A stretch of DNA of 64,000 nucleotides from Nocardioides panacisoli. GTDB taxonomy: Bacteria; Actinomycetota; Actinomycetes; Propionibacteriales; Nocardioidaceae. A model generated the notes under the pieces. The model had not been told where the DNA came from, searched no databases, and was given only the letters and a program-made list of their open reading frames with translations. The translations under genes and the position numbers were made by a program. This document shows, in pieces, positions 1 to 64,000 of this stretch (positions are counted from its first letter, which is position 1; each line of letters opens with the position of its first letter). The stretch is taken from the NCBI RefSeq assembly GCF_019448235.1, contig NZ_CP080409.1, forward strand, positions 2,790,001 through 2,854,000, read 5' to 3'.

Positions 1-1092
1 GGAGGTGCGGACCTTGGCCTGATCGGCGGCGCGGAACTCCCCGGTGTCGACCAGCACCCGCAGCACCGGTGCGATCGCGGTGTCGTGGTCGAGGTAGGTC
101 TCCGCGAGGCGCGCCACCACCGCCGCGGACGGCTCGTCGCCGATGAACCGCACCGCCAGCTTGCGGGCGATCCGCTCGGCCGTCGCCGGGTGTCGCGCCA
201 GGTGGCGCAGGTACGCCGACACCGCCGCGGTGCCGTCGGCCTCGGCGTTGTCGTGGGTGAAGTCCATGACCCGCACCGCACCGGTCCAGTGGCTCGCCGG
301 GTCGTAGGCGTGGTCCCACGTGCGCCACTTGTCGACGCGGTGGCCGGTCAGCAGCAGCGCCGAGGCCCGGACGTCCGCCTCGTCGTAGTGCCCCCGGCCG
401 ACGGTGTGCAGCTCGAGCAGCTCGCGGCCGAGGTCCTCGTTCGGCGCGTCCTTGAGCGAGTTGGCGTTGCTCAGGTAGAGCGCCATCGCCGGGTGCAGGA
501 TCGCGGCCGCCAGCAGCTCGTCGAACCGCCCGAGGGCGAGCCGCCGCAGCTCCCGGCCGTACGCCGGCCGGTGGGGCCCGACGAGGCCCTCGGCGGGCAC
601 GTGGAAGTGGTGCTCCCAGAACTCCGCCATCATCTCCCAGACCTGCTGCTCGCCGTGGATGCGTCGCGCCAGCGCCCACCGCTGGTAGTCGATGTCGACG
701 TGCCAGAAGGAGGGGAGGTCCCCGCTGCGGACCCGGTCGGCGAGCTCGGTGTGCGAGGCGGTGACGGTGGGCCACCAGGCGGCGGTGGCGGCGTACCACT
801 CGTCGTCGGCGTCGGTCGCGTCGTCGGTCAGCTGCGCCTCGAACCACGCACGGAACCCGCCGGCGCGCTCCACGCGCTCCTGCAGTTCGGGCGTCCAGCC
901 GTAGCTGAAGCGGGTGAGCGCGTGGCGCGTGGCGGGGTCCGGGACCGCCGTGGCGACGTGGGAGTGGGGACGGTAGGGCCCGGCCTCGGCCCGTTCGAGG
1001 ACGCTCCCGGCGACGACGGCCGTGCCGGCCGCGGCCACGCCGAACCCGCGCCGGGTCAAGGCCCGGCGCCGGGAGGGTTCGGCAGGGAGCAT
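1..1092 (-). CDS. DUF1800 family exported protein (C-terminus outside window)
   Basis: The first 364 residues of a DUF1800 protein; the frame stays open to the window edge. ATG 1092 has a GAGG ribosome-binding site about 7 bases upstream. Two arginine pairs (SRRRALTRRGFG) ahead of an alanine/valine-rich segment look like a twin-arginine export signal. Blocks LTRFSYGWTPEL (about 59-70), EFWEHHFH (about 157-164) and ELLELHTVGRG (about 225-235) are shared almost unchanged with the paralogue at 6031-7632. DUF1800 genes usually sit next to a DUF1501 gene; no such partner is on the right, so one may lie just left of the window (inference). The biochemical function of the family is unknown. Confidence 0.85.
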   Translation of the reverse strand, partial: MLPAEPSRRRALTRRGFGVAAAGTAVVAGSVLERAEAGPYRPHSHVATAVPDPATRHALTRFSYGWTPELQERVERAGGFRAWFEAQLTDDATDADDEWYAATAAWWPTVTASHTELADRVRSGDLPSFWHVDIDYQRWALARRIHGEQQVWEMMAEFWEHHFHVPAEGLVGPHRPAYGRELRRLALGRFDELLAAAILHPAMALYLSNANSLKDAPNEDLGRELLELHTVGRGHYDEADVRASALLLTGHRVDKWRTWDHAYDPASHWTGAVRVMDFTHDNAEADGTAAVSAYLRHLARHPATAERIARKLAVRFIGDEPSAAVVARLAETYLDHDTAIAPVLRVLVDTGEFRAADQAKVRTS

Positions 1093-1216
1093 CGGCAGAC
1101 CTCGGCGCGTCGGAGCGGGAGGCGCGCCGCCGAGCCGACGAATCCCCCAGTCGCAGCACTGTAACCGGCGGTCGCGGGCTCCCGGCCGTCCCACCCCGCG
1201 GCGACCGGGTGCTGAC

Positions 1217-1222
1217 TACCGT
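1217..1222 (+). promoter_or_regulatory. -10 element, leaderless start of SRPBCC gene
   Basis: TACCGT ends 6 bases before ATG 1229, which places the expected transcription start at the start codon. No Shine-Dalgarno sequence is present. Confidence 0.55.
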
Positions 1223-1228
1223 GGGCCC

Positions 1229-1657
1229 ATGAAGATCAGCCGATCGGTCGCGACGACCGCGAGCCCCGACGCCGTCTACGCCTACCTCAGCGACTTCACC
1301 ACCACCAACGAGTGGGACCCCGGGACGGTGGAGACCACCCGGGCCTCCGGCGACGGCGGTGTGGGGACGACCTACGACAACGTCTCGGAGTTCAACGGAC
1401 GCCGCACCGAGCTCACCTACGAGGTCGTCGACCTCGACCCCGGCCGGCGCATCGAGCTCCACGGTGAGGGCAAGAGCGCCACCGCCGTGGACGTGATGGA
1501 GATCGAGCCGACCGAGCACGGCTGCCGCGTCACCTACACCGCCGACATCCGCCTCAAGGGCGTGCTGCGGCTGGCCGAGCCGTTCATCCGCGGCGCCTTC
1601 ACCAAGCTCGGCGACGAGGCTGAGGTCGGCCTGCGGGACGCGCTCGAGAAGCTCTGA
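1229..1657 (+). CDS. SRPBCC (polyketide cyclase/START-like) family protein
   Basis: A 142-residue single-domain protein. It opens with KISRSVATTASPDAVYAYLSDF, the usual beta-strand plus 'P..VY.YL.D' helix of SRPBCC proteins, followed by W-D-P and 'YEVVDLDPGRRI'. The fold forms a deep hydrophobic ligand pocket; the substrate cannot be told from sequence. An upstream extension of the frame to 1022 exists but lacks homology, and the ATG at 1229 sits 6 bases after a -10 hexamer, so that start was chosen. It stands alone between divergent DUF1800 and convergent AI-2E genes. Confidence 0.85.
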   Translation: MKISRSVATTASPDAVYAYLSDFTTTNEWDPGTVETTRASGDGGVGTTYDNVSEFNGRRTELTYEVVDLDPGRRIELHGEGKSATAVDVMEIEPTEHGCRVTYTADIRLKGVLRLAEPFIRGAFTKLGDEAEVGLRDALEKL

Positions 1658-1692
1658 GCCGGCGCGCCCCGGCGGGCCGGCGGCGTACGCCG

Positions 1693-3087
1693 TCAGTCGA
1701 CCGCGTGGTCCTTGAGGCGGTAGACCGCCGAGCGGCGGGCGGCCTGCGCGTTGACCTCGGCACCCTCCGGCGTCAGCGGCGTCACGTCCTCCGGCGCGAG
1801 CTCGCCGGTGCGCAGGTCGATCTGCTCGCTGCCGTAGCGCAGCACCGAGGCGGCGACCGCCGCGACGGGCACGGCCAGGAAGGCGCCCATGATGCCGAAC
1901 AGGGTGCCGCCCGAGGCGACCGCGATCAGGATGATCCCGGCGTGCAGCTGCATGGTGCGACCCTGCAGGAAGGGCTGCAGCACGTTGCTCTCCACCTGCT
2001 GCACCACCACGATGATCACCAGGACGGCCAACGCCGTGCCCCAGCCGTTGCCGACCAGCGCCACGAGCACCGCCAGCGCACCCACGGCGAAGGCGCCGAC
2101 GATCGGGACGAAGCCGCCGAAGAACGTCAGCAGCGCCAGCACGAACGCCAACGGCACCTGCAGCACCACCAGTCCGATGCCGATGAGCACGGCGTCGAAC
2201 GCGCTCACCATCGCCTGGGCGCGGATGAACCCGCTCAGTGTCACCCACCCGCGGGTGCCGGCCTCGGTCAGGTGGCGGCCCGCGTTGCGGCCCGCGACGC
2301 GGCGGATCCACGGCAGGAACTGCGGCCCGTCCTTGAGGAAGAAGAACGTCAGCACCAGCACCAGCACCAGCGCGACGAGCGCCGACGTCGCGGCGCCCAC
2401 GCCGGTGAAGACGCCGGAGGCGATCTGGGAGGAGCTGCTCTGCGCCCACCCCACGACGGAGTCGGTCAGCTCGGCGACCTGCTCGTTGCGCAGGTTGACC
2501 GGCGGCCCCTGCGCCCACCGCTGCAGCTCGAGCAGGCCCTGCGAGGCCTGGTCGAACAGGTCGGCGGACTGGCGCACCACCGACGGGGCCAGCGAGGCGA
2601 ACAGCCCACCGACGATCGCGAACGGCACGATCAGGCCGATGAACGCCGCGAGCGAGGACGGCACGCGATGGCGGCGCAGCCACGCGACCGGCGGCCACAG
2701 CACGGTGGTGACGATCAGTGCCAGGATGATCGGGAGCACGCCGACCCAGAACTGGCCGATCAGCCACAGCACGGCGGTGACGGTGATCCCGATGAGGATG
2801 AGCCGCAACGCGGCGGTCGCGGCCATCCGCAGCCAGTCGTGGACGACGACGCTGCGGTCCACGCGGTCGGTCGCGGCCGGCGTCGACGCCTCGCCGGACC
2901 CGGCTGCGCGCGGGTCGTCGGCGGCACCACCGGCATCGTCGGCACCGCCGGCCCGGTCGTCACTGTCGGCATCCGCCGGGTCCGTTGCCGTGTCCGCGCC
3001 GGTCACGTGGTCCGGCGGCCGCGACTCCTCGGCGGCCTCGTGCGTCTCGGGCCGCTGCGTGCGGTCCTGCGGATCCGGTTCGGTCAT
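1693..3087 (-). CDS. AI-2E family transporter
   Basis: A 464-residue membrane protein of the AI-2 exporter/PerM family. The first 85 residues are an acidic, Pro/Ala/Asp-rich cytoplasmic tail. Hydrophobic segments then start near residue 90 (AALRLILIGITVTAVLWLIG), with a soluble stretch around 170-210 and a membrane C-terminal half (LVALVLVLVLTFFFLKDGP and onward) typical of the family. Family members export small signals or act as sodium/proton antiporters; the substrate here is unknown. TAGGTT lies 6 bases before the ATG, suggesting a leaderless message. The gene is convergent with the upstream SRPBCC gene and divergent from the photolyase. Confidence 0.9.
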   Translation of the reverse strand: MTEPDPQDRTQRPETHEAAEESRPPDHVTGADTATDPADADSDDRAGGADDAGGAADDPRAAGSGEASTPAATDRVDRSVVVHDWLRMAATAALRLILIGITVTAVLWLIGQFWVGVLPIILALIVTTVLWPPVAWLRRHRVPSSLAAFIGLIVPFAIVGGLFASLAPSVVRQSADLFDQASQGLLELQRWAQGPPVNLRNEQVAELTDSVVGWAQSSSSQIASGVFTGVGAATSALVALVLVLVLTFFFLKDGPQFLPWIRRVAGRNAGRHLTEAGTRGWVTLSGFIRAQAMVSAFDAVLIGIGLVVLQVPLAFVLALLTFFGGFVPIVGAFAVGALAVLVALVGNGWGTALAVLVIIVVVQQVESNVLQPFLQGRTMQLHAGIILIAVASGGTLFGIMGAFLAVPVAAVAASVLRYGSEQIDLRTGELAPEDVTPLTPEGAEVNAQAARRSAVYRLKDHAVD

Positions 3088-3093
3088 GGCACC

Positions 3094-3099
3094 AACCTA
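3094..3099 (-). promoter_or_regulatory. -10 element, leaderless start of AI-2E transporter
   Basis: TAGGTT on the minus strand ends 6 bases before ATG 3087. Confidence 0.5.
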
Positions 3100-3186
3100 C
3101 GGCGCCGCGGCGACAGGGTTCATCCGCCGCGCGTCGATTCGGCGAGGAGGAGTCGAACGGGCGGTGACCGCGCCACGCACGCTGGA

Positions 3187-3192
3187 TAGCCT
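3187..3192 (+). promoter_or_regulatory. -10 element, leaderless start of photolyase
   Basis: TAGCCT ends 6 bases before ATG 3199; no Shine-Dalgarno sequence is present. Confidence 0.55.
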
Positions 3193-3198
3193 CGCGGC

Positions 3199-4692
3199 AT
3201 GACGACGCTGCGGTGGCTCTTCGGTGACCAGCTCGGGCCGCACTTCGTCGACGACCACGACGGCCCGCTGCTGCTGGTGGAGTCGCGCGACGTACTGGCC
3301 CGGCGGCGGTTCCACCGCGCCAAGGCCCACCTGGTGCTCAGCGCCATGCGCCACCGCGCCCGCGAGTTCGGCGACCGGATGACCTACGTGCAGGCCGACA
3401 CCTACGCCGAGGCCGTGCGCTCGGTCACCGACGGTCCCGTGGAGGTCGTCCACCCCACCTCCTACGCCGCGCACCGGCTGGTCCGCCGCCTCGGCGACGA
3501 GCTCGACCTGACGGTGCTGCCGCCGCGCGGGTTCGCGACGCCGCGCGAGGACTTCGAGCGGTGGGCCGAGGGGCGTGGCGGCAAACGGCTGCTGATGGAG
3601 GACTTCTACCGCCGCGCCCGCGTCGCGCACGACGTGATGATGGCCGGCGACGAACCGGCCGGCGGCCGGTGGAACTTCGACCACGACAACCGCGAGCCGC
3701 CGCCCAGGGGCGCCGACACCCTCGGCGTGCCCGCGCCCTGGTGGCCGGAGGAGGACGAGGTCGACGAGGAGGTGCGGGCGGACCTCGACCGGTGGGAGTC
3801 GGAGGGCCTGGTCTCCTTCATCGGCGAGGACGGGCCGCGGCGGTTCGCCGCCACGCGCCGCGAGGCACTCGCCGCGCTCGACCACTTCGCCCAGCAGCGG
3901 CTGCCGCACTTCGGCGCCCACGAGGACGCCGTCCTCGAGGGGGATCCGTGGATGGCGCACTCGCTGGTCTCGGTCCCGCTCAACCTCGGGCTGCTCGACC
4001 CGCTGGACGTCGTACGCCGTGCCGAGCGTGCGTGGCAGGACGGCGAGGCCCCGATCGCCGCGGTCGAGGGGTTCTGCCGGCAGGTGCTGGGGTGGCGGGA
4101 CTACGTGTGGCACCTCTACTGGCACTTCGGTGACTCCTACCGGCGGCGCAACGAGCTGGGCGCGACCGAGCGGATGCCGAAGTGGTTCGCCGAGCTCGAC
4201 GGTGCCGCCACCGACGCCCGCTGCCTCTCCCACACCCTGGACCAGGTGGCCGAGCACGGTTGGGTGCACCACATCCCGCGCCTGATGGTGCTCGGGTCGT
4301 ACGCGATGCAGCGCGGCTGGTCGCCGCGCCAGGTCACCGACTGGTTCCACCGAGCGTTCGTCGACGGCTATGACTGGGTGATGGTGCCCAACGTGGTCGG
4401 CATGTCGCAGCACGCCGACGGCGGGGCGATGGCGACCAAGCCCTACACCTCGGGCGGTGCCTACCTGGCGCGGATGACCGACCACTGCGGGTCGTGCCGG
4501 TTCGACCCGAAGGTGCGGGTGGGCGAGGACGCGTGTCCCTTCACGGCCGGTTACTGGTGGTTCCTGGACCGTCACCGCGACCGCTTCGCCGGCAGCCCCC
4601 GGATGAGCCGCGCGGTCAACGGCCTGGGTCGGCTGTCGGACCTCGACGCGCTCGTCGCGCAGGAGGACGAGCGCGGCAACCGGGCACCCTGA
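3199..4692 (+). CDS. phrB: Iron-sulfur bacterial cryptochrome/photolyase (FeS-BCP, (6-4) type)
   Basis: A 497-residue cryptochrome/photolyase of the prokaryotic FeS class, expected to bind FAD and a lumazine-type antenna and to repair UV (6-4) photoproducts. The N-terminal half is the alpha/beta antenna domain (TLRWLFGDQLGPHF), the C-terminal half the helical FAD domain (MGGAMATKPYTSGGAYL region). Four cysteines at 342, 430, 433 and 446 match the spacing (88, 3, 13) of the [4Fe-4S] ligands C350/C438/C441/C454 of Agrobacterium PhrB. This spacing is what separates it from CPD photolyases. It is monocistronic and probably leaderless, and converges closely with the DUF1501 gene. Confidence 0.9.
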   Translation: MTTLRWLFGDQLGPHFVDDHDGPLLLVESRDVLARRRFHRAKAHLVLSAMRHRAREFGDRMTYVQADTYAEAVRSVTDGPVEVVHPTSYAAHRLVRRLGDELDLTVLPPRGFATPREDFERWAEGRGGKRLLMEDFYRRARVAHDVMMAGDEPAGGRWNFDHDNREPPPRGADTLGVPAPWWPEEDEVDEEVRADLDRWESEGLVSFIGEDGPRRFAATRREALAALDHFAQQRLPHFGAHEDAVLEGDPWMAHSLVSVPLNLGLLDPLDVVRRAERAWQDGEAPIAAVEGFCRQVLGWRDYVWHLYWHFGDSYRRRNELGATERMPKWFAELDGAATDARCLSHTLDQVAEHGWVHHIPRLMVLGSYAMQRGWSPRQVTDWFHRAFVDGYDWVMVPNVVGMSQHADGGAMATKPYTSGGAYLARMTDHCGSCRFDPKVRVGEDACPFTAGYWWFLDRHRDRFAGSPRMSRAVNGLGRLSDLDALVAQEDERGNRAP

Positions 4693-4709
4693 GACCCGGG
4701 GTGCGGTGC

Positions 4710-6026
4710 TCAGCGGGAGAGGACCGCACCGACCGGGGTGGGGCTGAAGCGGGGGAAGACCGCGGCCGGCGAGGCCCCGAGGCGCTGCGTGATCACCTCG
4801 GCGAGCACGCTGCGGTAGTCGGTGGTGACCAACAGGTCGGCGTCGGCGGTGTTGGTCAGTCCCGGCCAGGTGCCGTAGTACCCGCCCTTGACGCCGGCCC
4901 CCAGCAGCAGCATCACGTTGCCGTGGCCGTGGTCCAGCCCGTAGTTGGCGTTCTCCCGGGTGCGGCGGCCGAACTCCGAGAGCGTCACCACGGTCACCTT
5001 CGAGGCGAGTCCGCCCAGGTCGGTGAAGAACGCCGCGAGCGCCTGGGAGAACTCCCGCGTCATCGACTGCATCTGTCCCCAGGCCAGGGTGCCGAGGTTG
5101 TCGTGGTGGTCCCACGACCCGTGGTCGATGGTGATGACCTCGGCGCCCACGTCGCCCCGGATGGTGCGGGCCGCCGCGGCCAGCGCGTCGCCCAGGCTCG
5201 AGTTGCCCGGGTACGACGCCCCGTTGCGCGGGGTGGCCGCCCCGTTGCGGACGGGCGCGAAGTCGTCCACGGCCCGCAGCGCCCGTCGTGCTCCCGCACC
5301 GAGCGGGCCGCCGGTGCGGCGCCACATCGTGTTCATCGAGCGGGGACGCCGGTTCTTGGTGTCCCACTTGTCGTGCCCGGAGAGCTTCATGTCCTTGATC
5401 TGCTGCACCGCCGCGACATGGCTCGGGCCGATGAGGGAGGTCGGTGGTGCGGCCGCGCCCAGCTGGATCGCCTGCAGGGGGTGCTCGTAGGAGTCGCGCC
5501 CGACGAGCCGGTTGAGCCAGCCGACGCGACGGGTGGTGCCGGGGTCGGCGTCCTCGACCTCCTCCATGGCGGCGAAGTGGGAGCGGTTGGGCACCGGAAG
5601 CCCGGTCGCGTGAACGGCGGCGACCTTGCCCGACTGCCACAGCGGCAGCAGCGGCGCCATCTCCGGGTGCAGCCCGAAGAACCCGTTGGCCGCCAGCAGT
5701 GACTCGCCGGGGATCGCGATCCGTGGGCGCGCCTTGGCATAGACCGGGTCGCCGTGCGGCACCACCAGGCTCATGCCGTCCACGGCTCCCCGCATCGACA
5801 GCACCACCAGCACGCGCGGCGCGGACCGGGTGGCGGCGTAAGAGGTCTCCATGAAGGCCGAGCCGAACATCGCACTCGCCGACGCGCCCGCGACGCCACC
5901 TGCCAGCAGCGTGCCGCGCAGCAGTCCGCGGCGGGAGAGGGCGGCGTACTCGGGGCAGCCGCAGGCGTCGCCGGTGGCGTTGTCGGTGGCGTGGTCGGTG
6001 GCGTGGTCGGTGGTCTCGTGGGACAT
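4710..6026 (-). CDS. DUF1501 domain-containing Tat-exported protein
   Basis: A 438-residue protein of the DUF1501 family (alkaline-phosphatase/sulfatase-like fold, function unknown). A His/Asp/Thr-rich head is followed by SRRGLLRG and a small hydrophobic segment (about 30-60), a twin-arginine signal. Family blocks follow: VLSMRGAVDGMSLVVPHGDP, 'RSHFAAMEEVEDADPG' and 'TLSEFGRRTREN...DHGHGN'. The start lies 4 bases after the stop of the DUF1800 gene (6031-7632), so both are almost certainly translated from one mRNA. DUF1800-DUF1501 pairs are a conserved arrangement in bacteria and suggest a joint extracytoplasmic role. Confidence 0.9.
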   Translation of the reverse strand: MSHETTDHATDHATDNATGDACGCPEYAALSRRGLLRGTLLAGGVAGASASAMFGSAFMETSYAATRSAPRVLVVLSMRGAVDGMSLVVPHGDPVYAKARPRIAIPGESLLAANGFFGLHPEMAPLLPLWQSGKVAAVHATGLPVPNRSHFAAMEEVEDADPGTTRRVGWLNRLVGRDSYEHPLQAIQLGAAAPPTSLIGPSHVAAVQQIKDMKLSGHDKWDTKNRRPRSMNTMWRRTGGPLGAGARRALRAVDDFAPVRNGAATPRNGASYPGNSSLGDALAAAARTIRGDVGAEVITIDHGSWDHHDNLGTLAWGQMQSMTREFSQALAAFFTDLGGLASKVTVVTLSEFGRRTRENANYGLDHGHGNVMLLLGAGVKGGYYGTWPGLTNTADADLLVTTDYRSVLAEVITQRLGASPAAVFPRFSPTPVGAVLSR

Positions 6027-6030
6027 CAGG

Positions 6031-7632
6031 TCACCGCTTCATGTGGTACGGCGAGTCGAGGAAGACGGTGAGCAGCCGCGGCAACTCCCACTTCATGACC
6101 CGGTGGTCCGGGGTGATGACCGTCCACGGCTGGCAGCCGGTGGCCTCGCAGGCCGCCTGGAGCATGGTGGAGGTCGAGCTGCGACCGAGCATGCGCCGCG
6201 ACAGGTGGTCGACGAACTTGGCGAAGCGCAGCGACTTGCGGGGCAGCCACGCCCGCCGCCGTCGGTAGGCGATGTGCTCGTTGGGCCACCAGCCGCCGCA
6301 CATCATGTAGTGCACGTCGAGGGAGCCGAGGAAGCGTGCGGTGGACGACCAGGCGTCGGCGGTGTCCGGACGACCGTCCGGGCTGCCCCACTCGTACGGC
6401 ATGTTGCCGAGCGTGCGGGCCTGCCACACGATGCCGTCGGCGGCGGCGGAGTTGCCCCTCGGGCGCTGCAGCCGGGCGTTGAGGGCGCGGTAGGTGGCGA
6501 CGAGGTCCTCGTCGGGGGTGCGCACCTTGCGCATCCGGGCGGAGCGGAAGGCGGGCGACCGGACCAACGCCCGCAGCACGGGCGCAATGCGGGTGTCGTT
6601 GGCGAGGTAGACCCGCGTCAGCATGTCCACGACCGACGCGGGCGGGTCGTCGGAGATGAACCGGACGGCCAACTTGTGGGCGATCCGACGGGCCGTGGCG
6701 GGGTGGTGGGCGAGGTGGCGCAGGTAGGCCCGGAGCGCGTCGCGGCCGTCCGGTGCGGCGTTGGGGTGGGTGAAGCCCACGATCGACACCCGTCCGGTCC
6801 AGTGGTGCGCCGTGTCGTAGGTGTAGCGCCAGGTGCGCCACTTGTCGACGCGGTAGCCGGTGAGCAGTCGCGCCGAGTCGCGGACGTCGCGCTCGGTGTA
6901 GTTGCCGCGGCCGACGGTGTGCAGCTCGAGCAGCTCGCGGCCGAGGTCCTCGTTGGGTGCGCTGCGTGAGGAGTTGGCGTTGCTGAGGTAGAGCGCCATC
7001 GCCGGGTGCAGCACCGCGGCCGGCAGCAGGGCGTCGAAGCGGCCCAGTGCCAGCGAGCGGAGCTTCTTGCCGTAGGACACCCGGTAGGGGCCGACCAGCC
7101 CCTGGGCGGGGATGTGGAAGTGGTGCTCCCAGAACTCCGCCATCAGCTCCTGGACCTGCCGGTGCGAGCGCGTACGCCGGGCCAGCACCCAGCGCTGGTA
7201 GTTGATGTCGACCTGCCAGAAGGACGACAGCGCGCCGCTGTCGACCATCCCGACGAGGCGGTCGCGGGAGGCGTTGGTCGTGGGCCACCAGTCGGCGGTC
7301 GTGCGGTACCAGCCGTCGCTGTAGGAGCCGGAGAGCTGACGGTCGAACCAGCGGTTGAAGCCACCCGCCTTGGCGACCTGGCGCTGCAGCTGCGGGGTCC
7401 AGCCGTAGCTGAAGCGGGTGAGCGCGTGACGGGTCGCGCTGCCGGGGATCTTCGTCGCCCGGTAGCGGCGGGGGCGGTAGCGCCGTCCGGCGGCTGCCTC
7501 GCCGGCGGTGGCGCCGACCACCGCGGTGCCGACCGAACCCACGGCGGCTGCGGCGAGGCCACGACGGGTGAGGCCGGGCGTGCCGACCTCGTCAGCGGGA
7601 CTGCTGACAGCCGTGCCGTCCCCGTGGGTCAT
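6031..7632 (-). CDS. DUF1800 domain-containing exported protein
   Basis: A 533-residue DUF1800 protein. ATG 7632 was chosen because GGAGG lies 8 bases upstream; the frame continues to a GTG at 7680 without an equivalent site. The N-terminus has LTRRGLAAAAVGSVGTAVVG, a twin-arginine-like export signal. Conserved blocks RFSYGWTPQLQ, FWEHHFHIP, LSNANSSRSAPNEDLGRELLELHTVGRGNY and 'HPATARRIAHKLAVRF' are shared with the truncated paralogue at the left edge. It is the first gene of the DUF1800-DUF1501 operon. No enzymatic activity is established for this family. Confidence 0.9.
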   Translation of the reverse strand: MTHGDGTAVSSPADEVGTPGLTRRGLAAAAVGSVGTAVVGATAGEAAAGRRYRPRRYRATKIPGSATRHALTRFSYGWTPQLQRQVAKAGGFNRWFDRQLSGSYSDGWYRTTADWWPTTNASRDRLVGMVDSGALSSFWQVDINYQRWVLARRTRSHRQVQELMAEFWEHHFHIPAQGLVGPYRVSYGKKLRSLALGRFDALLPAAVLHPAMALYLSNANSSRSAPNEDLGRELLELHTVGRGNYTERDVRDSARLLTGYRVDKWRTWRYTYDTAHHWTGRVSIVGFTHPNAAPDGRDALRAYLRHLAHHPATARRIAHKLAVRFISDDPPASVVDMLTRVYLANDTRIAPVLRALVRSPAFRSARMRKVRTPDEDLVATYRALNARLQRPRGNSAAADGIVWQARTLGNMPYEWGSPDGRPDTADAWSSTARFLGSLDVHYMMCGGWWPNEHIAYRRRRAWLPRKSLRFAKFVDHLSRRMLGRSSTSTMLQAACEATGCQPWTVITPDHRVMKWELPRLLTVFLDSPYHMKR

Positions 7633-7794
7633 CGCGGTGCCTCCGTCGCCTCTGCTCGGGTGCCCGAGCGCGGCGATCACGACCCGGACGCAGCAGTGTG
7701 GCCCGGTGCGACGGGGCGGTGCCGCCCGAGTACGGCGCGTCCCCGCTGGTCATTTCGGTCCGGGTGGCGGTGTCCGATCGGGGAGGGACGTGGG

Positions 7795-8514
7795 TCAGGA
7801 GGGGGCGGGCAGGACGCACAGCTCGTTGCCCGAGCCGTCGGCGTACACCTGCCAGGGCAGGTCGCCCCAGTCGTGGTCGTAGCGGCGGCCGCCGTGGGCG
7901 AGGATCAGCTGCTCGGCCTCGTCGGGGTCGTCGCCGCGCTCGAGTCGGATGTCGAGGTGGAGCCGGTTCTTCTCGGGGCCCTTGGGGCCCTCCTCGGGGC
8001 AGAACTCCAGCAGGGGGCCGCGGCGGGAGGGGTGGCGCAGGCTGACCGGCGCGTAGCCGTCGACCGGCGTCCAGCCGGAGAGCGCCGCCCAGAGCTCGCC
8101 GTCGCGGTCGGGGTCGGCCGAATCCATCGGGAGGGCGGCGATCGGACCGGTGTCGACGTAGGCGTCGCGGGACTCCATCACGCAGAACGGGTTGTCCTCG
8201 GGGTCGGCGAGCACCACCCACGGCACGTCGCCCTGGCCGATGTCGAGGTGGCGGGCGCCGAGGGCGAGCAACGCATCGACCGTCTCCTGCTGCCGGTCGC
8301 CGCCGACCAGGTCCAGGTGCAGCCGGAGCGGCTCGGTGCGTCGCTGCGGCACCCTCGGGAAGCACAGGTCGAGGTAGAGGTCGCCGCCCAGCTCGAGTCG
8401 GCTCTCGACGATGTCGGGCTCGTCGGTGAGCCGCGAGCAGTCGAGCGCCGCCTCCCAGAAGCCGCCCAGCCGGTGCGGGTCGACGGCATCGAACCCGAGG
8501 TTCTCCAAGTACAT
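7795..8514 (-). CDS. VOC family protein with two glyoxalase-like domains
   Basis: A 239-residue protein made of two tandem vicinal-oxygen-chelate modules. The first (about 1-115) begins 'LENLGFDAVDPHRLGGFWEAAL' and ends 'VPWVVLADPEDNPFCVM'; the second (about 120-239) has 'LWAALSGWTPV' and ends 'LPWQVYADGSGNELCVL'. The 'W.V.ADP.gNefCv' strand is the family hallmark. Many such actinobacterial proteins have unknown substrates, and metal ligands cannot be assigned with confidence. TAGCGT lies 6 bases before ATG 8514, so the transcript is probably leaderless. A repeat-filled spacer separates it from the divergent DinB gene. Confidence 0.88.
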   Translation of the reverse strand: MYLENLGFDAVDPHRLGGFWEAALDCSRLTDEPDIVESRLELGGDLYLDLCFPRVPQRRTEPLRLHLDLVGGDRQQETVDALLALGARHLDIGQGDVPWVVLADPEDNPFCVMESRDAYVDTGPIAALPMDSADPDRDGELWAALSGWTPVDGYAPVSLRHPSRRGPLLEFCPEEGPKGPEKNRLHLDIRLERGDDPDEAEQLILAHGGRRYDHDWGDLPWQVYADGSGNELCVLPAPS

Positions 8515-8520
8515 GTCGTC

Positions 8521-8526
8521 ACGCTA
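8521..8526 (-). promoter_or_regulatory. -10 element, leaderless start of VOC gene
   Basis: TAGCGT on the minus strand ends 6 bases before ATG 8514. Confidence 0.55.
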
Positions 8527-8559
8527 GTCCTGCCCGCCGACACCCGCACCGGAGTTCCG

Positions 8560-8830
8560 CTGCGGGGGTCTCGACACGGGACGCTCGTTCCTCGCGTCCC
8601 GGCTCGACCACCAAGCCGCTCGAGTCGCCTTGCTGGTCGAGCCGCCGGAGTCGCCTTGCTGGTCGAGCCGGTCGAGCGCCAGCGAGGCCGTGTCGAGACC
8701 CCCGGAACCTGAGCCGCCTTGCTGGTCGAGCCGGTCGAGCGTCAGCGAGGCCGTGTCGAGACCCCCGGAACCTGAGCCGCTTTGTTGGTCGAGCCGGTCG
8801 AGCGCCAGCGAGGCCGTGTCGAGACCACCG
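8560..8830. repeat. Intergenic repeat cluster with a 63-bp tandem unit (three copies)
   Basis: This fills most of the 359-base gap between the divergent VOC and DinB genes. Copies start at 8656, 8719 and 8782 (period 63); the third is cut off after GAGACC near 8826. The core reads GGTCGAGCCGGTCGAGCG then (C/T)AGCGAGG and ends GTGTCGAGACC. A related inverted copy (GGTCTCGACACGG ... CCCGGCTCGACC) lies near 8566-8610. Because 63 is divisible by three the block stays open in several frames and gives spurious proteins with a repeated GLDTASLALDRLDQQ motif. The same core recurs at 13748, 38721 and 42983. Confidence 0.9.
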
Positions 8831-8860
8831 CGACCGCGGCACCCGCGGCACCCCACGGCG

Positions 8861-8866
8861 TACCGT
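8861..8866 (+). promoter_or_regulatory. -10 element, leaderless start of DinB gene
   Basis: TACCGT ends 7 bases before ATG 8874. Confidence 0.5.
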
Positions 8867-8873
8867 CGATCCC

Positions 8874-9377
8874 ATGACGCCAGCAGAGCTGCTCATCGAT
8901 GCCGTCGGACGGGTGCGCCAGGGCGTCGACGCCGTCCTGGACGGCATCAGCGAGGACCAGCTGCACCACCGCGTCGGACCGGACGCCAACCCGATCGGCT
9001 GGCTGGTGTGGCACCTGACCCGGGTGCAGGACGACCACGTCGCCGACGTCGCGGGACGCGAGCAGGTGTGGACCGCGGAGCGGTACGCCGATCGCTTCGC
9101 CCTGCCCTACGACGTCGCCGACATTGGGTTCGGCCACTCCAGCGACGAGGTCGCCCTCCTGCGCGCCCCCGAGGGGCTGCTGCGCGAGTACCACCACGCG
9201 ACCCACGACCGGACCGTCGCCTACCTGCGCTCCGTCGCCGGCGACGACCTCGATCGCGTCGTCGACGCGGCCTGGGACCCACCGGTCACCCTCGGGGTCC
9301 GGCTGGTCAGCGTCGTCAACGACACCACGCAGCACGTGGGCCAGGCGGCCTACCTGCGGGGCCTGCTGTCCGGCTGA
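8874..9377 (+). CDS. DinB/DUF664 family protein (mycothiol-dependent transferase-like)
   Basis: A 167-residue four-helix protein of the DinB superfamily, DUF664 branch. Histidines in 'NPIGWLVWHLTRVQDDH' (about 40-58) and 'VVNDTTQHVGQAAYLRG' (about 145-163) fit the metal-binding triad of the fold. In actinobacteria this branch includes mycothiol S-transferases that conjugate electrophiles; that role is inferred from family only. The start is fixed by a -10 hexamer 7 bases upstream. It is a single-gene unit. A second DUF664-like gene occurs at 54310. Confidence 0.85.
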   Translation: MTPAELLIDAVGRVRQGVDAVLDGISEDQLHHRVGPDANPIGWLVWHLTRVQDDHVADVAGREQVWTAERYADRFALPYDVADIGFGHSSDEVALLRAPEGLLREYHHATHDRTVAYLRSVAGDDLDRVVDAAWDPPVTLGVRLVSVVNDTTQHVGQAAYLRGLLSG

Positions 9378-9392
9378 CCGACCAAACGACGG

Positions 9393-9421
9393 TTGTCATC
9401 GTATTCGAACAGATGTATGGT
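9393..9421 (+). promoter_or_regulatory. Promoter with SOS-box-like half site upstream of DUF222/HNH gene
   Basis: TTGTCA (9393-9398) and TATGGT (9416-9421) are spaced by 17 bases, a good sigma-70-type promoter. The spacer holds TCGAACAGATGTATGG (9405-9420). The left half TCGAAC and four-base centre match the actinobacterial LexA box TCGAAC-N4-GTTCGA, but the right half keeps only GT. LexA control is plausible because 13E12/DUF222 genes in mycobacteria carry such boxes. Confidence 0.5.
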
Positions 9422-9555
9422 AGGGGACAGGTCCATTGGCCGGTGCCCCTGCTGGGGGAGGAGGCGGGACCAGTCTCGAAGGTTTCGTGATTGCATCGGG
9501 ATCCGGTGCCTCCGGCGGGGCGCTGGACGAGTCCCGCTGTCCCGGAGCCTTCTCG

Positions 9556-10821
9556 ATGACCCTCACGCTGTTGCCGACGCACCCGATCCGCGGCTGTGCC
9601 GCAGCGGTGCGCGCCCAGGTGGCCGAGGTCGCCGACGTGGAGCCGGCCTACATGGCCGCCGCGGACAAGGCCGCAGCGCTGGAGGACCTGGCCCGTGCCG
9701 AGGCGCAGGTGGCCGAGCTGCGGTTGCGGGTGCTGGCGGTCAGCGACGACGTGGCCGCCGAGCACGGCGCTCGCGACGCGGGGGCGTGGCTGGCCCACCG
9801 GACGCAGGCCGAACCGCGGGCGATGCGGGCCGACCTCGCGCTCGCCCGCGACCTGGACCGATCCCACACGCTCGTGGCCGAGAGCATGCGCTCCGGTGCG
9901 GTGTCAGTGGCGCACGCCCGCGTCATCACCGACGCCGTCGACGCGCTGCCCGGCCACCTCGGTCCCGACGTGGTCACGTCCGCCGAGCAGACGCTGGTGG
10001 GGTACGCCGACCAGTTCCGTCCCAGCCAACTGCGGCGCCTGGGACGTCGGATCCTCGACGTCGTCGCGCCTGAGGTGGCCGACGCCGAGGACGCCACGGT
10101 CCTCACCGAGCAGGAAAGGCGGGCGCGGGAGCGGGCATCCCTGCGGCTGCGCCGCACCGGTGACGGCACCACGCGGATCACCGGGCTGCTGCCCGACCAG
10201 GTCGCCGACCGCCTCACCACCTACCTCGAGGCGTTCACCTCGCCACGGCGCGAGAGTGCGCAGGCAAGGCTGGACCAGCAGGGCTGCGACCGGGTGCCGC
10301 AGCACCGGGCCCACGCCCACGCGTTCGCTGCGCTCCTGGAGCACCTCGACCCGGCCCAGTTGCCCCACCACGGCGGGGACGCCACGACGGTCATGGTCAC
10401 CCTCACGCTCGACCAGCTCCGCACCGACCTCGCCACGGCCGGCCTCGTCGACGCCGACCTCGACTCCGGTCCCGGCCTGACCGCCGACACCGCACGCCGG
10501 TTGGCCTGCACCGCCAGGATCATCCCGGTCGTCCTCGGCGGCGACTCCGCGCCACTCGACCTCGGCCGCGCCCGTCGCCTCTTCACTCCCGCCCAGCGCA
10601 GGGCGCTCCGACTGCGGGACCGCCGCTGCCGCGCCGAGGGCTGCACCGTCCCCGCCACCTGGTGCGAGGCCCACCACCGACGCCCCTGGGCAGACGGGGG
10701 ATCCACCGACCTCGCCGACGGCGTACTCCTGTGCTCCCACCATCACCATCGGGCCCACGACCCGACCTACCGCACCGACACGCTCCCCGACGGCGACCTC
10801 CGATTCCACCGGCGCCAGTAG
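9556..10821 (+). CDS. DUF222 / HNH endonuclease (13E12-repeat-like family)
   Basis: A 421-residue protein with an N-terminal DUF222 region (about 15-300, rich in Ala, Arg and Leu) and a C-terminal HNH nuclease motif. The motif runs from CRAEGC through WCEAHHRRPWADGG to LLCSHHHHRAHD (about 365-410), giving Cys and His metal ligands and the catalytic His pair. These proteins are multicopy in actinobacteria and their biological role is unclear. ATG 9556 has GGAG 8 bases upstream; an upstream TTG at 9436 lacks any such site. It is driven by an SOS-like promoter about 130 bases upstream. Confidence 0.9.
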   Translation: MTLTLLPTHPIRGCAAAVRAQVAEVADVEPAYMAAADKAAALEDLARAEAQVAELRLRVLAVSDDVAAEHGARDAGAWLAHRTQAEPRAMRADLALARDLDRSHTLVAESMRSGAVSVAHARVITDAVDALPGHLGPDVVTSAEQTLVGYADQFRPSQLRRLGRRILDVVAPEVADAEDATVLTEQERRARERASLRLRRTGDGTTRITGLLPDQVADRLTTYLEAFTSPRRESAQARLDQQGCDRVPQHRAHAHAFAALLEHLDPAQLPHHGGDATTVMVTLTLDQLRTDLATAGLVDADLDSGPGLTADTARRLACTARIIPVVLGGDSAPLDLGRARRLFTPAQRRALRLRDRRCRAEGCTVPATWCEAHHRRPWADGGSTDLADGVLLCSHHHHRAHDPTYRTDTLPDGDLRFHRRQ

Positions 10822-10851
10822 CGGACCCGTGGACTCCCGACCCTTGGTCCG

Positions 10852-11712
10852 GTGGGATACGCATGGGGTGTGCTCCACCGACGAACCCTGCTCAGCGGCA
10901 GCGCCGCACTGCTGCTGGCCGGCTGCTCTCGCTCGACCACCGGCCCGACCGGGTCGAGCACGCCGCCGACGAACGGCGCCGGCGCGACGGAGACGATCGC
11001 CTACGGCGAGGACCCCGCGCAGTTCCTCGAGCTGACCCGGCCGCAGGGCACGTCCCGGGGCGTGGTCGTGGTGATCCACGGCGGATTCTGGCTCGCCCAG
11101 TTCGACCTCTCCCTCGGACGACCACTGGCCGCCTCGCTCGTCGATGACGGTTGGACGGCTGCGAACCTGGAGTACCGGCGCGTCGGCAACGGCGGCGGCT
11201 GGCCGGCCACCTTCGACGACGTCTCCGCCGGCATCGACGCCCTCGCCGACGTCGAGGACCTCGACACCTCCCGCGTCATCACGCTCGGCCACTCCGCCGG
11301 TGGCCACCTCGGCGTGTGGGCGGCTGCTCGCCAGCGGTCGGAGCGCTGGACCGACGCCACCGTCCCCGTGACGGGAGCCGTCTCCCAGGCGGGCGTCCTC
11401 GACCTCCGCTCCGCCGTCGACCAGTCGCTGGGCGGCGGTGCCGTCCAGGGCCTGATGGGCGACGACCTCGAGGCACAGTTCGCCACCGTCGACCCCCTCA
11501 GCCAGGTCCCGCTCGACGTCCCCGTGCGCTGCATCCACGGCAGCAGCGACGGCAACGTGCCGCTCTCCCAGTCCACGGCGTACGTCGACGCCGCGACCGA
11601 CGCCGGCGCCGACGCCACGCTCACCGAGGTCGACGGCGACCACTTCACCCTCATCGACCCGGGCAGCGGCGCCTGGCGGCAGACGCGCGAACTCCTCGAC
11701 GAGCTCGTCTGA
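10852..11712 (+). CDS. Alpha/beta hydrolase lipoprotein (kynurenine-formamidase/esterase-like)
   Basis: A 286-residue lipoprotein hydrolase. The N-terminus has HRRTLLSGSAALLLAGC, a signal peptide ending in a lipobox with the acylated Cys near residue 25. The oxyanion motif is HGGFW (about 80-84) and the nucleophile elbow GHSAGGH (about 145-151); 'HGSSDGNVP' and 'DGDHFTLID' supply the Asp and His. This HGG(F/A)W arrangement is that of small-molecule esterases and formamidases; the substrate is unknown. The frame starts at GTG 10852, but GTG 10870 (VLHRR) is an equally good start. It lies about 30 bases after the HNH gene. Confidence 0.85.
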   Translation: MGYAWGVLHRRTLLSGSAALLLAGCSRSTTGPTGSSTPPTNGAGATETIAYGEDPAQFLELTRPQGTSRGVVVVIHGGFWLAQFDLSLGRPLAASLVDDGWTAANLEYRRVGNGGGWPATFDDVSAGIDALADVEDLDTSRVITLGHSAGGHLGVWAAARQRSERWTDATVPVTGAVSQAGVLDLRSAVDQSLGGGAVQGLMGDDLEAQFATVDPLSQVPLDVPVRCIHGSSDGNVPLSQSTAYVDAATDAGADATLTEVDGDHFTLIDPGSGAWRQTRELLDELV

Positions 11713-11809
11713 GGGCCGGCGACCCCCTCTCGGCCGGTCGCCGATGCATGGATCCGCCGCGAGTGGGTACGAGGGCCTCGTAGGAACCCGAATCCACGAG
11801 GAGGATCCC

Positions 11810-12163
11810 GTGCTGGAAGCATCGACGATCGAGGGCACCAACGTCGTGAGCCTCACCGTCGACGGCGCCATCAGCGCCGACGAGCAGAAGGCGGCCCAGG
11901 ACGTCATCGACCGCGCCGTCGCCGACCACGGGTCGGCACGTCTGCTGCTGGACTACGCCGGCGTCGACGTGGGCCGTGTCGAGCCCAAGGCGGTCTGGGA
12001 GGACCTGAAGGCGACGCGCGTGCTCAGTGACGTCGAGCGCGTCGGCGTGGTCGCCGACAGCGGCCTGCTGGACAAGCTGCTGGGCAGCATCAGTGACGCC
12101 ACGAAGCTCGAGGTGCGCTCCTTCGACACCCGCGACGACGCGGTCGCCTGGCTGACCTCGTGA
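11810..12163 (+). CDS. STAS/SpoIIAA-like domain protein
   Basis: A 117-residue protein resembling the SpoIIAA-like (DUF3478) group: '[23 protein letters not shown]', '[25 protein letters not shown]', '[16 protein letters not shown]'. It is likely a soluble protein with the STAS fold that binds a lipid or partner protein. GTG 11810 is preceded by a strong GAGGAGG site; the open frame extends to 11744 without such a site. It is followed by a large nested hairpin (12174-12216) and then catalase. Confidence 0.75.
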
Positions 12164-12173
12164 GGTCGTCCGG

Positions 12174-12216
12174 CCCTGCACCCGTCCCTTGAACAATTCA
12201 AGAAAAGGGTGCAGGG
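12174..12216. terminator. Nested perfect inverted repeats between STAS gene and catalase
   Basis: Outer arms CCCTGCACCC (12174-12183) and GGGTGCAGGG (12207-12216) are exact complements, and inner arms CTTGAA (12188-12193) and TTCAAG (12197-12202) enclose a three-base loop. The structure could terminate the STAS transcript, or act as a structured leader or DNA operator for the catalase gene that starts 45 bases later. Confidence 0.55.
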
Positions 12217-12260
12217 TCGGAACCAGGACGCAACCAGCCCCGACGAGGAGGCGCCACACC

Positions 12261-13709
12261 ATGGCCAGCGAGCAGAATCCCACCACCACCGATGCGGGCA
12301 TCCCGGTCAGCAGCGACGAGCACTCGCTGACCGTGGGCCCCGACGGCCCGATCGTCCTCAACGACCACTACCTGATCGAGCAGATGGCCGCCTTCAACCG
12401 GGAGCGCATCCCGGAGCGGCAGCCGCACGCCAAGGGCGGCGGTGCCTTCGGCACCTTCGAGGTCACCGATGACGTCAGCGCCTACACCAAGGCCGCGGTG
12501 TTCCAGCCCGGCACGCAGACCGACATGCTGGCCCGGTTCTCCACGGTGGCCGGCGAGCGGGGCAGCCCGGACACGTGGCGTGACCCCCGCGGGTTCTCGC
12601 TGAAGTTCTACACCTCCGAGGGGAACTTCGACCTGGTCGGCAACAACACGCCCGTCTTCTTCCTCCGCGACCCGATGAAGTTCCAGCACTTCATCCGGTC
12701 CCAGAAGCGTCGCGCGGACACGAACCTGCGCGACCACGACATGCAGTGGGACTTCTGGACCCTCTCGCCGGAGTCGGCCCACCAGGTCACGTGGCTGATG
12801 GGCGACCGCGGCATCCCCAAGACCTGGCGCCACATGAACGGCTACTCCAGCCACACCTACATGTGGGTCAACGCGCAGGGCGAGCGGTTCTGGGTCAAGT
12901 ACCACTTCAAGACCGACCAGGGCATCGACTTCCTCACCCAGGACGACGCCGACCACCTGGCCGGTGCCGACGGCGACGCACACCAGCGCGACCTGTACGA
13001 CGCGATCGAGCAGGGCAACCACCCCAGCTGGACGCTCTACGTGCAGGTGATGCCCTACGAGGAGGCGAAGACCTACCGGATCAACCCGTTCGACCTCACC
13101 AAGGTGTGGCCGCACGGGGACTACCCGCTGATCAAGGTCGGCACGATGACGCTCAACCGCAACGTCACCGACTACCACACCGAGATGGAGCAGGCGGCGT
13201 TCCAGCCCAACAACATGGTGCCCGGCACCGGGCTGAGCCCCGACAAGATGCTGCTGGCGCGCGGCTTCTCCTACGCCGACGCCCACCGCGCCCGGCTCGG
13301 GGTCAACTACCAGCAGATCCCGGTCAACCGTCCCAAGGCGCCCGTCCACAGCTACTCCAAGGACGGCGCCATGCGGGTGGAGAACGTCACCGACCCGGTC
13401 TACGCCCCCAACTCCTACGGCGGCCCGCACGCCGACCCGGAGCACTACCCCGAGACGGCCGTCTGGGCCGCCGACGGGGAGATGGTCCGGCAGGCCTACA
13501 CGCTGCGCGAGGACGACGGCGACTTCGGCCAGGCCGGCACCCTCGTGCGGGAGGTCATGGACGACGCCCAGCGCGAGCGGCTGGTCGACAACGTGGTCGG
13601 GCACCTCTCCGACGGCGTCTCCGAGCCGATCCTCGAGCGCGCCCTGGAGTACTGGCGCAACATCGACCCGGACATCGGCGACCGGATCGCCTCCGGGATG
13701 GGCCGCTGA
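12261..13709 (+). CDS. katA: Catalase (monofunctional, heme)
   Basis: A 482-residue clade-3-size catalase that converts hydrogen peroxide to water and oxygen in the cytoplasm. The distal His is in [21 protein letters not shown] (H56), the Asn region in '[20 protein letters not shown]', and the heme Tyr in [12 protein letters not shown] with the neighbouring '[10 protein letters not shown]'. ATG 12261 has GAGGAGG about 10 bases upstream; a TTG at 12189 in the same frame lies in the inverted repeat and was rejected. The upstream CTTGAA-CAA-TTCAAG palindrome may bind a Fur/PerR-type regulator (inference). Confidence 0.95.
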
Positions 13710-13747
13710 CAGCACGGCTGACCCCCTCAGCCGACCGCCCGGTGCCG

Positions 13748-13842
13748 CTGGTCGAGCCGGCCGAGCGCAGCGAGGCCGTGTCGAGACCGATCCCGCGGGT
13801 CTCGACACGGTCCGCTCCTCCGTCGCGGCCCGGCTCGACCAG
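13748..13842. repeat. Nested inverted copies of the dispersed GGTCGAG...CGAGACC repeat
   Basis: Two copies face each other between the convergent catalase and CotH genes. Outer arms CTGGTCGAGCCGG (13748-13760) and CCGGCTCGACCAG (13830-13842), and inner arms CCGTGTCGAGACC (13776-13788) and GGTCTCGACACGG (13798-13810), are perfect complements around a nine-base centre. In RNA this would form a long hairpin from either strand, suiting bidirectional termination. Confidence 0.85.
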
Positions 13843-13872
13843 CAAGGCCGGGAGGTGTGCCCGGATCAGTGA

Positions 13873-15486
13873 TCAGGCGTCGTCCCCGGTCGACTGGTCC
13901 TCGGTGGCGCCGTGCCCGTCGAAGTACGACGCCACCTGGTCGGCCTCCTCGGCCACCGTGGCCTCGTCGACCAGGTCGCCCGCCTGCTCGGTGAGCAGCG
14001 TCGTCCAGTCATCGAGGATCCCCTGCGCCGTGCCGTCGTCGTACAGCTCGGCCTGGAGCCGCTCGACGGCCTCGTCGTAGAGGGCGGCGAACTCCTCGTT
14101 GTCCTGGAAGCGTTCGACCAGGACGTTCGAGCCGCCGGGCCCGCCGCGCATCCCGCCGCCGGGCATCTCGCCGTCGGTCGGTGGCTCGAAGCCCTCGGGC
14201 ATGTCGGGCATCTCGCCGTCGGTCGGTGGCTCGAAGCCCTCGGGCATGTCGGGCATCTCGCCGTCGGTCGGTGGCTCGAAGCCCTCGGGCATGTCGGGCA
14301 TCTCGCCGTCGGTCGGTGGCTCGAAGCCCTCGGGCATGTCGGGCATCTCGCCGTCGGTCGGTGGCTCGAAGCCCTCGGGCATGTCGGGCATCTCGCCGTC
14401 GGTCGGTGGCTCGAAGCCCTCGGGCATGTCGGGCATCTCGCCGTCGGTCGGCGGTTCGAAGCCCTCCGGCACCTCCGGACGCTCCCCGTCCTCGGTGCCG
14501 CCGGGACCGCCGGGACCGCGCTCGCCACCCATGCCGCCGAAGCCGCCGAAGGCGAGGTTGTGGTCCCACGCCACGACGGTCATCAGGCCCGTGTCGGCGT
14601 CCCAGCGCAGGAAGGAGTTGTTGCCGGGCCCGTCGATGTCGTCGAAGTTCCCGACCAGGTCCTCGAAGGCCAGGTAGGTCGCGAAGGCCTCCACGTCGAG
14701 CCGGTCGGCCAGCCCGTCGGCGAACTCCTCGTCCGAGGACTCCTCCAGCCACTGCAGGAACTGGGTCAACGGCGCGTAGTCCTCGGTGCCGCCCTCGATG
14801 TCGAAGACGTCCTCGTACGCCGTCGCCTCGTCGCCGCGGTATGACCAGTCGCCCCCGGCCTCGGACTTGTACAGCGTGCCCTCGCCGTCGAAGGTCGCCT
14901 CGGTCCACCGGTCGTCGAGGTCCTGCATCACCAGCCGCAGCCGCGCGTCGCTGCCGTTGACGGTGAAGCTCGTCGCGACGGACTCCTGCGTGGTCAGCCC
15001 CGCCTCCTCCAGCAGGTCCAGCGCGACCGCCTCGTTGAGGGCGGTCTCGCTGTTGTTGGAGCGCACGACGAAGCGCTCCCAACCGTCCAGGCTCTGCCCG
15101 TCGACGTACTTGTCCAGGTCGATGAGCCACGGCAGGTCGGCCGGATCGGCGTCCGCGTCGACGCCGCGCAGCGAGCTGTTGCCCTTGAGGCGGATGCCGA
15201 CGTTGCTGAAGGTCTGCCCGTCGATGGTGACGTCGGCGCTGACCCATTCCTTCTCGCCGGAGTCGGCGTACGTCGCCACCATCGCGGCGAACTCGTCCTC
15301 GTCCACGGTGAGCGCGACCTCGTGCACCGAGCTGGCGTCCCAGACCGACGTCGTCGAGGTGCTGGCGCCGGTCAGCGCGGACTCCACGCTGGCGCATCCC
15401 GTCGGACCGGCCAGGGCGAGCGCCGCCACGGTCAGCGAGGCGACCCAGCGGCGTACGCGGCGGGAGGGGGAGGGCTGGGCGGTCAT
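13873..15486 (-). CDS. CotH-family protein kinase-like lipoprotein with tandem repeats
   Basis: A 537-residue CotH protein. The N-terminus is a lipoprotein signal (VASLTVAALALAGPTGC). The CotH core contains 'NVGIRLKGNSSLRG', 'LPWLIDLDKYVDGQ', 'FVVRSNNSETALNEAVALDLL' and 'VVAWDHNLAFGG'; CotH proteins have an atypical protein-kinase fold. The core is interrupted near residue 335 by a Gly/Pro/Glu-rich insert with seven copies of EGFEPPTDGEMPDMP. ATG 15486 has AGGAG 8 bases upstream; ATG 15492, which overlaps the VTC stop as ATGA, is the alternative. It is the last gene of the DUF4956-VTC-CotH operon. Confidence 0.9.
   Translation of the reverse strand: MTAQPSPSRRVRRWVASLTVAALALAGPTGCASVESALTGASTSTTSVWDASSVHEVALTVDEDEFAAMVATYADSGEKEWVSADVTIDGQTFSNVGIRLKGNSSLRGVDADADPADLPWLIDLDKYVDGQSLDGWERFVVRSNNSETALNEAVALDLLEEAGLTTQESVATSFTVNGSDARLRLVMQDLDDRWTEATFDGEGTLYKSEAGGDWSYRGDEATAYEDVFDIEGGTEDYAPLTQFLQWLEESSDEEFADGLADRLDVEAFATYLAFEDLVGNFDDIDGPGNNSFLRWDADTGLMTVVAWDHNLAFGGFGGMGGERGPGGPGGTEDGERPEVPEGFEPPTDGEMPDMPEGFEPPTDGEMPDMPEGFEPPTDGEMPDMPEGFEPPTDGEMPDMPEGFEPPTDGEMPDMPEGFEPPTDGEMPDMPEGFEPPTDGEMPGGGMRGGPGGSNVLVERFQDNEEFAALYDEAVERLQAELYDDGTAQGILDDWTTLLTEQAGDLVDEATVAEEADQVASYFDGHGATEDQSTGDDA
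14160..14470 (-). repeat. 45-bp minisatellite in the CotH gene (seven copies)
   Basis: In-frame 45-bp units encode EGFEPPTDGEMPDMP. Six units are nearly or fully identical at the DNA level; the copy at about 14446-14465 differs (GGCGGTTCGAA instead of GGTGGCTCGAA). The near identity of synonymous positions points to recent expansion or gene conversion. Confidence 0.95.
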
Positions 15487-15488
15487 GG

Positions 15489-16319
15489 TCATCGCTCCTG
15501 GTGGTGGTCGTGGCGGGCGGCGGGACGGAGGTGGCGCTGCAGCACGCGGTGCCAGCGGTGGGAGGGCAGGTCGGGCCAGACCAGCGCCAGGCCGGTCGCG
15601 AACTTCGAGATCCGGTCGGGGCGGTGCCCGCGGGCCCACAGGGCACGGTCGACACCGGTCCCGGCGGCCGGGGTCTTGGTCTCGACGATCGCGACGCCGG
15701 GCACGCGGGTGCGGTGCGGGCTCCACGGCAACTGCCAGCTGAGGTCGGTGTCGACCGTGACGCGGGCACCGGAGCCGGGCAGCCACAGGGTGGTGCGGGC
15801 ATAGGACGTCCGCAGCGTCGGCACCAACGCGGCGACGTCGACGTGCCCCAGTGCGGCCGAGGCCAGCGCGTCGCGGACGAAGTCGGTGTCCTCGCGCGGC
15901 AGGACGTCCCGCTCGACGCCGGGCCGTCCGCCGCCGCGCGGCACGCGGGTCTTGACGGTGCTGCCGCGCATCCCGCGGGTCTTCACCTCGGTGAAGGCCG
16001 TGCCGACGTCGCGGTACTCCCGGCTGCGGACCTTGAACCGGCGTCGCCGACGGCGGGCCGAGCGCCAGTAGGCGTCCAGGTCCGGGGTGTCCAGGTAGGT
16101 CGAGGCGTAGCGGTGGTGGTGCCGGCCGTCGATCTCCAGCACCCGCGGCGCCGCGTCAAGGGCACCGATCGCGGCCACCAGCTCGGGCAGCGCGGCCTGC
16201 GGCACGACGTACTTGCGGTCGGTGCGGGTCATCAGGGCGGCGTGCTCGGCGAGGTCGTCCAGCGAGGCCGGTGTGAAACCGTCCAGGCCGGTGTCGACGT
16301 GAGCGAGGAGCGCGCTCAT
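15489..16319 (-). CDS. VTC domain polyphosphate polymerase-like protein
   Basis: A 276-residue protein with the VTC (CYTH-like tunnel) domain found in polyphosphate polymerases. Typical motifs: 'LMTRTDRKYVVP' near residue 30, 'YASTYLDTPDLDAY' near 75, basic strands 'RRFKVRSREY' and 'FTEVKTRGMRGSTVKTRV', and 'VAIVETKTP' near 225; alternating basic and acidic residues would line a triphosphate tunnel. The ATG at 16319 overlaps the DUF4956 stop (ATGA), and its own stop overlaps or abuts the CotH start. Coupled translation suggests the three proteins work together. Confidence 0.88.
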   Translation of the reverse strand: MSALLAHVDTGLDGFTPASLDDLAEHAALMTRTDRKYVVPQAALPELVAAIGALDAAPRVLEIDGRHHHRYASTYLDTPDLDAYWRSARRRRRRFKVRSREYRDVGTAFTEVKTRGMRGSTVKTRVPRGGGRPGVERDVLPREDTDFVRDALASAALGHVDVAALVPTLRTSYARTTLWLPGSGARVTVDTDLSWQLPWSPHRTRVPGVAIVETKTPAAGTGVDRALWARGHRPDRISKFATGLALVWPDLPSHRWHRVLQRHLRPAARHDHHQER

Positions 16320-16918
16320 GCCAGCACCTCGGCCCCGGTGCGCTCGGCGGAGCCGTGGTCGCCACGACGCGGCTCGTCGGTGCGGGTCCAGCGGACGTCG
16401 ACCAGGGTGGTGTCGTTGACCAGGTCGACGCGCTGCACGACCGTGCGTCGCACCTCGCCGGGGACGACCTCGGCGAGCGCGGCCGCCAGGGAGGCCCGGT
16501 CGGCGTACGCGCCGTCGAGCAGCACCATCTGCTGCTCGTCGCGCGGGAAGGTCCGCGGGCTGTCGGCGATCGCGAGCACCGCGACGATGACCGCCATCAG
16601 GATCGCGGTGAGGGTCACGGTGAGCGAGCCGAGGCCGCCCAACAGGCCGAGTGCGAGGGCGGCGAAGTAGTAGGCCACCTCGTGCTGGCCGAGCTCGAGG
16701 GAGCGGAGCCGGATGATCGACAGCACGCCGAACAGGCCGAGCCCCAGGCCCAGCGTGGTGTCGCTGGCGACCAGCGCCGTGGTCACCGCCAGCACGCCGG
16801 CGTTGACGCCGAGGAAGGCGACCAGCAGCTCGCGGCGGCGGTGGCGCGGGTAGTAGAGCGCGAAGCACAGGATGCTGATCGCGACGAGGTCGGCGGCGAA
16901 GGTGGAGAGCAGTTCCAC
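16316..16918 (-). CDS. DUF4956 domain integral membrane protein
   Basis: A 200-residue membrane protein with about four to five N-terminal transmembrane helices ('FAADLVAISILCFALYY', 'LLVAFLGVNAGVLAVTTALVA', 'VAYYFAALALGLLGGLG') and a soluble C-terminal domain from about residue 135. The helix linker FGVLSIIRLRSLELGQHEVAYYF is the conserved DUF4956 block. GTG 16918 has AAGGA about 8 bases upstream; a longer frame to 16993 lacks family similarity. It is the first gene of the DUF4956-VTC-CotH operon, divergent from the sigma factor. Family function is unknown; partnership with VTC proteins suggests a role in polymer synthesis or transport. Confidence 0.82.
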   Translation of the reverse strand: MELLSTFAADLVAISILCFALYYPRHRRRELLVAFLGVNAGVLAVTTALVASDTTLGLGLGLFGVLSIIRLRSLELGQHEVAYYFAALALGLLGGLGSLTVTLTAILMAVIVAVLAIADSPRTFPRDEQQMVLLDGAYADRASLAAALAEVVPGEVRRTVVQRVDLVNDTTLVDVRWTRTDEPRRGDHGSAERTGAEVLA

Positions 16919-17095
16919 GAGGTGTCCTTCCGGTGGGCACGAGATGAGGTTGGGGTGAACGGTGGACGACGTTCTCGTCCGGACCCCCAGCACGACCTGT
17001 CAGGAACCTGTGCGTTCTGCGGCGCCCGCGGTCACACCCGCGGTCGCGTCGTCGTCATGCAGGGGAAGCCGAGGACGAGATGGAAGGGTGGGCCC

Positions 17096-17941
17096 GTGGA
17101 CAGCACCGCAGCCTTCGAGGCCGAGCGGCCCCGACTGACGGGGATCGCGACGAAGGTCCTGGGCGACGCAGCCGGGGCCGAGGACGTCGTGCAGCAGGCA
17201 TGGCTGCGACTGGAACGCGCCGAACGCGGCGGTGCCGAGATCGACAGCCTGCCCGCCTGGCTCACGACCGTGACCACGCGCCTGTGCCTGGACCGGCTGC
17301 GCGCGCGTACGCCGGTGCCCGAGGAGGACGTCGACCCCTCCGGGACCGCTCCGGACCCCGCCGAGGAGGTCGAGCTCGCCGACACCGTCGGCGTCGCCCT
17401 GCAGGTGGTGCTCGAACGGCTCTCGCCCAAGGAGCGCGTCGCGTTCGTGCTGCACGACAGCTTCGGGTTCGAGTTCACCACGATCTCCTCGGTCCTCGAC
17501 ACCACGCCGGCCGCGGCCCGCAAGCTCGCCTCGCGTGCCCGCAGCAAGGTCGCCCAGCCCGCGGCCGAGGACGACCTTGCCGACTGGGAGGTCGTCGACG
17601 CCTTCATGGCCGCGGCGCGGGAGGGCGAGTTCGCCCGGCTGCTGGCCCTCCTCGCCCCCGACGCGACCGTCGGCGCCGACGAGGCCGCGATCCTGTCCGG
17701 CACCCCGGAGCGCATCGAGGGCCGCGAGGCGATCGCGGAGTTCTTCAACGGCAGCGCCCACGCCGCGCTCCCCGTGTACGCCGGCACCCGCCCGGGATCG
17801 GCCTGGTTCCACCGCGGCGAGGCGAAGGTGCTCTTCGACTTCACCGTCGCCGACGGCCTGGTCCGCGCCATCACCTTCCGCGCCGAGCCGGACGTGCTCG
17901 CCTCGGTGACGCGCCGCGGCGGCGGAGAGCGACGCGAGTGA
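17096..17941 (+). CDS. sigJ: ECF sigma factor, SigJ/ECF41 type with SnoaL-like C-terminal domain
   Basis: A 281-residue extracytoplasmic-function sigma factor. Region 2 (about 8-75: 'FEAERPRLTGIATKVLGDAAGAEDVVQQAWLRL') and region 4 (about 100-155: 'LQVVLERLSPKERVAFVLHDSFGFEFTTIS') are followed by a SnoaL/NTF2-like domain (about 165-275) ending 'DGLVRAITFRAEPDVLASV', the position of the NPDKL-type motif of ECF41. In that group the C-terminal domain controls activity without a classic anti-sigma factor. GTG 17096 follows GGAAGG; ATG 17057 is possible. GNAT gene follows after one base. Confidence 0.87.
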   Translation: MDSTAAFEAERPRLTGIATKVLGDAAGAEDVVQQAWLRLERAERGGAEIDSLPAWLTTVTTRLCLDRLRARTPVPEEDVDPSGTAPDPAEEVELADTVGVALQVVLERLSPKERVAFVLHDSFGFEFTTISSVLDTTPAAARKLASRARSKVAQPAAEDDLADWEVVDAFMAAAREGEFARLLALLAPDATVGADEAAILSGTPERIEGREAIAEFFNGSAHAALPVYAGTRPGSAWFHRGEAKVLFDFTVADGLVRAITFRAEPDVLASVTRRGGGERRE

Positions 17942-17942
17942 G

Positions 17943-18560
17943 ATGACGGCACCGCATGCCGACCGCGCCGGGCCGCGGGTCGTCGTACGCCGCCGGGAGC
18001 GGAGCGACCTCGACGCCCTGGCCGCGGCGCTGGTCGACCAGCAGCCGCACAGTCGCTACCCCTTCCGCGACCCGTTGCCGATCCCGGTGGCCGACTTCCT
18101 GCGGGCCGAGGACGCGGTGGCGGCCTGGACCGCCGAGCTCGACGGGCGCCCGGTCGGCCACGGATGCTGGGTCGGGCCACCGTCGGGCTTCCCCGCGGCG
18201 GCAGGGATGAACCGCGCCTGCGCGGCGGCGCACGACTGCGCGGTCGACCGGCTGGCGTGGGTCAGCGCCCTCTTCGTCGGACGCGAGGCCCGCGGGCTCG
18301 GGGTCGGTCGCCGCCTCCTGGAGGCGGTGGTCGACGACCTGCGCGCCGCCGGCCGCCGCGGCTGCCTCGAGGTGCTCCCGGTGGTGCCCACGGCGCTGCG
18401 CCTCTACGAGGCGACCGGGTGGCAGGAGGTGCAGCGGCACCGTCCCGAGTGGCTGGCCCGGGCACCCGGCGGCGCGGACGCGCCCGCGGTGCGGGTGATG
18501 GTGCTGCCGGAGGCGACCCCGGATGTCACACCGGGGCGGCGGCGTACGTCAGGGCAGTGA
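17943..18560 (+). CDS. GNAT family N-acetyltransferase
   Basis: A 205-residue GNAT enzyme. The acetyl-CoA binding motif A is 'LFVGREARGLGVGRRLLEAVVDDLRAAG' (about 100-135, R/Q-x-x-G-x-G/A pattern), preceded by strand 'LAWVSA' and followed by 'LEVLPVVPTALRLYEATGWQEV', the motif B helix and strand. The acceptor is unknown. The ATG lies one base after the sigma-factor stop, so the two are co-transcribed and probably translationally coupled. The pairing suggests the acetyltransferase gene belongs to the sigJ operon, not necessarily its regulon. Confidence 0.88.
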   Translation: MTAPHADRAGPRVVVRRRERSDLDALAAALVDQQPHSRYPFRDPLPIPVADFLRAEDAVAAWTAELDGRPVGHGCWVGPPSGFPAAAGMNRACAAAHDCAVDRLAWVSALFVGREARGLGVGRRLLEAVVDDLRAAGRRGCLEVLPVVPTALRLYEATGWQEVQRHRPEWLARAPGGADAPAVRVMVLPEATPDVTPGRRRTSGQ

Positions 18561-18600
18561 CAGCACCGAGCAGCACCGACGACACGGCCCTGGAGGGACG

Positions 18601-18837
18601 ATGAAGACCATGACCTGCCGCCAGCTCGGCGGCCCCTGCGACCTCGCGCACCGCGGCGAGACCGCCGACGACGTCATCAAGGCGCAGGACCAGCACCTCA
18701 AGGACGCCGAGAAGGCCGGCGATGCCAGCCACCAGCCCGCGCGGGAGGACATGAAGGGGCGCTGGCGGCGTCCGAAGAAGTCGCTGGACTGGTACCTCGG
18801 GACCAAGCGCGCCTTCGCCGAGCTGCCGGAGGACTGA
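18601..18837 (+). CDS. Small DUF1059-like protein
   Basis: A 78-residue protein beginning MKTMTCRQLGGPCDLAHRGE, the signature of DUF1059 proteins (MKTM-C-x-LGG-C-D). The two N-terminal cysteines suggest metal binding or redox chemistry (inference). The C-terminal half is basic (GRWRRPKKS...WYLGTKRAFAEL). ATG 18601 has GGAGGGA 2 to 8 bases upstream. It stands alone between the GNAT gene and a strong hairpin terminator. Function unknown. Confidence 0.75.
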   Translation: MKTMTCRQLGGPCDLAHRGETADDVIKAQDQHLKDAEKAGDASHQPAREDMKGRWRRPKKSLDWYLGTKRAFAELPED

Positions 18838-18853
18838 GGCCGCACCGGCGGCC

Positions 18854-18893
18854 GAGCGGCGCGGGCGTGGCCGAGCCACCGCCCGCGCCGCTC
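18854..18893. terminator. Bidirectional hairpin terminator, DUF1059 / MMPL
   Basis: Arms GAGCGGCGCGGGCG (18854-18867) and CGCCCGCGCCGCTC (18880-18893) are perfect 14-base complements with a 12-base loop, lying exactly between two convergent genes. No clear U-tract follows, as is common in high-GC actinobacteria. Confidence 0.75.
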
Positions 18894-18899
18894 AGTCGT

Positions 18900-20963
18900 T
18901 CAGTCGGCGTCCGCGGTCGAGGTGATCCGGCGGGGCCACCAGAACCGGTCGCCCAGGCGCCACGCCAGCGCCGGCACGAGCACGGTGCGCACGACCAGCG
19001 TGTCCAGCAGCACCCCGACGAAGATCACGATGCCCAGCTGCGCCAGCACCACCAACGGGAGCACGCCGAGTGCGGCGAACACCGCCGCCAGCAGGATGCC
19101 CGCGCTGGTGATCACCCCGCCGGTGGCGGTGAGGCCGCGCAGCATGCCCTCACGCAGGCCGTGGCGTCGCGCCTCCTCCGCCGCCCTGCTGACGAGGAAG
19201 ATGTTGTAGTCCACGCCCAGGGCGACCAGGAACAAGAACGCGAACAGCGGGACGGTCACGTCCATCGCCGCGAACCCGAACACCTGCGTGTAGATCCACC
19301 ACGACGCGCCCAGCGCGGCGAAGTAGGTGCCCACGACCGTCGCCACCAGCAGCAACGGCGCGACCGCCGAGCGCAGCAGCACGGCCAGCCCGACCAGCAC
19401 CAGCACCAGGATCAGCGGGATGATCAGCCGCTGGTCGCGGGCGGCCCCGTCGTCGGAGTCGATCGCCTGCGCCTCGGTGCCGCCGACCAGCGTCCGGTCG
19501 TGGGCGGTCATCGCCTCCCGCAGGTCCCGCACCGTGCGCTCCGCGCCGTCGCTGCCCGACCGGTCCGCCAGCACGACGTCCACGCGCGCGAGCCCGTCGG
19601 CCTGCGTCCCGACCTGTGCCGAGGCCACCCCGTCGACGGCGGCCGCGTCGCGGCGTACCTCCTCCGCGTCGTCGCGGGTCAGCACCACGGTGGGGTCGGT
19701 CGTGCCGGCGGGGAAGGACTCCACGATCCGGTCGGCGGCCACGATCGACTCGGGTGTGTCGAGGAACTGCTCGGACTCCGACAGCCCCACGCGCACCTGG
19801 GTGAGCCCTGCCGCCAGCGTGCCGAGCAGGAGTACGGCGGTCACGGCGAAGCGACCCGGGCGTGCGGAGACGGCGGTGCCGAGGCGGCGCCACAGCGACG
19901 TGCGGGAGTCGACGAGCGCGGTCTGGCCCACCCGCGGCACGATCGGCCAGAACACCCAGCGCCCGAAGAGCACCAGGACCCGCGGCAGGACGACCAGTGC
20001 CGTGAACGCCGCGATCGCCACGCCCACCGCGCAGGCCAGCCCGAGGCCGCGCGTCGTCGGCACCACCGAGAGCAGCAGCGTCAGGAGGCCGAGCACCACG
20101 GTGGTGGAGCTGGCGAGCACCGCTTCGGTGGTGCTGCGCACCGCGACCGCCATCGCGGCGAAGCGGTCCTCGCGCAGGCGCAGCTCGTCGCGGTAGCGAC
20201 TGATCAGCAACAGCGCGTAGTCGGTGCCGGCACCGAAGACCAGCACGCTGAGGATGCCCACGGTGGACTCGTTCCACGCGATGTCGAAGACCGCCAGCAC
20301 GTGGGTGGCCGCGACGGCCGCGACCTGGTCGGCCGCGCCCACCACGAGCAGCGGCACGACCCACAGCAACGGGCTGCGGTAGGTGACCACCAGCAGCACA
20401 GCGACGATCGCGGCCGTGGTGAGCAGCAGCGTGAAGTCGGCTCCCTCGAAGACGCCGGCGAGGTCGGCCTGGATCGCCGCGGGCCCGGTGACCAGGGCGG
20501 TCACTCCCTCGGGCGCGGCCGCGTCGACGCGCTCCCGCAGGTCCTCGACGTACGCCGCCACGTCGGTCGCGCTGCGCGCGTCGACCGGGACGACGCCCAG
20601 GGCGGCCGTGCCGTCCTCACTGACCCGCAGCGGGGCACCGTTGCCCGGGCCGAGGGACTGCTGGGCCCGCTCGAGCTCGGCGAGCTGCGCTCGATCCAGC
20701 TCGCCGTCGTCGGACACGAACAGCGTCACGGCCACGGCGCTGTCGCTGCTGGGGACCTCCTCGAGCAGTGCGGCGACCCGGGTCGCGTCGTACCCCTCCG
20801 GCAGGTCGTCGGTGACCGCCGTCTGGTGCGTGGCCTGCCCCACGAGGCCGAGCAGGAGCCCCGTCGCGAGGAGAGCGAGCACGGCGACGGTGCCGGCCGC
20901 GGCCGGGCGGATCCGACGTGGCGCAGCCACCGACGTGCTGGGTGAGCTCGGCGCACCGGTCAT
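18900..20963 (-). CDS. MMPL/RND family transporter
   Basis: A 687-residue exporter of the MMPL family. Topology is two repeats, each with one transmembrane helix, a large extracytoplasmic loop and five helices: first loop about 50-165 ('EEVPSSDSAVAVTLFVSDDGELD'), second about 390-520 ('RVGLSESEQFLDTPESIVAADRIVESFPAG'). Membrane blocks include 'FGAGTDYALLLISRYRDEL' and 'VALGVDYNIFLVSRAAEEA', where the GxxxDY residues relay protons. ATG 20963 has GGAGG 8 bases upstream. It is divergent from a MarR gene across a 73-base AT-rich operator region, implying MarR-controlled efflux of lipids or drugs. Confidence 0.92.
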   Translation of the reverse strand: MTGAPSSPSTSVAAPRRIRPAAAGTVAVLALLATGLLLGLVGQATHQTAVTDDLPEGYDATRVAALLEEVPSSDSAVAVTLFVSDDGELDRAQLAELERAQQSLGPGNGAPLRVSEDGTAALGVVPVDARSATDVAAYVEDLRERVDAAAPEGVTALVTGPAAIQADLAGVFEGADFTLLLTTAAIVAVLLVVTYRSPLLWVVPLLVVGAADQVAAVAATHVLAVFDIAWNESTVGILSVLVFGAGTDYALLLISRYRDELRLREDRFAAMAVAVRSTTEAVLASSTTVVLGLLTLLLSVVPTTRGLGLACAVGVAIAAFTALVVLPRVLVLFGRWVFWPIVPRVGQTALVDSRTSLWRRLGTAVSARPGRFAVTAVLLLGTLAAGLTQVRVGLSESEQFLDTPESIVAADRIVESFPAGTTDPTVVLTRDDAEEVRRDAAAVDGVASAQVGTQADGLARVDVVLADRSGSDGAERTVRDLREAMTAHDRTLVGGTEAQAIDSDDGAARDQRLIIPLILVLVLVGLAVLLRSAVAPLLLVATVVGTYFAALGASWWIYTQVFGFAAMDVTVPLFAFLFLVALGVDYNIFLVSRAAEEARRHGLREGMLRGLTATGGVITSAGILLAAVFAALGVLPLVVLAQLGIVIFVGVLLDTLVVRTVLVPALAWRLGDRFWWPRRITSTADAD

Positions 20964-20988
20964 GGGGGTCCCTCCGTGGGTAGGATAG

Positions 20989-21029
20989 TACGACAACTAC
21001 CGTAGAAGATTACTAAGCCAGTTAGGTAA
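20989..21029. promoter_or_regulatory. Two candidate MarR operators between MMPL and MarR genes
   Basis: The divergent spacer is notably AT-rich. TACGACAACTACCGTA (20989-21004) and TTACTAAGCCAGTTAGGTAA (21010-21029) are imperfect palindromes with TACG/CGTA and TTAC/GTAA ends. Their position can repress both genes. Confidence 0.5.
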
Positions 21030-21036
21030 ATTGCCA

Positions 21037-21495
21037 ATGTCCGAGGCGAGATCCGGGCCACACGATGCCGACGCCCTGGCCTCGTCGACCCTCGTGCTGC
21101 TGCGTCGGCTGCTCGACGCCGGCGCCAGGTCCGGGCCGACCGTGGCCCGTCGTGCCGGGCTCTCGCCGCACGAGCTGACGGCCCTCGAGCTGCTGGTCGC
21201 CGACCAGCACGGCCCCAGCGACCTCGCCCGTCACCTCGGGGTCACCTCGGCAGCAGCCTCGGGCATCGTCGACCGGCTGGTGGCGCGGGGCCACGTCGAG
21301 CGGGTCCCCGACGAGCACGACCGGCGCCGCCGGCGCCTGGACCTCACCGACTCGGGACGCCGTGAGGTGGTCGCCCACCTCACCCCGATGTTCGAGGCGC
21401 TCGTCGACCTCGACCGGGGCCTCTCCGAGGGCGACCGAGCGGTCGTCGAGGAGTTCCTGCGCGGCGCCATCGACGCCGTCGAGCGGATCCTGTGA
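21037..21495 (+). CDS. MarR family transcriptional regulator
   Basis: A 152-residue MarR-type winged-helix repressor. The DNA-binding core is 'GLSPHELTALELLVADQHGPSDLARHLGVTSAAASGIVDRLVARGHVERVPDEHDRRRRRLDLTDSGRREV' (split here only for reading), with the recognition helix at about 70-85 and the wing with DRRRRRL at about 92-98. Dimerisation helices lie at both ends. ATG 21037 is preferred to TTG 21031. It probably represses itself and the divergent MMPL exporter. The DoxX gene follows after 22 bases but has its own leaderless promoter. Confidence 0.9.
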   Translation: MSEARSGPHDADALASSTLVLLRRLLDAGARSGPTVARRAGLSPHELTALELLVADQHGPSDLARHLGVTSAAASGIVDRLVARGHVERVPDEHDRRRRRLDLTDSGRREVVAHLTPMFEALVDLDRGLSEGDRAVVEEFLRGAIDAVERIL

Positions 21496-21505
21496 GCCGC
21501 CGACC

Positions 21506-21511
21506 TACGCT
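21506..21511 (+). promoter_or_regulatory. -10 element, leaderless start of DoxX-like gene
   Basis: TACGCT ends 6 bases before GTG 21518. Confidence 0.5.
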
Positions 21512-21517
21512 GGACCG

Positions 21518-21928
21518 GTGAACCTCGTGCGCAACCTCGCCCGGATCGTGCTCGGCACCCTCATGGTCGGAGCGGGGGTGACCCACCTGACCGTGGCGCG
21601 GGAGGAGTTCCAGGCGCAGGTCCCCGAGTGGTTCCCCGTCGACGACGACGTCACCGTGTTGGCGTCCGGGGTGGTCGAGATCGGGCTGGGCGCGGCCTTC
21701 GTGGCGCTCAAGGGCCACCGCCGGACGGTCGGCGCCCTGCTCGCGGCGTTCTTCGTCGCGATCTTCCCCGGCAACGTCGCGCAGTACGTCGAGGGCACCG
21801 ACGCCTTCGGTCTCACCACCGACCGCGCCCGCCTGGTCCGCCTGTTCTTCCAACCGGTCCTCGTCCTGTGGGCCCTGTGGGCCGGCGGCGTACTCCGCCG
21901 TCGCGACCCCGACCCCCCCGAGGGTTGA
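21518..21928 (+). CDS. DoxX-like small membrane protein
   Basis: A 136-residue four-helix membrane protein: 'LARIVLGTLMVGAGVTHLTVAREEF' then 'VPEWFPVDDDVTVLASGVVEIGLGAAFVAL', 'VGALLAAFFVAIFPGNVAQYVEG' and 'RLFFQPVLVLWALWAGGVL'. The 'HL...F...VP.W.P' and 'FPGN..QY' blocks fit the DoxX-like/DUF4267-type families. Function unknown; relatives are linked to oxidative stress. GTG 21518 is set by a -10 hexamer 6 bases upstream. Convergent with serA across an inverted-repeat element. Confidence 0.8.
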   Translation: MNLVRNLARIVLGTLMVGAGVTHLTVAREEFQAQVPEWFPVDDDVTVLASGVVEIGLGAAFVALKGHRRTVGALLAAFFVAIFPGNVAQYVEGTDAFGLTTDRARLVRLFFQPVLVLWALWAGGVLRRRDPDPPEG

Positions 21929-21942
21929 GCGCTCACTTCCTC

Positions 21943-22061
21943 CCGTTGAGTCGGCACTTGTTGCGGGTCGAGTCAGCACTTCTTCGCAGTCGAGGTGCGG
22001 ACCACTGCCTACTCGACCGCAGAAAGTGCTGACTCAACCGCAGGAAGTCACGACTCAACGG
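21943..22061. repeat. Long inverted repeat between DoxX-like gene and serA
   Basis: Left arm about 21943-21994 and right arm about 22009-22061 are near-complementary over some 50 bases around a roughly 14-base centre. Each arm holds two copies of a unit with GAGTCAGCACTT or GAGTCGGCACTT, ending CCGTTGAGTC at the outside. It lies exactly between convergent genes and could work as a bidirectional terminator; its base composition is less GC-rich than its neighbours. Confidence 0.85.
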
Positions 22062-22062
22062 G

Positions 22063-23262
22063 TCAGGCGGAGTGGGTGCGTACCCAGAGGGCGTGCTCGG
22101 AGTCGGCCAGCTGGCGCAGCGACTCCGCCGAGGGCATCTCGGCGACGTCGGTGACGACGTACCCGAGCTCACCGCTGGTGGAGAGGTACTGGCCGGTGAC
22201 GTTGTCGCCCTGCTCGGCCAGCATCTGGTTCATCCCCGCCAGGACGCCGGGCACGTTGCGGTGCAGTACGGCGACCCGGTGGCCCGACTGCAGGCCCGGC
22301 GGCTGCACGCGGGGGAAGTTCACCGACAGCTCGGTGCTGCCCTCCTCGTGGAAGTTCGCCAGCTTGCGGGAGACGAAGTGGCCGATCTCCTCCTGCGCCT
22401 CCTGGGTGGACCCCCCCACGTGCGGGGTGAGGATGACGTTGTCCAGCCCGCGCAGCGCCGAGGTGAACTCGTCGCCCTGCGCCTTGGGCTCGACCGGGAA
22501 GACGTCGAGCGCCGCACCCGCGATGTGGCCGGACTCGATGTGGGCACGCAGCGCCTCGTCGTCGACGACCATGCCGCGGGAGGCGTTGACGAACAGCGCC
22601 CGGGGCTTCATCGCGGCGAACTGCTCGTCGCCGAACATGCCGGCGTTGCCCGGCTGCCCGTCCACGTGCAGGCTCACCACGTCCGCCTCGGCCAGCAGTG
22701 CCTCCAGTGTCGGCATCCGGCGGGCGTTGCCGTGGGCGAGCCGGTCGGCGGTGTCGTAGTAGATGACGCGCAGGCCGATCGCCTCGGCGAGGTTGGACAG
22801 CTGGGTGCCGATGTTGCCGTAGCCGACGATGCCCAGGGTGCGGCCCCGCACCTCGTGGCTGCCGCGCGCTGACTTGTCCCACACCCCGGCGTGCATCCGC
22901 TCGGTCTTCTCCGGGAGCCGCCGCGCGAGCGCGATGATCTCGGCGATCACCAGCTCCACGACGCTGCGGGTGTTGGAGAACGGCGCGTTGAAGACCGGGA
23001 TCCCTCGCCCGGCCGCCGCGGCGAGGTCGACCTGGTTGGTGCCGATGCAGAAGCAGCCGACCGCGACCAGGTCGTCCGCGGCCTCGATCGCGCGCGGGGT
23101 GAGGGTGGTGTTGGACCGGATCCCGAGCATGCCGACGCCGGGGAGGCGCTCGACCAGCTCCTCCTCGCTCAGCGACCGGGAGAGCAGCTCGACGTCGTAC
23201 CCGTGGCGCTCGAAGTTGTCCACGGCGAGGGGATGGATGTTCTCGGTCAGCAGCACCTTCAC
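22063..23262 (-). CDS. serA: D-3-phosphoglycerate dehydrogenase
   Basis: A 399-residue enzyme oxidising 3-phosphoglycerate to 3-phosphohydroxypyruvate, the first step of serine synthesis. NAD motif 'GIVGYGNIGTQLSNLAEAIG' (about 150-170); catalytic Arg in NASRG, Glu in 'DVFPVEP' and His in 'TPHVGGSTQEAQEEIG'. The C-terminal ACT domain (about 325-399, 'RNVPGVLAGMNQMLAEQGDNVTGQ') would sense serine. It lacks the extra intervening domain of the long mycobacterial SerA and is closer to the E. coli type. GTG 23262 follows TAGGCT by 7 bases. A longer frame to 24402 was rejected. Confidence 0.93.
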   Translation of the reverse strand: MKVLLTENIHPLAVDNFERHGYDVELLSRSLSEEELVERLPGVGMLGIRSNTTLTPRAIEAADDLVAVGCFCIGTNQVDLAAAAGRGIPVFNAPFSNTRSVVELVIAEIIALARRLPEKTERMHAGVWDKSARGSHEVRGRTLGIVGYGNIGTQLSNLAEAIGLRVIYYDTADRLAHGNARRMPTLEALLAEADVVSLHVDGQPGNAGMFGDEQFAAMKPRALFVNASRGMVVDDEALRAHIESGHIAGAALDVFPVEPKAQGDEFTSALRGLDNVILTPHVGGSTQEAQEEIGHFVSRKLANFHEEGSTELSVNFPRVQPPGLQSGHRVAVLHRNVPGVLAGMNQMLAEQGDNVTGQYLSTSGELGYVVTDVAEMPSAESLRQLADSEHALWVRTHSA

Positions 23263-23269
23263 GCGGCTG

Positions 23270-23275
23270 AGCCTA
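23270..23275 (-). promoter_or_regulatory. -10 element, leaderless start of serA
   Basis: TAGGCT on the minus strand ends 7 bases before GTG 23262. Confidence 0.55.
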
Positions 23276-23301
23276 CGCGGGGCGTTCCGTGGCCCGTGCG
23301 G

Positions 23302-23307
23302 CACACT
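23302..23307 (+). promoter_or_regulatory. -10 element, leaderless start of YbaK-like gene
   Basis: CACACT ends 7 bases before GTG 23315; the first base departs from TANNNT. Confidence 0.35.
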
Positions 23308-23314
23308 CGACCAC

Positions 23315-23857
23315 GTGCGACCCGAGATCCCCGGCCTGCCCGGCCACCCCGCGACCGACCGTTCCGACCTGCTCGCGCCGCCGGTCGCGGACGCGCTCGA
23401 GGCGTGGGACCGTCGCGCGGAGCTGACCGTCGTCGAGATCGACCCGGACCTCGCGGACACCGCCACCCTCGTCGAGGCGCACGACCTGGCGATGTCGGAC
23501 TCGGTCAACTGCGTGCTCGTCGCCGGCAAGCGCGCGGGCGAGGAGCGCATCGCCGCCTGCCTGGTCCCCGCCGACACCCGCGCCGACGTCAACCGCACCG
23601 TCAAGCAGCTGCTCGACGTGCGCAAGTGCTCCTTCCTGCCCCAGGAGCGCGCGGTCGCCGAGGCCGGCATGGAGTACGGCGGCATCACCCCGCTCGGGCT
23701 CCCCACCGCGTGGCGGGTGCTGGTCGACGGTCGGGTGTCCTCGATCGAGGCCGCGATCATCGGCTCCGGCGTACGCCGCTCCAAGCTCGTGCTGCCCGGC
23801 GCCACCCTGGCGGCGCTCCCCGGTGCGGAGGTCGTGGACGGCCTCGGGCAGGCGTGA
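23315..23857 (+). CDS. YbaK/EbsC family aminoacyl-tRNA deacylase-like protein
   Basis: A 180-residue single YbaK domain, the fold that removes mischarged amino acids from tRNA. Typical segments: 'TATLVEAHDLAMSDSVNCVLVAGKRAGEERIAACLVPADTRADVNRTVKQLLDVRKCSFLPQERAV' (about 45-110) and 'GGITPLGLPTAWRVLVDG', which holds the conserved G-x-x-P-x-G loop. Specificity (Cys-tRNA-Pro or Ala-tRNA-Pro) cannot be told. GTG 23315 lies 53 bases from the divergent serA start. Confidence 0.85.
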   Translation: MRPEIPGLPGHPATDRSDLLAPPVADALEAWDRRAELTVVEIDPDLADTATLVEAHDLAMSDSVNCVLVAGKRAGEERIAACLVPADTRADVNRTVKQLLDVRKCSFLPQERAVAEAGMEYGGITPLGLPTAWRVLVDGRVSSIEAAIIGSGVRRSKLVLPGATLAALPGAEVVDGLGQA

Positions 23858-23936
23858 CCCAGCCGGTCCCGCCGGCGACCTGACCCCGCCCGGGGATCCC
23901 GGGCGTCATCGGGCGACCGGTGACCGTGCGCGCTGT

Positions 23937-23942
23937 TAGCGT
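23937..23942 (+). promoter_or_regulatory. -10 element, leaderless start of Nramp-like gene
   Basis: TAGCGT ends 7 bases before ATG 23950. Confidence 0.5.
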
Positions 23943-23949
23943 GCCCGCC

Positions 23950-25221
23950 ATGGCCACTCTCGGGGACACCACGACCACACCCGCGCGCTCGATCTGGCGG
24001 AGTCGCTGGGCCGCGATGGGGCCGGGCCTGCTGGCGGCCTCGGCCGCGATCGGCGCCTCCCACCTCATCTCCTCCACCCAGGCGGGCGCGCTCTTCGGGT
24101 GGCAGCTGGTGTGGCTGATCGTGCTGGCCAACGTGTTGAAGTACCCGTTCTTCCGGTTCGGCCCGCAGTACGCCGCCGAGACCGGCCGCAGCCTCGTCGA
24201 GGGCTACGCGCGGCGCGGGACCGGCTACTTGTGGGTGTTCTTCGTGCTCGCGGCGGTGTCCTCGGTGATCTCCACCGCCGGCGTGGCGCTGCTGTGCACG
24301 GTGATCCTCGCCTACCTGCTCCCGGCCTCCTGGGGCCTGGGCGTGCCGGTGATCGCGGCGGTCCTGATGGCCGTGACCTTCCTGCTGCTGGTGGGCGGCC
24401 ACTACCAGGCGCTGGACGGCGTCACGAAGGTCATCATGGCCGTCCTCGCGGTCTCCACCGTGGTCGCCGTGGTGATGGCGGCCGGGCAGGGCGCCGTACG
24501 TCAGGCCGGGTTCGAGGACCCCTCGCCGTGGACCGTGGCGACGCTGCCGTTCCTCGTGGCGGTGATCGGCTGGATGCCGGCCCCGATCGAGATCAGCGCG
24601 CTGAACTCGCTGTGGGTCAAGGCCAAGGGGCAGGGGCGCCGGCTCGCGGTCCGCGACGTCCTGTTCGACTTCAACACCGGCTACGTCGTGTCCACCCTGC
24701 TGGCGGTCTTCTTCATCGGCCTCGGCGTCTTCGTGCAGTACGGCAGCGGCGAGGAGCTGGAACTGGCCGGCGGTGCCTACATCCCACAGCTGATGAGCAT
24801 GTACGGCGCCGCGATCGGCGAGTGGGCCGTGCCGCTGATGGCACTGATCGCCTTCGCCTGCATGTTCGGCACGGTGATCTCGGTGGTCGACGGCTACGCC
24901 CGCGCCTGCGCGGAGTCGGTGCGCCTGCTGCGGGGCCGGCCGGAGATGAGCAGCCGGTCCAAGGACCTGTGGATCACCGGCATCTCGATCATCGGGTTGG
25001 CCATCGTGGTCTGGATGAGCGCGTCGCTGGCCGACATGCTGCGGTTCGCGATGATCAGCGCCTTCCTCACCGCGCCGGTCTTCGCCTGGCTCAACTTCTC
25101 CCTCATCCGCAGCGAGCGCGAGCTGTCGGGCAGCATGCGGATGCTGTCGTATGCCGGCCTGGTCTTCCTCGTCGGCTTCGGACTGCTCTTCGTGGCCTCC
25201 CAGACCGGCTTGGTGGGCTGA
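23950..25221 (+). CDS. Nramp-related divalent-metal-type transporter with atypical metal site
   Basis: A 423-residue membrane protein with about eleven helices. Overall layout follows Nramp: 'MGPGLLAASAAIGASHLISSTQAGALFGWQLVWLIVLANVLKYP' opens helix 1 and 2, and helix 6 is 'FLVAVIGWMPAPIEISALNSLWVKAKG'. The canonical manganese/iron ligands DPGN in helix 1 and the Met of A-x-x-MPHN in helix 6 are replaced by GASH and MPAPIE. Such relatives may move other ions, such as magnesium, or couple differently (inference). Start is fixed by a -10 hexamer 7 bases before the ATG. Confidence 0.85.
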   Translation: MATLGDTTTTPARSIWRSRWAAMGPGLLAASAAIGASHLISSTQAGALFGWQLVWLIVLANVLKYPFFRFGPQYAAETGRSLVEGYARRGTGYLWVFFVLAAVSSVISTAGVALLCTVILAYLLPASWGLGVPVIAAVLMAVTFLLLVGGHYQALDGVTKVIMAVLAVSTVVAVVMAAGQGAVRQAGFEDPSPWTVATLPFLVAVIGWMPAPIEISALNSLWVKAKGQGRRLAVRDVLFDFNTGYVVSTLLAVFFIGLGVFVQYGSGEELELAGGAYIPQLMSMYGAAIGEWAVPLMALIAFACMFGTVISVVDGYARACAESVRLLRGRPEMSSRSKDLWITGISIIGLAIVVWMSASLADMLRFAMISAFLTAPVFAWLNFSLIRSERELSGSMRMLSYAGLVFLVGFGLLFVASQTGLVG

Positions 25222-25243
25222 GCGGCCGACCGGGTCGTGGGCC

Positions 25244-25249
25244 TAGGCT
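25244..25249 (+). promoter_or_regulatory. -10 element, leaderless start of SDR gene
   Basis: TAGGCT ends 6 bases before GTG 25256. Confidence 0.55.
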
Positions 25250-25255
25250 CGCGAC

Positions 25256-26161
25256 GTGATCGACCTGCTGCGCACCCCGCTCCTGCAGACCCCTCGCGCC
25301 CGCGCCGGGCGCCTCGCGCGCCGGGCGACCGGCGCCCCCAGCCCCCTCGCGGATCGCACGGTGCTCATCACCGGTGCCACCTCCGGCATCGGCGAGGCGA
25401 CGGCGTACGCCGCGGCCCGGCAGGGTGCCCACGTGCTGCTGGCAGCACGGCGGGAGGGTGAGCTGGAGCGGGTGCGGCGCGAGGTCGCCGACCGCGGCGG
25501 CCGGGCGTCGTCGTACATGGTGGACCTGACGGACGGGGAGGCGATCGACGCGCTCGTGGAGCGGCTGCTCGCCGAGCACGGTGCGGTCGACTACTTGGTC
25601 AACAACGCGGGCCGGTCGATCCGGCGTTCGTTGGAGCTCACCCACGGTCGTTTCCACGACTTCGAGCGGATGATGGCGGTGAACTACTTCGGTCCGGTGC
25701 GGCTGACGATGGGCCTGCTGCCGGCGATGCGGGCGCAGCGGTTCGGGCACGTGGTCAACATCGTGACGTGGGGCAACCAGATCCGGGCGCCCAAGTTCGC
25801 GCCCTACATCGCCGCCAAGACCGCGCTGGAGGTGTTCGGCCGGATCCTGGGGCGGGAGGCCTTCTTCGACAACGTCACCTGCACCAACATGCGGGTCTCG
25901 ATCGTGCGCACGCCGATGATCGCGCCGACGGCGTCCTACGAGGGGCGTGGGGAGAGCCCCGAGGAGTGTGCGGAGCGGGTGGTGCGGGCGCTGGAGGACC
26001 GGCCGCTCACGGTCAACGGTGCGGTGGGCAGCTTCTACGAAGTCTTCAACCTCGCGACGCCGCGGCTGGCGGACCTGGTGATGGCGGTCCTGCACAGCAA
26101 GGAGCCCGACTCCCCGGCGGCGCGGGGAGTCGGGCTCCACGAGTCCGCGTCGGCGCCCTGA
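25256..26161 (+). CDS. SDR family oxidoreductase
   Basis: A 301-residue short-chain dehydrogenase. Cofactor motif 'VLITGATSGIGEATAYAAA' (about 37-55), 'NNAGRS' (about 118), active-site 'Y-I-A-A-K' in 'FAPYIAAKTALEV' (about 183-188). Arg-rich region 'AARREGEL' after the second strand suggests NADP(H). The last about 20 residues (KEPDSPAARG onward) are encoded by a 16-bp perfect hairpin that looks like the gene's terminator, so the coding end overlaps its terminator. The substrate is unknown. Confidence 0.9.
   Translation: MIDLLRTPLLQTPRARAGRLARRATGAPSPLADRTVLITGATSGIGEATAYAAARQGAHVLLAARREGELERVRREVADRGGRASSYMVDLTDGEAIDALVERLLAEHGAVDYLVNNAGRSIRRSLELTHGRFHDFERMMAVNYFGPVRLTMGLLPAMRAQRFGHVVNIVTWGNQIRAPKFAPYIAAKTALEVFGRILGREAFFDNVTCTNMRVSIVRTPMIAPTASYEGRGESPEECAERVVRALEDRPLTVNGAVGSFYEVFNLATPRLADLVMAVLHSKEPDSPAARGVGLHESASAP
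26101..26138. terminator. Perfect 16-bp hairpin inside the end of the SDR gene
   Basis: Left arm 26101-26116 and right arm 26123-26138 are perfect complements (core GAGCCCGACTCCCC / GGGGAGTCGGGCTC) with a six-base loop. It lies 23 bases before the SDR stop and is also suited to stop the convergent 46-residue gene's transcript. Confidence 0.7.
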
Positions 26162-26199
26162 TGGCTGGTCAGGGTCAGTGCGCCGTCGCGGAGGTCAGG

Positions 26200-26340
26200 T
26201 CACCAGCGGCTGTGCTTGGGAGCGCAGCGCGTCTTGGCGTTCTCGGGGACCGGGAGGCCGAGGCGCACCGCATGCCCCGCATCGATCGCCGAACCGACCT
26301 CGCGCACGAACCCGACCATGCTGCCGAAGAACTTGGACAT
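26200..26340 (-). CDS. 46-residue protein under TetR-type operators
   Basis: A short reading frame: MSKFFGSMVGFVREVGSAI, then 'DAGHAVRLGLPVPENAKTRC' and a basic C-terminus 'APKHSRW'. ATG 26340 is preceded by an excellent AGGAGGTG site 4 to 6 bases upstream, and further up by a promoter overlapped by two palindromes (26375-26386, 26389-26406). The N-terminal 20 residues could form an amphipathic helix. I do not recognise a family. Strong translation signal and dedicated operators make it a real gene despite its size. The related operator at 27263 ties it to the nearby TetR regulator. Confidence 0.7.
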   Translation of the reverse strand: MSKFFGSMVGFVREVGSAIDAGHAVRLGLPVPENAKTRCAPKHSRW

Positions 26341-26374
26341 GAAGCACCTCCTGTGTTTACTGATCTGTGAACTT

Positions 26375-26386
26375 CACTGGTCAGTG
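26375..26386. promoter_or_regulatory. Palindromic operator CACTG-GT-CAGTG
   Basis: A perfect 5+2+5 palindrome just downstream of the -10 (TACACT, minus strand, 26382-26387) of the 46-residue gene. It resembles the half sites of the neighbouring TetR operator. Confidence 0.5.
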
Positions 26387-26388
26387 TA

Positions 26389-26406
26389 GTACACAGGTCT
26401 GTGTAC
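26389..26406. promoter_or_regulatory. TetR-type operator GTACACAG-GT-CTGTGTAC
   Basis: Perfect 8+2+8 palindrome in the spacer between TTGTGT and TACACT of the minus-strand promoter for the 46-residue gene. The same CACTG/CTGTGTA half sites occur upstream of the TetR gene at 27263-27278. Confidence 0.65.
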
Positions 26407-26472
26407 ACAACAGCCGTCGCCCGTCCCGGTCCACCTTTTTCGGTGTGATTCGTGCAACAGCGACGCGGACGG

Positions 26473-27195
26473 CTACAGCGCGGAGCCGAGGGCGACCAGC
26501 GCGGAGGCGCTGAGCATGAGGAGCATCGCGCCACGGAAGTGCCGCGCGTCCATCCGGTCGAAGAGCTTGGCGCCCACCGTCCACCCCACCGGCAGCGCGA
26601 TCACGTACGTCGCGACCAGACCCAGGACGGTGCGGTCCACCAGGCCGCTGGCGGCGAACAGGGCGAACGCGACTGCGCCCTGGGTGCAGAAGACCACCTG
26701 GATCGTCGCGCGGAACTCCACCGGGCGCAGGCCGCGGCCGTCCAGCCCGATCACGATGGGCGGGCCGTTCATGCCGGTGGCGGTCAACAGGGTGCCGCCC
26801 AGCACCCCCGCACCCAGCTGCGTACGCCGCCCGGTCGCCCGGACGCGGAAGAGCATCGCCACGACGGCGACCAGCACCACGACCCCGACCAGCACCGTCA
26901 GTGTGGCGGCGTCGACCAGCAGCAGCACGGCCAGCCCGAGCGGCGCGCCGAGGAACCCGGTCAGCACGAAGGTCCGCGCAGCGGGGACGTCGACGGCGTC
27001 ACGGTGGCGGACGGCCACGGTGCCGGCCAGCAGGGCGGCGATCGCCGTCACCGACACCACCGCGTGCTGGGGACCGACCACCACGCTGAGCAGCGGCACG
27101 GCGACGAGGGCGAACCCGAACCCGGTGACCGCCTGGGAGAACGCGGCGAGGACGACGACCAGCGCCGGCACCGCCAGCATCACGACCTCACCCAT
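26473..27195 (-). CDS. TauE/SafE family membrane transporter
   Basis: A 240-residue membrane protein with about seven to eight helices of the TauE/SafE family, which exports sulfite or organosulfonates. N-terminal half: 'AVPALVVVLAAFSQAVTGFGFALVAVPLL' contains the G-F-G-F signature; C-terminal half has 'GMNGPPIVIGLDGRGL', the internal-repeat counterpart. ATG 27195 was chosen over TTG 27261. It is divergent from the TetR regulator with the operator (27263-27278) between them, so TetR-controlled export of a toxic acid is likely (inference). Confidence 0.85.
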   Translation of the reverse strand: MGEVVMLAVPALVVVLAAFSQAVTGFGFALVAVPLLSVVVGPQHAVVSVTAIAALLAGTVAVRHRDAVDVPAARTFVLTGFLGAPLGLAVLLLVDAATLTVLVGVVVLVAVVAMLFRVRATGRRTQLGAGVLGGTLLTATGMNGPPIVIGLDGRGLRPVEFRATIQVVFCTQGAVAFALFAASGLVDRTVLGLVATYVIALPVGWTVGAKLFDRMDARHFRGAMLLMLSASALVALGSAL

Positions 27196-27262
27196 GGGGC
27201 TCAGGATCGCCGACGACGACCGCCGGCGAGCACGCCGGGTGGGTGACACGTTGTCCGGCAAT

Positions 27263-27278
27263 TACACTGTTCTGTGTA
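27263..27278. promoter_or_regulatory. TetR-type operator TACACTG-TT-CTGTGTA
   Basis: Near-perfect 7+2+7 palindrome between TauE/SafE and TetR genes. It sits in the spacer of TTGTCC (27251) and TGTAGT (27275) and shares half sites with the operators at 26375 and 26389. Confidence 0.6.
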
Positions 27279-27345
27279 GTCGAGGGTGGAACGGACCGGC
27301 GTCAGGGCCGGGACCATGGCTGGGAAACGACGACGAGAGGTTGAC

Positions 27346-27912
27346 GTGACCACGCAGGAAGTACCCATCGACGACCTGACCGAGGCTTCGCTGAAGATCC
27401 TCGAGGTCGCCTCCGAGCTGTTCTACCGCCACGGCATCCACGCCGTCGGCGTGGACACGATCGCCGAGGAGTCGGGGGTCACCAAGCGCACGCTCTACAA
27501 CAACTTCGGGTCCAAGGACGCGCTCGTCTCGACCTACCTGAGCAACCGTCACTCGGCCTGGTGGCAGCGGCTCGAGGACCGCATCGCAGCACTCGACGCG
27601 CCGCGCGCCCTCGCCTTCTTCGACGTCTACGCCGACGAGGGCGACACGGTGACGCGCGGCTGCGCGTTCCTCAACGCCGCCGCGGAACTCCCGCGGGGCC
27701 ACGCGGCGTTCGACGTGGTCGTCTACCACAAGCGGTCCATCGAGGAGCGGCTCGCCGAGCTCATCGCCGAGGACCTGCCGGACGCGGCCGACCCGCAGCG
27801 GCTCGCCCGCCACGTCTTCCTGCTGCTCGAGGGCGCGTTCGTGCACCAGGGCATCCATGGTGACGAGCTGATGGTGCAGGCCCGCGAGATCGCGCGCGAC
27901 CTGCTGACCTGA
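27346..27912 (+). CDS. TetR/AcrR family transcriptional regulator
   Basis: A 188-residue TetR repressor. N-terminal HTH: 'KILEVASELFYRHGIHAVGVDTIAEESGVTKRTLYNNFGSKDALVSTYL' (about 12-62), with recognition helix TKRTLYNNF. The C-terminal helical ligand domain contains 'VTRGCAFLNAAAELPRGHAAFDVV', characteristic of a common actinobacterial subfamily. GTG 27346 has GAGAGG 5 bases upstream; the frame runs up to 27286. It probably represses itself, the divergent TauE/SafE gene and the 46-residue gene through matching palindromes. Confidence 0.9.
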   Translation: MTTQEVPIDDLTEASLKILEVASELFYRHGIHAVGVDTIAEESGVTKRTLYNNFGSKDALVSTYLSNRHSAWWQRLEDRIAALDAPRALAFFDVYADEGDTVTRGCAFLNAAAELPRGHAAFDVVVYHKRSIEERLAELIAEDLPDAADPQRLARHVFLLLEGAFVHQGIHGDELMVQAREIARDLLT

Positions 27913-27978
27913 CCCCGCGTCCGGAGGCGCGCCCAATCCGGTTGCGCGGCGCGGCGGAGGCGCGGCAGGTTGACGACC

Positions 27979-28395
27979 ATGGCCTCCTTCATCTCCCACA
28001 CCAGCATCGACTGCGGCAACGCCTACGAGCTCTCGGAGTGGTGGAAGCCCGTGCTGGGGTACGTCGACGTGCCCGGTGACCCCAACGAGCCCGGTCACGA
28101 GGAGTGCATGATCATCGACCCCGCGGGTGCGGGGCCGCAGGTGCTCTTCCTCGAGGTCCCGGAGGCCAAGGAGCGCAAGAACCGGCTCCACTTCGACCTG
28201 CGACCGCGCGAGCGCACCCGCGACGAGGAGGTCGCGTGGGCGGTCGAGCACGGCGCGACCCAGGTCGCGGACCTGCGTGGTGAGCACGGTCCGGGCACCG
28301 GCTGGGTGGTGCTGGCCGACCCGGAGGGCAACGAGTTCTGCATCCTGCGCTCGGAGGGCGAGATCGCTGCCGCACGGGTCCAGGGCTCGATCTAG
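27979..28395 (+). CDS. VOC family protein (glyoxalase-like)
   Basis: A 138-residue single VOC module: 'SHTSIDCGNAYELSEWWKPVLGYVDVPGD' opens, 'KNRLHFDLRPRERTRDEEVAWAVEHGAT' is central and 'GTGWVVLADPEGNEFCIL' closes it. The H in 'RLHFDLR' and E in 'GNEFCIL' are likely metal ligands. This branch is abundant in actinobacteria without known substrate. ATG 27979 lies within 70 bases of the TetR stop, so co-expression with TetR is possible. Confidence 0.87.
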   Translation: MASFISHTSIDCGNAYELSEWWKPVLGYVDVPGDPNEPGHEECMIIDPAGAGPQVLFLEVPEAKERKNRLHFDLRPRERTRDEEVAWAVEHGATQVADLRGEHGPGTGWVVLADPEGNEFCILRSEGEIAAARVQGSI

Positions 28396-28437
28396 CGCGC
28401 CCCGTGGCCGGGGCAGGGCGCCCGGTGGACGTGCCGA

Positions 28438-28476
28438 CGCCGCGGCCCCGGGGATTCGGGAACCGGGACCGCGGCG
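28438..28476. terminator. Bidirectional hairpin, VOC / hydrolase
   Basis: CGCCGCGG (28438-28445) pairs with CCGCGGCG (28469-28476), and after one mismatch CCCGG pairs with CCGGG; an 11-base loop remains. It lies between convergent genes. Confidence 0.65.
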
Positions 28477-28488
28477 CGGATCAGGGGG

Positions 28489-29310
28489 TCAGCGGGCCAG
28501 GAAGTCCACCAGGGCGCGGTTGAACTCGGCGGCGTGGCTGACGTTGAAGCCGTGCGGAGCGCCCTCGATGACCACGAGGGTGCTGTCCGCGACGGCCTCC
28601 GCGGTGCGCTGGCCGGACGCCTCCAGCGGCACGATGGCGTCGGAGTCGCCGTGCAGCACCAGTGCGGGCACGTCGACCTTGGGCAGGTCGGCGCGGAAGT
28701 CGGTGCGGGCGAAGGCGTCGATGCATCCGACGACCGCCTCGTCACGCGCGGGCTGCTGCAGGGCCAGCGCCTCCTGGCGCTGCTCCTCGGAGACCTTCAG
28801 CTCCTCCCCGACGGAGAAGAAGCCGGTGGTGAAGCCGTCGAGGAAGTTCGCCCGGTCGGTGCGGGCGCCCTCCTCCATGCCCTGCACGTCCTCCTCGGAC
28901 GGACCGCCGTCGGGGTTGTCCTCGGTCTTGAGCATGTACGGCGGCACGGCGCCGGCGAACGCGACCGAGTGCAGGCGGTCGGTGCCGTGGCGGCCGACGT
29001 ACCGGGCGACCTCGCCGCCGCCCATCGAGAACCCGACGAGGCTCACGTCGGTGAGGTCGAGGCCCTCCAGCAGGGCGGCCAGGTCGTCGGCGAAGGTGTC
29101 GTAGTCGTAGCCGTCGGCGGGCTTGCTGCTCTCGCCGAAGCCGCGACGGTCGTAGGTGATGACGCGGTGGCCGGCCTCGGTGAGGGCGGGCACCTGCTCC
29201 GACCACGCGGCGCCACTGAGGGGCCAGCCGTGGATCAGTACGACGGGGCGGCCGCTGCCGCCGCTGTCGGTGTAGTGGAGCGTGATGTCGCCTGCGGTGA
29301 TCTCCGGCAT
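28489..29310 (-). CDS. Alpha/beta hydrolase, cofactor-free haloperoxidase/esterase type
   Basis: A 273-residue alpha/beta hydrolase. Oxyanion motif 'VVLIHGWPLSGAAW' (about 23-36), nucleophile elbow 'GFSMGGGEV' (about 93-101), acid 'HGDSDAIVP' (about 215) and His in 'EGAPHGFNVSHA' (about 245-255). This G-x-S-M-G-G pattern is that of non-heme chloroperoxidases, which make peracids or hydrolyse esters. ATG 29310 has AAGGAA about 8 bases upstream. It is divergent from an OhrR-like MarR gene, suggesting regulation by peroxide or its ligand. Confidence 0.9.
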   Translation of the reverse strand: MPEITAGDITLHYTDSGGSGRPVVLIHGWPLSGAAWSEQVPALTEAGHRVITYDRRGFGESSKPADGYDYDTFADDLAALLEGLDLTDVSLVGFSMGGGEVARYVGRHGTDRLHSVAFAGAVPPYMLKTEDNPDGGPSEEDVQGMEEGARTDRANFLDGFTTGFFSVGEELKVSEEQRQEALALQQPARDEAVVGCIDAFARTDFRADLPKVDVPALVLHGDSDAIVPLEASGQRTAEAVADSTLVVIEGAPHGFNVSHAAEFNRALVDFLAR

Positions 29311-29348
29311 GGGTCGAGTTCCTTCCGCTCGGGAAATGTCTCGTGCAC

Positions 29349-29376
29349 TAGACAACATGCCACGTGGCACTAGGCT
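29349..29376 (+). promoter_or_regulatory. MarR-type promoter/operator
   Basis: TAGACA (29349-29354) and TAGGCT (29371-29376), spaced 16 bases, form a promoter for the MarR gene. The spacer contains the perfect palindrome TGCCACGTGGCA (29358-29369), a likely autorepression site that also faces the divergent hydrolase. Confidence 0.6.
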
Positions 29377-29414
29377 GGACAAGTCCGGTGATCAACCGTG
29401 AGGAGGAGACACCG

Positions 29415-29879
29415 ATGCCGCGCCCCCGTCACGTGGCCGAGAGTGCCGCGCTCGACGAGTTGCTCTGCTTCGACCTCTACGCAGCGTCCCGCGCCATGAC
29501 CCGGCGCTACCGGCCCCTGCTGGAGGAGCTGGGCCTCACCTACCCGCAGTACCTGGTGATCGTCGTCCTCGGTGCGACCGGACCGGCACCCATCAAGGAC
29601 CTCGTCGGCGCGCTCCGCCTCGACCACGCCACGCTGACACCGATGCTGCGCCGCATGGAGGACGCCGGGCTGCTCCAGCGCGAGCGCGACCCGGTCGACC
29701 GGCGCTCCTACCGGCTCTCGCTGGCCGAGCGCGGCTGGGAGGCGCACGAGGCCACCGAGCGGGTGCAGTGCACCATCCGGGAGGACTTCGGGCTCAGCGC
29801 CGACGAGGTGCGTGACCTGCAGCTGGTCCTGCGTCGGGCGTCGGTGGCCATGGAGGACGCCGTGGCGCGCGAGGACTGA
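29415..29879 (+). CDS. MarR family regulator, OhrR-like
   Basis: A 154-residue MarR protein. N-terminus 'LDELLCFDLYAASRAMTRRYRPLLEELGLTYPQYLVIVVL' matches the OhrR organic-peroxide sensors, including the reactive Cys (LLCFDLY, about residue 18). The winged helix follows ('IKDLVGALRLDHATLTPMLRRMEDAGLLQRERDPVDRRSYRLSL'). OhrR oxidation at this Cys releases DNA. No ohr peroxidase gene is adjacent; the divergent partner is a haloperoxidase-type hydrolase. ATG 29415 has GAGGAGGAG about 7 bases upstream. Confidence 0.88.
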   Translation: MPRPRHVAESAALDELLCFDLYAASRAMTRRYRPLLEELGLTYPQYLVIVVLGATGPAPIKDLVGALRLDHATLTPMLRRMEDAGLLQRERDPVDRRSYRLSLAERGWEAHEATERVQCTIREDFGLSADEVRDLQLVLRRASVAMEDAVARED

Positions 29880-29929
29880 GTCGCCGCCGGTAGGAGCCGC
29901 GCCGAGGTGCCAACGGCTGCCGGTGTTGC

Positions 29930-29935
29930 TAGCCT
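29930..29935 (+). promoter_or_regulatory. -10 element for gdx and its riboswitch
   Basis: TAGCCT lies 25 bases before the aptamer, so the transcript would start near 29942 and include the whole guanidine-III element. Confidence 0.45.
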
Positions 29936-29960
29936 CGGGTGCGGGCCGGCGATCGGCCCA

Positions 29961-30000
29961 CCGGACGAGGGAGCCGTACCCGGCGCGCGACAAGACGGCC
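29961..30000 (+). ncRNA. Guanidine-III riboswitch (ykkC-III)
   Basis: Three conserved blocks occur in order and spacing: CCGGACGAGG (29961), GCCGTACCCGG (29973) and GACAAGACGGC (29989). These are the invariant parts of the class III guanidine aptamer, a compact pseudoknot. The element lies 14 bases before the start of a SugE/Gdx guanidinium exporter, the classic target. The 3' end GGCCAC (29998-30003) can also pair with GTGGTC (30008-30013) directly before the ATG, a possible expression switch (inference). Confidence 0.92.
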
Positions 30001-30013
30001 ACCTGGTGTGGTC

Positions 30014-30328
30014 ATGTCCTGGCTCGTGCTCATCGTCTCCGGCATCTTCGAGGCCGTCTGGGCCGTCGCCCTCGGTCGCTCCGAGGGCTTCACGCGGCTC
30101 GGCCCCTCGGTCGTCTTCGGGGTCGCGCTGGTCATCAGCATGCTCGGCCTCGCCTGGGCCATGCGCGACCTGCCCACCGGGACGGCGTACGCCGTGTGGG
30201 TGGGCGTGGGCGCCTCGCTCGCGGTGTGCCACGGGATGGTCACCGGCGAGGAGGCCGTCAGCGTGGTCAAGGTCGTGCTGCTGCTCGGCCTGGTCGGTTG
30301 CATCGTGGGCCTGAAGCTGGCCCACTGA
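30014..30328 (+). CDS. gdx: Guanidinium exporter (SMR family, SugE/Gdx)
   Basis: A 104-residue four-helix small multidrug resistance protein. The essential Glu lies in helix 1, 'LVLIVSGIFEAVWAVALGRSEGFT' (E13), and the Gdx-type 'WAMRDLPTGTAYAVWVGVGASLAV' block follows. Gdx dimers exchange guanidinium for protons. ATG 30014 was chosen because it immediately follows the guanidine-III riboswitch, which independently supports this substrate. Convergent with the dehalogenase gene 16 bases away. Confidence 0.93.
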   Translation: MSWLVLIVSGIFEAVWAVALGRSEGFTRLGPSVVFGVALVISMLGLAWAMRDLPTGTAYAVWVGVGASLAVCHGMVTGEEAVSVVKVVLLLGLVGCIVGLKLAH

Positions 30329-30344
30329 GCCTCCCCGGCGTGGC

Positions 30345-31238
30345 TCAGCCCCAGGCGATCAGCCGCTGCGCCAGCTCGGGTCCGCAGTCCTCCTGCACGA
30401 AGTGGCCCCCGCGGATCCGGGCGTGGGGCTGCCCCGCGGCGCCCGGCACGTGCCGGATCAGCCGGGCGTCGGCCTTGCCCAGGATCGGGTCGTTGCGTCC
30501 GAAGACCGCCAGCAGCGGCTTCTCCCACCGACCGAGCGACTCCCACGCGGCACGGTTGGCCGGCGTCGCCGGGTCGTCCGGCGAGGTCGGCACGAGACGG
30601 GGGAACGCGCGGGCTCCCGCCTGGTACCTCGCCGACGGGAACGGCGCGTCGTACGCCGCCCGCACCGGTGCGGGGACCCTCTCGACGGTCGCGGTGGCCA
30701 CGATGCGGCCCGCGGGGAAGACCGGGCTCCAGCGGGCGAGGCCACGCCAGGCGCGGAAGGCCGGCGAGGGCGGCCGGTCACCGGTGGGAAGGAAGCCGTT
30801 GGCGACCATGATCCGGCCCACGAGGTGGTCCTGCTCGGCCGCGAGCCGCAGTCCGATCAGCGACCCCCAGTCCTGCACGAAGATCGTCGCGTCCCGCACC
30901 CCGACGGCCTCGAACCAGGCGTGGACCCACGCCACGTGGCGGGCGTAGGTGTAGTCCGTGACCGCGGTCGGCTTGTCGGAGCGTCCGAAGCCGACCAGGT
31001 CCGGCACGAGGACCCGGTGGCCGGTGGCCACCAGCGGCGGCACCATCGTGCGGTAGAGGTAGCTCCACGTCGGCTCGCCGTGCAACAGCACCACCGGCGT
31101 CCCGTCGCGCGGTCCCTCGTCGAGGTAGTGCATCCGCAGCGACGGCGTGCCCTCGGCGGCCACGTCGACGTAGTGCGGCGCGAAGGGGAAGTCGGGCAGG
31201 TCGGCGAAGCGCTCGTCGGGGGTGCGGAGTACGTCCAC
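30345..31238 (-). CDS. Haloalkane dehalogenase-like alpha/beta hydrolase
   Basis: A 297-residue member of haloalkane dehalogenase subfamily I, which cleaves carbon-halogen bonds to alcohols. Motifs: '[15 protein letters not shown]' (about 50-64, HGxPxWS oxyanion region with halide-binding Trp), nucleophile Asp in '[14 protein letters not shown]' (about 120-133), acid in '[10 protein letters not shown]' and His in '[11 protein letters not shown]'. GTG 31238 was chosen where family similarity begins; upstream frame is low complexity. It lies downstream of the CDF gene on the same strand by 50 bases. Substrate is untested. Confidence 0.87.
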
Positions 31239-31288
31239 GGCGGGGGTTCCTCTCTCCTCGGCTGGGTCGAGTATCCCCGCCGGCCGGA

Positions 31289-32005
31289 TCAGTCGCCGCA
31301 GTGGCCGTCGCCGCAGCACGCGTCGGCGGGCGCCGCCTCCTCGGTGACGGCGTCGGGCAGCACGGCGCCGCCGCACGCGCAGCCCTCGCCCCGCCACGCC
31401 TTCACGCCCTCACGGGCGGCGACCGCGGCGATCACCAGGCCCGCGACCGGGTCGGCCCACGCCCAGCCCAGGGCCGCGTTGAGCAGCAGGCCGGCCAGCA
31501 GCACGAAGGACATGTAGGCGCACAGCGCCGTCTGGGTCGAGTCGGCCACGACCGCGTTGGAGCCCAGGCCGCGACCCGTCTGCCGCTGCGCCCAGGACAG
31601 GAACGGCATGATGATGATCGAGGCGATCGCCAGCCCGATCCCGACCGCGGACGTCTCGGGTTCGTGGGCGGTCACCAGCGACCGCACCGACTCGAACGTC
31701 ACGTAGCCGGCGAGCGCGAAGAACGACAGCGCCATCAGCCGCAGCGCACGGCGCTCCCGCGACTCCGGCCAGCGGTGGCGGAACTGCCACAGCACGATCA
31801 GCCCGCTGCTCACCTCGACCACCGAGTCGAGGCCGAAGCCGACCAGCGCGATCGAGCCGGCGACCAGGCCGGCACTGATGGCGATCACGGCCTCGACGGC
31901 GTTGTAGGCCACCGAGGCGCCCGCCAGCCACTGGGCGCGCCGGCCCAGCCGGTCGCGGGTGGCCGCGTCGACGGCGTAGGTCTCGGAGTGCACGTGGGTG
32001 CTCAT
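31289..32005 (-). CDS. Cation diffusion facilitator-type metal exporter
   Basis: A 238-residue CDF-like transporter with six helices. Metal-site motifs '[14 protein letters not shown]' (about 55-68) and '[18 protein letters not shown]' (about 148-166) resemble the paired D/H sites of CDF proteins, though the second lacks the usual His. The C-terminus is Cys/His rich ([16 protein letters not shown]), replacing the normal cytoplasmic domain and likely to bind thiophilic metals such as Cd, Zn or Pb. The ATG follows the CmtR-like ArsR stop by one base, a coupled sensor-exporter operon. Confidence 0.87.
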
Positions 32006-32006
32006 C

Positions 32007-32498
32007 TCATTCCTCCCCGGTGGTCGGGCACAGCACCACCGCGTCGCCGGTGGCGGCGAGCAACTCCTCGGTCGCGCCGAGGACGCGGAGTACGACCTCG
32101 GGCACCGCGACGGAGAAGACCGACGACCTCCCGACGGCGCGCGAGCTGACCAGTCCGCAGTCGCGCAGGCACGCCAGGTGCTTGGAGACCGTGGACTGCG
32201 CCAGGCCCAGGTGGGCGGTGAGCTCGCCGACGTTGTGCTCGCCGAGCAGCAGGTGGCGCAGGATCGTCAGGCGCCGCGGGTCGCCGAGCGCCCGGAAGAG
32301 GCACGCGGCGGCGGCTGCCGCAGCCGCCTCGTCCACCTCGGTGGTGGCCTCGTTCGCCACCGGCGGCTCCGGCTCCGTCAGCCCCGGCTGCTCCGCAGCG
32401 GTCGACCGGGCCGCACCCTCGTCCGTCGGTCGCGCCGGCTCCGTCGGTCGCGCCGGCTCCGTCGGTCGAGCCTGTCGAGACCCGTCATTCATCGCCAT
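32007..32498 (-). CDS. ArsR/SmtB family metal sensor, CmtR-like
   Basis: A 163-residue winged-helix repressor. The HTH is 'NVGELTAHLGLAQSTVSKHLACLRDCGLV' (about 89-117). Cysteines 110 and 114 in the recognition helix (CLRDC) and Cys157 in the C-terminal tail match the C57/C61/C102 Cd/Pb ligands of mycobacterial CmtR. The first about 50 residues are a low-complexity Pro/Arg/Thr extension with RPTEPARPTEPARPTD; part is encoded by a dispersed repeat. The ATG is 6 bases after a TATCAT -10 element, so the extension is probably translated. It precedes the CDF exporter. Confidence 0.9.
   Translation of the reverse strand: MAMNDGSRQARPTEPARPTEPARPTDEGAARSTAAEQPGLTEPEPPVANEATTEVDEAAAAAAAACLFRALGDPRRLTILRHLLLGEHNVGELTAHLGLAQSTVSKHLACLRDCGLVSSRAVGRSSVFSVAVPEVVLRVLGATEELLAATGDAVVLCPTTGEE
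32464..32482 (-). repeat. 19-bp dispersed repeat within the CmtR-like gene
   Basis: GGTCGAGCCTGTCGAGACC, the same 19-mer as at 40330-40348. Here its complement encodes GSRQARP in the N-terminal extension. Confidence 0.85.
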
Positions 32499-32504
32499 GC
32501 AGCG

Positions 32505-32532
32505 ATGATAACGCCAACTGGCTGTGCGTCAA
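32505..32532 (-). promoter_or_regulatory. Promoter and operator of the CmtR-CDF operon
   Basis: On the minus strand TTGACG (32532-32527) and TATCAT (32510-32505), spaced by 16 bases, form a near-consensus promoter. The spacer holds GCCA-GT-TGGC, a likely repressor site. The -10 ends 6 bases before ATG 32498, predicting a leaderless message. Confidence 0.65.
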
Positions 32533-32625
32533 TCCGCCGCGGCGTGACCCGCGTCGCACTAGGATTCAGGGTGGACGCCGTGTCGCACACAACGGTGCGA
32601 CCGAGCACACGAGCGAGGAGGACCC

Positions 32626-32913
32626 ATGGGGATCAACCCGGTGGCCGACACCCTGAAGCGAGCGGACAAGGTGCTCAAGGGCGCCGGCCAGACCCTGGAG
32701 GAGGTCGACGGGACGCTGAGCTCGGTCGACGGCACCCTGTCCCGGGTCGACGGCAGGATGAGCAGCGTCGACGAGACGCTCGGCGAGGTGCGCGACGTCC
32801 TCGGTCGCGTCGAGGGGCTGCTGTCCGACCTCAGTGACGAGATCGCACTGATCAAGGAGATCCCCGCGATGCAGGGCAAGCTCGAGGAGATCCACCGCGC
32901 CGTCACGAAGTGA
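32626..32913 (+). CDS. Small coiled-coil protein with seven-residue repeats
   Basis: A 95-residue protein with a clear heptad pattern: LSSVDGT, LSRVDGR, MSSVDET, then 'LGEVRDVLGRVEGLLSDLSDEIALIKEI'. Leu/Val at every third and fourth position predicts one long amphipathic or coiled-coil helix from about 8 to 80. No signal peptide or membrane segment is visible. Weakly similar in style to apolipoprotein- or phasin-like helices. ATG 32626 has GAGGAGG 4 bases upstream. I do not recognise a family with a known function. Confidence 0.7.
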   Translation: MGINPVADTLKRADKVLKGAGQTLEEVDGTLSSVDGTLSRVDGRMSSVDETLGEVRDVLGRVEGLLSDLSDEIALIKEIPAMQGKLEEIHRAVTK

Positions 32914-32925
32914 GCGCGCGCCGCT

Positions 32926-32973
32926 GACGTCGTACGGCCGGCGCGTCCGGGCGCCCCCCGACCGTACGACGTC
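32926..32973. terminator. Bidirectional hairpin, coiled-coil gene / monooxygenase operon
   Basis: GACGTCGTACGG (32926-32937) and CCGTACGACGTC (32962-32973) are perfect 12-base complements between convergent genes; the GC-rich loop can pair further. Confidence 0.75.
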
Positions 32974-32981
32974 GCGACGGG

Positions 32982-34454
32982 TCAGCCGGCGACCTCGGCC
33001 GGCGCCGGGCTGGAGAACTCCAGGGCGTCGTCGTCGACCGGCCGGGCGAAGACCTTGCGGTCCTTGAAGTAGTTCATCTTCAGTCGCCACGGCTCCTGCG
33101 AGCCCTGCTTGGGGAACTCGTCCACCGAGCGCAGCACGTAGTTGGCGGCGAAGTCGAGGAACGGCTGTTCCTCGACGCTGTGGTCGCGCCGTGGCACCAC
33201 CATCTGCTGGCCGGTGGTCGTCATGTGCTCGAGCAGGCGCACGACGTACTCGCACACCAGGTCGGCCTTGAGCGTCCAGGAGGCGTTGGTGTAGCCGACG
33301 ATGAAGGCGAAGTTCGGGATGCCCGAGAGCATCAGCCCCTTGTAGGCCATCGTCTCCGGCAGCGAGACCTCCTCGCCGTCCACGGCCAGCTCGGCACCAC
33401 CGAACGCGAGCAGGTTGAGCCCGGTCGCGGTGACGATGATGTCGGCCTCGATCTCGCGGCCCGACCGCAGCAGGATGCCCTGCTCGGTGAAGCGCTCGAT
33501 GTGGTCGGTGACCATGTCGACGGTGTGGCGCCGCAGCGCCTTGAAGAGGTCGCCCCCCGGCACCAGGCACAGTCGCTGGTCCCACGGGTCGTACGGCGGC
33601 GCGAAGTGCTCGTCGAAGGCGATGTCCTCAGGGAGCTGGCGCTCGAGCATCTTGCGCAGCAGCCCACGGGCCGCGCGGGGACGCTTCTGGCAGAACTCGT
33701 AGAAGCCGATGTGGGTGGCGAGGTAGCGCGCCCGCGTCAGCGTCGAGGCCAGCCCGGCCGGCAGCGCCCGCTGCATCCCCTTGGCGATCGGGTCGTTCTG
33801 CGGCTGGCTGATGATGTAGGTCGGCGTGCGCTGCAGCATCGTCACGTGGCCCGCGCCGGAGTCGGCCAGTGACGGGATCAGCGTCACCGCGGTGGCGCCC
33901 GACCCGATCACCACGACCCGCTTGCCCTGGTAGTCCAGGTCCTCGGGCCAGTGCTGGGGGTGCACGATCTCGCCGGCGAAGTCCTCGCGGCCCTCGAAGT
34001 GCGGGGTGAAGCCCTCGTCGTAGCGGTAGTAGCCCGAGGTCGACATGAGGAAGTCGGCGGTCAACTCGACCAGCTCACCGGTGTCGGTGCGCTCGACCTC
34101 GACGTGCCAGCGCGCCTCGGCGGTGGAGAAGTCCGCCCGCACCAGCTTGTGGTGGTAGCGCACGTGCTGGTCGATGCCGTGCTCCTGCGCCGCCTCGCGG
34201 ATGTAGGCACGGATGTCGGTGCCCTCGGCGATCGCCTGCGAGCCGGTCCAGGGCTTCCACTTGAAGCCCAGGGTGTACATGTCGGAGTCCGACCGCACGC
34301 CCGGGTAGCGGAACAGGTCCCACGTGCCGCCCATCGCGCCGCGCATCTCCAGCAGCGCGTACGAGCGGTCGGGGAACCGCTGGGAGAAGTGGTACGCCGC
34401 GTCCACGCCGGACAGCCCGGCGCCGACGATCAGGAAGTCGAGGTGCTCGGTCAT
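32982..34454 (-). CDS. Flavin-containing Baeyer-Villiger-type monooxygenase
   Basis: A 490-residue FAD/NADPH monooxygenase. FAD site 'FLIVGAGLSGVDAAYHF' (about 6-22) with 'GGTWDLFRYPGVRSDSDMYTLGF' (about 42-64); NADPH site 'RVVVIGSGATAVTLIP' near 180. 'FAGEIVHPQHWP' (about 158-169) fits the Baeyer-Villiger fingerprint FxGxxxHxxxWP. Members, for example EtaA of M. tuberculosis, oxidise ketones and thioamides. It is the last gene of a four-gene operon, starting 10 bases after the SDR stop. ATG 34454 is preceded by GGAG. Confidence 0.9.
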   Translation of the reverse strand: MTEHLDFLIVGAGLSGVDAAYHFSQRFPDRSYALLEMRGAMGGTWDLFRYPGVRSDSDMYTLGFKWKPWTGSQAIAEGTDIRAYIREAAQEHGIDQHVRYHHKLVRADFSTAEARWHVEVERTDTGELVELTADFLMSTSGYYRYDEGFTPHFEGREDFAGEIVHPQHWPEDLDYQGKRVVVIGSGATAVTLIPSLADSGAGHVTMLQRTPTYIISQPQNDPIAKGMQRALPAGLASTLTRARYLATHIGFYEFCQKRPRAARGLLRKMLERQLPEDIAFDEHFAPPYDPWDQRLCLVPGGDLFKALRRHTVDMVTDHIERFTEQGILLRSGREIEADIIVTATGLNLLAFGGAELAVDGEEVSLPETMAYKGLMLSGIPNFAFIVGYTNASWTLKADLVCEYVVRLLEHMTTTGQQMVVPRRDHSVEEQPFLDFAANYVLRSVDEFPKQGSQEPWRLKMNYFKDRKVFARPVDDDALEFSSPAPAEVAG

Positions 34455-34464
34455 GGGGATCTCC

Positions 34465-35370
34465 TCATCCTCCCGAGACGGAGGTGTTGCGGGCACTGGT
34501 CGAGCGCCCGAGACGGCGTACCTCATCGTCCATCAGCGGCAGCAGGCGCGGCGTCTCGCGGTCCATCACCTTCTGCACCAAGCGGCTGGCGGCGATGTTG
34601 CGGCCCTGGGCGATGGCGCCGACCCAGCCGGGCACGTAGGCGTGGCGGCTGCGCCGCTCGAGCGCCTTCACGAAGGCGGCGACGCAGGAGTCGACGTCGG
34701 TGGTCTTGCTCAGCGGGTAGGGCATGGCCGCGAGCATCTTGCCGAACGCGCTGAGGTCGGCCTTGGCGTCCTGCACCAGCGGGGTGTCGATCCAGGACAT
34801 GTGGGCGGTGCCGACGCCGACGCCCTGCCAGCCCAGCTCCAGGCGCAGCGCGTTGGCGAAGTGCTCGACCCCGGCCTTGGAGGCGTTGTACGCCGCGAGC
34901 CCCGGCGCCGGGGTGAAGGCCGCCAGCGAGGACACGACCAGGATGTACCCCTGCCGCTCGGTGACGCTGGGCAGCGCGGCGCGCACGGTGTGGAAGACGC
35001 CGAGGACGTTGATGTCCAGGACGCGCTTGAACGTCGCGGGGTCCACCTCGGCCACCGAGCCGTAGGAGGCGATGCCGGCGTTGGCCAGCACCAGGTCGAT
35101 GCCACCGAAGCGCTCGACGGCCGCGGCCGCGACGGCCTCCATCGAGGCCAGGTCGGTGACGTCGGCGACCGTGGCGAGCACCTGCTCCTCGCCGAGCTCG
35201 GCGGCCAGCGCGGTCAGCGGCGGCTCGTCGACGTCGGTCAGCACGAGGCGTACGCCGCGGGCGGCGAGGGCGCGGGCGGTCTCGGCGCCGATGCCGCGGG
35301 CCGCGCCGGTGATCAGCGCGACCTTCCCGGTCAGCCGGTCGTTGCCGTCGGGGCGCTGCGTACGGGACAT
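34465..35370 (-). CDS. SDR family oxidoreductase
   Basis: A 301-residue short-chain dehydrogenase. Motifs: 'VALITGAARGIGAETARALAARG' (about 16-38), Asp in 'LVLTDVDE' suggests NAD(H), 'LANAGIASYG' (about 92), and active-site 'Y-N-A-S-K' in 'GLAAYNASKAGVEHF' (about 160-165). It lies between the FprB-like reductase and the Baeyer-Villiger monooxygenase, so it may make or use the ketone substrate of the latter (inference). ATG 35370 has AAGGAGACCC directly upstream. Confidence 0.9.
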   Translation of the reverse strand: MSRTQRPDGNDRLTGKVALITGAARGIGAETARALAARGVRLVLTDVDEPPLTALAAELGEEQVLATVADVTDLASMEAVAAAAVERFGGIDLVLANAGIASYGSVAEVDPATFKRVLDINVLGVFHTVRAALPSVTERQGYILVVSSLAAFTPAPGLAAYNASKAGVEHFANALRLELGWQGVGVGTAHMSWIDTPLVQDAKADLSAFGKMLAAMPYPLSKTTDVDSCVAAFVKALERRSRHAYVPGWVGAIAQGRNIAASRLVQKVMDRETPRLLPLMDDEVRRLGRSTSARNTSVSGG

Positions 35371-35406
35371 GGGTCTCCTTGGTCGGTGGTGCGGGGTGCG
35401 GTGGGC

Positions 35407-35490
35407 CGAGTTCACGCCGACTCGGCGGCCAACATCGCCGAGTTCACGCCGACTCGACGGGCATGGCGGCCGAGTTGGCGCCGACTCGCT
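35407..35490. repeat. Three tandem copies of a short palindromic unit at the FprB/SDR junction
   Basis: Units near 35407, 35437 and 35468 share GCCGAGTT(C/G)(A/G)CGCCGACTCG, whose CGAGT and ACTCG ends are complementary. The third and part of the second copy lie within the coding end of the reductase gene and encode ERVGANSA and PVESA. Confidence 0.8.
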
Positions 35491-36952
35491 CGGCATCCTG
35501 GGCGGTGCGGCCGGCGGCGCCGCTGTCGAAGTCGTCCAGGATGCTGGCGACGGTCTCCTGCGCGCAGGTCTTGTTGGTGCCGATGAAGCCGGACGGGCCG
35601 CGCTTGATCCAGCCGGCGACGTACACGCCGGGGGCAACGCGCCCCTGCTGGTGCGGCACGGTGCCGGTCGCGTCGTCGAAGGGCAGGTCGGTCACCGGAC
35701 GGCCCTTGAAGCCGATCGAGCGGACCACCAGGCCGGCAGGCAGGTCGTCGTAGTCCTCGGTCGGCTCGGGCCGGACGCGGCCGTCCTCGCCGGTGACGAG
35801 GCGGTTGCGCACGACCCGGACGCCGGTCACCCGGTCGGTGCCGGTGACGGCGACGGGCGAGGCGGCGAAGCGCAGCACGATCCGGCGCCGGCCGGCGGTC
35901 GGGTCGACCGGGCGGTCCGCGATGTCGCGGAGCAGCTGCACCTTGCGGCTCTCGCCGGCCAGGAGCGCGGGGTCGCAGTCCACGACGACGTCGACGTCGG
36001 TGAGCGCGGCGAGACCGACCAGCTCGGGCACGGTGAAGGCCGCCTCGGCGGGGCCGCGGCGGCCGAGCACGACGACCTCCCGGACCTCGCTCCCACGCAG
36101 CGCCGCGAGCGCGTCGCGGTCGATGCTGGTCGGCGCGAGGGCGTCCGGGTCGCCGGTGAGGATCCGCGCCACGTCGAGCGCGACGTTGCCGTTGCCGATG
36201 ACCACGGCCCGCTCGTGTGCGAGCGGCACGTCCAGCGCGCGCTGGTCCGGGTGACCGTTGTACCAACCGACCAGGTCGGTCGCGGCCACCGCGCCGGGCA
36301 GCTCCTCGCCCGGGATGCCGAGGCTGCGGTCGGAGGAAGCGCCGACGGCGTACACGACCGCGTCGTACTCCTCGCGCAGCTGCGCCAGCGTCACGTCGAC
36401 GCCGACCCGGACCCCCAGCCGGTAGCCGAAGCGCGGGTCGGACTCGATCGCGGCGAAGAGGTCGGTCACCTGCTTGGTGGCGACGTGGTCGGGTGCCACG
36501 CCGAAGCGCACCAGGCCGTACGGCGTCCCCAGCCGGTCGTGGACGTCCACCGCAGTGACCTCGGGGTGCTTGAGGAGCTCGTCGGCGGTGTAGAGGCCGG
36601 CCGGTCCGGACCCCACGACGGCGACCCGGAACGGACCGGGCCGCTGCAGCCGGCGCTGCTCGGGCACCAGTGCGAGCGGCGTGCGGTCGGCGTGCGGGAA
36701 GACGTCGTAGTAGTCGGCGTTGATGTCCAGGAACGGCTTCTGGGACTCACTCAGCAGCCGGTCCGGGACGATCGCGCCCACCGGGCACGCCGTCACGCAG
36801 GCCCCGCAGCCGACGCAGGAGTTGGCGTCGATGTGGACCATCTCCGCCTCGGCGAACCCGGGCTCGCCGGGTGCGGGGTGGATGCAGTTGACCGGGCAGG
36901 CGACGACGCAGGACGCGTCGGCGCAACACGACTGGGTGACGACGTAGGCCAT
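35444..36952 (-). CDS. fprB: Ferredoxin-fused ferredoxin-NADP reductase (FprB type)
   Basis: A 502-residue fusion. The N-terminal 7Fe/8Fe-type ferredoxin domain (1-70) has 'CCADASCVVACPVNC' and 'CVGCGACVTACPVGA'. The rest is an adrenodoxin-reductase-like flavoprotein: FAD motif 'VAVVGSGPAGLYTADELL' (about 110), NADPH motif 'AVVIGNGNVALDVARIL' (about 245-262), and 'GWIKRGPSGFIGTNK' (about 455-470). It moves electrons from NADPH to the attached iron-sulfur centres. The AurF-like gene 12 bases upstream has the same neighbour as in M. tuberculosis (Rv0885-fprB), so it probably feeds that diiron oxygenase. The C-terminal tail is repeat-encoded. Confidence 0.92.
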   Translation of the reverse strand: MAYVVTQSCCADASCVVACPVNCIHPAPGEPGFAEAEMVHIDANSCVGCGACVTACPVGAIVPDRLLSESQKPFLDINADYYDVFPHADRTPLALVPEQRRLQRPGPFRVAVVGSGPAGLYTADELLKHPEVTAVDVHDRLGTPYGLVRFGVAPDHVATKQVTDLFAAIESDPRFGYRLGVRVGVDVTLAQLREEYDAVVYAVGASSDRSLGIPGEELPGAVAATDLVGWYNGHPDQRALDVPLAHERAVVIGNGNVALDVARILTGDPDALAPTSIDRDALAALRGSEVREVVVLGRRGPAEAAFTVPELVGLAALTDVDVVVDCDPALLAGESRKVQLLRDIADRPVDPTAGRRRIVLRFAASPVAVTGTDRVTGVRVVRNRLVTGEDGRVRPEPTEDYDDLPAGLVVRSIGFKGRPVTDLPFDDATGTVPHQQGRVAPGVYVAGWIKRGPSGFIGTNKTCAQETVASILDDFDSGAAGRTAQDAERVGANSAAMPVESA

Positions 36953-36964
36953 GGCGCGCGGGGG

Positions 36965-37936
36965 TCAGGTGGCGGCGTTGGCCGGCTCGCTGCGGAAGCG
37001 CGAGCCGTCGCCGTCGATCTTCAGGGCACGCCACACGCGTCGCGAGGTGCGGTTCATCAGGCCGAGGTTCTCGGCCAGCGTGCGCACGTCGCGGAAGGTG
37101 TCGCGCAGCACCTTGCGGGACTCGGGGCTGTCCCACCACACCTCGTCGATGACGTGCTGGGGGATGCCGAGGTCGCGCTGCATCTGCTTGCTGGGCTTCA
37201 TGATCACGTCGCACAGGGTGCGCATGATGACCGGCATCGCGATGGAGAGCACGGCGCGCTGGCGGCGGTTGAGGTACTGCGCACGGTGCTCGAGGTACTG
37301 GTGCGCGAACCCGATGTGGCGCGCCTCCTCGGCGACGTGGATCTGCATGACGCGGCTGACCATGGGGTGCATCTGGTCGCCGGCGCGCAGCACGTTCTTC
37401 TGCAGGTGGTCGATGGGCTCCTCGCCCGCGAGCACGCCGATGAAGAACACGAACGGCAGCGGGCCGGCGGCCAGCGGCAGCAGCGGCGCGGCGCGGCGGA
37501 ACCAGGCCGGGCCGCCGGGGGCGTCGACGCCGGTGCGGTTCACCAGCTCCTGGAACATCTGCGTGTGGTGGCACTCCTCGGTCGCCTCGTGGGTGGAGTA
37601 GCGGAACTCCGGGCGACCGTTGGGGAGGGTGAGGCAGTGGTTCATGATCCCGCTGATCAGCACCTGCTCGAACTGCAGGCCGACCTTGGCGACGTTGGCC
37701 TGGACGTAGATGCCGACCTCGATCTGGCGGTCCAGCGGCAGCGACTGGTACCACGCGGTGCGGCCCAGCGGGTGGATCGAGGGCAGCACCCAGCGGGGGT
37801 CGTCGCGGCGGACCTCCCAGTCGGGGTTGTCCCAGTCGATGTCGGTGAACGCGTCGAAGTGCTGCTCGACGGAGGCCTCCGACAGCGTCTGGAGGATCTC
37901 GTCGTAGCTCTGGCCGGGCAGGTCGGTCGCGGTCAT
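36965..37936 (-). CDS. AurF-like diiron oxygenase
   Basis: A 323-residue helical protein of the AurF (p-aminobenzoate N-oxygenase) family. Putative carboxylate and His iron ligands: 'QFEQVLIS' (about 88), 'HEATEECHHTQMF' (about 114-126), 'GEEPIDHL' (about 170) and 'HVAEEARHIGFAHQYLE' (about 200-216). It would oxidise amino or C-H groups using O2 and electrons from the co-encoded FprB. ATG 37936 with GAGAGG upstream; a promoter TTGCAC-N17-TTACTT begins at 38005. First gene of the AurF-FprB-SDR-BVMO operon. Physiological substrate is unknown. Confidence 0.88.
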   Translation of the reverse strand: MTATDLPGQSYDEILQTLSEASVEQHFDAFTDIDWDNPDWEVRRDDPRWVLPSIHPLGRTAWYQSLPLDRQIEVGIYVQANVAKVGLQFEQVLISGIMNHCLTLPNGRPEFRYSTHEATEECHHTQMFQELVNRTGVDAPGGPAWFRRAAPLLPLAAGPLPFVFFIGVLAGEEPIDHLQKNVLRAGDQMHPMVSRVMQIHVAEEARHIGFAHQYLEHRAQYLNRRQRAVLSIAMPVIMRTLCDVIMKPSKQMQRDLGIPQHVIDEVWWDSPESRKVLRDTFRDVRTLAENLGLMNRTSRRVWRALKIDGDGSRFRSEPANAAT

Positions 37937-37976
37937 GCGTGGTCACCTCTCACCGTGGGACATCGGGTGCTCACGA

Positions 37977-38014
37977 AAGTAACCGCGACACGGTGTTCAG
38001 TGCAACCAGTTCTG
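37977..38014 (-). promoter_or_regulatory. Promoter of the AurF operon with a KstR-like site
   Basis: Minus-strand TTGCAC (38005-38000) and TTACTT (37982-37977) are 17 bases apart. TGCAACCAGTTCTG (38001-38014) overlaps the -35 and matches the KstR motif TNNAACNNGTTNNA except at one end. Confidence 0.4.
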
Positions 38015-38037
38015 GCCAGGTTTCGGCCGATTGTGTC

Positions 38038-38658
38038 TCAGGACACAGCGCCCTCGAGGGAGTCCACCGTCGGCTCCCACGGCGGCAGGAACTGGGCCGC
38101 CAGCGCCTCCCAGCTGCCGTCGATGACCTGCTCCAGGTCGATCCGCGTGGCTCGCTGCACGTGCTCCTTGTGCAGCTCGCGGTCGACGAACCGGATCAGG
38201 AACCCCCGCAGGTCGGCCTCCAGGGTGGAGAACCGCTGCAGGGCGGCCGACCGCCGCGTCTCGGGGTCCAGCTTGAGCAGGATGTCGTCCTGGCCGGGCG
38301 GCGTGACGTCCCAGTGCAGGACCAGCGGGTGCTCGAGCCGGAACCGGATCAGCAGCGGCACGATCACGTCGGCGTGGAAGGTCATCGAGGAGCCTGCGAC
38401 ACCGACGGTGAAGTCGACGTCCACCGGCAGCGTCACCCGGAACGCCGGCAGCTCGCCCGGCAGGTTGTCGGCGTACGGCGTGCGATAGGTGCCGCGCGCG
38501 GTCACCTTCGCCAGCCGCCGGGTCGGCCCGGCGCCGATGGGGCCGAGCTCGAAGCCCGGACCGAGCACCCGCGCCACCGAGTCGGCGATGCGCCGCCGGT
38601 GGAAGATGATCCGCAGGAAGTCACTGCCGAACTGCTCGAACGCCGTCGCCTCCGACAT
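38038..38658 (-). CDS. Conserved hypothetical protein
   Basis: A 206-residue soluble protein with no signal peptide or membrane segment. It alternates beta-strands ('FRVTLPVDVDFTVGVAGSSMTFHADVIVPLLIRFRLEHPLVLHWDVTPP') and ends in helices ('DLRGFLIRFVDRELHKEHVQRATRIDLEQVIDGSWEALAAQFLPP'). The C-terminal helix and strand-rich middle are faintly reminiscent of lipid-binding START-like folds, but I cannot assign a family. It lies about 100 bases upstream of the AurF operon on the same strand and is separated from it by that operon's promoter. GAGGACGAGG precedes ATG 38658. Confidence 0.7.
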   Translation of the reverse strand: MSEATAFEQFGSDFLRIIFHRRRIADSVARVLGPGFELGPIGAGPTRRLAKVTARGTYRTPYADNLPGELPAFRVTLPVDVDFTVGVAGSSMTFHADVIVPLLIRFRLEHPLVLHWDVTPPGQDDILLKLDPETRRSAALQRFSTLEADLRGFLIRFVDRELHKEHVQRATRIDLEQVIDGSWEALAAQFLPPWEPTVDSLEGAVS

Positions 38659-38720
38659 CCTCGTCCTCTCCGCGCGGGGGTGGAGTGGCTGATCCTAGGC
38701 CCAGCGCTGCCGCTCCTTCC

Positions 38721-38765
38721 TTGCTGGTCGAGCCGGTCGAGCGCCAGCGAGGCCGTGTCGAGACC
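38721..38765. repeat. Single copy of the dispersed GGTCGAG...CGAGACC repeat
   Basis: Same core as at 8656-8826 (GGTCGAGCCGGTCGAGCG ... GTGTCGAGACC), here in a 209-base divergent spacer between 38658 and 38868. No other element is obvious in that spacer. Confidence 0.85.
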
Positions 38766-38867
38766 GCCGCAGCTCGGGCACTCAGCAAACCCACGGCCCG
38801 ACTCACAGGTTCGTGACAGGTTCGGCGCGCACCGTGGTGCCTCACACCGAGACGAAGGAGACCCACC

Positions 38868-39413
38868 ATGCACCGCACCACCGCACTGCGCACCGGCATC
38901 GCCGCCGGCGTGGCTGCTGCCGGCCTGACCGTCGGCGGCGTCGCCCTGGCATCCGCGGACGACTCCGGCGGCACCGACGACACCACGAGCCAGCAGGCGC
39001 GCGGCGAGGACTCCGACGGCGACCGACGCGGCCACGGCCGGCACGGTGGGCCGTTCGGCGGCGACCGCCTGGAGGGCCTCGCGGACGCCCTGGGCGTGAG
39101 CGAGGACGAGCTGCAAGACGCCTTCTCGGCCGTCCGCGACGAACTGCGTCCCGATGGTGACCGCGACGAGGGTGAGCGGCCGGACCGCGACGCGATGCGC
39201 GACGCGCTGGTCTCCGCGCTGGCCACCGAGCTCGACCTGACCGAGGACGAGGTCACGGCGGCGTTGGAGGAGGTCCGCGGCGAGGCCCGGGCCGAGCACC
39301 GCGACACGCTGGAGGAGCGGCTCGACGAGGCCGTCGCCGACGGCGACCTCACCGAGGCCGACAAGGAGTCGGTCCTCAAGGCCTACGACGCGGGCGTCCT
39401 CGGCGGTCGCTGA
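38868..39413 (+). CDS. Exported acidic helical protein of unknown function
   Basis: A 181-residue secreted protein. A cleavable signal peptide (residues 1-30, 'TGIAAGVAAAGLTVGGVALASA') is followed by an Asp/Gly/Arg-rich linker with HGRHGGP. Two related helical motifs follow: 'GLADALGVSEDELQDAFSAVRDEL' and 'ALATELDLTEDEVTAALEEVRGEA', then 'VADGDLTEADKESVLKAYDAG'. The L-G-V/L-x-E-D-E-L repeat is common in exported actinobacterial proteins of unknown role. ATG 38868 has GAAGGAG about 8 bases upstream. Monocistronic. Confidence 0.8.
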   Translation: MHRTTALRTGIAAGVAAAGLTVGGVALASADDSGGTDDTTSQQARGEDSDGDRRGHGRHGGPFGGDRLEGLADALGVSEDELQDAFSAVRDELRPDGDRDEGERPDRDAMRDALVSALATELDLTEDEVTAALEEVRGEARAEHRDTLEERLDEAVADGDLTEADKESVLKAYDAGVLGGR

Positions 39414-39420
39414 CCGGCTC

Positions 39421-39481
39421 GTCGTACCAAGCGAGTTCGTCCCCTCCCGAGCCCTGGGGCAACGAAATCGCTTGGTGCGAC
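39421..39481. terminator. 20-bp imperfect hairpin between convergent genes
   Basis: Arms 39421-39440 and 39462-39481 match at 18 of 20 positions (core ACCAAGCGA / TCGCTTGGT). The AT-richer arms resemble a small mobile repeat rather than an ordinary terminator, but position fits bidirectional termination. Confidence 0.6.
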
Positions 39482-39494
39482 GTCCTGCCCGACC

Positions 39495-40259
39495 TCAGCG
39501 CAGGTCGAGTTCGCGCAGCTCGGCCTGATAGGCGGCGTACGCCGTCCGCAGTCGCGGGCCGGGCCAGTCAGGGGGGAGCAGGGAGGCGGGGAGGAGCGGG
39601 TCGGCGGCCAGGTGCCGCACGATCCGGGCCGCCGCGGCGAGGCGCAGGGCAGGTTCGCGGGTCCGCGCGAGCAGGTCGAGCATCGCCTCGCCGTCGGCGG
39701 CCCACGCCGCCAGGTCCCACAGTCGGGCCGCGAGCGTGGCCGGGTCCTCCGCCGGGGTGGCACGGAAGACCTGGAGCACCGAGGCCGACGCCTCGCCCGG
39801 CGCCAGCGGCCGGCGCAGGTTGGCAGGGCGGGTCCACACGCCCTCGCGCAGCTCGGCCAGCCGGTGGCCGGCCAGCGTGTCGCGCAGGGCCGCCCGATCC
39901 GCGCCGGAGCGCCCGGTCACCACCACCACGGCCATCTCCCACGAGCCGTCCCATGCGGCCTCCGCGTCGTCGACGCCCTCGTCCTGCCGCCGTTGCCGGG
40001 CGGCGAGTCGCTCGCCGAGCGCGTAGTCGCCGTCGACACGGCGGAGGTCGCCGGCGGCCACCGCGCGGGTGAGGGCCACCCGCATCGTGGGGGCGGGCAC
40101 GCCGAGGTGCTCCCCGCGCCGGGTGAGGTCGGCCGGGCTCATCCGGTCCGGATGTGACCCGAGCAGCAGCGAGAGGGCGACCGAGCGCGCCGGCAGCGGC
40201 GCCAGGTCGGCCTTCGTCACGGTCACCCGACGATCGTCGCGCATTACATTCATGGACAC
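39495..40259 (-). CDS. paaX: PaaX-type transcriptional regulator
   Basis: A 254-residue PaaX-family repressor. N-terminal winged helix 'ARSVALSLLLGSHPDRMSPADLTRRGEHLGVPAPTMRVALTRAVAAGDLRRVDGDYALGERL' (about 24-86); the central domain starts 'WDGSWEMAVVVV' and the C-terminal domain has 'LWDLAAWAADGEAML'. PaaX proteins respond to aryl-CoA thioesters such as phenylacetyl-CoA. GTG 40259 is the frame start; a downstream ATG at 40253 is nearly equivalent. CAACTGTTG (40259-40267) overlaps the start and may be an autoregulatory site. It is divergent from a hydratase/acyl-CoA dehydrogenase pair. Confidence 0.88.
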   Translation of the reverse strand: MSMNVMRDDRRVTVTKADLAPLPARSVALSLLLGSHPDRMSPADLTRRGEHLGVPAPTMRVALTRAVAAGDLRRVDGDYALGERLAARQRRQDEGVDDAEAAWDGSWEMAVVVVTGRSGADRAALRDTLAGHRLAELREGVWTRPANLRRPLAPGEASASVLQVFRATPAEDPATLAARLWDLAAWAADGEAMLDLLARTREPALRLAAAARIVRHLAADPLLPASLLPPDWPGPRLRTAYAAYQAELRELDLR

Positions 40260-40276
40260 AACTGTTGGGGTAGACG

Positions 40277-40282
40277 TAACAT
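40277..40282 (+). promoter_or_regulatory. -10 element, leaderless start of enoyl-CoA hydratase gene
   Basis: TAACAT ends 6 bases before ATG 40289. Confidence 0.55.
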
Positions 40283-40288
40283 CAACCC

Positions 40289-41209
40289 ATGAGCGAGGAA
40301 GCCCCGTGGCGCGACGTCGATCGGTCGGTGGTCGAGCCTGTCGAGACCCCGGTGACGTCGTACGAAACGCTCACCTACGAGGTCGACGGCCGGGTGGCGC
40401 GGCTGACGTTCGACCGGCCCGAGCAGGGCAACGCGATCACCACCGCCACGCCGCGCGAGCTCGCCGACGCCGTCGAGCGGGCCGACCTCGACCCCCGCGT
40501 CCACGTGATCGTGCTGTCGGGACGCGGCAAGGGCTTCTGCGGCGGCTACGACCTCTCGGCCTTCGCCGAGCAGGCCATCGACAACCACGACCCGTCGCAG
40601 ACCTGGGACCCGATGGTCGACTACGCGATGATGAGCCGCTTCACCAGGGGCTACGCGAGCCTGCTGCACGCCGACAAGCCGACGGTGGCGAAGGTGCACG
40701 GCTTCTGCGTCGCCGGCGGCACCGACATCGCGCTGCACTGCGACCAGATCGTCATCGCCGACGACGCCAAGATCGGCTACCCGCCGACCCGCGTGTGGGG
40801 CGTGCCCAGTGCCGGGATGTGGGCCCACCGGCTCGGTGACCAGCGGGCCAAGCGGCTGCTGCTGACCGGCGACTGCCTCTCGGGCACCGAAGCAGTGGAG
40901 TGGGGTCTCGCCGTGGAGTGCGCCCCTGCCGACGAGCTCGACGAGCGCACCGAGGTGTTGGTCCAGCGCATCGCCGCGATGCCGGTCAACCAGCTGATGA
41001 TGGTCAAGCTCGCCCTCAACTCCGCGCTGATGTCCCAGGGCGTGCACCAGTCCCAGCTGATCAGCACCGTCTTCGACGGGGTCTCCCGTCACACCCGCGA
41101 GGGCTACGCCTTCGCCGAACGCGCGGCCGAGGTCGGCTTCCGGCAGGCCGTGCGCGAGCGCGACGCCGCGCCGTACGACGACCACGGACCCTCCACCAAC
41201 AAGGGATGA
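40289..41209 (+). CDS. Enoyl-CoA hydratase/isomerase (crotonase) family protein
   Basis: A 306-residue crotonase. Core motifs: 'ARLTFDRPEQGNAITTATPRELADAV', oxyanion loop 'VIVLSGRGKGFCGGYDLSAFAE' (about 72-92), 'KVHGFCVAGGTDIALHCDQIVIA' (about 133-155) and 'PPTRVWGVPSAGMWAHRLG'. The N-terminus contains VVEPVETP, encoded by a dispersed 19-bp repeat, before the domain begins at about residue 24. It hydrates or isomerises enoyl-CoA esters. The acyl-CoA dehydrogenase gene follows after 4 bases, so both act in one beta-oxidation-like path, likely under PaaX. Confidence 0.92.
   Translation: MSEEAPWRDVDRSVVEPVETPVTSYETLTYEVDGRVARLTFDRPEQGNAITTATPRELADAVERADLDPRVHVIVLSGRGKGFCGGYDLSAFAEQAIDNHDPSQTWDPMVDYAMMSRFTRGYASLLHADKPTVAKVHGFCVAGGTDIALHCDQIVIADDAKIGYPPTRVWGVPSAGMWAHRLGDQRAKRLLLTGDCLSGTEAVEWGLAVECAPADELDERTEVLVQRIAAMPVNQLMMVKLALNSALMSQGVHQSQLISTVFDGVSRHTREGYAFAERAAEVGFRQAVRERDAAPYDDHGPSTNKG
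40330..40348 (+). repeat. 19-bp dispersed repeat inside the crotonase gene
   Basis: GGTCGAGCCTGTCGAGACC, identical to 32464-32482. Read in frame it contributes VEPVET to the N-terminus of the enzyme. Confidence 0.85.
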
Positions 41210-41213
41210 ACCC

Positions 41214-42857
41214 ATGACCAGCACCCCCCACACCACTCACGAGGTCTTCAACCAGGCCACGCCGCTCGTCGGCCACGACACCTCGCAGAACCCGGCCCTG
41301 CGCGAGGGCCTCGAGCGCGAGGGCGCCGGCTGGGCGCTCCCGGAGGTCACCGAGCTCGGCCGCCTCGCCGGCACCGCCGAGGCGCAGGACTGGGGCCGGC
41401 TCGCGGAGCGGGTGCCGCCGCGGCTGCACACCCACGACCGCTACGGCCACCGCGTCGACGAGGTCGAGTACGTCCCGGCGTACCACCAGCTGATGGAGAC
41501 CGCCGTGTCCCACGGGCTGCACGCGGCACCGTGGGCCGACGAGCGGCCGGGTGCCCACGTGGCCCGCGCGGCGAAGTTCATGGTCTGGTCCGTCGACGCG
41601 GGCCACGGTTGCCCCGTCTCGATGACCTACGCCGTCGTCCCGGCCCTGCGGGCCAACGCCGACCTGGCGGCGCGGTTCGAGCCGCTGCTGACCAGCCGCG
41701 AGTACGACTTCGGCCTGCGGGACCCCGAGACCAAGCGCGGCCTCATCGCGGGCATGTCGATGACGGAGAAGCAGGGCGGCTCGGACGTGCGGGCCAACAC
41801 CACGACCGCGACGCCACAGGAGGACGGGACCTACGCGCTCGTCGGGCACAAGTGGTTCACCTCGGCACCGATGTCGGACATGTTCCTCACGCTCGCGCAG
41901 GCCCCCGGCGGCCTCTCGTGCTTCCTGGTGCCGCGCGTGCAGCCCGGCGGCGGGGCCAACCCGGTGCGCTTCCTGCGGCTCAAGGACAAGCTGGGCAACA
42001 GGTCCAACGCCTCGTCGGAGATCGAGTACGACGGCGCGCTCGGTTGGCTGGTCGGCGAGGAGGGCCGCGGCGTGCGGACCATCATCGAGATGGTCAACAT
42101 GACCCGCCTGGACTGCGTCATCGGCTCCGCGATGGGCATGCGCACGGCCCTGACGATGGCCTCCCACCACGCGCGACACCGGTCGGCGTTCGGTGAGGTG
42201 CTCGTCGACCAGCCCGCGATGCGGGGCGTGCTCGCCGACCTGTCGCTGGAGTCGGAGGCGGCGACGACGGCGATGATGCGGTTGGCCGGTGCCAACGACC
42301 GCGCGATCCGTGGCGACGAGGGCGAGGCCGCGCTGCGGCGGCTCGCGCTGGCGGTGACGAAGTACTACGTGTGCAAGCGCGCGCCGATCATGGCCGGCGA
42401 GGCGTTGGAGTGCCTGGGCGGCAACGGCTACATCGAGGACTTCGACGTGGCGCGGGTCTACCGCGAGCTGCCGCTGCTCTCGATCTGGGAGGGCTCGGGC
42501 AACGTCGCGGCGCTGGACGCGCTGCGGGCGATCGGCAGGGAGCCGCACACCCTGGACGCGTTCTTCGCCGAGGCCGACCTGGCCGCCGGCGTCGACGCGC
42601 GGTACGACGCCGCGCTCGACCGATTGCGCAAGGAGCTCACCTCCTTCGACGACATCGAGCTGCGCGCCCGCCGGATCGTGGAGCAGATGGCCCTGGTCTT
42701 CCAGGGCTCGCAGCTGCTGCGCCACGCCCCGACCGCCGTCGCCGACGCCTTCTGCGCCTCCCGCCTTGACCGCGACTGGGGCGGCGCGTTGGGCACCCTC
42801 CCCACCGGCCTCGACCTCGCGCCCCTGCTGGAGCGCTCCTTCGTCGACGTCCCCTGA
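41214..42857 (+). CDS. AidB-like acyl-CoA dehydrogenase
   Basis: A 547-residue flavoprotein of the AidB branch of acyl-CoA dehydrogenases. Extra N-terminal domain with 'HEVFNQATPLVGHDTSQNPALREGLEREG' (1-45), FAD region 'IAGMSMTEKQGGSDVRANTT' (about 178-197) and 'LVGHKWFTSAPMSDMF', and C-terminal 'EALECLGGNGYIEDFDVARVYRELPLLSIWEGSGNV' (about 396-432). AidB proteins bind DNA and protect from alkylation in E. coli, but many homologues are ordinary dehydrogenases. The position after an enoyl-CoA hydratase favours a catabolic role. Confidence 0.9.
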   Translation: MTSTPHTTHEVFNQATPLVGHDTSQNPALREGLEREGAGWALPEVTELGRLAGTAEAQDWGRLAERVPPRLHTHDRYGHRVDEVEYVPAYHQLMETAVSHGLHAAPWADERPGAHVARAAKFMVWSVDAGHGCPVSMTYAVVPALRANADLAARFEPLLTSREYDFGLRDPETKRGLIAGMSMTEKQGGSDVRANTTTATPQEDGTYALVGHKWFTSAPMSDMFLTLAQAPGGLSCFLVPRVQPGGGANPVRFLRLKDKLGNRSNASSEIEYDGALGWLVGEEGRGVRTIIEMVNMTRLDCVIGSAMGMRTALTMASHHARHRSAFGEVLVDQPAMRGVLADLSLESEAATTAMMRLAGANDRAIRGDEGEAALRRLALAVTKYYVCKRAPIMAGEALECLGGNGYIEDFDVARVYRELPLLSIWEGSGNVAALDALRAIGREPHTLDAFFAEADLAAGVDARYDAALDRLRKELTSFDDIELRARRIVEQMALVFQGSQLLRHAPTAVADAFCASRLDRDWGGALGTLPTGLDLAPLLERSFVDVP

Positions 42858-42872
42858 CCGCGAACGCACGGG

Positions 42873-43024
42873 AGGTCTCGACTCGGGTCGCTGCGCGACC
42901 CGGCTCGATCAGCGAGACGCACGGGAGGTCTCGACTCGGGTCGCTCGTACCTCGCGACCCGGCTCGACCACCAAGCCGACTTGGTGGTCGAGCCGGCCGA
43001 GCGCCAGCGAGGCCGTGTCGAGAC
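42873..43024. repeat. Composite of three repeat copies with a 15-bp perfect inverted repeat
   Basis: Two direct units begin GGTCTCGACTCGGGTCGC at 42873 and 42927. The second ends GGCTCGACCACCAAG (42961-42975), the exact complement of CTTGGTGGTCGAGCC (42980-42994), which starts an inverted copy ending GTGTCGAGACC near 43024. It occupies the 208-base space between the convergent dehydrogenase and exonuclease genes and probably ends both transcripts. Confidence 0.85.
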
Positions 43025-43065
43025 CCGGTGAACCTCCACGGCTCGACCAGCCCGACGAGCGTGGC

Positions 43066-43755
43066 TCAGTGGCGGCGTACGGCGGCGAGGGTGGCGCGGG
43101 GGTCGGCGTCGAGGATCGCGGCGGCCTGGGCGAGGTAGAGCTCGGCGCAGGCGACGGCGTCACCCAGTGCCGTGTGGAGCGGGGCGTCGGGGAGGCCGTG
43201 GCGGCGCCGCGACTCGGGCAGCCGGAGCGTGCCGTCGAGGAGCTGGACGCCGCGGCGGTCGAGGTCGCGTCGTTCGAGCTCCAGGGTGCAGACCGAGGCG
43301 ATCGGCGGCGTGACGCCGGAGAGCCGCCGGGCGGCCGCCTGCAGGAACCCCACGTCGAGCGCGGAGTGGTGGGCCACCAACACGCGCCCCTCCAGCAGCG
43401 GCAGCAGCACCGCCAACGCGTCGGCCGGCGACGTGCCCGCGGCGACCGCGTCGTCGGTCAGGCCGTGGATCGTCGCCGACGCACCGACGTCACCGCTGGG
43501 ACGCACCAGCAGCTCCTCGGCGCCCGAGAGCACGACGCGGCCCGCGTCGATCGGCACCCACCCGACGCTGAGGATCTCGTCGCGCTGCGGATCCAGTCCC
43601 GTCGTCTCCAGGTCGACCGCGAGCAGCCGCAGCTCGGCCAGCGGGGTGCGGTCGTCGGGTGGTGCCTGCGCCAGGTGACGGCGTACGACGGGCTCCTCGG
43701 TCCGCGCGGCGAGCCGGCGCCGTTGCCGTTCACGCCACCAGGTCGGGGCCCTCAC
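43066..43755 (-). CDS. DnaQ-like 3'-5' exonuclease (DEDDh)
   Basis: A 229-residue exonuclease domain protein. DEDDh residues are visible: 'LLAVDLETTGLDPQRDEILSVGW' (D47, E49), 'VAHHSALDVGFLQAAARRL' (second Asp) and 'PLHTALGDAVACAELYL' (His and final Asp). It would degrade DNA or RNA from the 3' end. The start overlaps the stop of the DUF294/CBS gene by 4 bases (ATGA). This pairing with a CBS-nucleotidyltransferase gene near an acetate- or peptide-type transporter recurs in other bacteria, suggesting a conserved functional link of unknown nature. Confidence 0.88.
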   Translation of the reverse strand: MRAPTWWRERQRRRLAARTEEPVVRRHLAQAPPDDRTPLAELRLLAVDLETTGLDPQRDEILSVGWVPIDAGRVVLSGAEELLVRPSGDVGASATIHGLTDDAVAAGTSPADALAVLLPLLEGRVLVAHHSALDVGFLQAAARRLSGVTPPIASVCTLELERRDLDRRGVQLLDGTLRLPESRRRHGLPDAPLHTALGDAVACAELYLAQAAAILDADPRATLAAVRRH

Positions 43756-45629
43756 GTCACGTTCCGGACCGGGTAGCGCATCTCGACGCCCCGCTGCGCG
43801 CGCCGGACCACCTCGAAGGCGTCACGCAGGGTGCGCCGGTCGAAGCCCGACAGCTCACCGGGGGCGACGAAGTTGTCCGGCTCCGCACCGGCCCGCACCT
43901 GCTGCGCGTGGTGGCGCAGCCGCACGTAGGAGAGGAACTCGAAGGCGTCGCGCAGGTCGGCCACGTCGCCGGCCGACATCGCGCCCGCGTCGGCGGCGGC
44001 CGCCAGCCGCTCATGGGTGTTGACCGCCGGCAGGCCGTGCGCCAGCGCGTGCAGCCGGCCGATGCCGACCACGGCGTGCACGCCGCCCTTCTTCAGGTCC
44101 AGCGTGTCGCGGTGCTTGCCGTCCTTCTCCAGCACGAAGCCACGGAAGAACCCCAACGGCGGCGGTCGCACCGCGAGCCCCGCGAGGTGGAGCAGGAAGA
44201 TGTCGGCCTCGGGCGCGCGGGTCCGCACGTGGTCAGCGACGGCGGCGTGGAGCGAGGGGTCGCCGGCCACCGGCCGCATGTCGAAGAACACCGATGCGTC
44301 CAGGATGGCCTCCGGCGTCGGTCGCCGCAGCCAGCGGTCGACGTGGTCGGTCCACCCCGCCACCGGCTGCCGCCAGCGCGGGTTGCTGGCCATCTTGTCG
44401 CCCAGGCAGGGCGGGTAGCCGCACGCCGCGAGCCCGTCGACCATGCCGGTCGTCAGCCGCTCGAACCACGTCGCCGCCTCGCCCTCGACCGGCCCGCCGA
44501 GCACCAGCCCGTGGTCCTGGTCGCTGGCCAGGCCCTGCTCGAGCCGTGCCCGTGAGCCCAGCGCCACCCAGCAGTACGCGGTCGGCGCGGGCCCGAGGTC
44601 CCGCTCCAGGTCACCCACCAGGAGGGAGAGGAGGCGTCGTTCGATCGCGTCGCCGATCGCGCTCACCATGCGGCCGATGTCGTCGGCGGTCGCGTCCTGG
44701 TCGACCAGGCTCTCCACCACCCGCGGCGTCATCCGGCTGGCCTCGGCGAGCGCGGCCACGCTGTCCTGCTTGCCGATGTCGCCCACCAGGTAGATCGGGT
44801 TCGTGCGCTCCAGTCGCAGCAGGTCGGTCGAGGTGACCACGCCGATCACGCGGCCGCGCTCGAGCACCGGCGCGTGGTGGATGGTGCGGCCGGTCATCTC
44901 CAGCATCAGCTCGAAGGCCAGGCTGCTGCTCTCCACGGTGAACGGCTCGGCCGACATCACCGTCGTCACCGCGTCGTCCGGGCTGCGGTCCGCCGCCACG
45001 ACCCGGGTACGCAGGTCGCGGTCGGTGAGGATCCCCAGCAGCGCGCCGTCGCGCGTGATCAGCACCGAGGACACGCCCTCGTCGCGCATGTGGGCGGCCG
45101 CCTCCCGGACCGAGGCGTCGGGGCCGACGGCGACGGGGGCGCGGCGTACGAGGTCGCCGACGCGGGTGCGGAGCACCACCCCGCCGGTGCGGGGCTGTTG
45201 CACCGTCGTCAGGGCGTGCTGGAGCCGGGCCGCCTCGTGCTCGACGTAGTGCAGCCGGAAGGTCGGGTGCCGCTCGGCCAGGTCGCGGAACACCTCGCCG
45301 GGCATCACGAGTGCCAGCGTGTCCTCGTACGCTGTGAGTCGCAGTCCCATCCGGCCCTCGAGGCCCTCCAGGGTCAACGTGGAGATGCCCGCCGCCTCCC
45401 CGACGCCACGTCGCGCCACGAGTCGGTCGCCGTCGTGCACGTCGATGCCGCCCGAACGCACCACGAAGAGGTCGTCGTTGGCCTCGCCCACGTCGCGCAG
45501 CACCGTGCCGCGCCGGAAGTAGGCGACCTCGAGCCGCCGCGGGAGACGGGTGAGGTCGTCCTCGGGCAGCCGGTCGAACGGCGGGTGGTCGGCCAGGAAG
45601 CGGCGTACCTCGTCCAGCTCGGCCGTCAT
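43752..45629 (-). CDS. Cyclic-nucleotide-binding / CBS-pair / DUF294 nucleotidyltransferase-like protein
   Basis: A 625-residue multidomain signalling protein. Order: cNMP-binding-like domain (about 15-135), two CBS motifs (about 160-280, 'VLITRDGALLGILTDRDLRTRVV' and 'VLERGRVIGVVTSTDLLRLE'), a GlnD-type nucleotidyltransferase core 'VALGSRARLEQGLASDQDHGLVL' (about 350-372), and a DUF294 C-terminal domain. The SDQD acidic pair is retained, so catalysis is possible. CBS and cNMP domains probably sense adenine nucleotides. TACCGT 6 bases before ATG 45629 gives it its own leaderless promoter 20 bases after arsA-like gene. Confidence 0.9.
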   Translation of the reverse strand: MTAELDEVRRFLADHPPFDRLPEDDLTRLPRRLEVAYFRRGTVLRDVGEANDDLFVVRSGGIDVHDGDRLVARRGVGEAAGISTLTLEGLEGRMGLRLTAYEDTLALVMPGEVFRDLAERHPTFRLHYVEHEAARLQHALTTVQQPRTGGVVLRTRVGDLVRRAPVAVGPDASVREAAAHMRDEGVSSVLITRDGALLGILTDRDLRTRVVAADRSPDDAVTTVMSAEPFTVESSSLAFELMLEMTGRTIHHAPVLERGRVIGVVTSTDLLRLERTNPIYLVGDIGKQDSVAALAEASRMTPRVVESLVDQDATADDIGRMVSAIGDAIERRLLSLLVGDLERDLGPAPTAYCWVALGSRARLEQGLASDQDHGLVLGGPVEGEAATWFERLTTGMVDGLAACGYPPCLGDKMASNPRWRQPVAGWTDHVDRWLRRPTPEAILDASVFFDMRPVAGDPSLHAAVADHVRTRAPEADIFLLHLAGLAVRPPPLGFFRGFVLEKDGKHRDTLDLKKGGVHAVVGIGRLHALAHGLPAVNTHERLAAAADAGAMSAGDVADLRDAFEFLSYVRLRHHAQQVRAGAEPDNFVAPGELSGFDRRTLRDAFEVVRRAQRGVEMRYPVRNVT

Positions 45630-45635
45630 GGGGTC

Positions 45636-45641
45636 ACGGTA
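45636..45641 (-). promoter_or_regulatory. -10 element, leaderless start of CBS/DUF294 gene
   Basis: TACCGT on the minus strand ends 6 bases before ATG 45629, inside the 20-base gap after the ArsA-type ATPase. Confidence 0.45.
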
Positions 45642-45649
45642 CGCCGGTC

Positions 45650-46612
45650 TCAGCCGACCGTGAGCGCGTCGACGAGGGCGGCGACGCCGTGTTCGCCGGT
45701 GAGGTCACCGGGCAGCAGCGGCACCTCGACGAGCGGCACGCCGTCCGAGCGGGCGCGCAGCGTCGCCAGCTGGTCGTCCTCGAGTCGTCGGCGCTCGGCG
45801 AGGAGGTCGCCGGCGTCGACGGGGGAGCGCCGGTTGGCAACGACACCGCCGACGGCGATGCCCAGCTCGCGCAGCTGGTCCAGCAGCGCCAGCGACTCGG
45901 TGACCGGCATCCGCTCAGCGGTGGTCACCACGACGAAGGCCGTGCGTTCGTGGTCGGCGACCACGTCGCGCAGCGCCGCGAACCGCCGCTGGCGCCGCAG
46001 CAGCACGCGCCGCAGCTCGGCGTCGGTGTCGCCGTCGCCCTCGGTCCCACCCCCGAGGCCCCGCACCGCGGCGCCGAACTTCTCCGCCCGGTCACGGTTG
46101 GCCAGCAGCGAGGTGGTCCACGACGTCAGCTGCTCGGGCATCGCGAGCAGCCGCAGTGTGTGCCCGGTCGGCGCGGTGTCGACGACGACCAGGTCGTGGG
46201 ACGCCAGGCCGTCCTCGAGCACCTCGGCGAGCCGGTCCAGCACGGCCGACTCGTGGGTGCCGGGCGCCTCGCGGGCGAGGTCGAGGTGGCGCTCGGCGGG
46301 CCCGTGCATCCGCTCGGGCAGCAGCCGGAGCATGGTGCGGCGTACCTCGGCCAGGTGCCGGGCGACGGTGCGGTCGGGGTCGATCTCGACCGCGTCCACG
46401 ACGGTGTCGGTCGTCACCCGGGTCGGGGCGTCACCGACGTCGCGCCCCCACAGGTGGCCGAGGTTGTGGGCGGGGTCGGTCGAGACCAGCAGCACCCGCT
46501 CGCCCTGCCGCGCCCGGTCCAGCGCCAGGGCGGAGGCCACCGAGGTCTTGCCGACCCCGCCCTTGCCGCCGGCGAAGAGCACCCGCCGGTCGGCGAGCGA
46601 CCTCAGCAGCAC
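45650..46612 (-). CDS. ArsA/Get3-type ATPase
   Basis: A 320-residue single-domain deviant-Walker ATPase. Walker A is 'VLFAGGKGGVGKTSVASALAL' (about 11-31), switch I 'STDPAHNLGHLWG' (about 40-52), switch II 'VVDTAPTGHTLRLLAMP' (about 143-160). The arsenite-binding cysteines of ArsA and the CxxC of eukaryotic Get3 are absent, so arsenic efflux is unlikely; handling of membrane or partner proteins is more plausible. GTG 46612 overlaps the end of the cory-CC-star gene by 10 bases; a longer frame to 46849 was rejected. Cotranslated with cstA genes. Confidence 0.87.
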   Translation of the reverse strand: MLLRSLADRRVLFAGGKGGVGKTSVASALALDRARQGERVLLVSTDPAHNLGHLWGRDVGDAPTRVTTDTVVDAVEIDPDRTVARHLAEVRRTMLRLLPERMHGPAERHLDLAREAPGTHESAVLDRLAEVLEDGLASHDLVVVDTAPTGHTLRLLAMPEQLTSWTTSLLANRDRAEKFGAAVRGLGGGTEGDGDTDAELRRVLLRRQRRFAALRDVVADHERTAFVVVTTAERMPVTESLALLDQLRELGIAVGGVVANRRSPVDAGDLLAERRRLEDDQLATLRARSDGVPLVEVPLLPGDLTGEHGVAALVDALTVG

Positions 46613-46878
46613 CCGACGTGCTCCAGCGGTGACCGGTCCAGCCCGATGCGCCGGTGCCAGGCGTGGAACTCCGGGTAGAGCGCAGGCACCAGCTCCGCGG
46701 AGTGGTACGCCGACGGGTCGGGCACGCCGAGCGCCTCGGCGAGCACCACGAGGGTGAACAGGTCGTCCTCCTCCCGCTTCGCGCGGGCGAAGGTGCGCCG
46801 GTAGGGGCCGGCGTAGAACTCCGCCAGCCCCTCGCTGAAGGCCCGCCACCGGGCCCGCAGTCCGGCGCCCCGGGTCAC
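46603..46878 (-). CDS. cory-CC-star family small protein
   Basis: A 91-residue protein ending in the two cysteines that give the family its name (EHVGCC then stop). The body is helical with 'FSEGLAEFYAGPYRRTFARAKREEDDLFTLVVLAEALGVPDPSAYHSAELVPALYPEFHAWHRRIGLDRSPLEHVGCC' reading (split for description), a conserved Tyr/Pro/His pattern and no signal peptide. GTG 46878 overlaps the CstA stop (GTGA), and its 3' end overlaps the ArsA-type gene. Terminal CC could bind metal or form a disulfide (inference). Function unknown. Confidence 0.85.
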   Translation of the reverse strand: MTRGAGLRARWRAFSEGLAEFYAGPYRRTFARAKREEDDLFTLVVLAEALGVPDPSAYHSAELVPALYPEFHAWHRRIGLDRSPLEHVGCC

Positions 46879-48578
46879 GACCCGCTCGACTGCTCGGCGT
46901 GGGTCAGGTCGGCGTCGGCCGCCTCGGGCGGGTCGGTGCGGGCCTTGTTCATCGCCAGCACCGCCTCGACCGCGACCCAGACGGCCGCGACGATGATCAC
47001 CGCGTCGAGGCCGAGCAGCAACCAGTCACTGGCGTCGTAGAGGTCACCCAGCTGCACGATGGCGGCGTAGAACGACATCACGAACACGAACGCGAGCGGG
47101 ATGAGCGCGGGCCAGGGGTTGCGGCGCTTGCGCAGCAGGATGACCGCCACGATCGACAGCGTCAGCGAGGCCAGCAGCTGGTTGGTGGTGCCGAACAGCG
47201 GCCAGATGCGCATGCCGCCGGCGCCGCCGCCACCCTGGCTGAAGGTGAGGCCGACCGACACGACCAGCACGATCGCGGTGGCCAGGCCCTTGCCGACCTT
47301 GACCGAGGCGACGTCGCCGGCCTCCTGGACCACGAAGCGCAGGAGCCGCACGCCGGTGTCCATGGTGGTGGCGGCGAAGAGGACCGCCATCGTGGCGAGG
47401 ATGGTGGCGCTGAGCGAGGTGGGCAGGCCGAGGCCGGCGTTGACGATGGCGCCACCGCCGTCGACGAACGCGCCGACGCCGCCCTGGCCGAAGGCGGAGT
47501 AGACCGCCTCCCAGTCCGCCAGGGTGCGGAAGCCGGCCGTCGCGGCGAGGATCGCGCCCAGTGCGAGGAGGCCCTCGCCGACGGCGCCGAAGTAGCCGAC
47601 GAAGCGCGCGTCGGTCTCGGAGTCGAGCTGCTTGGAGGAGGTGCCCGACGAGACCATGCCGTGGAACCCGGAGATCGCACCGCAGGCGATGGTGACGAAC
47701 AGCAGCGGCACCATGCCCGGCGTGCCCTCGGGCACCGAGTCGTTGACCGCCGGGGCCACGATCTCGGGCGCGCTGAGCAGGACAGCGCCGTAGAGCACGC
47801 CCAGGCCGATGAAGAGCTGGACACCGTTGATGTAGTCACGCGGCTGCAGCAGCACCCAGACCGGCAGCAGCGAGGCGATGCCGGCGTAGGCGAACAGTGC
47901 GACGATCCAGAACGTCGCGGGGGAGACGCCCAGGATCGGGTCGGGCAGCTCGATGGGGAACCGGTCGCCGACCAGGATCAGCGCGTAGAGCGCGGTGACG
48001 CCGAGCACCGTGGTGACGGCGAGGTTCATCCGCCAGCGGTAGATCATCTGGCCCACGACCAGCGCGACCAGGATCGCGCCCCAGGCGGGGATCACGGCGC
48101 TGGGCGTGCTGATGAGCAGGTCCTTGATCACGACGGCGAACGCGGCGATGACCATCAGCAGCAGCAGGAAGATGACGACGAGGAAGAGGTTGCGGCCGCG
48201 CGGCCCGATGTAGCGGCCCGAGAGCATGCCGATCGACTGGCCGCGGTTGCGGGCCGAGGCCCACAGCGCGCCGAGGTCGTGCATGCCGGCGAAGAAGACG
48301 GTGCCGAGCGTGACCCACAGGAACGCCGGCAGCCAGCCCCAGATCACCGCGATGGCCGGGCCGACGATCGGCGCCGCGCCCGCCACGGAGGTGAAGTGGT
48401 GGCCCCAGAGGACGAACTTGTTGGTCGGCACGTAGTCGACGCCGTCGGTCATCTGGTGTGCCGGCGTCGCGTACGCCGGGTCGAGCCGGTAGACGCGTTC
48501 GCCGAGGAACTTGGAGTAGAGCAGGTATCCGCCGGCGAGCATCGCCAGGCCGATCAGCAGCAGCAGCAGAGAGTTCAT
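46875..48578 (-). CDS. cstA: Carbon starvation protein CstA (peptide/pyruvate transporter)
   Basis: A 567-residue membrane protein with many helices, 15 or more. Conserved CstA blocks: 'DYVPTNKFVLWGHHFTSVAGAAPIVGPAIAVIWGWLPA' (about 48-85), 'VFFAGMHDLGALWASARNRGQSIG' (about 93-117), 'CGAISGFHGMVSSGTSSKQLDSE' and 'MRIWPLFGTTNQLLA'. CstA/BtsT proteins import pyruvate or peptides when carbon is scarce. ATG 48578 has AAGGG upstream. First gene of a coupled cstA-cory-CC-star-ArsA operon, divergent from the copper-type DUF4396 genes. Confidence 0.95.
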   Translation of the reverse strand: MNSLLLLLIGLAMLAGGYLLYSKFLGERVYRLDPAYATPAHQMTDGVDYVPTNKFVLWGHHFTSVAGAAPIVGPAIAVIWGWLPAFLWVTLGTVFFAGMHDLGALWASARNRGQSIGMLSGRYIGPRGRNLFLVVIFLLLLMVIAAFAVVIKDLLISTPSAVIPAWGAILVALVVGQMIYRWRMNLAVTTVLGVTALYALILVGDRFPIELPDPILGVSPATFWIVALFAYAGIASLLPVWVLLQPRDYINGVQLFIGLGVLYGAVLLSAPEIVAPAVNDSVPEGTPGMVPLLFVTIACGAISGFHGMVSSGTSSKQLDSETDARFVGYFGAVGEGLLALGAILAATAGFRTLADWEAVYSAFGQGGVGAFVDGGGAIVNAGLGLPTSLSATILATMAVLFAATTMDTGVRLLRFVVQEAGDVASVKVGKGLATAIVLVVSVGLTFSQGGGGAGGMRIWPLFGTTNQLLASLTLSIVAVILLRKRRNPWPALIPLAFVFVMSFYAAIVQLGDLYDASDWLLLGLDAVIIVAAVWVAVEAVLAMNKARTDPPEAADADLTHAEQSSGS

Positions 48579-48717
48579 GGTTCGCCCTTCGTCGTCGCCC
48601 GAGCCCGCGCAGGGGTGGCAACCCGCCACTGTACGGGCCCGCTGTGACCGCCGTCACCGGCGTACGCCGCCGGATCGGCGAGCGGTCAGCGACGCACGCC
48701 GGACGGTGGTCCGGAAT

Positions 48718-48734
48718 ATACCCCCAAGGGGTAT
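48718..48734. promoter_or_regulatory. CsoR-type operator ATACCCC-CAA-GGGGTAT
   Basis: Perfect 7+3+7 palindrome with C/G tract and AT ends, the typical CsoR-family box (copper or related ligands). It overlaps the probable -10 TATTGT (48732-48737) of the DUF4396 gene. No csoR gene lies in the window. Confidence 0.7.
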
Positions 48735-48763
48735 TGTTCGTGCTGGTGGAAGGAGTGATCCAG

Positions 48764-49267
48764 GTGAATCCGCGCAACCAGATGGCGGCCAACGCCACCC
48801 TGCACTGCCTGACCGGCTGTGCGATCGGCGAGATCCTCGGCCTGTTGATCGGCACCGCCCTGGGGCTGTCCAGCGGCGTGACGATCGCCCTGGCCGTCGG
48901 CCTCGCGTTCCTGTTCGGCTACTCGCTCTCGACCCTGCCCCTGCTGGGTGCCGGCGTCGGCTTCGGTGCCGCGCTGAGTGTCGTCTTCGCCGCCGACACC
49001 CTGTCGATCGCGACCATGGAGCTGGTCGACAACCTGGTGATGGCCGTGATCCCCGGTGCGATGAACGCCGGACTGGTCAACCCGGTCTTCTGGCTCTCGA
49101 TGATGGTCGCCCTGGCGGCGGCCTTCGCGGCCGCGTTCCCGGTCAACCGCTACCTCATCGACAAGGGCAAGGGCCACGCCCTGACCCACCGGTTCCACGA
49201 GGGCCACGGCGACCACGGGGACCGCGACGACCACGACGACCACGACGACCACGAGGGAGGTGCCTGA
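48764..49267 (+). CDS. DUF4396 membrane protein with His-rich tail
   Basis: A 167-residue membrane protein with about four helices. N-terminal 'MAANATLHCLTGCAIGEILGLLIG' has the conserved HC...GC motif of DUF4396, and helix 4 'FWLSMMVALAAAFAAAFPVNRYLI' is near 120-145. The C-terminal about 25 residues alternate His, Asp and Gly, a strong metal-binding tail. Together with the CsoR-type operator this points to copper or a related metal. GTG 48764 has AAGGAG 8 bases upstream. The stop overlaps the start of a 46-residue gene (TGATG). Confidence 0.82.
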   Translation: MNPRNQMAANATLHCLTGCAIGEILGLLIGTALGLSSGVTIALAVGLAFLFGYSLSTLPLLGAGVGFGAALSVVFAADTLSIATMELVDNLVMAVIPGAMNAGLVNPVFWLSMMVALAAAFAAAFPVNRYLIDKGKGHALTHRFHEGHGDHGDRDDHDDHDDHEGGA

Positions 49268-49407
49268 TGGACACCAAGTCCTTGGCCTCGGCCATCATCG
49301 GCTTCCTGCTGGGCGGACTGACCGTGTCGGTCGCCGCACAGCTGGACGACGACGCGGACCAGTCCCCCCAGCACGGGTCGAGCAGCCAGGTGACCGTCGT
49401 ACGGTGA
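49267..49407 (+). CDS. 46-residue single-helix membrane protein
   Basis: Starts MDTKSLASAIIGFLLGGLTV, then SVAAQLDDDADQSPQHGSSS and ends QVTVVR. Residues 5-25 form one transmembrane or signal-anchor helix; the acidic tail would face outside. ATG 49267 overlaps the DUF4396 stop by one base, so the two are translationally coupled and under the same CsoR-type box. No family recognised; probably an accessory subunit of the DUF4396 protein (inference). Confidence 0.7.
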   Translation: MDTKSLASAIIGFLLGGLTVSVAAQLDDDADQSPQHGSSSQVTVVR

Positions 49408-49413
49408 GGCCGC

Positions 49414-50433
49414 TCAGGCGGCGATGACCCGCTCCAGGCGCTGGTAGCTGGTCTCCATCCCGTCGGTCATCCCGGTCGCCAGGATCTGGTCGCGGACCTC
49501 CTGGCTGGGGCAGCTCATGACGTGGGAGAGCAGCGTGCCCTCGGTGACGGGGGTGAAGGTGGTCTCGTAGGCCACCATCGTCGGGTCGCCGATCATCTGC
49601 TCGGTGTGGGCCGAGCGGTACGGCGGCTCGCTGTCGGTGAGGGTCCCGGTGAAGCCGAAGCCCTCACCCTCGCCGTCGGGCTCCCACTCGTAGCGGTAGG
49701 TCTCGCCGGGTTCGGTCGCGACCTCACAGGTCACCATGCGCCACCCGTCGGGACCGAGCATCCACTGCCGCACGAGCTCGGGGTCGTGGTGCGCGCGCCA
49801 GACCTGGTCGACCGACCCGCGGATGACGCGGCTGATGCGCGCGCGGGTGTCGTCGAGCAGCGTCGTGGTGGTGCCCCGGCCGGCCGCGAAGGAGGAGAGG
49901 TCGGTGAGCACGTCGTCGATCTGGGCCATGGCCTCGCGCATGCCCTCCTCGGCGCCCATCTCCAGGATCTGCGCCATCTCCTCGACGGCGGCGAAGTAGG
50001 TCGTGGTGCTCATCCGGGTGCCCTCGGGGGTGGCCTCGAAGCCGAACACCATCCGCATCCCCGGCAGGTCGGTGTTGGGGGTGCCGTCCTCGCGGCTGAA
50101 GCCGTCGCGCACCTCGAACGAGGCCGTGGTCGGCTCGGCGCCCTCGGGCGCCTTGACGTCGAGCCACTCCCAGTAGCCGCCGTGGGTGAGGACCTCCTGC
50201 TCCAGGTCGGTGCTGGTCGGGTCGGCCTGCCCGGTCATCGTGTAGTGGGAGAGGCCGCCGGGGAAGCAGTCGTGGCGGGTGAAGGTGGCCGGGAACCCGG
50301 GAGGCCCCCAGAACTTCTCCAGCTGGCGCGGGTCGACGTAGGCGTCCCACACGCGCTGCAGTGGGGCGGCGAAGTCGGCGACCACGGTCATGGTCAGGTT
50401 GTCGGCGTCCTTGTGGACCTCGGTGACGGGCAT
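49414..50433 (-). CDS. Tandem AHSA1/SRPBCC domain protein
   Basis: A 339-residue protein with two START-like domains. Domain 1 (about 1-165): 'MTVVADFAAPLQRVWDAYVDPRQLEKFWGPPGFPATFTRHD' and 'GMRMVFGFEATPEGTRMSTTTYFA'. Domain 2 (about 185-335): 'ARISRVIRGSVDQVWRAHHDPELVRQWMLGPDGWRM', ending 'LLSHVMSCPSQEVRDQILATGMTDGMETSYQRLERVI'. The W.A..dP....W pattern is that of Aha1-related proteins. It is downstream of an ArsR gene by 33 bases, the common ArsR-SRPBCC operon; the regulator likely responds to the ligand the SRPBCC protein binds. Confidence 0.9.
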   Translation of the reverse strand: MPVTEVHKDADNLTMTVVADFAAPLQRVWDAYVDPRQLEKFWGPPGFPATFTRHDCFPGGLSHYTMTGQADPTSTDLEQEVLTHGGYWEWLDVKAPEGAEPTTASFEVRDGFSREDGTPNTDLPGMRMVFGFEATPEGTRMSTTTYFAAVEEMAQILEMGAEEGMREAMAQIDDVLTDLSSFAAGRGTTTTLLDDTRARISRVIRGSVDQVWRAHHDPELVRQWMLGPDGWRMVTCEVATEPGETYRYEWEPDGEGEGFGFTGTLTDSEPPYRSAHTEQMIGDPTMVAYETTFTPVTEGTLLSHVMSCPSQEVRDQILATGMTDGMETSYQRLERVIAA

Positions 50434-50466
50434 GGTCTCTCCTGGGTTCGGGCTGATCGGTGGATG

Positions 50467-50850
50467 TCAGTCGGTGCTGTCGGTGTCGTGAAGGTCGTGA
50501 GGGTCGTGAGGGCCGACGGGGTCGGCGAGGAGCTGGTCGAGCCGCGCGACGCGGCCACGCCAGATCTGCTCGTAGGAATCCAGCAGCGCCTGGGCGCGTC
50601 GGATCGTCTCGGGATTGCCGCGCACGATGCGGGCGCGGCCGCGGGCCTCCTTGGTCACCAGCCCCGCTCCCTCCAGTACGGCGATGTGCTTCTGCACGGC
50701 GGCCCAGGACATGTCGTACGCCGCCGCGAGGTCGGAGACCGACGCCTCGGTGGCGAGGGTGCGGCGCACGATGTCGCGGCGCGTCGCGTCGGCGAGGGCC
50801 CGGAAGATCCGGTCGACCTCGTCCTGGGGCAACTCAGTTTCTACAACCAT
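50467..50850 (-). CDS. ArsR family transcriptional regulator
   Basis: A 127-residue winged-helix protein: 'DEVDRIFRALADATRRDIVRRTLATEASVSDLAAAYDMSWAAVQKHIAVLEGAGLVTKEARGRARIV' covers the fold (about 9-75), with recognition helix 'SWAAVQKHIAVLE'. No metal-binding cysteines are present, so it belongs to the metal-independent group paired with SRPBCC genes. The C-terminus is a His/Asp tail. Start codon ATG 50850 lies within a perfect palindrome (50842-50859). A huge upstream extension of the frame was rejected. Confidence 0.9.
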   Translation of the reverse strand: MVVETELPQDEVDRIFRALADATRRDIVRRTLATEASVSDLAAAYDMSWAAVQKHIAVLEGAGLVTKEARGRARIVRGNPETIRRAQALLDSYEQIWRGRVARLDQLLADPVGPHDPHDLHDTDSTD

Positions 50851-50859
50851 TTGGTTGTA
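50842..50859. promoter_or_regulatory. Palindromic operator overlapping the ArsR start codon
   Basis: TACAACCA-TT-TGGTTGTA, a perfect 8+2+8 inverted repeat covering the ArsR start codon. TAACCT (minus strand, 50864-50859) would be the -10 for a transcript starting close to the ATG, so bound ArsR would block its own initiation. Confidence 0.7.
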
Positions 50860-50906
50860 GGTTAGCGAGGTCGGACGCAACGCACAAGCCCTACCCGGCG
50901 ATCGGG

Positions 50907-50912
50907 CATGCT
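50907..50912 (+). promoter_or_regulatory. -10 element of amidohydrolase gene
   Basis: CATGCT ends 7 bases before GTG 50920, supporting that start over ATG 50908, which would lie within the promoter. Confidence 0.4.
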
Positions 50913-50919
50913 GACCGTC

Positions 50920-51879
50920 GTGTGTGCGCCCACCGACCCCGCCGACCCGCCTCGCAACGACCCGCGACCCGACGAAGCGCAACGGCTCCACGCCACGTGG
51001 CAGCGGCTCGGCATCCCGGGTGCGATCGACGTCCACACCCACTTCATGCCCCACAACGTGATGGCCAAGGTGTGGGCCTACTTCGACCGGGTCGGCGACC
51101 ACGGCGGCGTCGAGTGGCCCATCACCTACCGCACCGACGAGGACGACCGCGTCGCCCGGCTGCGGGAGTTCGGCGTACGCCGCTTCACCTCGATGCTCTA
51201 CCCGCACAAGCCGGCGATGGCCGACTGGCTCAACGCCTGGAGCGCGGACTTCGCCGCCCGCACGCCCGACTGCCTGCGCACCTTCACCTTCTACCCCGAG
51301 GAGGGGGTGGGGAAGGCCGTCGCCGCCGAGCTCGACGCCGGCGCCCGGATCGGCAAGGCCCACCTCCAGGTCGGCGCCTACGACCCCCGGGACCCGTTGC
51401 TGGACCCGGTCTGGGGGCTGCTGGCCGAGTCCGGCACGCCGCTGGTCATCCACTGCGGATCCGGACCCACGCCCGGTCCGTTCACCGGTCCCGGGCCGAT
51501 CGGCGAGGTGCTGCGACGCCACCCCGACCTGCGGCTGGTCATCGCCCACCTGGGCATGCCGGAGTACGCCGAGTTCCTCGACCTCGCCGACGCCCACGAG
51601 GGCGTGCACCTCGACACCACGATGGTCTTCACCGACTTCTCCGAGCAGACCATGCCCTTCCCGGCCGACCTGCGCCCCCGCCTGCTCGACCTGGGTGACC
51701 GGGTGCTGCTGGGCACCGACTTCCCCAACATCCCCCACGACTACCTGCACCAGGTGGAGGCGCTGGAGCGGCTCGACCTGGGCGAGGACTGGCTGCGCGG
51801 GGTGCTGCACGACAACGCCGCGGCCCTGTTCGAGGTGCCCGCACCGGGTGCCGGTAGCATCGCGGACGAAAGGGAGTAG
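50920..51879 (+). CDS. Amidohydrolase-2 family protein
   Basis: A 319-residue TIM-barrel metal hydrolase or decarboxylase of the amidohydrolase-2 group. 'AIDVHTHFMP' (about 34-43) gives the first metal HxH; 'PLVIHCGSGP' (His on strand 5), 'LVIAHLGMPEYAEFLDLA' (His on strand 6) and 'LLGTDFPNIPHDY' (catalytic Asp on strand 8) follow. The substrate is unknown. GTG 50920 chosen for its -10; ATG 50908 is the alternative. The 3' end overlaps the promoter and first aptamer bases of the manganese riboswitch; the stop TAG is part of the aptamer. Confidence 0.87.
   Translation: MCAPTDPADPPRNDPRPDEAQRLHATWQRLGIPGAIDVHTHFMPHNVMAKVWAYFDRVGDHGGVEWPITYRTDEDDRVARLREFGVRRFTSMLYPHKPAMADWLNAWSADFAARTPDCLRTFTFYPEEGVGKAVAAELDAGARIGKAHLQVGAYDPRDPLLDPVWGLLAESGTPLVIHCGSGPTPGPFTGPGPIGEVLRRHPDLRLVIAHLGMPEYAEFLDLADAHEGVHLDTTMVFTDFSEQTMPFPADLRPRLLDLGDRVLLGTDFPNIPHDYLHQVEALERLDLGEDWLRGVLHDNAAALFEVPAPGAGSIADERE
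51855..51860 (+). promoter_or_regulatory. -10 element for the manganese riboswitch
   Basis: TAGCAT lies inside the last codons of the amidohydrolase gene and ends 6 bases before the first aptamer base, so transcription would start exactly at the riboswitch. Confidence 0.5.
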
Positions 51880-51960
51880 TCCCCAACTCCTCGCGTCGAC
51901 ACACTGGCCCCTCGGGCCCGGCGCGTCGGGCCACCTCCGGGTGGCGGACGAGACTTTCGA
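51866..51960 (+). ncRNA. yybP-ykoY manganese riboswitch
   Basis: Conserved aptamer parts: 5' strand CGAAAGGGAGTAGTCCCC starting at 51867, central ACACTGG (51900), and 3' GGACGAGACTTTCG ending at 51959. Outer helix P1 pairs CGAAAG (51867-51872) with CTTTCG (51954-51959). AAAGGGAGTAG and CGAGAC are hallmarks of the Mn2+ aptamer. It precedes a TMEM165/GDT1 manganese exporter, a known target. The aptamer overlaps the upstream gene's stop codon. Confidence 0.9.
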
Positions 51961-51980
51961 CTGGACACGCACCATCAACC

Positions 51981-52040
51981 GTGGACGTGCCCGGTCGAAG
52001 GCGCGTCCACGGACACCCCTCCGGCCGGGCGCTGGAGAGG
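51981..52040 (+). promoter_or_regulatory. Expression platform of the manganese riboswitch
   Basis: GTGGACG (51981-51987) pairs with CGTCCAC (52004-52010). GGTCGAAGG (51993-52001) can instead pair with the 3' strand of P1 (51954-51962). CCCCTCC (52016-52022) can pair, with one mismatch, to the GGAGAGG ribosome site (52034-52040). This suggests a ligand-controlled choice that frees or hides the site. Confidence 0.5.
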
Positions 52041-52047
52041 ACCACCC

Positions 52048-52626
52048 GTGTACGCGTTCTTCCTGAGCACCGCCGTCATCTTCGTCGCCGAGCTCGGCGA
52101 CAAGAGCCAACTGATGGCGATGACCTTCGCCGCCCGCTACCGCGCGCGGGACGTGCTGATCGGCATCACGGCCGCGACCGCGATCGTGCACCTCGCCTCG
52201 GTCGGCATCGGCTACGCCATCGGGGACGCCTTCGCCGATGCGCAGGGCGCGATCCGGGTCGTCGCGGGCCTGGCGTTCCTCGGCTTCGCCGCCTGGACGC
52301 TGCGCGGCGACGAGCTGACCGAGGAGGAGGCGGCCAAGGCCCGCGCGAGCCGCGGCCTGGCCGTCGTGGCGGTCGGCACGGCGTTCTTCCTCGCCGAGCT
52401 CGGCGACAAGACGATGCTGGCCACCATCACCCTGGCCACCCAAGAAGGCTGGCTCGGCACCTGGATCGGGTCGACCGTGGGCATGGTCGCGGCCGACGCC
52501 CTCGCGATCGGCGTCGGCGCGCTCCTCGGCCGCAAGCTCCCCGAGCGCACCATCACCTACGGCGCCGCCGCGCTGTTCGCGGTGTTCGGCGTCCTGCTCC
52601 TCGCCCAGGGGGCCGGCTGGCTCTGA
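52048..52626 (+). CDS. TMEM165/GDT1 family manganese exporter
   Basis: A 192-residue membrane protein with six helices in two repeats. Each repeat carries the family signature: 'FVAELGDKSQLMAMTFAARY' (about 12-31) and 'FLAELGDKTMLATITLATQ' (about 114-132); the E-x-G-D-K-S/T residues bind Mn2+ or Ca2+. An acidic loop 'GDELTEEEAAKARASRG' separates the halves. GTG 52048 has GGAGAGG 7 bases upstream. Control by the yybP-ykoY riboswitch supports manganese export as the role. Confidence 0.92.
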   Translation: MYAFFLSTAVIFVAELGDKSQLMAMTFAARYRARDVLIGITAATAIVHLASVGIGYAIGDAFADAQGAIRVVAGLAFLGFAAWTLRGDELTEEEAAKARASRGLAVVAVGTAFFLAELGDKTMLATITLATQEGWLGTWIGSTVGMVAADALAIGVGALLGRKLPERTITYGAAALFAVFGVLLLAQGAGWL

Positions 52627-52641
52627 GTGACGCCGGTGCGT

Positions 52642-53061
52642 TCAGCGCCCGGTCAGGCTCCGGGCCGCACGCCGCAGGTCGCCCCGGATGCCCAGCGGCG
52701 CCAGCCGGGTCAACCCGATCGCCGGCAGCGTCCACGGCCCGGTCCCGGTGAGACGGAACTCGGCCGCCACCATCGTGCCGTCGCCGTCGGGGGTGAAGGC
52801 GAGGTCGAGCTCGGCGGTGATGCCGCGCCACGCCCCGGACTCACTCCACGCCCGGGGCCGCTCGAAGCGGGTGATCTCCATCGTCGGCGCCGCACCGACC
52901 GACGTCTTGTCGATCCACCGCATGCCCAGCCGCGGCGCGCCCTCGTCGAGCATCTCCACCGCCCGCAGGCTCGACTGCCACTCCGGACGGCGTCGCGGGT
53001 CGGCGAGGTGGTCGAACACGACGTCGGGAGGGGCGGCGAAGCGCACGCGGACGGTCGTCAC
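52642..53061 (-). CDS. SRPBCC family protein
   Basis: A 139-residue START-like protein: 'VRVRFAAPPDVVFDHLADPRRRPEWQSSLRAVEML', 'MRWIDKTSVGAAPTMEITRFERPRAWSE' and 'ELDLAFTPDGDGTMVAAEFRL'. Ligand unknown. GTG 53061 is favoured because TACGAT (53074-53069) ends 7 bases before it; ATG 53070 three codons earlier overlaps that hexamer. Convergent with the manganese exporter gene, divergent from the MFS gene. Confidence 0.83.
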   Translation of the reverse strand: MTTVRVRFAAPPDVVFDHLADPRRRPEWQSSLRAVEMLDEGAPRLGMRWIDKTSVGAAPTMEITRFERPRAWSESGAWRGITAELDLAFTPDGDGTMVAAEFRLTGTGPWTLPAIGLTRLAPLGIRGDLRRAARSLTGR

Positions 53062-53068
53062 GCTCCGC

Positions 53069-53074
53069 ATCGTA
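53069..53074 (-). promoter_or_regulatory. -10 element, leaderless start of SRPBCC gene
   Basis: TACGAT on the minus strand ends 7 bases before GTG 53061. Confidence 0.5.
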
Positions 53075-53126
53075 GGTCGCCCTGCCCCGCTCCCGCCCTG
53101 CCGACCGGGAACCAACCGCCCCCGGC

Positions 53127-53132
53127 TAGCGT
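53127..53132 (+). promoter_or_regulatory. -10 element of MFS transporter gene
   Basis: TAGCGT ends 8 bases before ATG 53141. Confidence 0.45.
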
Positions 53133-53140
53133 GCGAGGCG

Positions 53141-54313
53141 ATGTCCACGATCGCACCGTGGTTCCGGGTCGCGGTGGCGATGACCGCCGTCGGCTGGGGC
53201 GCCAACCACTTCGCCGGGCTCCTCGCTGTCTACCGCGAGGGCCACTCCGAGTCCTTCGTCTCCATCGCCGTCGGCATCTACGCCGCCGGGCTGATCCCGG
53301 CGCTGCTGGTCACCGCCGTCGTCGGCGACCGCTTCGACCACCGGGCCCCCGTCCGCGTGGCGGTGGTGCTCTCCGCGGTCGGCACGGTCCTGCTCGCGTT
53401 CGGGTCGGCGTACGACGCGCTGCTGCCGGTCGGGCGGTTCGTCGCCGGCGCGGCGACCGGCATCGTCCTGGCGCCCGGCACGGCGTGGTTGATGGACCTG
53501 TCGCGGGTCGGTGCGGGGCCGCGCCGGGCGACCGTCGCCCTCACGCTCGGGTTCGGCGGCGGGCCGTTCGTGGTCGGCCTGCTGGGGCAGTGGGCCCCTG
53601 CCCCGGAGGTGTTGCCGTACGCCGCGCACCTGCTGCTCTCCTGCGTCGCGGTGGCGGCGGTGTGGCTGTTGCCGGTCGCACCGGCCCGCAACGCCGGCGC
53701 CGCCCGCCGTTCGTGGGCCACGGCCCGCGCGACCGTCGCCGCCCCCACCTTCCTGCGCACCATCCCGCTGACCGCGCCGTGGGTGTTCGGCGGCGCGGCC
53801 ACGGCGTTCGCGATCGCCCCGGGCGTCATCACGGTGACGACGCTGCCGGTGGCCACCGGCGCGGTGGTGCTCGGCCTGACGCTGTTCACCGGCGTCGGCG
53901 TGCAGCCGTTGGCCAAGCGCCTCGAGCAGCGCGCGGCCGGACTCTCCCTGTCGCTGGGCACCGCGTGCGCCGCCGTCGGGAGCCTGGTCTGCGCCTGGGC
54001 CTTCCGGGTGGAGTGGCCCGCACTGCTGTTCGTGATCGCGCTGGTCCTCGGCGCGGCGTACGGCCTGCTGCTGGTGGGCGGGCTGGCCCGCGTCGAGGCC
54101 GTCAGCCTCCCCGAGGACCGCACCCGCGTCAGTGCGGTGTTCTACGCCTTCTCCTACCTCGGCTTCGCCGCTCCCTACGTGTTCGTCCTGCTGACCCAGC
54201 ACCTGCTGGGGCCGAGTGCAGTCATGCTCGTCGGCGCCGCGATCGCGGCGGTCACCGTCGCGACGTTGCCCCGACCCCGCCCCGGCGCCGTCGGGGGCAC
54301 AATGGTGCGGTGA
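53141..54313 (+). CDS. MFS transporter
   Basis: A 390-residue major-facilitator protein with twelve predicted helices. N-terminal 'VAVAMTAVGWGANHFAGLLAVYREGHSESFVSIAVGIYAAGLIPALLVTAVVGDRFDHR' contains the loop 2-3 motif (G-D-R-F-D-H-R). Helix 5 region has 'GAATGIVLAPGTAWLMDLS' and the second half begins after about 190. Substrate unknown. It ends with TGA overlapping the GTG of the next DinB-like gene, so the two may be coupled. Confidence 0.87.
   Translation: MSTIAPWFRVAVAMTAVGWGANHFAGLLAVYREGHSESFVSIAVGIYAAGLIPALLVTAVVGDRFDHRAPVRVAVVLSAVGTVLLAFGSAYDALLPVGRFVAGAATGIVLAPGTAWLMDLSRVGAGPRRATVALTLGFGGGPFVVGLLGQWAPAPEVLPYAAHLLLSCVAVAAVWLLPVAPARNAGAARRSWATARATVAAPTFLRTIPLTAPWVFGGAATAFAIAPGVITVTTLPVATGAVVLGLTLFTGVGVQPLAKRLEQRAAGLSLSLGTACAAVGSLVCAWAFRVEWPALLFVIALVLGAAYGLLLVGGLARVEAVSLPEDRTRVSAVFYAFSYLGFAAPYVFVLLTQHLLGPSAVMLVGAAIAAVTVATLPRPRPGAVGGTMVR
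54298..54303 (+). promoter_or_regulatory. Possible -10 element of DinB-like gene
   Basis: CACAAT ends 6 bases before GTG 54310, within the end of the MFS gene; the first base departs from consensus. Confidence 0.3.
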
Positions 54314-54930
54314 GCTCCGAGCGCACCCCGGGCACCGAGCTGCTCGACCCCGCCGCGGTGCTGCGGCACTACCTCTGGTCCGCTCGTGAGGCGCTGTGGT
54401 GGAAGCTCGACGGCCTCTCCGAGCGGGAGGTCCGACTGCCGCGCACCCCGACCGGCACCAACCTGCTCGGCATCGTCAAGCACTGCCTCAATGTCGAGGC
54501 GGGCTACTTCGGGCCGACCTTCGGGCGCACCTGGCCGACGCCGGAGGAGCTGGTCCCGATGACGGCGTACGACACCGACCCGCAGGCCGACTGGTACGCG
54601 ACCGCCGAGGAGGCCAGGGACGGGCTGCTCGACCTCCACCGCCGCGTGGGGGAGTTCGCCGACGAGACCATCGCGGGGCTCGGCCTCGACGCGCGCGGCC
54701 GGGTGCCGTGGTGGCCGCCGGAGCGCGGCGAGGTGACGCTGCACCGCATCGCCGTGCACGTGCTGGGCGACCTGACGCGCCACGCCGGTCACGCCGACAT
54801 CCTGCGCGAGGGCATCGACGGCGCGGTCGGCATGGTGGCGAGCAACAGCAACGTGCCCGACGGCCCCGGCGACACCGACTGGCCGACGTACGTCGCCCGG
54901 CTGGCTGCGCTGGCGGACCGGTTCGCCTGA
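54310..54930 (+). CDS. DinB/DUF664 family protein
   Basis: A 206-residue DinB-superfamily protein. 'LLGIVKHCLNVEAGYFGPTFGR' (about 55-77) has the first His of the metal triad and 'VTLHRIAVHVLGDLTRHAGHADILREGIDG' (about 143-172) has the others (HVLGDLTRHAGHAD). This is the DUF664 group, which includes mycothiol-dependent enzymes. GTG 54310 overlaps the MFS stop (GTGA). Paralogue at 8874 is more distant. Confidence 0.87.
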   Translation: MSSERTPGTELLDPAAVLRHYLWSAREALWWKLDGLSEREVRLPRTPTGTNLLGIVKHCLNVEAGYFGPTFGRTWPTPEELVPMTAYDTDPQADWYATAEEARDGLLDLHRRVGEFADETIAGLGLDARGRVPWWPPERGEVTLHRIAVHVLGDLTRHAGHADILREGIDGAVGMVASNSNVPDGPGDTDWPTYVARLAALADRFA

Positions 54931-55018
54931 GCGCGGGGGACTCGCGCACGCGATGTGACGCTCACCACACCCGGAGTACCGTGGATGTCCAGAGGGCCAG
55001 AACCCTTGGAGGTGCCCC

Positions 55019-55507
55019 ATGAAGGCGATCGGATCCTCGTTCCTGGGCCGCAGTTCCGACCTCGGTCCACTCCTGCTCCGCATCGGCGTCGGTGGCGTGT
55101 TCGCCGCCCACGGCTGGCAGAAGTTCGACAACGGCGTGTCGAACTTCGCGCCGACGCTGGAGGCGGAGAACGTCCCCGCTCCCGAGGTGGTGGCCTGGCT
55201 GATCACCATCGCCGAGGGGATCGGCGGCATCGCCCTCATCCTCGGGGTGTTCACGCGACTGGTGACCCTGCCGCTGATCGCCGTCATGGTCGGGGCGATC
55301 GTCCTGATCAAGGCGGAGGTCGGGTTCATCGTGATGGACGGGCCGGGTGCCGAGCTCGACACGGCGCTGCTCGCCGGGCTGCTCGGCCTCCTCTTCATCG
55401 GGCCGGGACGCCTGTCCCTGGACGGCATGCTGGGGATGGAGACCGCGACGGCGCCGGCCTCGGTGCCCCGGGCCACGGCAGTCCATCGCGACGCCTCGAG
55501 CACCTGA
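55019..55507 (+). CDS. DoxX family membrane protein
   Basis: A 162-residue four-helix membrane protein. 'DLGPLLLRIGVGGVFAAHGWQKFDNGVSNFAPTLE' (about 14-48) is the DoxX opening; 'AWLITIAEGIGGIALILGVFTRLVTLPLIAVMVGAIVLI' covers helices 2-3, and 'ALLAGLLGLLFIGPGRLSLD' helix 4. Members associate with thiosulfate oxidation or redox protection. ATG 55019 has GGAGG 6 bases upstream, unlike many neighbours. Confidence 0.87.
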   Translation: MKAIGSSFLGRSSDLGPLLLRIGVGGVFAAHGWQKFDNGVSNFAPTLEAENVPAPEVVAWLITIAEGIGGIALILGVFTRLVTLPLIAVMVGAIVLIKAEVGFIVMDGPGAELDTALLAGLLGLLFIGPGRLSLDGMLGMETATAPASVPRATAVHRDASST

Positions 55508-55509
55508 CC

Positions 55510-55560
55510 GACCCGCCGCCTGTGCCGCTGCCCGGCACGGGACCGGGCCCGTCGCGGGTC
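55510..55560. terminator. Hairpins between DoxX and DUF421 genes
   Basis: GACCCGC (55510-55516) pairs with GCGGGTC (55554-55560), enclosing GCCCGG (55530-55535) and CCGGGC (55543-55548). Convergent location suits termination. Confidence 0.45.
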
Positions 55561-56113
55561 AGGCCCCGCCCTGGGCGAGCAGGTGCTCGGGCACCAGCGC
55601 CCGCCCGTCCACGCCGATCAGCAGGCGTGGCTCGATCGGCACTCCTTGGTGCAGCACGCTGACCCGCCCGGTGGGCTCGAAGACCGCCATCGCCACCTCG
55701 TCGTAGCCGTGGACGCCGGCCAGCCGCAGCTGGGAGTGCAGCTCCGGGCTGGTGATGTGGACCTTGCGCAGCTGTTCCAGGAAGACCCTGCCGTCGGCCA
55801 TCAGGAGCACGGGGTGGCGCGAGACCATCTCGTTGCCCAGGGGCAGCACGCGGAGCGCCCCGGTGGCTGCCTGCACCGCGACGAGGGTGAGCAGCGCGAC
55901 CAGTCCGCCGCCGAGCACGGGAGCCTCACCGAGGGCGGCGCGACCGATGATCGACCCGAACGCGATGACCGCGGCCCAGTCGAAGGCCGACATCGACGAC
56001 ACCATGCGGTGCCCCAGCAGCCGGACGAGCACCACGAGCGCGAGGTACATCGCTGCCGTGCTGATCGCGACCGCCAGTGCCTCGGTCGGGGTCAGCCAGA
56101 GCAGGTCACGCAT
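55559..56113 (-). CDS. DUF421 (YetF-like) membrane protein
   Basis: A 184-residue protein. Three N-terminal helices ('ALAVAISTAAMYLALVVLVRLLGHRM', 'WAAVIAFGSIIGRAAL', 'LVALLTLVAVQAATGAL') precede a small cytosolic domain with 'VLLMADGRVFLEQLRKVHITSPELHSQLRLAGVHGYDEVAMAVFEPTGRVSVL', the DUF421 signature. Function unknown; Bacillus YetF relatives affect spore lipids. GAGGAG precedes ATG 56113. Same strand as the upstream SulP gene, separated by 61 bases. Confidence 0.87.
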   Translation of the reverse strand: MRDLLWLTPTEALAVAISTAAMYLALVVLVRLLGHRMVSSMSAFDWAAVIAFGSIIGRAALGEAPVLGGGLVALLTLVAVQAATGALRVLPLGNEMVSRHPVLLMADGRVFLEQLRKVHITSPELHSQLRLAGVHGYDEVAMAVFEPTGRVSVLHQGVPIEPRLLIGVDGRALVPEHLLAQGGA

Positions 56114-56174
56114 GCGTCGTACTCCTCGTCGCGACGGTGGGGTCCTCCGACCCGATCATCGCGCACCCGTGCCG

Positions 56175-57692
56175 TCAGTGGGTGGAGAGCTGTCCCGTCA
56201 GCCGGTCGTGCATGTCCGAGCTGGCCCGGTTGAGGCCGACGATCTCGACGGTCTTGCCCTTGTTCTCGTACTTGGTGGTGATGCCGTCCAGGGCCGCGAC
56301 CGTGGAGGCGTCCCAGACGTGGGACCGGCTCAGGTCGATGACGACGTGGTCGGGATCGCCGACGTAGTCGAACTGGTAGTAGAGGTCGTTGCTGGAGGCG
56401 AAGAAGAGCTCGCCGGTGACCTCGTAGCGCACGTGCTCGCGCTCGCCGTCACCGGCCGCGACGACCTCGCGGTGCACGCCGACGAGGTGGTAGACCCGGC
56501 GCGCGAAGAGCATGAACGCCAGCACCACGCCCAGCACGACCCCGATGGCGAGGTTGTGGGTGACCACGACCGCGGCGACCGTCGTCAGCATGACCAGGTT
56601 CTCCGGCACCGGCATCCGCTTCAGCGTCGACGGGGCGACGCTGTGCCAGTCGAAGGTGCCGACGGCGACCATGATCATCACCGCGACCAGGGCGGCCATC
56701 GGGATCCGGCCCACGACGTCGCCGAAGCCGACGACGAGGATGAGCAGGAAGACGCCGGCACAGAAGGTCGAGATCCGCGTCCGGGCCCGCGAGGCCTTCA
56801 CGTTGATCATCGTCTGGCCGATCATCGCGCAACCGCCCATGCCGCCGAAGAAGCCGGTGATGACGTTGGCCGCACCCTGGCCCCACGACTCGCGGTGCTT
56901 GTCGGAGTGGGTGTCGGTGATGTCGTCGACCAGCTTGGCCGTCATCAGCGACTCCAGCAGCCCGACCATCGCCATGGCGAAGGCGTACGGCGCGATGATG
57001 CGCAGCGTCTCCAGGGTCAGCGGGACGTCGGGGAAGAGCAGCGACGGCAGGCTGCGCGGCAGCTCGCCCTCGTCGGAGACGTCGGGCAGCTCCATGCCGC
57101 CCGCGAGCGCGACCGCGGTGAGCACGACGATCACGACCAGCGGGGCCGGGACCGCCGAGGTGACCTTCGGCAGGAAGACCAGGATCGCCAGGCCGGCGGC
57201 GATCATCGGGTAGACCAGCAGCGGCACGTCGACCATGTGCGGGATCTGCGCAAGGAAGATCAGGATCGCGAGCGCGTTGACGAAGCCCACCATCACCGAG
57301 CGCGGCAGCAGCCGCATCAGCTGGGCGGTGCCGGCCAGGCCGAGCACCACCTGCATCACGCCGCCGAGGATCACCGTGGCGAGCAGGTAGTCCAGCCCGT
57401 GCTGGGCGGCGACGGGCGCGATGACCAGGGCGATCGCGCCGGTCGCGGCGGAGATCATCGCCGGGCGGCCGCCCAGGAAGGCGATCGAGACCGCCATGGT
57501 GAAGGACGCGAAGAGCCCCACTCGCGGGTCGACCCCGGCGAGGATCGAGAACGAGATCGCCTCGGGGATCAGCGCGAGGGCGACCACCAGTCCGGCGAGC
57601 ACCTCGCGGCGCAGCAGGTGCGGCGTACGCAGGGCGGTGGCGACCGAGTGGTCATCGCTCAGGGCAGCATCGCTGGGGGCAGCATCGGACAC
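56175..57692 (-). CDS. SulP family anion transporter with STAS domain
   Basis: A 505-residue transporter. Membrane domain (about 25-395) opens with 'LRREVLAGLVVALALIPEAISFSILAGVDPRVGLFASF', the SulP signature, and includes 'GQGAANVITGFFGGMGGCAMIGQTMINVKASRARTRIS'. The STAS domain (about 405-505) has 'HVVIDLSRSHVWDASTVAALDGI'. Family members move sulfate, bicarbonate or dicarboxylates. GTG 57692 has TGGAG 5 bases upstream. The 164-base spacer to prfC contains no gene. Confidence 0.9.
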   Translation of the reverse strand: MSDAAPSDAALSDDHSVATALRTPHLLRREVLAGLVVALALIPEAISFSILAGVDPRVGLFASFTMAVSIAFLGGRPAMISAATGAIALVIAPVAAQHGLDYLLATVILGGVMQVVLGLAGTAQLMRLLPRSVMVGFVNALAILIFLAQIPHMVDVPLLVYPMIAAGLAILVFLPKVTSAVPAPLVVIVVLTAVALAGGMELPDVSDEGELPRSLPSLLFPDVPLTLETLRIIAPYAFAMAMVGLLESLMTAKLVDDITDTHSDKHRESWGQGAANVITGFFGGMGGCAMIGQTMINVKASRARTRISTFCAGVFLLILVVGFGDVVGRIPMAALVAVMIMVAVGTFDWHSVAPSTLKRMPVPENLVMLTTVAAVVVTHNLAIGVVLGVVLAFMLFARRVYHLVGVHREVVAAGDGEREHVRYEVTGELFFASSNDLYYQFDYVGDPDHVVIDLSRSHVWDASTVAALDGITTKYENKGKTVEIVGLNRASSDMHDRLTGQLSTH

Positions 57693-57856
57693 GGGTGCTC
57701 CAGGGGGGTGGCAGCGGACGGCGTGGGATGCGTCGTCGGTGACGCGGGGGACGGGGCACGGGGCGGGGCCACGGCGTGCCCGATGCCGCAAACCCTACCG
57801 TTGGGTCAGGGTTGCGGCGGCATCGTCGTCACGGTGACGTGGCCCACGCCGCGCGC

Positions 57857-59428
57857 TCAGCGGGCGCTGGCGGGCAGCGGCTCCAGGACGAGGTCCGGGT
57901 GCAGCCGCTGCACCGAGCCCAGCCGCCACTTGTCCGGGAAGAGCGCCAGCAGCGTGCCGTCGGAGCGCTCCAGGGTCTCGATGCCGCTGAGGCCGGCGAG
58001 CTCGTCGAGGCTCTCGGGCACCGTCTGCTGGGCGAGCGAGTACGGGAGCCGGTCGAGCTTGATCGGGGCGTTGAACTCCGACTCCATTCGGGCGGCGACG
58101 ACCTCGAACTGCATCGGCCCGACGGCGGCCAGCACGGGTGCCTGGTCCCCGCGCAGGTCCGAGCGCAGCACCTGCACCACGCCCTCCTGGTCCAGCTGCT
58201 CGATGCCGCGGCGGAACTGCTTGTAGCGGCCGGTGTCGACCGCACGGGCGGTCGCGAAGTGCTCGGGGGCGAACCGGGCGATCGGCGGGTAGTGCACCGC
58301 CGGGCCGGTGTGGATGGTGTCCCCGACCCGGAGGGCCGTGGCGTTGACCAGGCCGATGATGTCGCCGGGGTGGGCGGTCTCGACCGAGCTGCGGTCGCGG
58401 CCGAAGACCGCCTGGGCGTACTTCGTCGCGAACGGCCGCCCGGTGGCGGCGTGGGTGACGACCATGCCCCGTTCGAAGACCCCGGAGCAGATCCGGGCGT
58501 AGGCCAGCCGGTCGCGGTGGGCGGCGTCCATGCCGGCCTGCACCTTGAACACGAAGGCGCTGAAGTCGTCGCCGGGGTCACGCGCGCCGCCGTCCACGTC
58601 CGGGGTGGGGCCGGGGGGCGGCGCGATGTCGACGAGCACGTCGAGCAGCTGGGCCACGCCGAAGTTGAGCAGGGCGGAGGCGAACAGGACCGGTGTGGTC
58701 CTCCCGGCCAGGAACTGGGCCTGGTCGTGGTCGGCCTCGTCCAGGCCCAGCAGGTCCGCCTCCTCCGCGGCCGTGCTCCACGCCTCGCCGGCCACCGCGG
58801 CGGCGTCGGTGGCGGACAGGTGGCGCTCGGGTGCCCGGGTCGCGCCACCGGAGGTGCGGGTGTACTCGATGAAGCCGCCGTCGCGGCGGTCCAGGACGCC
58901 GTGGAACTTACCGGACTCGCCCACCGGCCAGGTCAACGGAGTGGGCTTGAGGCCGATCTCCCGCTCGATCTCGTCCATCAGCTCCAGCGCGGTCAGGCCG
59001 GGTCGGTCCCACTTGTTGATGACGGTGATGACCGGGATGCCGCGGTAGGCACACACCTGGAAGAGCTTCAGGGTCTGCTGCTCGAGGCCGCGGCCGGCGT
59101 CGACGAGCATCACCGCCGCGTCGACCGCGGACAGCACGCGGTAGGTGTCCTCGGAGAAGTCGGCGTGGCCCGGGGTGTCGACCAGGTTCACCACGTGGTC
59201 GCGGTAGGTGAACTGCAGGGCTGCGGAGCTGATCGAGATGCCGCGCTTGCGCTCCATGTCCATCCAGTCCGACACGGTGCCGCGCCGACCCGCCTTGCCG
59301 TGCACGGCACCCGCCTCGGCGATCACCTGGGCGTGCAGCGCGAGGGCCTCGGTGAGGGTCGACTTGCCCGCGTCGGGGTGGCTGATCACCGCGAAGGTAC
59401 GGCGGGGGAGGACGTCACTGGTCGGCAC
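57857..59428 (-). CDS. prfC: Peptide chain release factor 3
   Basis: A 523-residue translational GTPase that recycles RF1/RF2 after termination. G1 'ISHPDAGKSTLTEAL' (about 14-28), G3 'LVDTPGHADFSEDTYR' (about 80-96), G4 'VITVINKWDRPG' (about 133-144); domains II-III follow with 'FVFKVQAGMDAAHRDRLAYARICSG' and 'PVLAAVGPMQFEVVAARMESEF'. Length equals E. coli RF3. GTG 59428 lies 8 bases after TAGAGT. Single-gene unit. Confidence 0.95.
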   Translation of the reverse strand: MPTSDVLPRRTFAVISHPDAGKSTLTEALALHAQVIAEAGAVHGKAGRRGTVSDWMDMERKRGISISSAALQFTYRDHVVNLVDTPGHADFSEDTYRVLSAVDAAVMLVDAGRGLEQQTLKLFQVCAYRGIPVITVINKWDRPGLTALELMDEIEREIGLKPTPLTWPVGESGKFHGVLDRRDGGFIEYTRTSGGATRAPERHLSATDAAAVAGEAWSTAAEEADLLGLDEADHDQAQFLAGRTTPVLFASALLNFGVAQLLDVLVDIAPPPGPTPDVDGGARDPGDDFSAFVFKVQAGMDAAHRDRLAYARICSGVFERGMVVTHAATGRPFATKYAQAVFGRDRSSVETAHPGDIIGLVNATALRVGDTIHTGPAVHYPPIARFAPEHFATARAVDTGRYKQFRRGIEQLDQEGVVQVLRSDLRGDQAPVLAAVGPMQFEVVAARMESEFNAPIKLDRLPYSLAQQTVPESLDELAGLSGIETLERSDGTLLALFPDKWRLGSVQRLHPDLVLEPLPASAR

Positions 59429-59436
59429 GTGGGCCC

Positions 59437-59442
59437 ACTCTA
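59437..59442 (-). promoter_or_regulatory. -10 element of prfC
   Basis: TAGAGT on the minus strand ends 8 bases before GTG 59428. Confidence 0.45.
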
Positions 59443-59479
59443 CCGTCGCGTGAGTGTCGGTCGGCGGGCTCGGTCGCGC

Positions 59480-59881
59480 TCACCGCGAGGTCCCGCCGTG
59501 GCGGGTGAGCTGCTCGGCGAGGTGGGCGGCGAAGCCGTCGGCGATGGCCAGCCGCTCCCGCACCGCCGCGACCCGGCCGAGCGCGGCGTCGTGGAACTCC
59601 TCCAGCCGCGCCAGCAGCGCCGGGTCCCCGGCCGAGGTCGGGTCCTCGAGGCCGTCGAGCACCTCCAGCAGCGCCCGGGTCTCCTCGAGGCTGAAGTCGA
59701 GGGGCTTCATGCGCTTGATGAGCTCCAGTCGCGTCACGTCGGCGTCGGCGTAGAGCCGGAACCCGCCGGTCGTGCGGGCGGTCGGCGCCAGCAGGCCGAC
59801 CTCCTCGTAGTAGCGGATGGTGCGCAGGCTCAGCCCCGTGCGGTCGGCCACCTCGCCGATCTGCATGTGCTGCGAATCCAT
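59480..59881 (-). CDS. MerR family transcriptional regulator
   Basis: A 133-residue MerR protein. N-terminal winged HTH 'MQIGEVADRTGLSLRTIRYYEEVGLLAPTARTTGGFRLYADADVTRLELIKRMK' (about 6-60) followed by a coiled-coil dimer helix ('LLARLEEFHDAALGRVAAVRERLAI'). No effector-binding cysteines are apparent. GGGAG lies about 9 bases before ATG 59881. It is divergent from the dienelactone hydrolase gene, a possible target. Confidence 0.9.
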   Translation of the reverse strand: MDSQHMQIGEVADRTGLSLRTIRYYEEVGLLAPTARTTGGFRLYADADVTRLELIKRMKPLDFSLEETRALLEVLDGLEDPTSAGDPALLARLEEFHDAALGRVAAVRERLAIADGFAAHLAEQLTRHGGTSR

Positions 59882-60024
59882 CCCGTTCCCACTCCCGTGA
59901 CGCGTGTCGGCCAACCCTAGACTGAGCGCCCACGTCGTCCGCACGTCCTCGGCGTCGGGTGGGCCTTGCCCTCCGGACGGTGTCGCGCAACGATGCGGAC
60001 AGCCACACCGACCCGGGAGGACCG

Positions 60025-60591
60025 ATGGCCGAGATCCTGCTGCTCCACCACGCCCAGGGCTGCACGTCCGGTGTCCGGTCGCTCGCCGACCGGCTGGCGG
60101 CGGGCGGCCACACCGCGCACGCCCCCGACCTCTACGAGGGCCGCACCTTCGACACCGTCGAGGAGGGCGTCGCACACGCACGCTCGTTGGGCGACGCCTT
60201 CGACGAGCGCGCCGCGGCGGTGGCCGAGGCCCTCCCGGAGGAGCTGGTCTACCTCGGCTGGTCGCTGGGCGTGATGGCGGCCCAGCGCCTCGCGCAGAAC
60301 CGGCCCGGCGCCCGTGGTGCGGTGCTGCTGGAGAGCTTCGCGCCACCGGAGTTCTTCGGCACCTGGCCCGACGGGCTGCGTGGCCAGGTCCACGGCATGG
60401 TCGACGACGAGTGGTTCGCCGAGGACCTCGCCGCGGCCCGCGAGTTCGGCGAGGGGCGCGACGAGCTGGAGGTCTTCACCTACGCCGGTGACCGGCACCT
60501 CTTCGCCGACGACAGCCTCGCGGCGTACGACGCCGCCGCGGCGCGGGAGGTGGAGGACCGGCTCCTCGCCTTCCTGGCCCGCGTCGGATGA
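60025..60591 (+). CDS. Dienelactone hydrolase family protein
   Basis: A 188-residue alpha/beta hydrolase of the dienelactone hydrolase group: 'EILLLHHAQGCTSGVRSLADRLAAGGHTAHAPDLYEGRTFDTVEEG' (1-50), nucleophile elbow 'YLGWSLGVMAAQRLA' (about 74-88) with Ser where the classic enzyme has Cys, and 'VFTYAGDRHLFADDS' with the His. ATG 60025 has GGGAGGA 4 bases upstream. It precedes the DevR gene by 40 bases on the same strand. Confidence 0.87.
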   Translation: MAEILLLHHAQGCTSGVRSLADRLAAGGHTAHAPDLYEGRTFDTVEEGVAHARSLGDAFDERAAAVAEALPEELVYLGWSLGVMAAQRLAQNRPGARGAVLLESFAPPEFFGTWPDGLRGQVHGMVDDEWFAEDLAAAREFGEGRDELEVFTYAGDRHLFADDSLAAYDAAAAREVEDRLLAFLARVG

Positions 60592-60631
60592 ACCGTCGCT
60601 CGTCGACGCGCGCACCGGGAGAGGAGGGACC

Positions 60632-61276
60632 GTGGTGACCCCACCGATCCGGGTCTTCCTGCTCGACGACCACGAGATCGTCCGGCGGGGGCTGCGCGAG
60701 CTGCTGGAGGGTGCCGGCGACATCGAGGTCGTCGGCGAGTCCGGGCTCGCTGCGGAGGCGACGGCGCGCATCCCGGCGCTGCGCCCCGACGTCGCGATCC
60801 TCGACGGCCGGCTCCCCGACGGCAGCGGCGTCGACGTGTGCCGCGACGTACGCGCCGTGGACGGGTCGATCGCGGCGCTGATCCTGACCTCCTACGACGA
60901 CGACGAGGCCCTGTTCGCCGCGATCCTGGCGGGCGCCTCGGGCTACGTCCTCAAGCAGGTCGCCGGCGGCGACCTGGTCGACACCGTGCGCCGGGTGGCC
61001 GCCGGGCAGAGCCTCATCGACCCCGCGCTCACCGCCCGGGTGCTGGAACGGGTCCGTCACGGCGAGGAGCAGCAGCCCGCCGAGCTGGCGCGGCTCAACG
61101 AGCGGGAGCGGGAGATCCTCGAGCTCATCGCGGAGGGCCTGACCAACCGCGAGATCGGGCAGCGGCTCCACCTGGCGGAGAAGACGGTGAAGAACTACGT
61201 CTCCGGCCTGCTGGCCAAGCTCGGCCTGGAGCGGCGTACGCAGGCGGCGGTGCTGGCGACGCGACTGCTGCGGTGA
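60632..61276 (+). CDS. devR: NarL-type response regulator, DevR/DosR-like
   Basis: A 214-residue response regulator closely resembling mycobacterial DevR. Receiver (about 6-125): 'RVFLLDDHEIVRRGL', phospho-acceptor D58 in 'DVAILDGRLPDGSGVD', 'ALILTSYDDDEALFAAILAGASGYVLK'. LuxR-type HTH (about 150-214): 'LNEREREILELIAEGLTNREIGQRLHLAEKTVKNYVSGLLAKLGLERRTQAAV'. GTG 60632 or 60635 after GAGGAGGG. The DevS-like kinase and a universal stress protein are nearby on the other strand, forming a hypoxia/redox cluster. Confidence 0.92.
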   Translation: MVTPPIRVFLLDDHEIVRRGLRELLEGAGDIEVVGESGLAAEATARIPALRPDVAILDGRLPDGSGVDVCRDVRAVDGSIAALILTSYDDDEALFAAILAGASGYVLKQVAGGDLVDTVRRVAAGQSLIDPALTARVLERVRHGEEQQPAELARLNEREREILELIAEGLTNREIGQRLHLAEKTVKNYVSGLLAKLGLERRTQAAVLATRLLR

Positions 61277-61315
61277 TCCCCGGCCCCGCCTCCCCCAGCG
61301 TGGCGGGGCCGGGGA
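61277..61315. terminator. Bidirectional hairpin, devR / universal stress protein
   Basis: CCCCGGCCCCGCC (61278-61290) and GGCGGGGCCGGGG (61302-61314) are perfect complements, extended by one T-A pair, with an 11-base loop, exactly between convergent genes. Confidence 0.8.
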
Positions 61316-61326
61316 CCACCGCGGGG

Positions 61327-62208
61327 TCACTTGTGGGCGATGGGCACCACGGCCACGGGCAGCTCGGCCCGGTGCAGCACCTCGCGGGCGACCGACCCGA
61401 GGCCCCAGGCCGACGGTCCGCGGTGGCGGCGGCCGAGCACGATGAGCTGGGCGTCCGCGGCGTTGTCGAGCAGGATCGCGGCGGCGTGCCCGCGGTCCTT
61501 GACCACCTCGATGGTGACTTCGGGGTGGTCCTCGCGGAACGGCGCCACGGCGGTCTCGATCGCGGCCGAGCTGCGCTGCTCCCAGTCGTGGATGTCGGCG
61601 CTGGAGACCGCGGCCGCGCCCAGGACCAGGACGGCGTCGAGGTCCACGGCGTGCACGACCCGCACGCTCGCCCCCAGCCGTCGGGCACGCTCGACGGCGA
61701 ACCGCAGCGGCTCGCCGTGGTCGCGCTCGGGGTCGATGCCGACCACGATCGGCGCCGTGGCGGGGTCCGCGCCGGCCCAGCTGCTCGGCACGATCATCAC
61801 GGGCGCGTCGGCGCGCGAGGCCACCCGGATCGAGGTGGAGCCGACCAGCGCCCGGTGCAGTGCACCGAGGCCCCGGGTCCCCACGACCAGTACGTCGTCC
61901 TCGCCGGTCTGGTGCATCAGTGCCGCGACCGGGTGACCCCACCGGACACGGGTCTCCAGGTCGAGGTCGGGGTACTCCTTGCGGGTCCGGTCGTCGGTCT
62001 CGGCGAGGATCTTCTCGGCGTGGGCGGAGACCGCGCCCTCGGAGAGGAGCCAGCCCTCCTGGTCGACCGCGGTCACCAGCCGCAGGGCCCGCCCGGCGGC
62101 GAGTGCCTCCTCGGCGGCATAGGTGATCGCCGTGTGGTTGCCCTCAGAACCGTCCACGCCCACGACGACGGCGTGCCGGCGGTGGGGGGCTGTCGCCTCG
62201 TTGCTCAT
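61327..62208 (-). CDS. Universal stress protein, two UspA domains
   Basis: A 293-residue tandem Usp protein. Domain 1 (about 10-145) has 'AVVVGVDGSEGNHTAITYAAEEALAAG' and ATP motif 'VVGTRGLGALHRALVGSTS'; domain 2 (about 152-290) has 'IVVGIDPERDHGEPLRFAVERARRLGAS' and 'IVLGRRHRGPSAWGLGSVAREVLHRAELPVAVVP'. G-x2-G-x9-G(S/T) is present in both, so ATP binding is likely. Two-domain Usps are core members of the mycobacterial DosR regulon. A DevR-box-like palindrome lies 85 bases upstream. GAGGAG precedes ATG 62208. Confidence 0.92.
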   Translation of the reverse strand: MSNEATAPHRRHAVVVGVDGSEGNHTAITYAAEEALAAGRALRLVTAVDQEGWLLSEGAVSAHAEKILAETDDRTRKEYPDLDLETRVRWGHPVAALMHQTGEDDVLVVGTRGLGALHRALVGSTSIRVASRADAPVMIVPSSWAGADPATAPIVVGIDPERDHGEPLRFAVERARRLGASVRVVHAVDLDAVLVLGAAAVSSADIHDWEQRSSAAIETAVAPFREDHPEVTIEVVKDRGHAAAILLDNAADAQLIVLGRRHRGPSAWGLGSVAREVLHRAELPVAVVPIAHK

Positions 62209-62292
62209 CGGTGTCTCCTCCCGGTCGTGCGTTGACGTCACAAGGACACCCCCGGTGCCCGGGTGGGCGGCAGGGGAGAGGGTCGGGAGGCT

Positions 62293-62310
62293 GCGGGACC
62301 TTGGTCCCGC
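62293..62310. promoter_or_regulatory. DevR-box-like palindrome upstream of Usp gene
   Basis: GCGGGACC-TT-GGTCCCGC, a perfect 8+2+8 palindrome. Its core GGGAC-YTTR-GTCCC matches the DosR consensus core GGGACTWWAGTCCC apart from the inner C/G. The two-base centre cannot form an RNA loop, so it is a DNA site rather than a terminator. Confidence 0.6.
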
Positions 62311-62333
62311 GGGAGGCGCGAGGTGGTCCGCCT

Positions 62334-63998
<1,665 letters not shown>

Positions 63999-64000
63999 CC

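Follow-up and report, generated by a model that had tools for sequence, protein, structure and literature searches.

A P2-less yybP-ykoY-type leader of a GDT1 exporter gene in Nocardioides panacisoli, a probable manganese riboswitch that overlaps the end of an amidohydrolase gene

We analysed a stretch of 64,000 nucleotides (hereafter the window, in whose numbering positions are given) from the genome of Nocardioides panacisoli, which consists of a single contig of 3.57 Mb (NZ_CP080409.1, window positions 2,790,001 to 2,854,000 of the contig). Two genes of the same strand, separated by 168 nt, lie at the locus under study. The product of the upstream gene matched the Amidohydro_2 family in Pfam (PF04909, 3.1e-35, residues 40-309 of 323) and that of the downstream gene matched the GDT1 family (PF01169, 4.8e-38). 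GDT1/UPF0016 proteins are described as defined by E-x-G-D-(K/R)-(S/T) motifs (PMC7380456), and the exporter translation contains AELGDKSQ and AELGDKTM. The 3' end of the amidohydrolase frame, GCG GAC GAA AGG GAG TAG, is read as A D E R E stop. The main features of the locus are as follows.

50908..51879, + strand: Amidohydro_2 gene; stop codon TAG at 51877-51879; the last codons contain the predicted promoter -10 box and the 5' strand of the aptamer
51828..51833, + strand: -35-like element GTTCGA; genus consensus GATTsG upstream of the -10 box; weak alone
51855..51860, + strand: -10 box TAGCAT (TAnnnT), assigned by genus conservation; transcription start predicted at about 51866
51867..51959, + strand: putative Mn2+ aptamer of the yybP-ykoY type, P2-less, with a three-way junction (profile model, consensus structure)
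52048..52626, + strand: gene of a GDT1/UPF0016 divalent cation exporter; GTG start; two ELGDK(S/T) motifs

Elsewhere in the window, the scan with Rfam models reported a Guanidine-III riboswitch at 29939-30004 of the + strand (54.7 bits, over the cut-off).

A consensus structure of the aptamer was obtained with RNAalifold from 59 of the 78 distinct aptamers of the genus (alignment A2; the earlier alignment A1 comprised 42 leaders). It consists of P1.1 of 6 bp, the internal loop L1, P1.2 of 4 bp, the P3.1-L3-P3.2 arm and P4, located in N. panacisoli as follows.

51867..51872, + strand: 5' strand of the P1.1 switch helix, CGAAAG; pairs with 51954-51959
51873..51878, + strand: 5' strand of L1, GGAGUA; faces GAGA at 51950-51953
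51879..51882, + strand: 5' strand of P1.2, GUCC; pairs with 51946-51949
51892..51925, + strand: P3.1 (51892-51898/51919-51925), L3 (ACACACU, 51899-51905) and P3.2 (51906-51910/51914-51918)
51930..51945, + strand: P4 hairpin (51930-51935/51940-51945)

In 14 of the 30 consensus pairs, one or more of the 59 sequences have both partners changed. Both strands of L1, GGGGAGUAG on the 5' side and GAGAC on the 3' side, are invariant in this alignment, and the 5' motif GGGAGUAG was found in 81 of the 82 genus loci. The L3 motif UCGACAYRCUG, of the ACAUACU type, is present in 81/81 genus leaders and has a counterpart, UCAACAUACUC, in E. coli mntP. P2 is absent: the leaders have no room for it and none appears in the consensus structure, and the junction is therefore three-way rather than four-way. 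The distance between the L1 and L3 motifs is 15-16 nt in all 81 genus leaders. It is 14-16 nt in every one of 48 leaders retrieved at family and class level, a set that contains some duplicates. Of 80 named loci, some of which repeat genus loci, 74 were measurable and six were not; 73 of the 74 have 14-16 nt and the remaining one has 19 nt. A minimum of 8 nt was set for these measurements, because recurrence of the motif otherwise gave a spacing of 3 nt in 19 leaders.

A preliminary description, made from the letters of the window, had taken the leader for a Mn2+-type yybP-ykoY riboswitch. The Rfam search that it proposed answered in two ways: no yybP-ykoY match was reported in the window at the gathering score of RF00080 (45 bits), whereas at a relaxed threshold the model matched part of the aptamer, 51892-51925, with 24.5 bits. 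When 20 genus loci were searched with RF00080 at E 0.05, two gave matches, both below the cut-off, and two of 14 control genomes gave matches above it. The E. coli K-12 mntP leader (L254:5462-5558) scored 41.6 bits with RF00080, that is, under the family cut-off of 45 bits; since this site itself falls below it, the cut-off is strict in general. We also used a profile model, R1, made from the 59 aligned aptamers. R1 matches 51867-51959 with 92.3 bits, the N. panacisoli aptamer being one of its training sequences. Though built without E. coli, it also identifies the mntP leader of E. coli K-12 (34.3 bits, E 1.7e-7), which carries a tested Mn2+ riboswitch; the match connects the leader independently with the known class. 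The kept core motifs and this match speak for homology to the yybP-ykoY class and, with a GDT1 gene downstream, they support the identity first proposed as the likely one. The GDT1 family has been reported under yybP-ykoY control in 328 of 333 bacterial strains (PMC7380456). Since neither P2 nor an RF00080 score above the cut-off was found, the leader is filed as a P2-less variant and not as a standard member.

The exporter has a patchy distribution, being present in 82 of 215 genus genomes at E 1e-60 or better. In 81 of these 82 loci GGGAGTAG occurs within 450 nt upstream of the exporter, and the 3' strand of P1.1 and its alternative partner, described below as the hub, are present in all 81 motif-bearing leaders. 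The only exporter locus of the genus without the aptamer motif, L010 (G026), retains a short stretch that, judged by eye, forms a hairpin over the ribosome site. Among 296 genomes of the class, the exporter was found in 98 at E 1e-30. RF00080 exceeded its cut-off in none of the 296 and gave matches at E 0.01 in 12, and R1 matched 130 at 1e-4, some of these being RNAs in front of terC and not exporter leaders; as the class counts for RF00080, R1 and the terC model R2 were made at E 0.01, 1e-4 and 1e-5 with stricter filters, they are not strictly comparable. The P2-less form is widespread in Actinomycetes and, given that R1 matches 130/296 genomes and RF00080 exceeds its cut-off in none, the class probably has more Mn2+-type regulation than is annotated. 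Aptamer motifs were found in 73 of the 80 named loci. A 14-base pattern with one mismatch matched all 120 genomes of the family-wide search and was useless as a presence test; its exact matches still supplied loci. In a literature search that covered titles and the openings of abstracts, and whose coverage excluded most subscription papers, no P2-less form from actinomycetes was found.

Between the aptamer and the exporter gene lie the strands of the expression platform.

51954..51964, + strand: 3' strand of P1.1 with its extension; alternative partner of the hub
51979..52012, + strand: hub hairpin; stem 51979-51991/52000-52012; the loop contains the hub
51991..52001, + strand: hub CCGGTCGAAGG, 11 nt; partner either 51954-51964 or the anti-Shine-Dalgarno arm
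52018..52026, + strand: anti-Shine-Dalgarno (anti-SD) arm CCTCCGGCC; pairs with the Shine-Dalgarno (SD) side, 52034-52040
52034..52040, + strand: SD sequence GGAGAGG (sequence, folds)

As can be seen, the three mutually exclusive pairings of the preliminary description are all located in the leader, and all of them recur in the genus. Its anti-SD arm exists as well, the sequence CCCCTCC being better written as CTCCGGCC, with 52019-52023 paired in the fold. In the 78 distinct leaders of the genus, P1.1 is paired in 99.8% of cells and the helix that competes with it, between the P1.1 3' strand and the hub, in 96.7%, in line with the weak P1.1 switch helix and downstream competitor of the yybP-ykoY class; the latter figure falls to 22-61% when the strands are slid by one or two bases. 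We counted against this competing helix that its columns are mostly invariant, so that column shuffles average 95.3% paired (maximum 95.8), and that two-sided changes occur at pairs 7 and 10 only, i.e., two such pairs compared with 1.4 in shuffles. The eight-pair stem of the hub hairpin is 71.3% paired in the 78 leaders, with a shuffle mean of 64.1 and a maximum of 67.3; its register was picked after three had been tried, two of which gave 34% and 49%; the chosen one, which includes the last base of the hub, gave 71%.

In 73 of 78 genus folds an arm upstream of the SD masks it, and in 66 of these 73 the best downstream partner of the hub overlaps or adjoins the anti-SD arm. In 46 of the 78 leaders, 5 or fewer of 100 dinucleotide shuffles do as well as the hub and its downstream partner; the 32 leaders that fail this test were counted against the pairing, as was the fact that the hub hairpin and the full hub::anti-SD helix compete with each other. 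Outside the genus, 42 distinct leaders were compared with 200 shuffles each: in 30, no more than 2 shuffles equalled the pairing of the P1.1 3' strand with the hub, and in 31, no more than 10 equalled that of the hub with its downstream partner. Linked changes in all three strands were seen in another genus of the family: L125 and L142 have CCAG/CCTGG/CCAGG (P1.1 3' strand/hub/anti-SD), whereas L116 and L120 carry CCGG/CCCGG/CCGGG; in L118, L119 and L123, CCGG occurs with CCTGG and CCAGG, and pairing is possible only through G-U. The tally of the three strands comprised 174 of 195 distinct leaders, the filters having removed 21; its partners were chosen by lowest energy and pair by construction, and shuffles were relied on instead. 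Poor or off-target duplexes were obtained for a few leaders outside the genus (e.g., L135, L163, L174 and L206), which were retained.

We propose that the leader, transcribed from its own promoter at 51855-51860, controls translation of the GDT1 exporter. Without Mn2+, 51954-51964 would pair with the hub (51991-52001), leaving the anti-SD arm (52018-52026) free to mask the SD, and the exporter would be OFF. With Mn2+, the aptamer would dock and P1.1 would be held closed, which would release the hub; the anti-SD arm would then be taken up by the released hub, probably in a pseudoknot that the hub forms while looped in its own hairpin, and the SD would become free. The ribosome site would thus open at high Mn2+ (ON). 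In ensemble folding, the pairing of the P1.1 3' strand with the hub exceeded 0.5 in 72 of 81 loci, which supports the OFF state, and P1.1 exceeded 0.5 in the ligand-free ensemble in none of the 81. Nested folding with forced helices was rejected as proof of switching, because the ribosome site does not open in it: with P1.1 forced in place of the alternative helix, the median SD accessibility over 81 loci was unchanged (+0.0005), with changes above +0.1 in 14 loci and below -0.1 in 11, and in N. panacisoli the SD was unpaired at 0.17 with P1.1 forced and at 0.27 with the alternative helix forced. Nested models can hold neither the hub hairpin together with the hub::anti-SD pseudoknot nor co-transcriptional folding; for this reason we keep an ON translational switch as the most likely direction, which we favour moderately, since induction by Mn2+ makes sense for an exporter and the L. 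lactis relative is likewise described as a Mn2+-specific ON switch (PMC9190785).

The riboswitch may instead act on transcription, by premature termination in the leader, intrinsic or Rho-dependent, and not on ribosome access. In many leaders of another genus in the family the SD hairpin leads into a U run that directly precedes the ATG, an arrangement that resembles a terminator, and the L. lactis relative is reported to switch transcription via P1.1 (PMC11087558). In N. panacisoli, however, no terminator-like site was found in 51700-52150, no U run follows the last hairpin, and the SD-masking hairpin of 73 of the 78 genus folds argues for translational control; we therefore regard this alternative as unlikely. 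Among leaders L105-L125 and L141-L146, which belong to the same family, mostly to another genus, and show an Aeromicrobium-like pattern, many have the U run after the SD-masking hairpin, and one hairpin there may be both terminator and SD mask.

The first helix of the aptamer begins at 51867, and 13 nt of the aptamer (51867-51879) are coding, the stop codon included. The overlap of the aptamer 5' end with the end of the amidohydrolase gene (51879) is thus real, as originally described. The stop codon, UAG at 51877-51879, is part of the invariant GGGAGUAG of L1, and "ERE-stop" is the reading of the aptamer's CGAAAGGGAGUAG in the amidohydrolase frame; the DNA concerned, CGAAAGGGAGTAG, is aptamer sequence that is also kept in relatives without an amidohydrolase at the site. 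A reading frame alone was rejected as proof of such an overlap, since long open frames enter the aptamer UAG in many GC-rich loci. The N. panacisoli frame alone passes the coding-signal test across this UAG, and Pfam supports the frame too. In the coding-signal analysis of 81 loci, a same-strand upstream frame ends inside the aptamer motif or 75 nt or less from it in 31, and inside the aptamer in N. panacisoli alone; in L022, L031, L055 and L077 the upstream frames are ended by the TAG within the -10 box. Besides N. panacisoli, 30 loci have such a nearby frame; the frames of ten were submitted to Pfam, and nine had a domain, from several families, the exception being L077. Of the four loci whose frames stop at the -10 TAG, three have a Pfam domain. 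The aptamer and the -10 box both offer a stop codon, and unrelated genes came to end there.

The amidohydrolase is a common gene of the genus, present in 104 of 118 sampled genomes at E 1e-20. It adjoins the exporter in one of the 82 genus loci, that of N. panacisoli (tblastn, E 1e-10, fetched stretches). The preliminary description had seen in the junction an economical reuse of a coding end and a constraint on the ADERE C-terminus, to be checked by comparing orthologs. We compared 21 amidohydrolase orthologs, chosen from the search hits and mostly the best-scoring ones, and found the C-terminal tail unconserved: few residues follow the conserved L-F/L position, these differ from one ortholog to the next, and the N. 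panacisoli tail is the longest. The tail as a constrained protein feature is rejected on this result, and the direction of constraint is the reverse, from RNA and promoter to protein tail. That the overlap is a selected economy is not supported by the distribution. Because the amidohydrolase is adjacent in 1/82 loci and the riboswitch present in 81/82, the junction is private, and the riboswitch-GDT1 unit, judged by the same comparison, is old and genus-wide. The overlap is best read as an incidental arrangement private to N. panacisoli among the genomes examined. It would have arisen by a private rearrangement in which the upstream frame ran into the old promoter-riboswitch unit and was stopped by the UAG of the L1 motif. 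Nothing observed supports selection for the overlap, which by itself is of little importance; it illustrates how a neighbouring gene can come to end at a stop codon within an invariant aptamer motif with no sign of such selection.

One could imagine that the overlap is functional, with ribosomes that end at 51877-51879 covering P1.1 and L1, blocking aptamer folding and insulating the exporter from read-through. The position of the stop codon inside the invariant L1 motif is compatible with this, and read-through transcripts are possible, as no terminator-like site was found between the genes. Yet the junction occurs in one of 82 loci, and in four others the frames stop at the -10 TAG instead, which suggests that stop codons were simply at hand; we consider a function of this kind improbable.

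The leader has a predicted promoter of its own inside the amidohydrolase gene, with a start expected at about 51866. The preliminary description had placed a -10 element, TAGCAT, in the last codons of that gene, and this assignment is supported genus-wide: 75 of the 81 genus leaders have TAnnnT within a window of 12 positions ahead of P1.1, compared with 12 of 1296 background windows, for which the same window was moved 100-400 nt further upstream. Its 3' end lies 5-9 nt upstream of P1.1 in these 75 leaders, and six (L029, L039, L069, L070, L072 and L073) have no TAnnnT within the searched window. A -35-like GATTsG is partly conserved in the genus, with TTsG about 21 nt before the -10 box; the N. 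panacisoli copy (GTTCG, 51828-51832) is shifted by one base and occupies Leu-Phe-Glu codons at the conserved amidohydrolase end. A strict sigma-70 scan found no promoter at the locus. This last result, and the short distance (168 nt) between two genes of one strand with no terminator-like site between them, would suit expression of the exporter from the amidohydrolase promoter only, the -10-like sequence being unused, but the narrow spacing of TAnnnT in 75/81 leaders with varied upstream genes, and several loci (e.g., L008, L013 and L044) where no upstream coding signal was found except on the opposite strand, make this very improbable.

We therefore consider it likely that the leader is a P2-less yybP-ykoY variant that works like its class, with its own promoter and Mn2+-ON translational control of GDT1, and that its overlap with the amidohydrolase gene is private.

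R1 also matches the N. panacisoli genome outside the window, at genome positions 3556626-3556721 (L285:827-922). The gene directly downstream of this RNA encodes a TerC protein (PF03741, 7.2e-52). In an alignment of 16 loci the terC RNA has the same three-way skeleton, with two-sided changes at 17 of 30 pairs, and its L3 is UCAUCAC-like, in contrast to ACAYRCU in the exporter leaders. Among 30 loci fetched by model R2, some of which had also been used to build it, terC lies right downstream in 25 of the 26 that bear the motif. Eight genes 3' of the 16 aligned loci were searched against Pfam; six are TerC and two (L296 and L299) gave no match. No Rfam family matched the terC RNA motif at E 0.1 in the 16 loci, two of which had other matches elsewhere. 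At 1e-5, R2 has matches in 199 of 296 class genomes, a count to which cross-matching with exporter leaders contributes; at the E. coli mntP locus it had none, even with E raised to 1. Several genus genomes without the exporter (e.g., G055, G083 and G134) still match the terC RNA model. As YkoY is described as a TerC protein (PMC10550928), a link of the terC RNA to Mn2+ is plausible, although its changed L3 may mean a different ligand.

A wider reading, which we put forward tentatively and hold to be possible though not probable, is that Actinomycetes have a distinct branch of Mn2+ riboswitches with a three-way junction and a conserved three-strand exchange, in which the hub loop would form a pseudoknot with the anti-SD arm when Mn2+ is bound, and a terC sister RNA with a changed L3, perhaps for another ion or a different sensing of Mn2+. 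The P2-less branch, which lies below the Rfam threshold, and its terC sister are the parts of most value, the overlap being ordinary: the former is a natural test of whether Mn2+ docking needs a four-way junction, and the latter is a natural L3 variant for asking what part L3 has in the choice of ion.

In general kind, the proposed switch belongs with translational riboswitches that have an anti-anti-SD strand. The likeness, as we read it, is that a strand freed by the ligand competes for the anti-SD. The Nocardioides leader differs in that its hub has two further states, a hairpin of its own and, without ligand, a helix with the P1.1 3' strand, and in the pseudoknot proposed between loop and anti-SD.

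With the yybP-ykoY class (RF00080; L. lactis, X. oryzae, E. coli mntP) the leader has in common P1.1, L1 (GGGAGUAG/GAGAC), P1.2, L3 of the ACAYRCU type, P3 and P4, as well as a gene of a Mn2+ exporter family downstream. The E. coli mntP leader has 29 nt between the L1 and L3 motifs, with a P2 hairpin, whereas the Nocardioides leaders have 15-16 nt and no P2. The solved L. lactis and X. oryzae aptamers are described as four-way junctions, unlike the three-way junction found here, and Mn2+ is reported to stabilise their weak P1.1 helix against strand invasion (PMC6754395). As reported for the L. lactis yoaB platform (PMC11087558), the 3' strand of P1.1 is common to the aptamer and the ligand-free alternative helix there as well; the alternative in yoaB is an intrinsic terminator, whereas in Nocardioides it would be the hub helix, which leaves the SD-masking hairpin intact.
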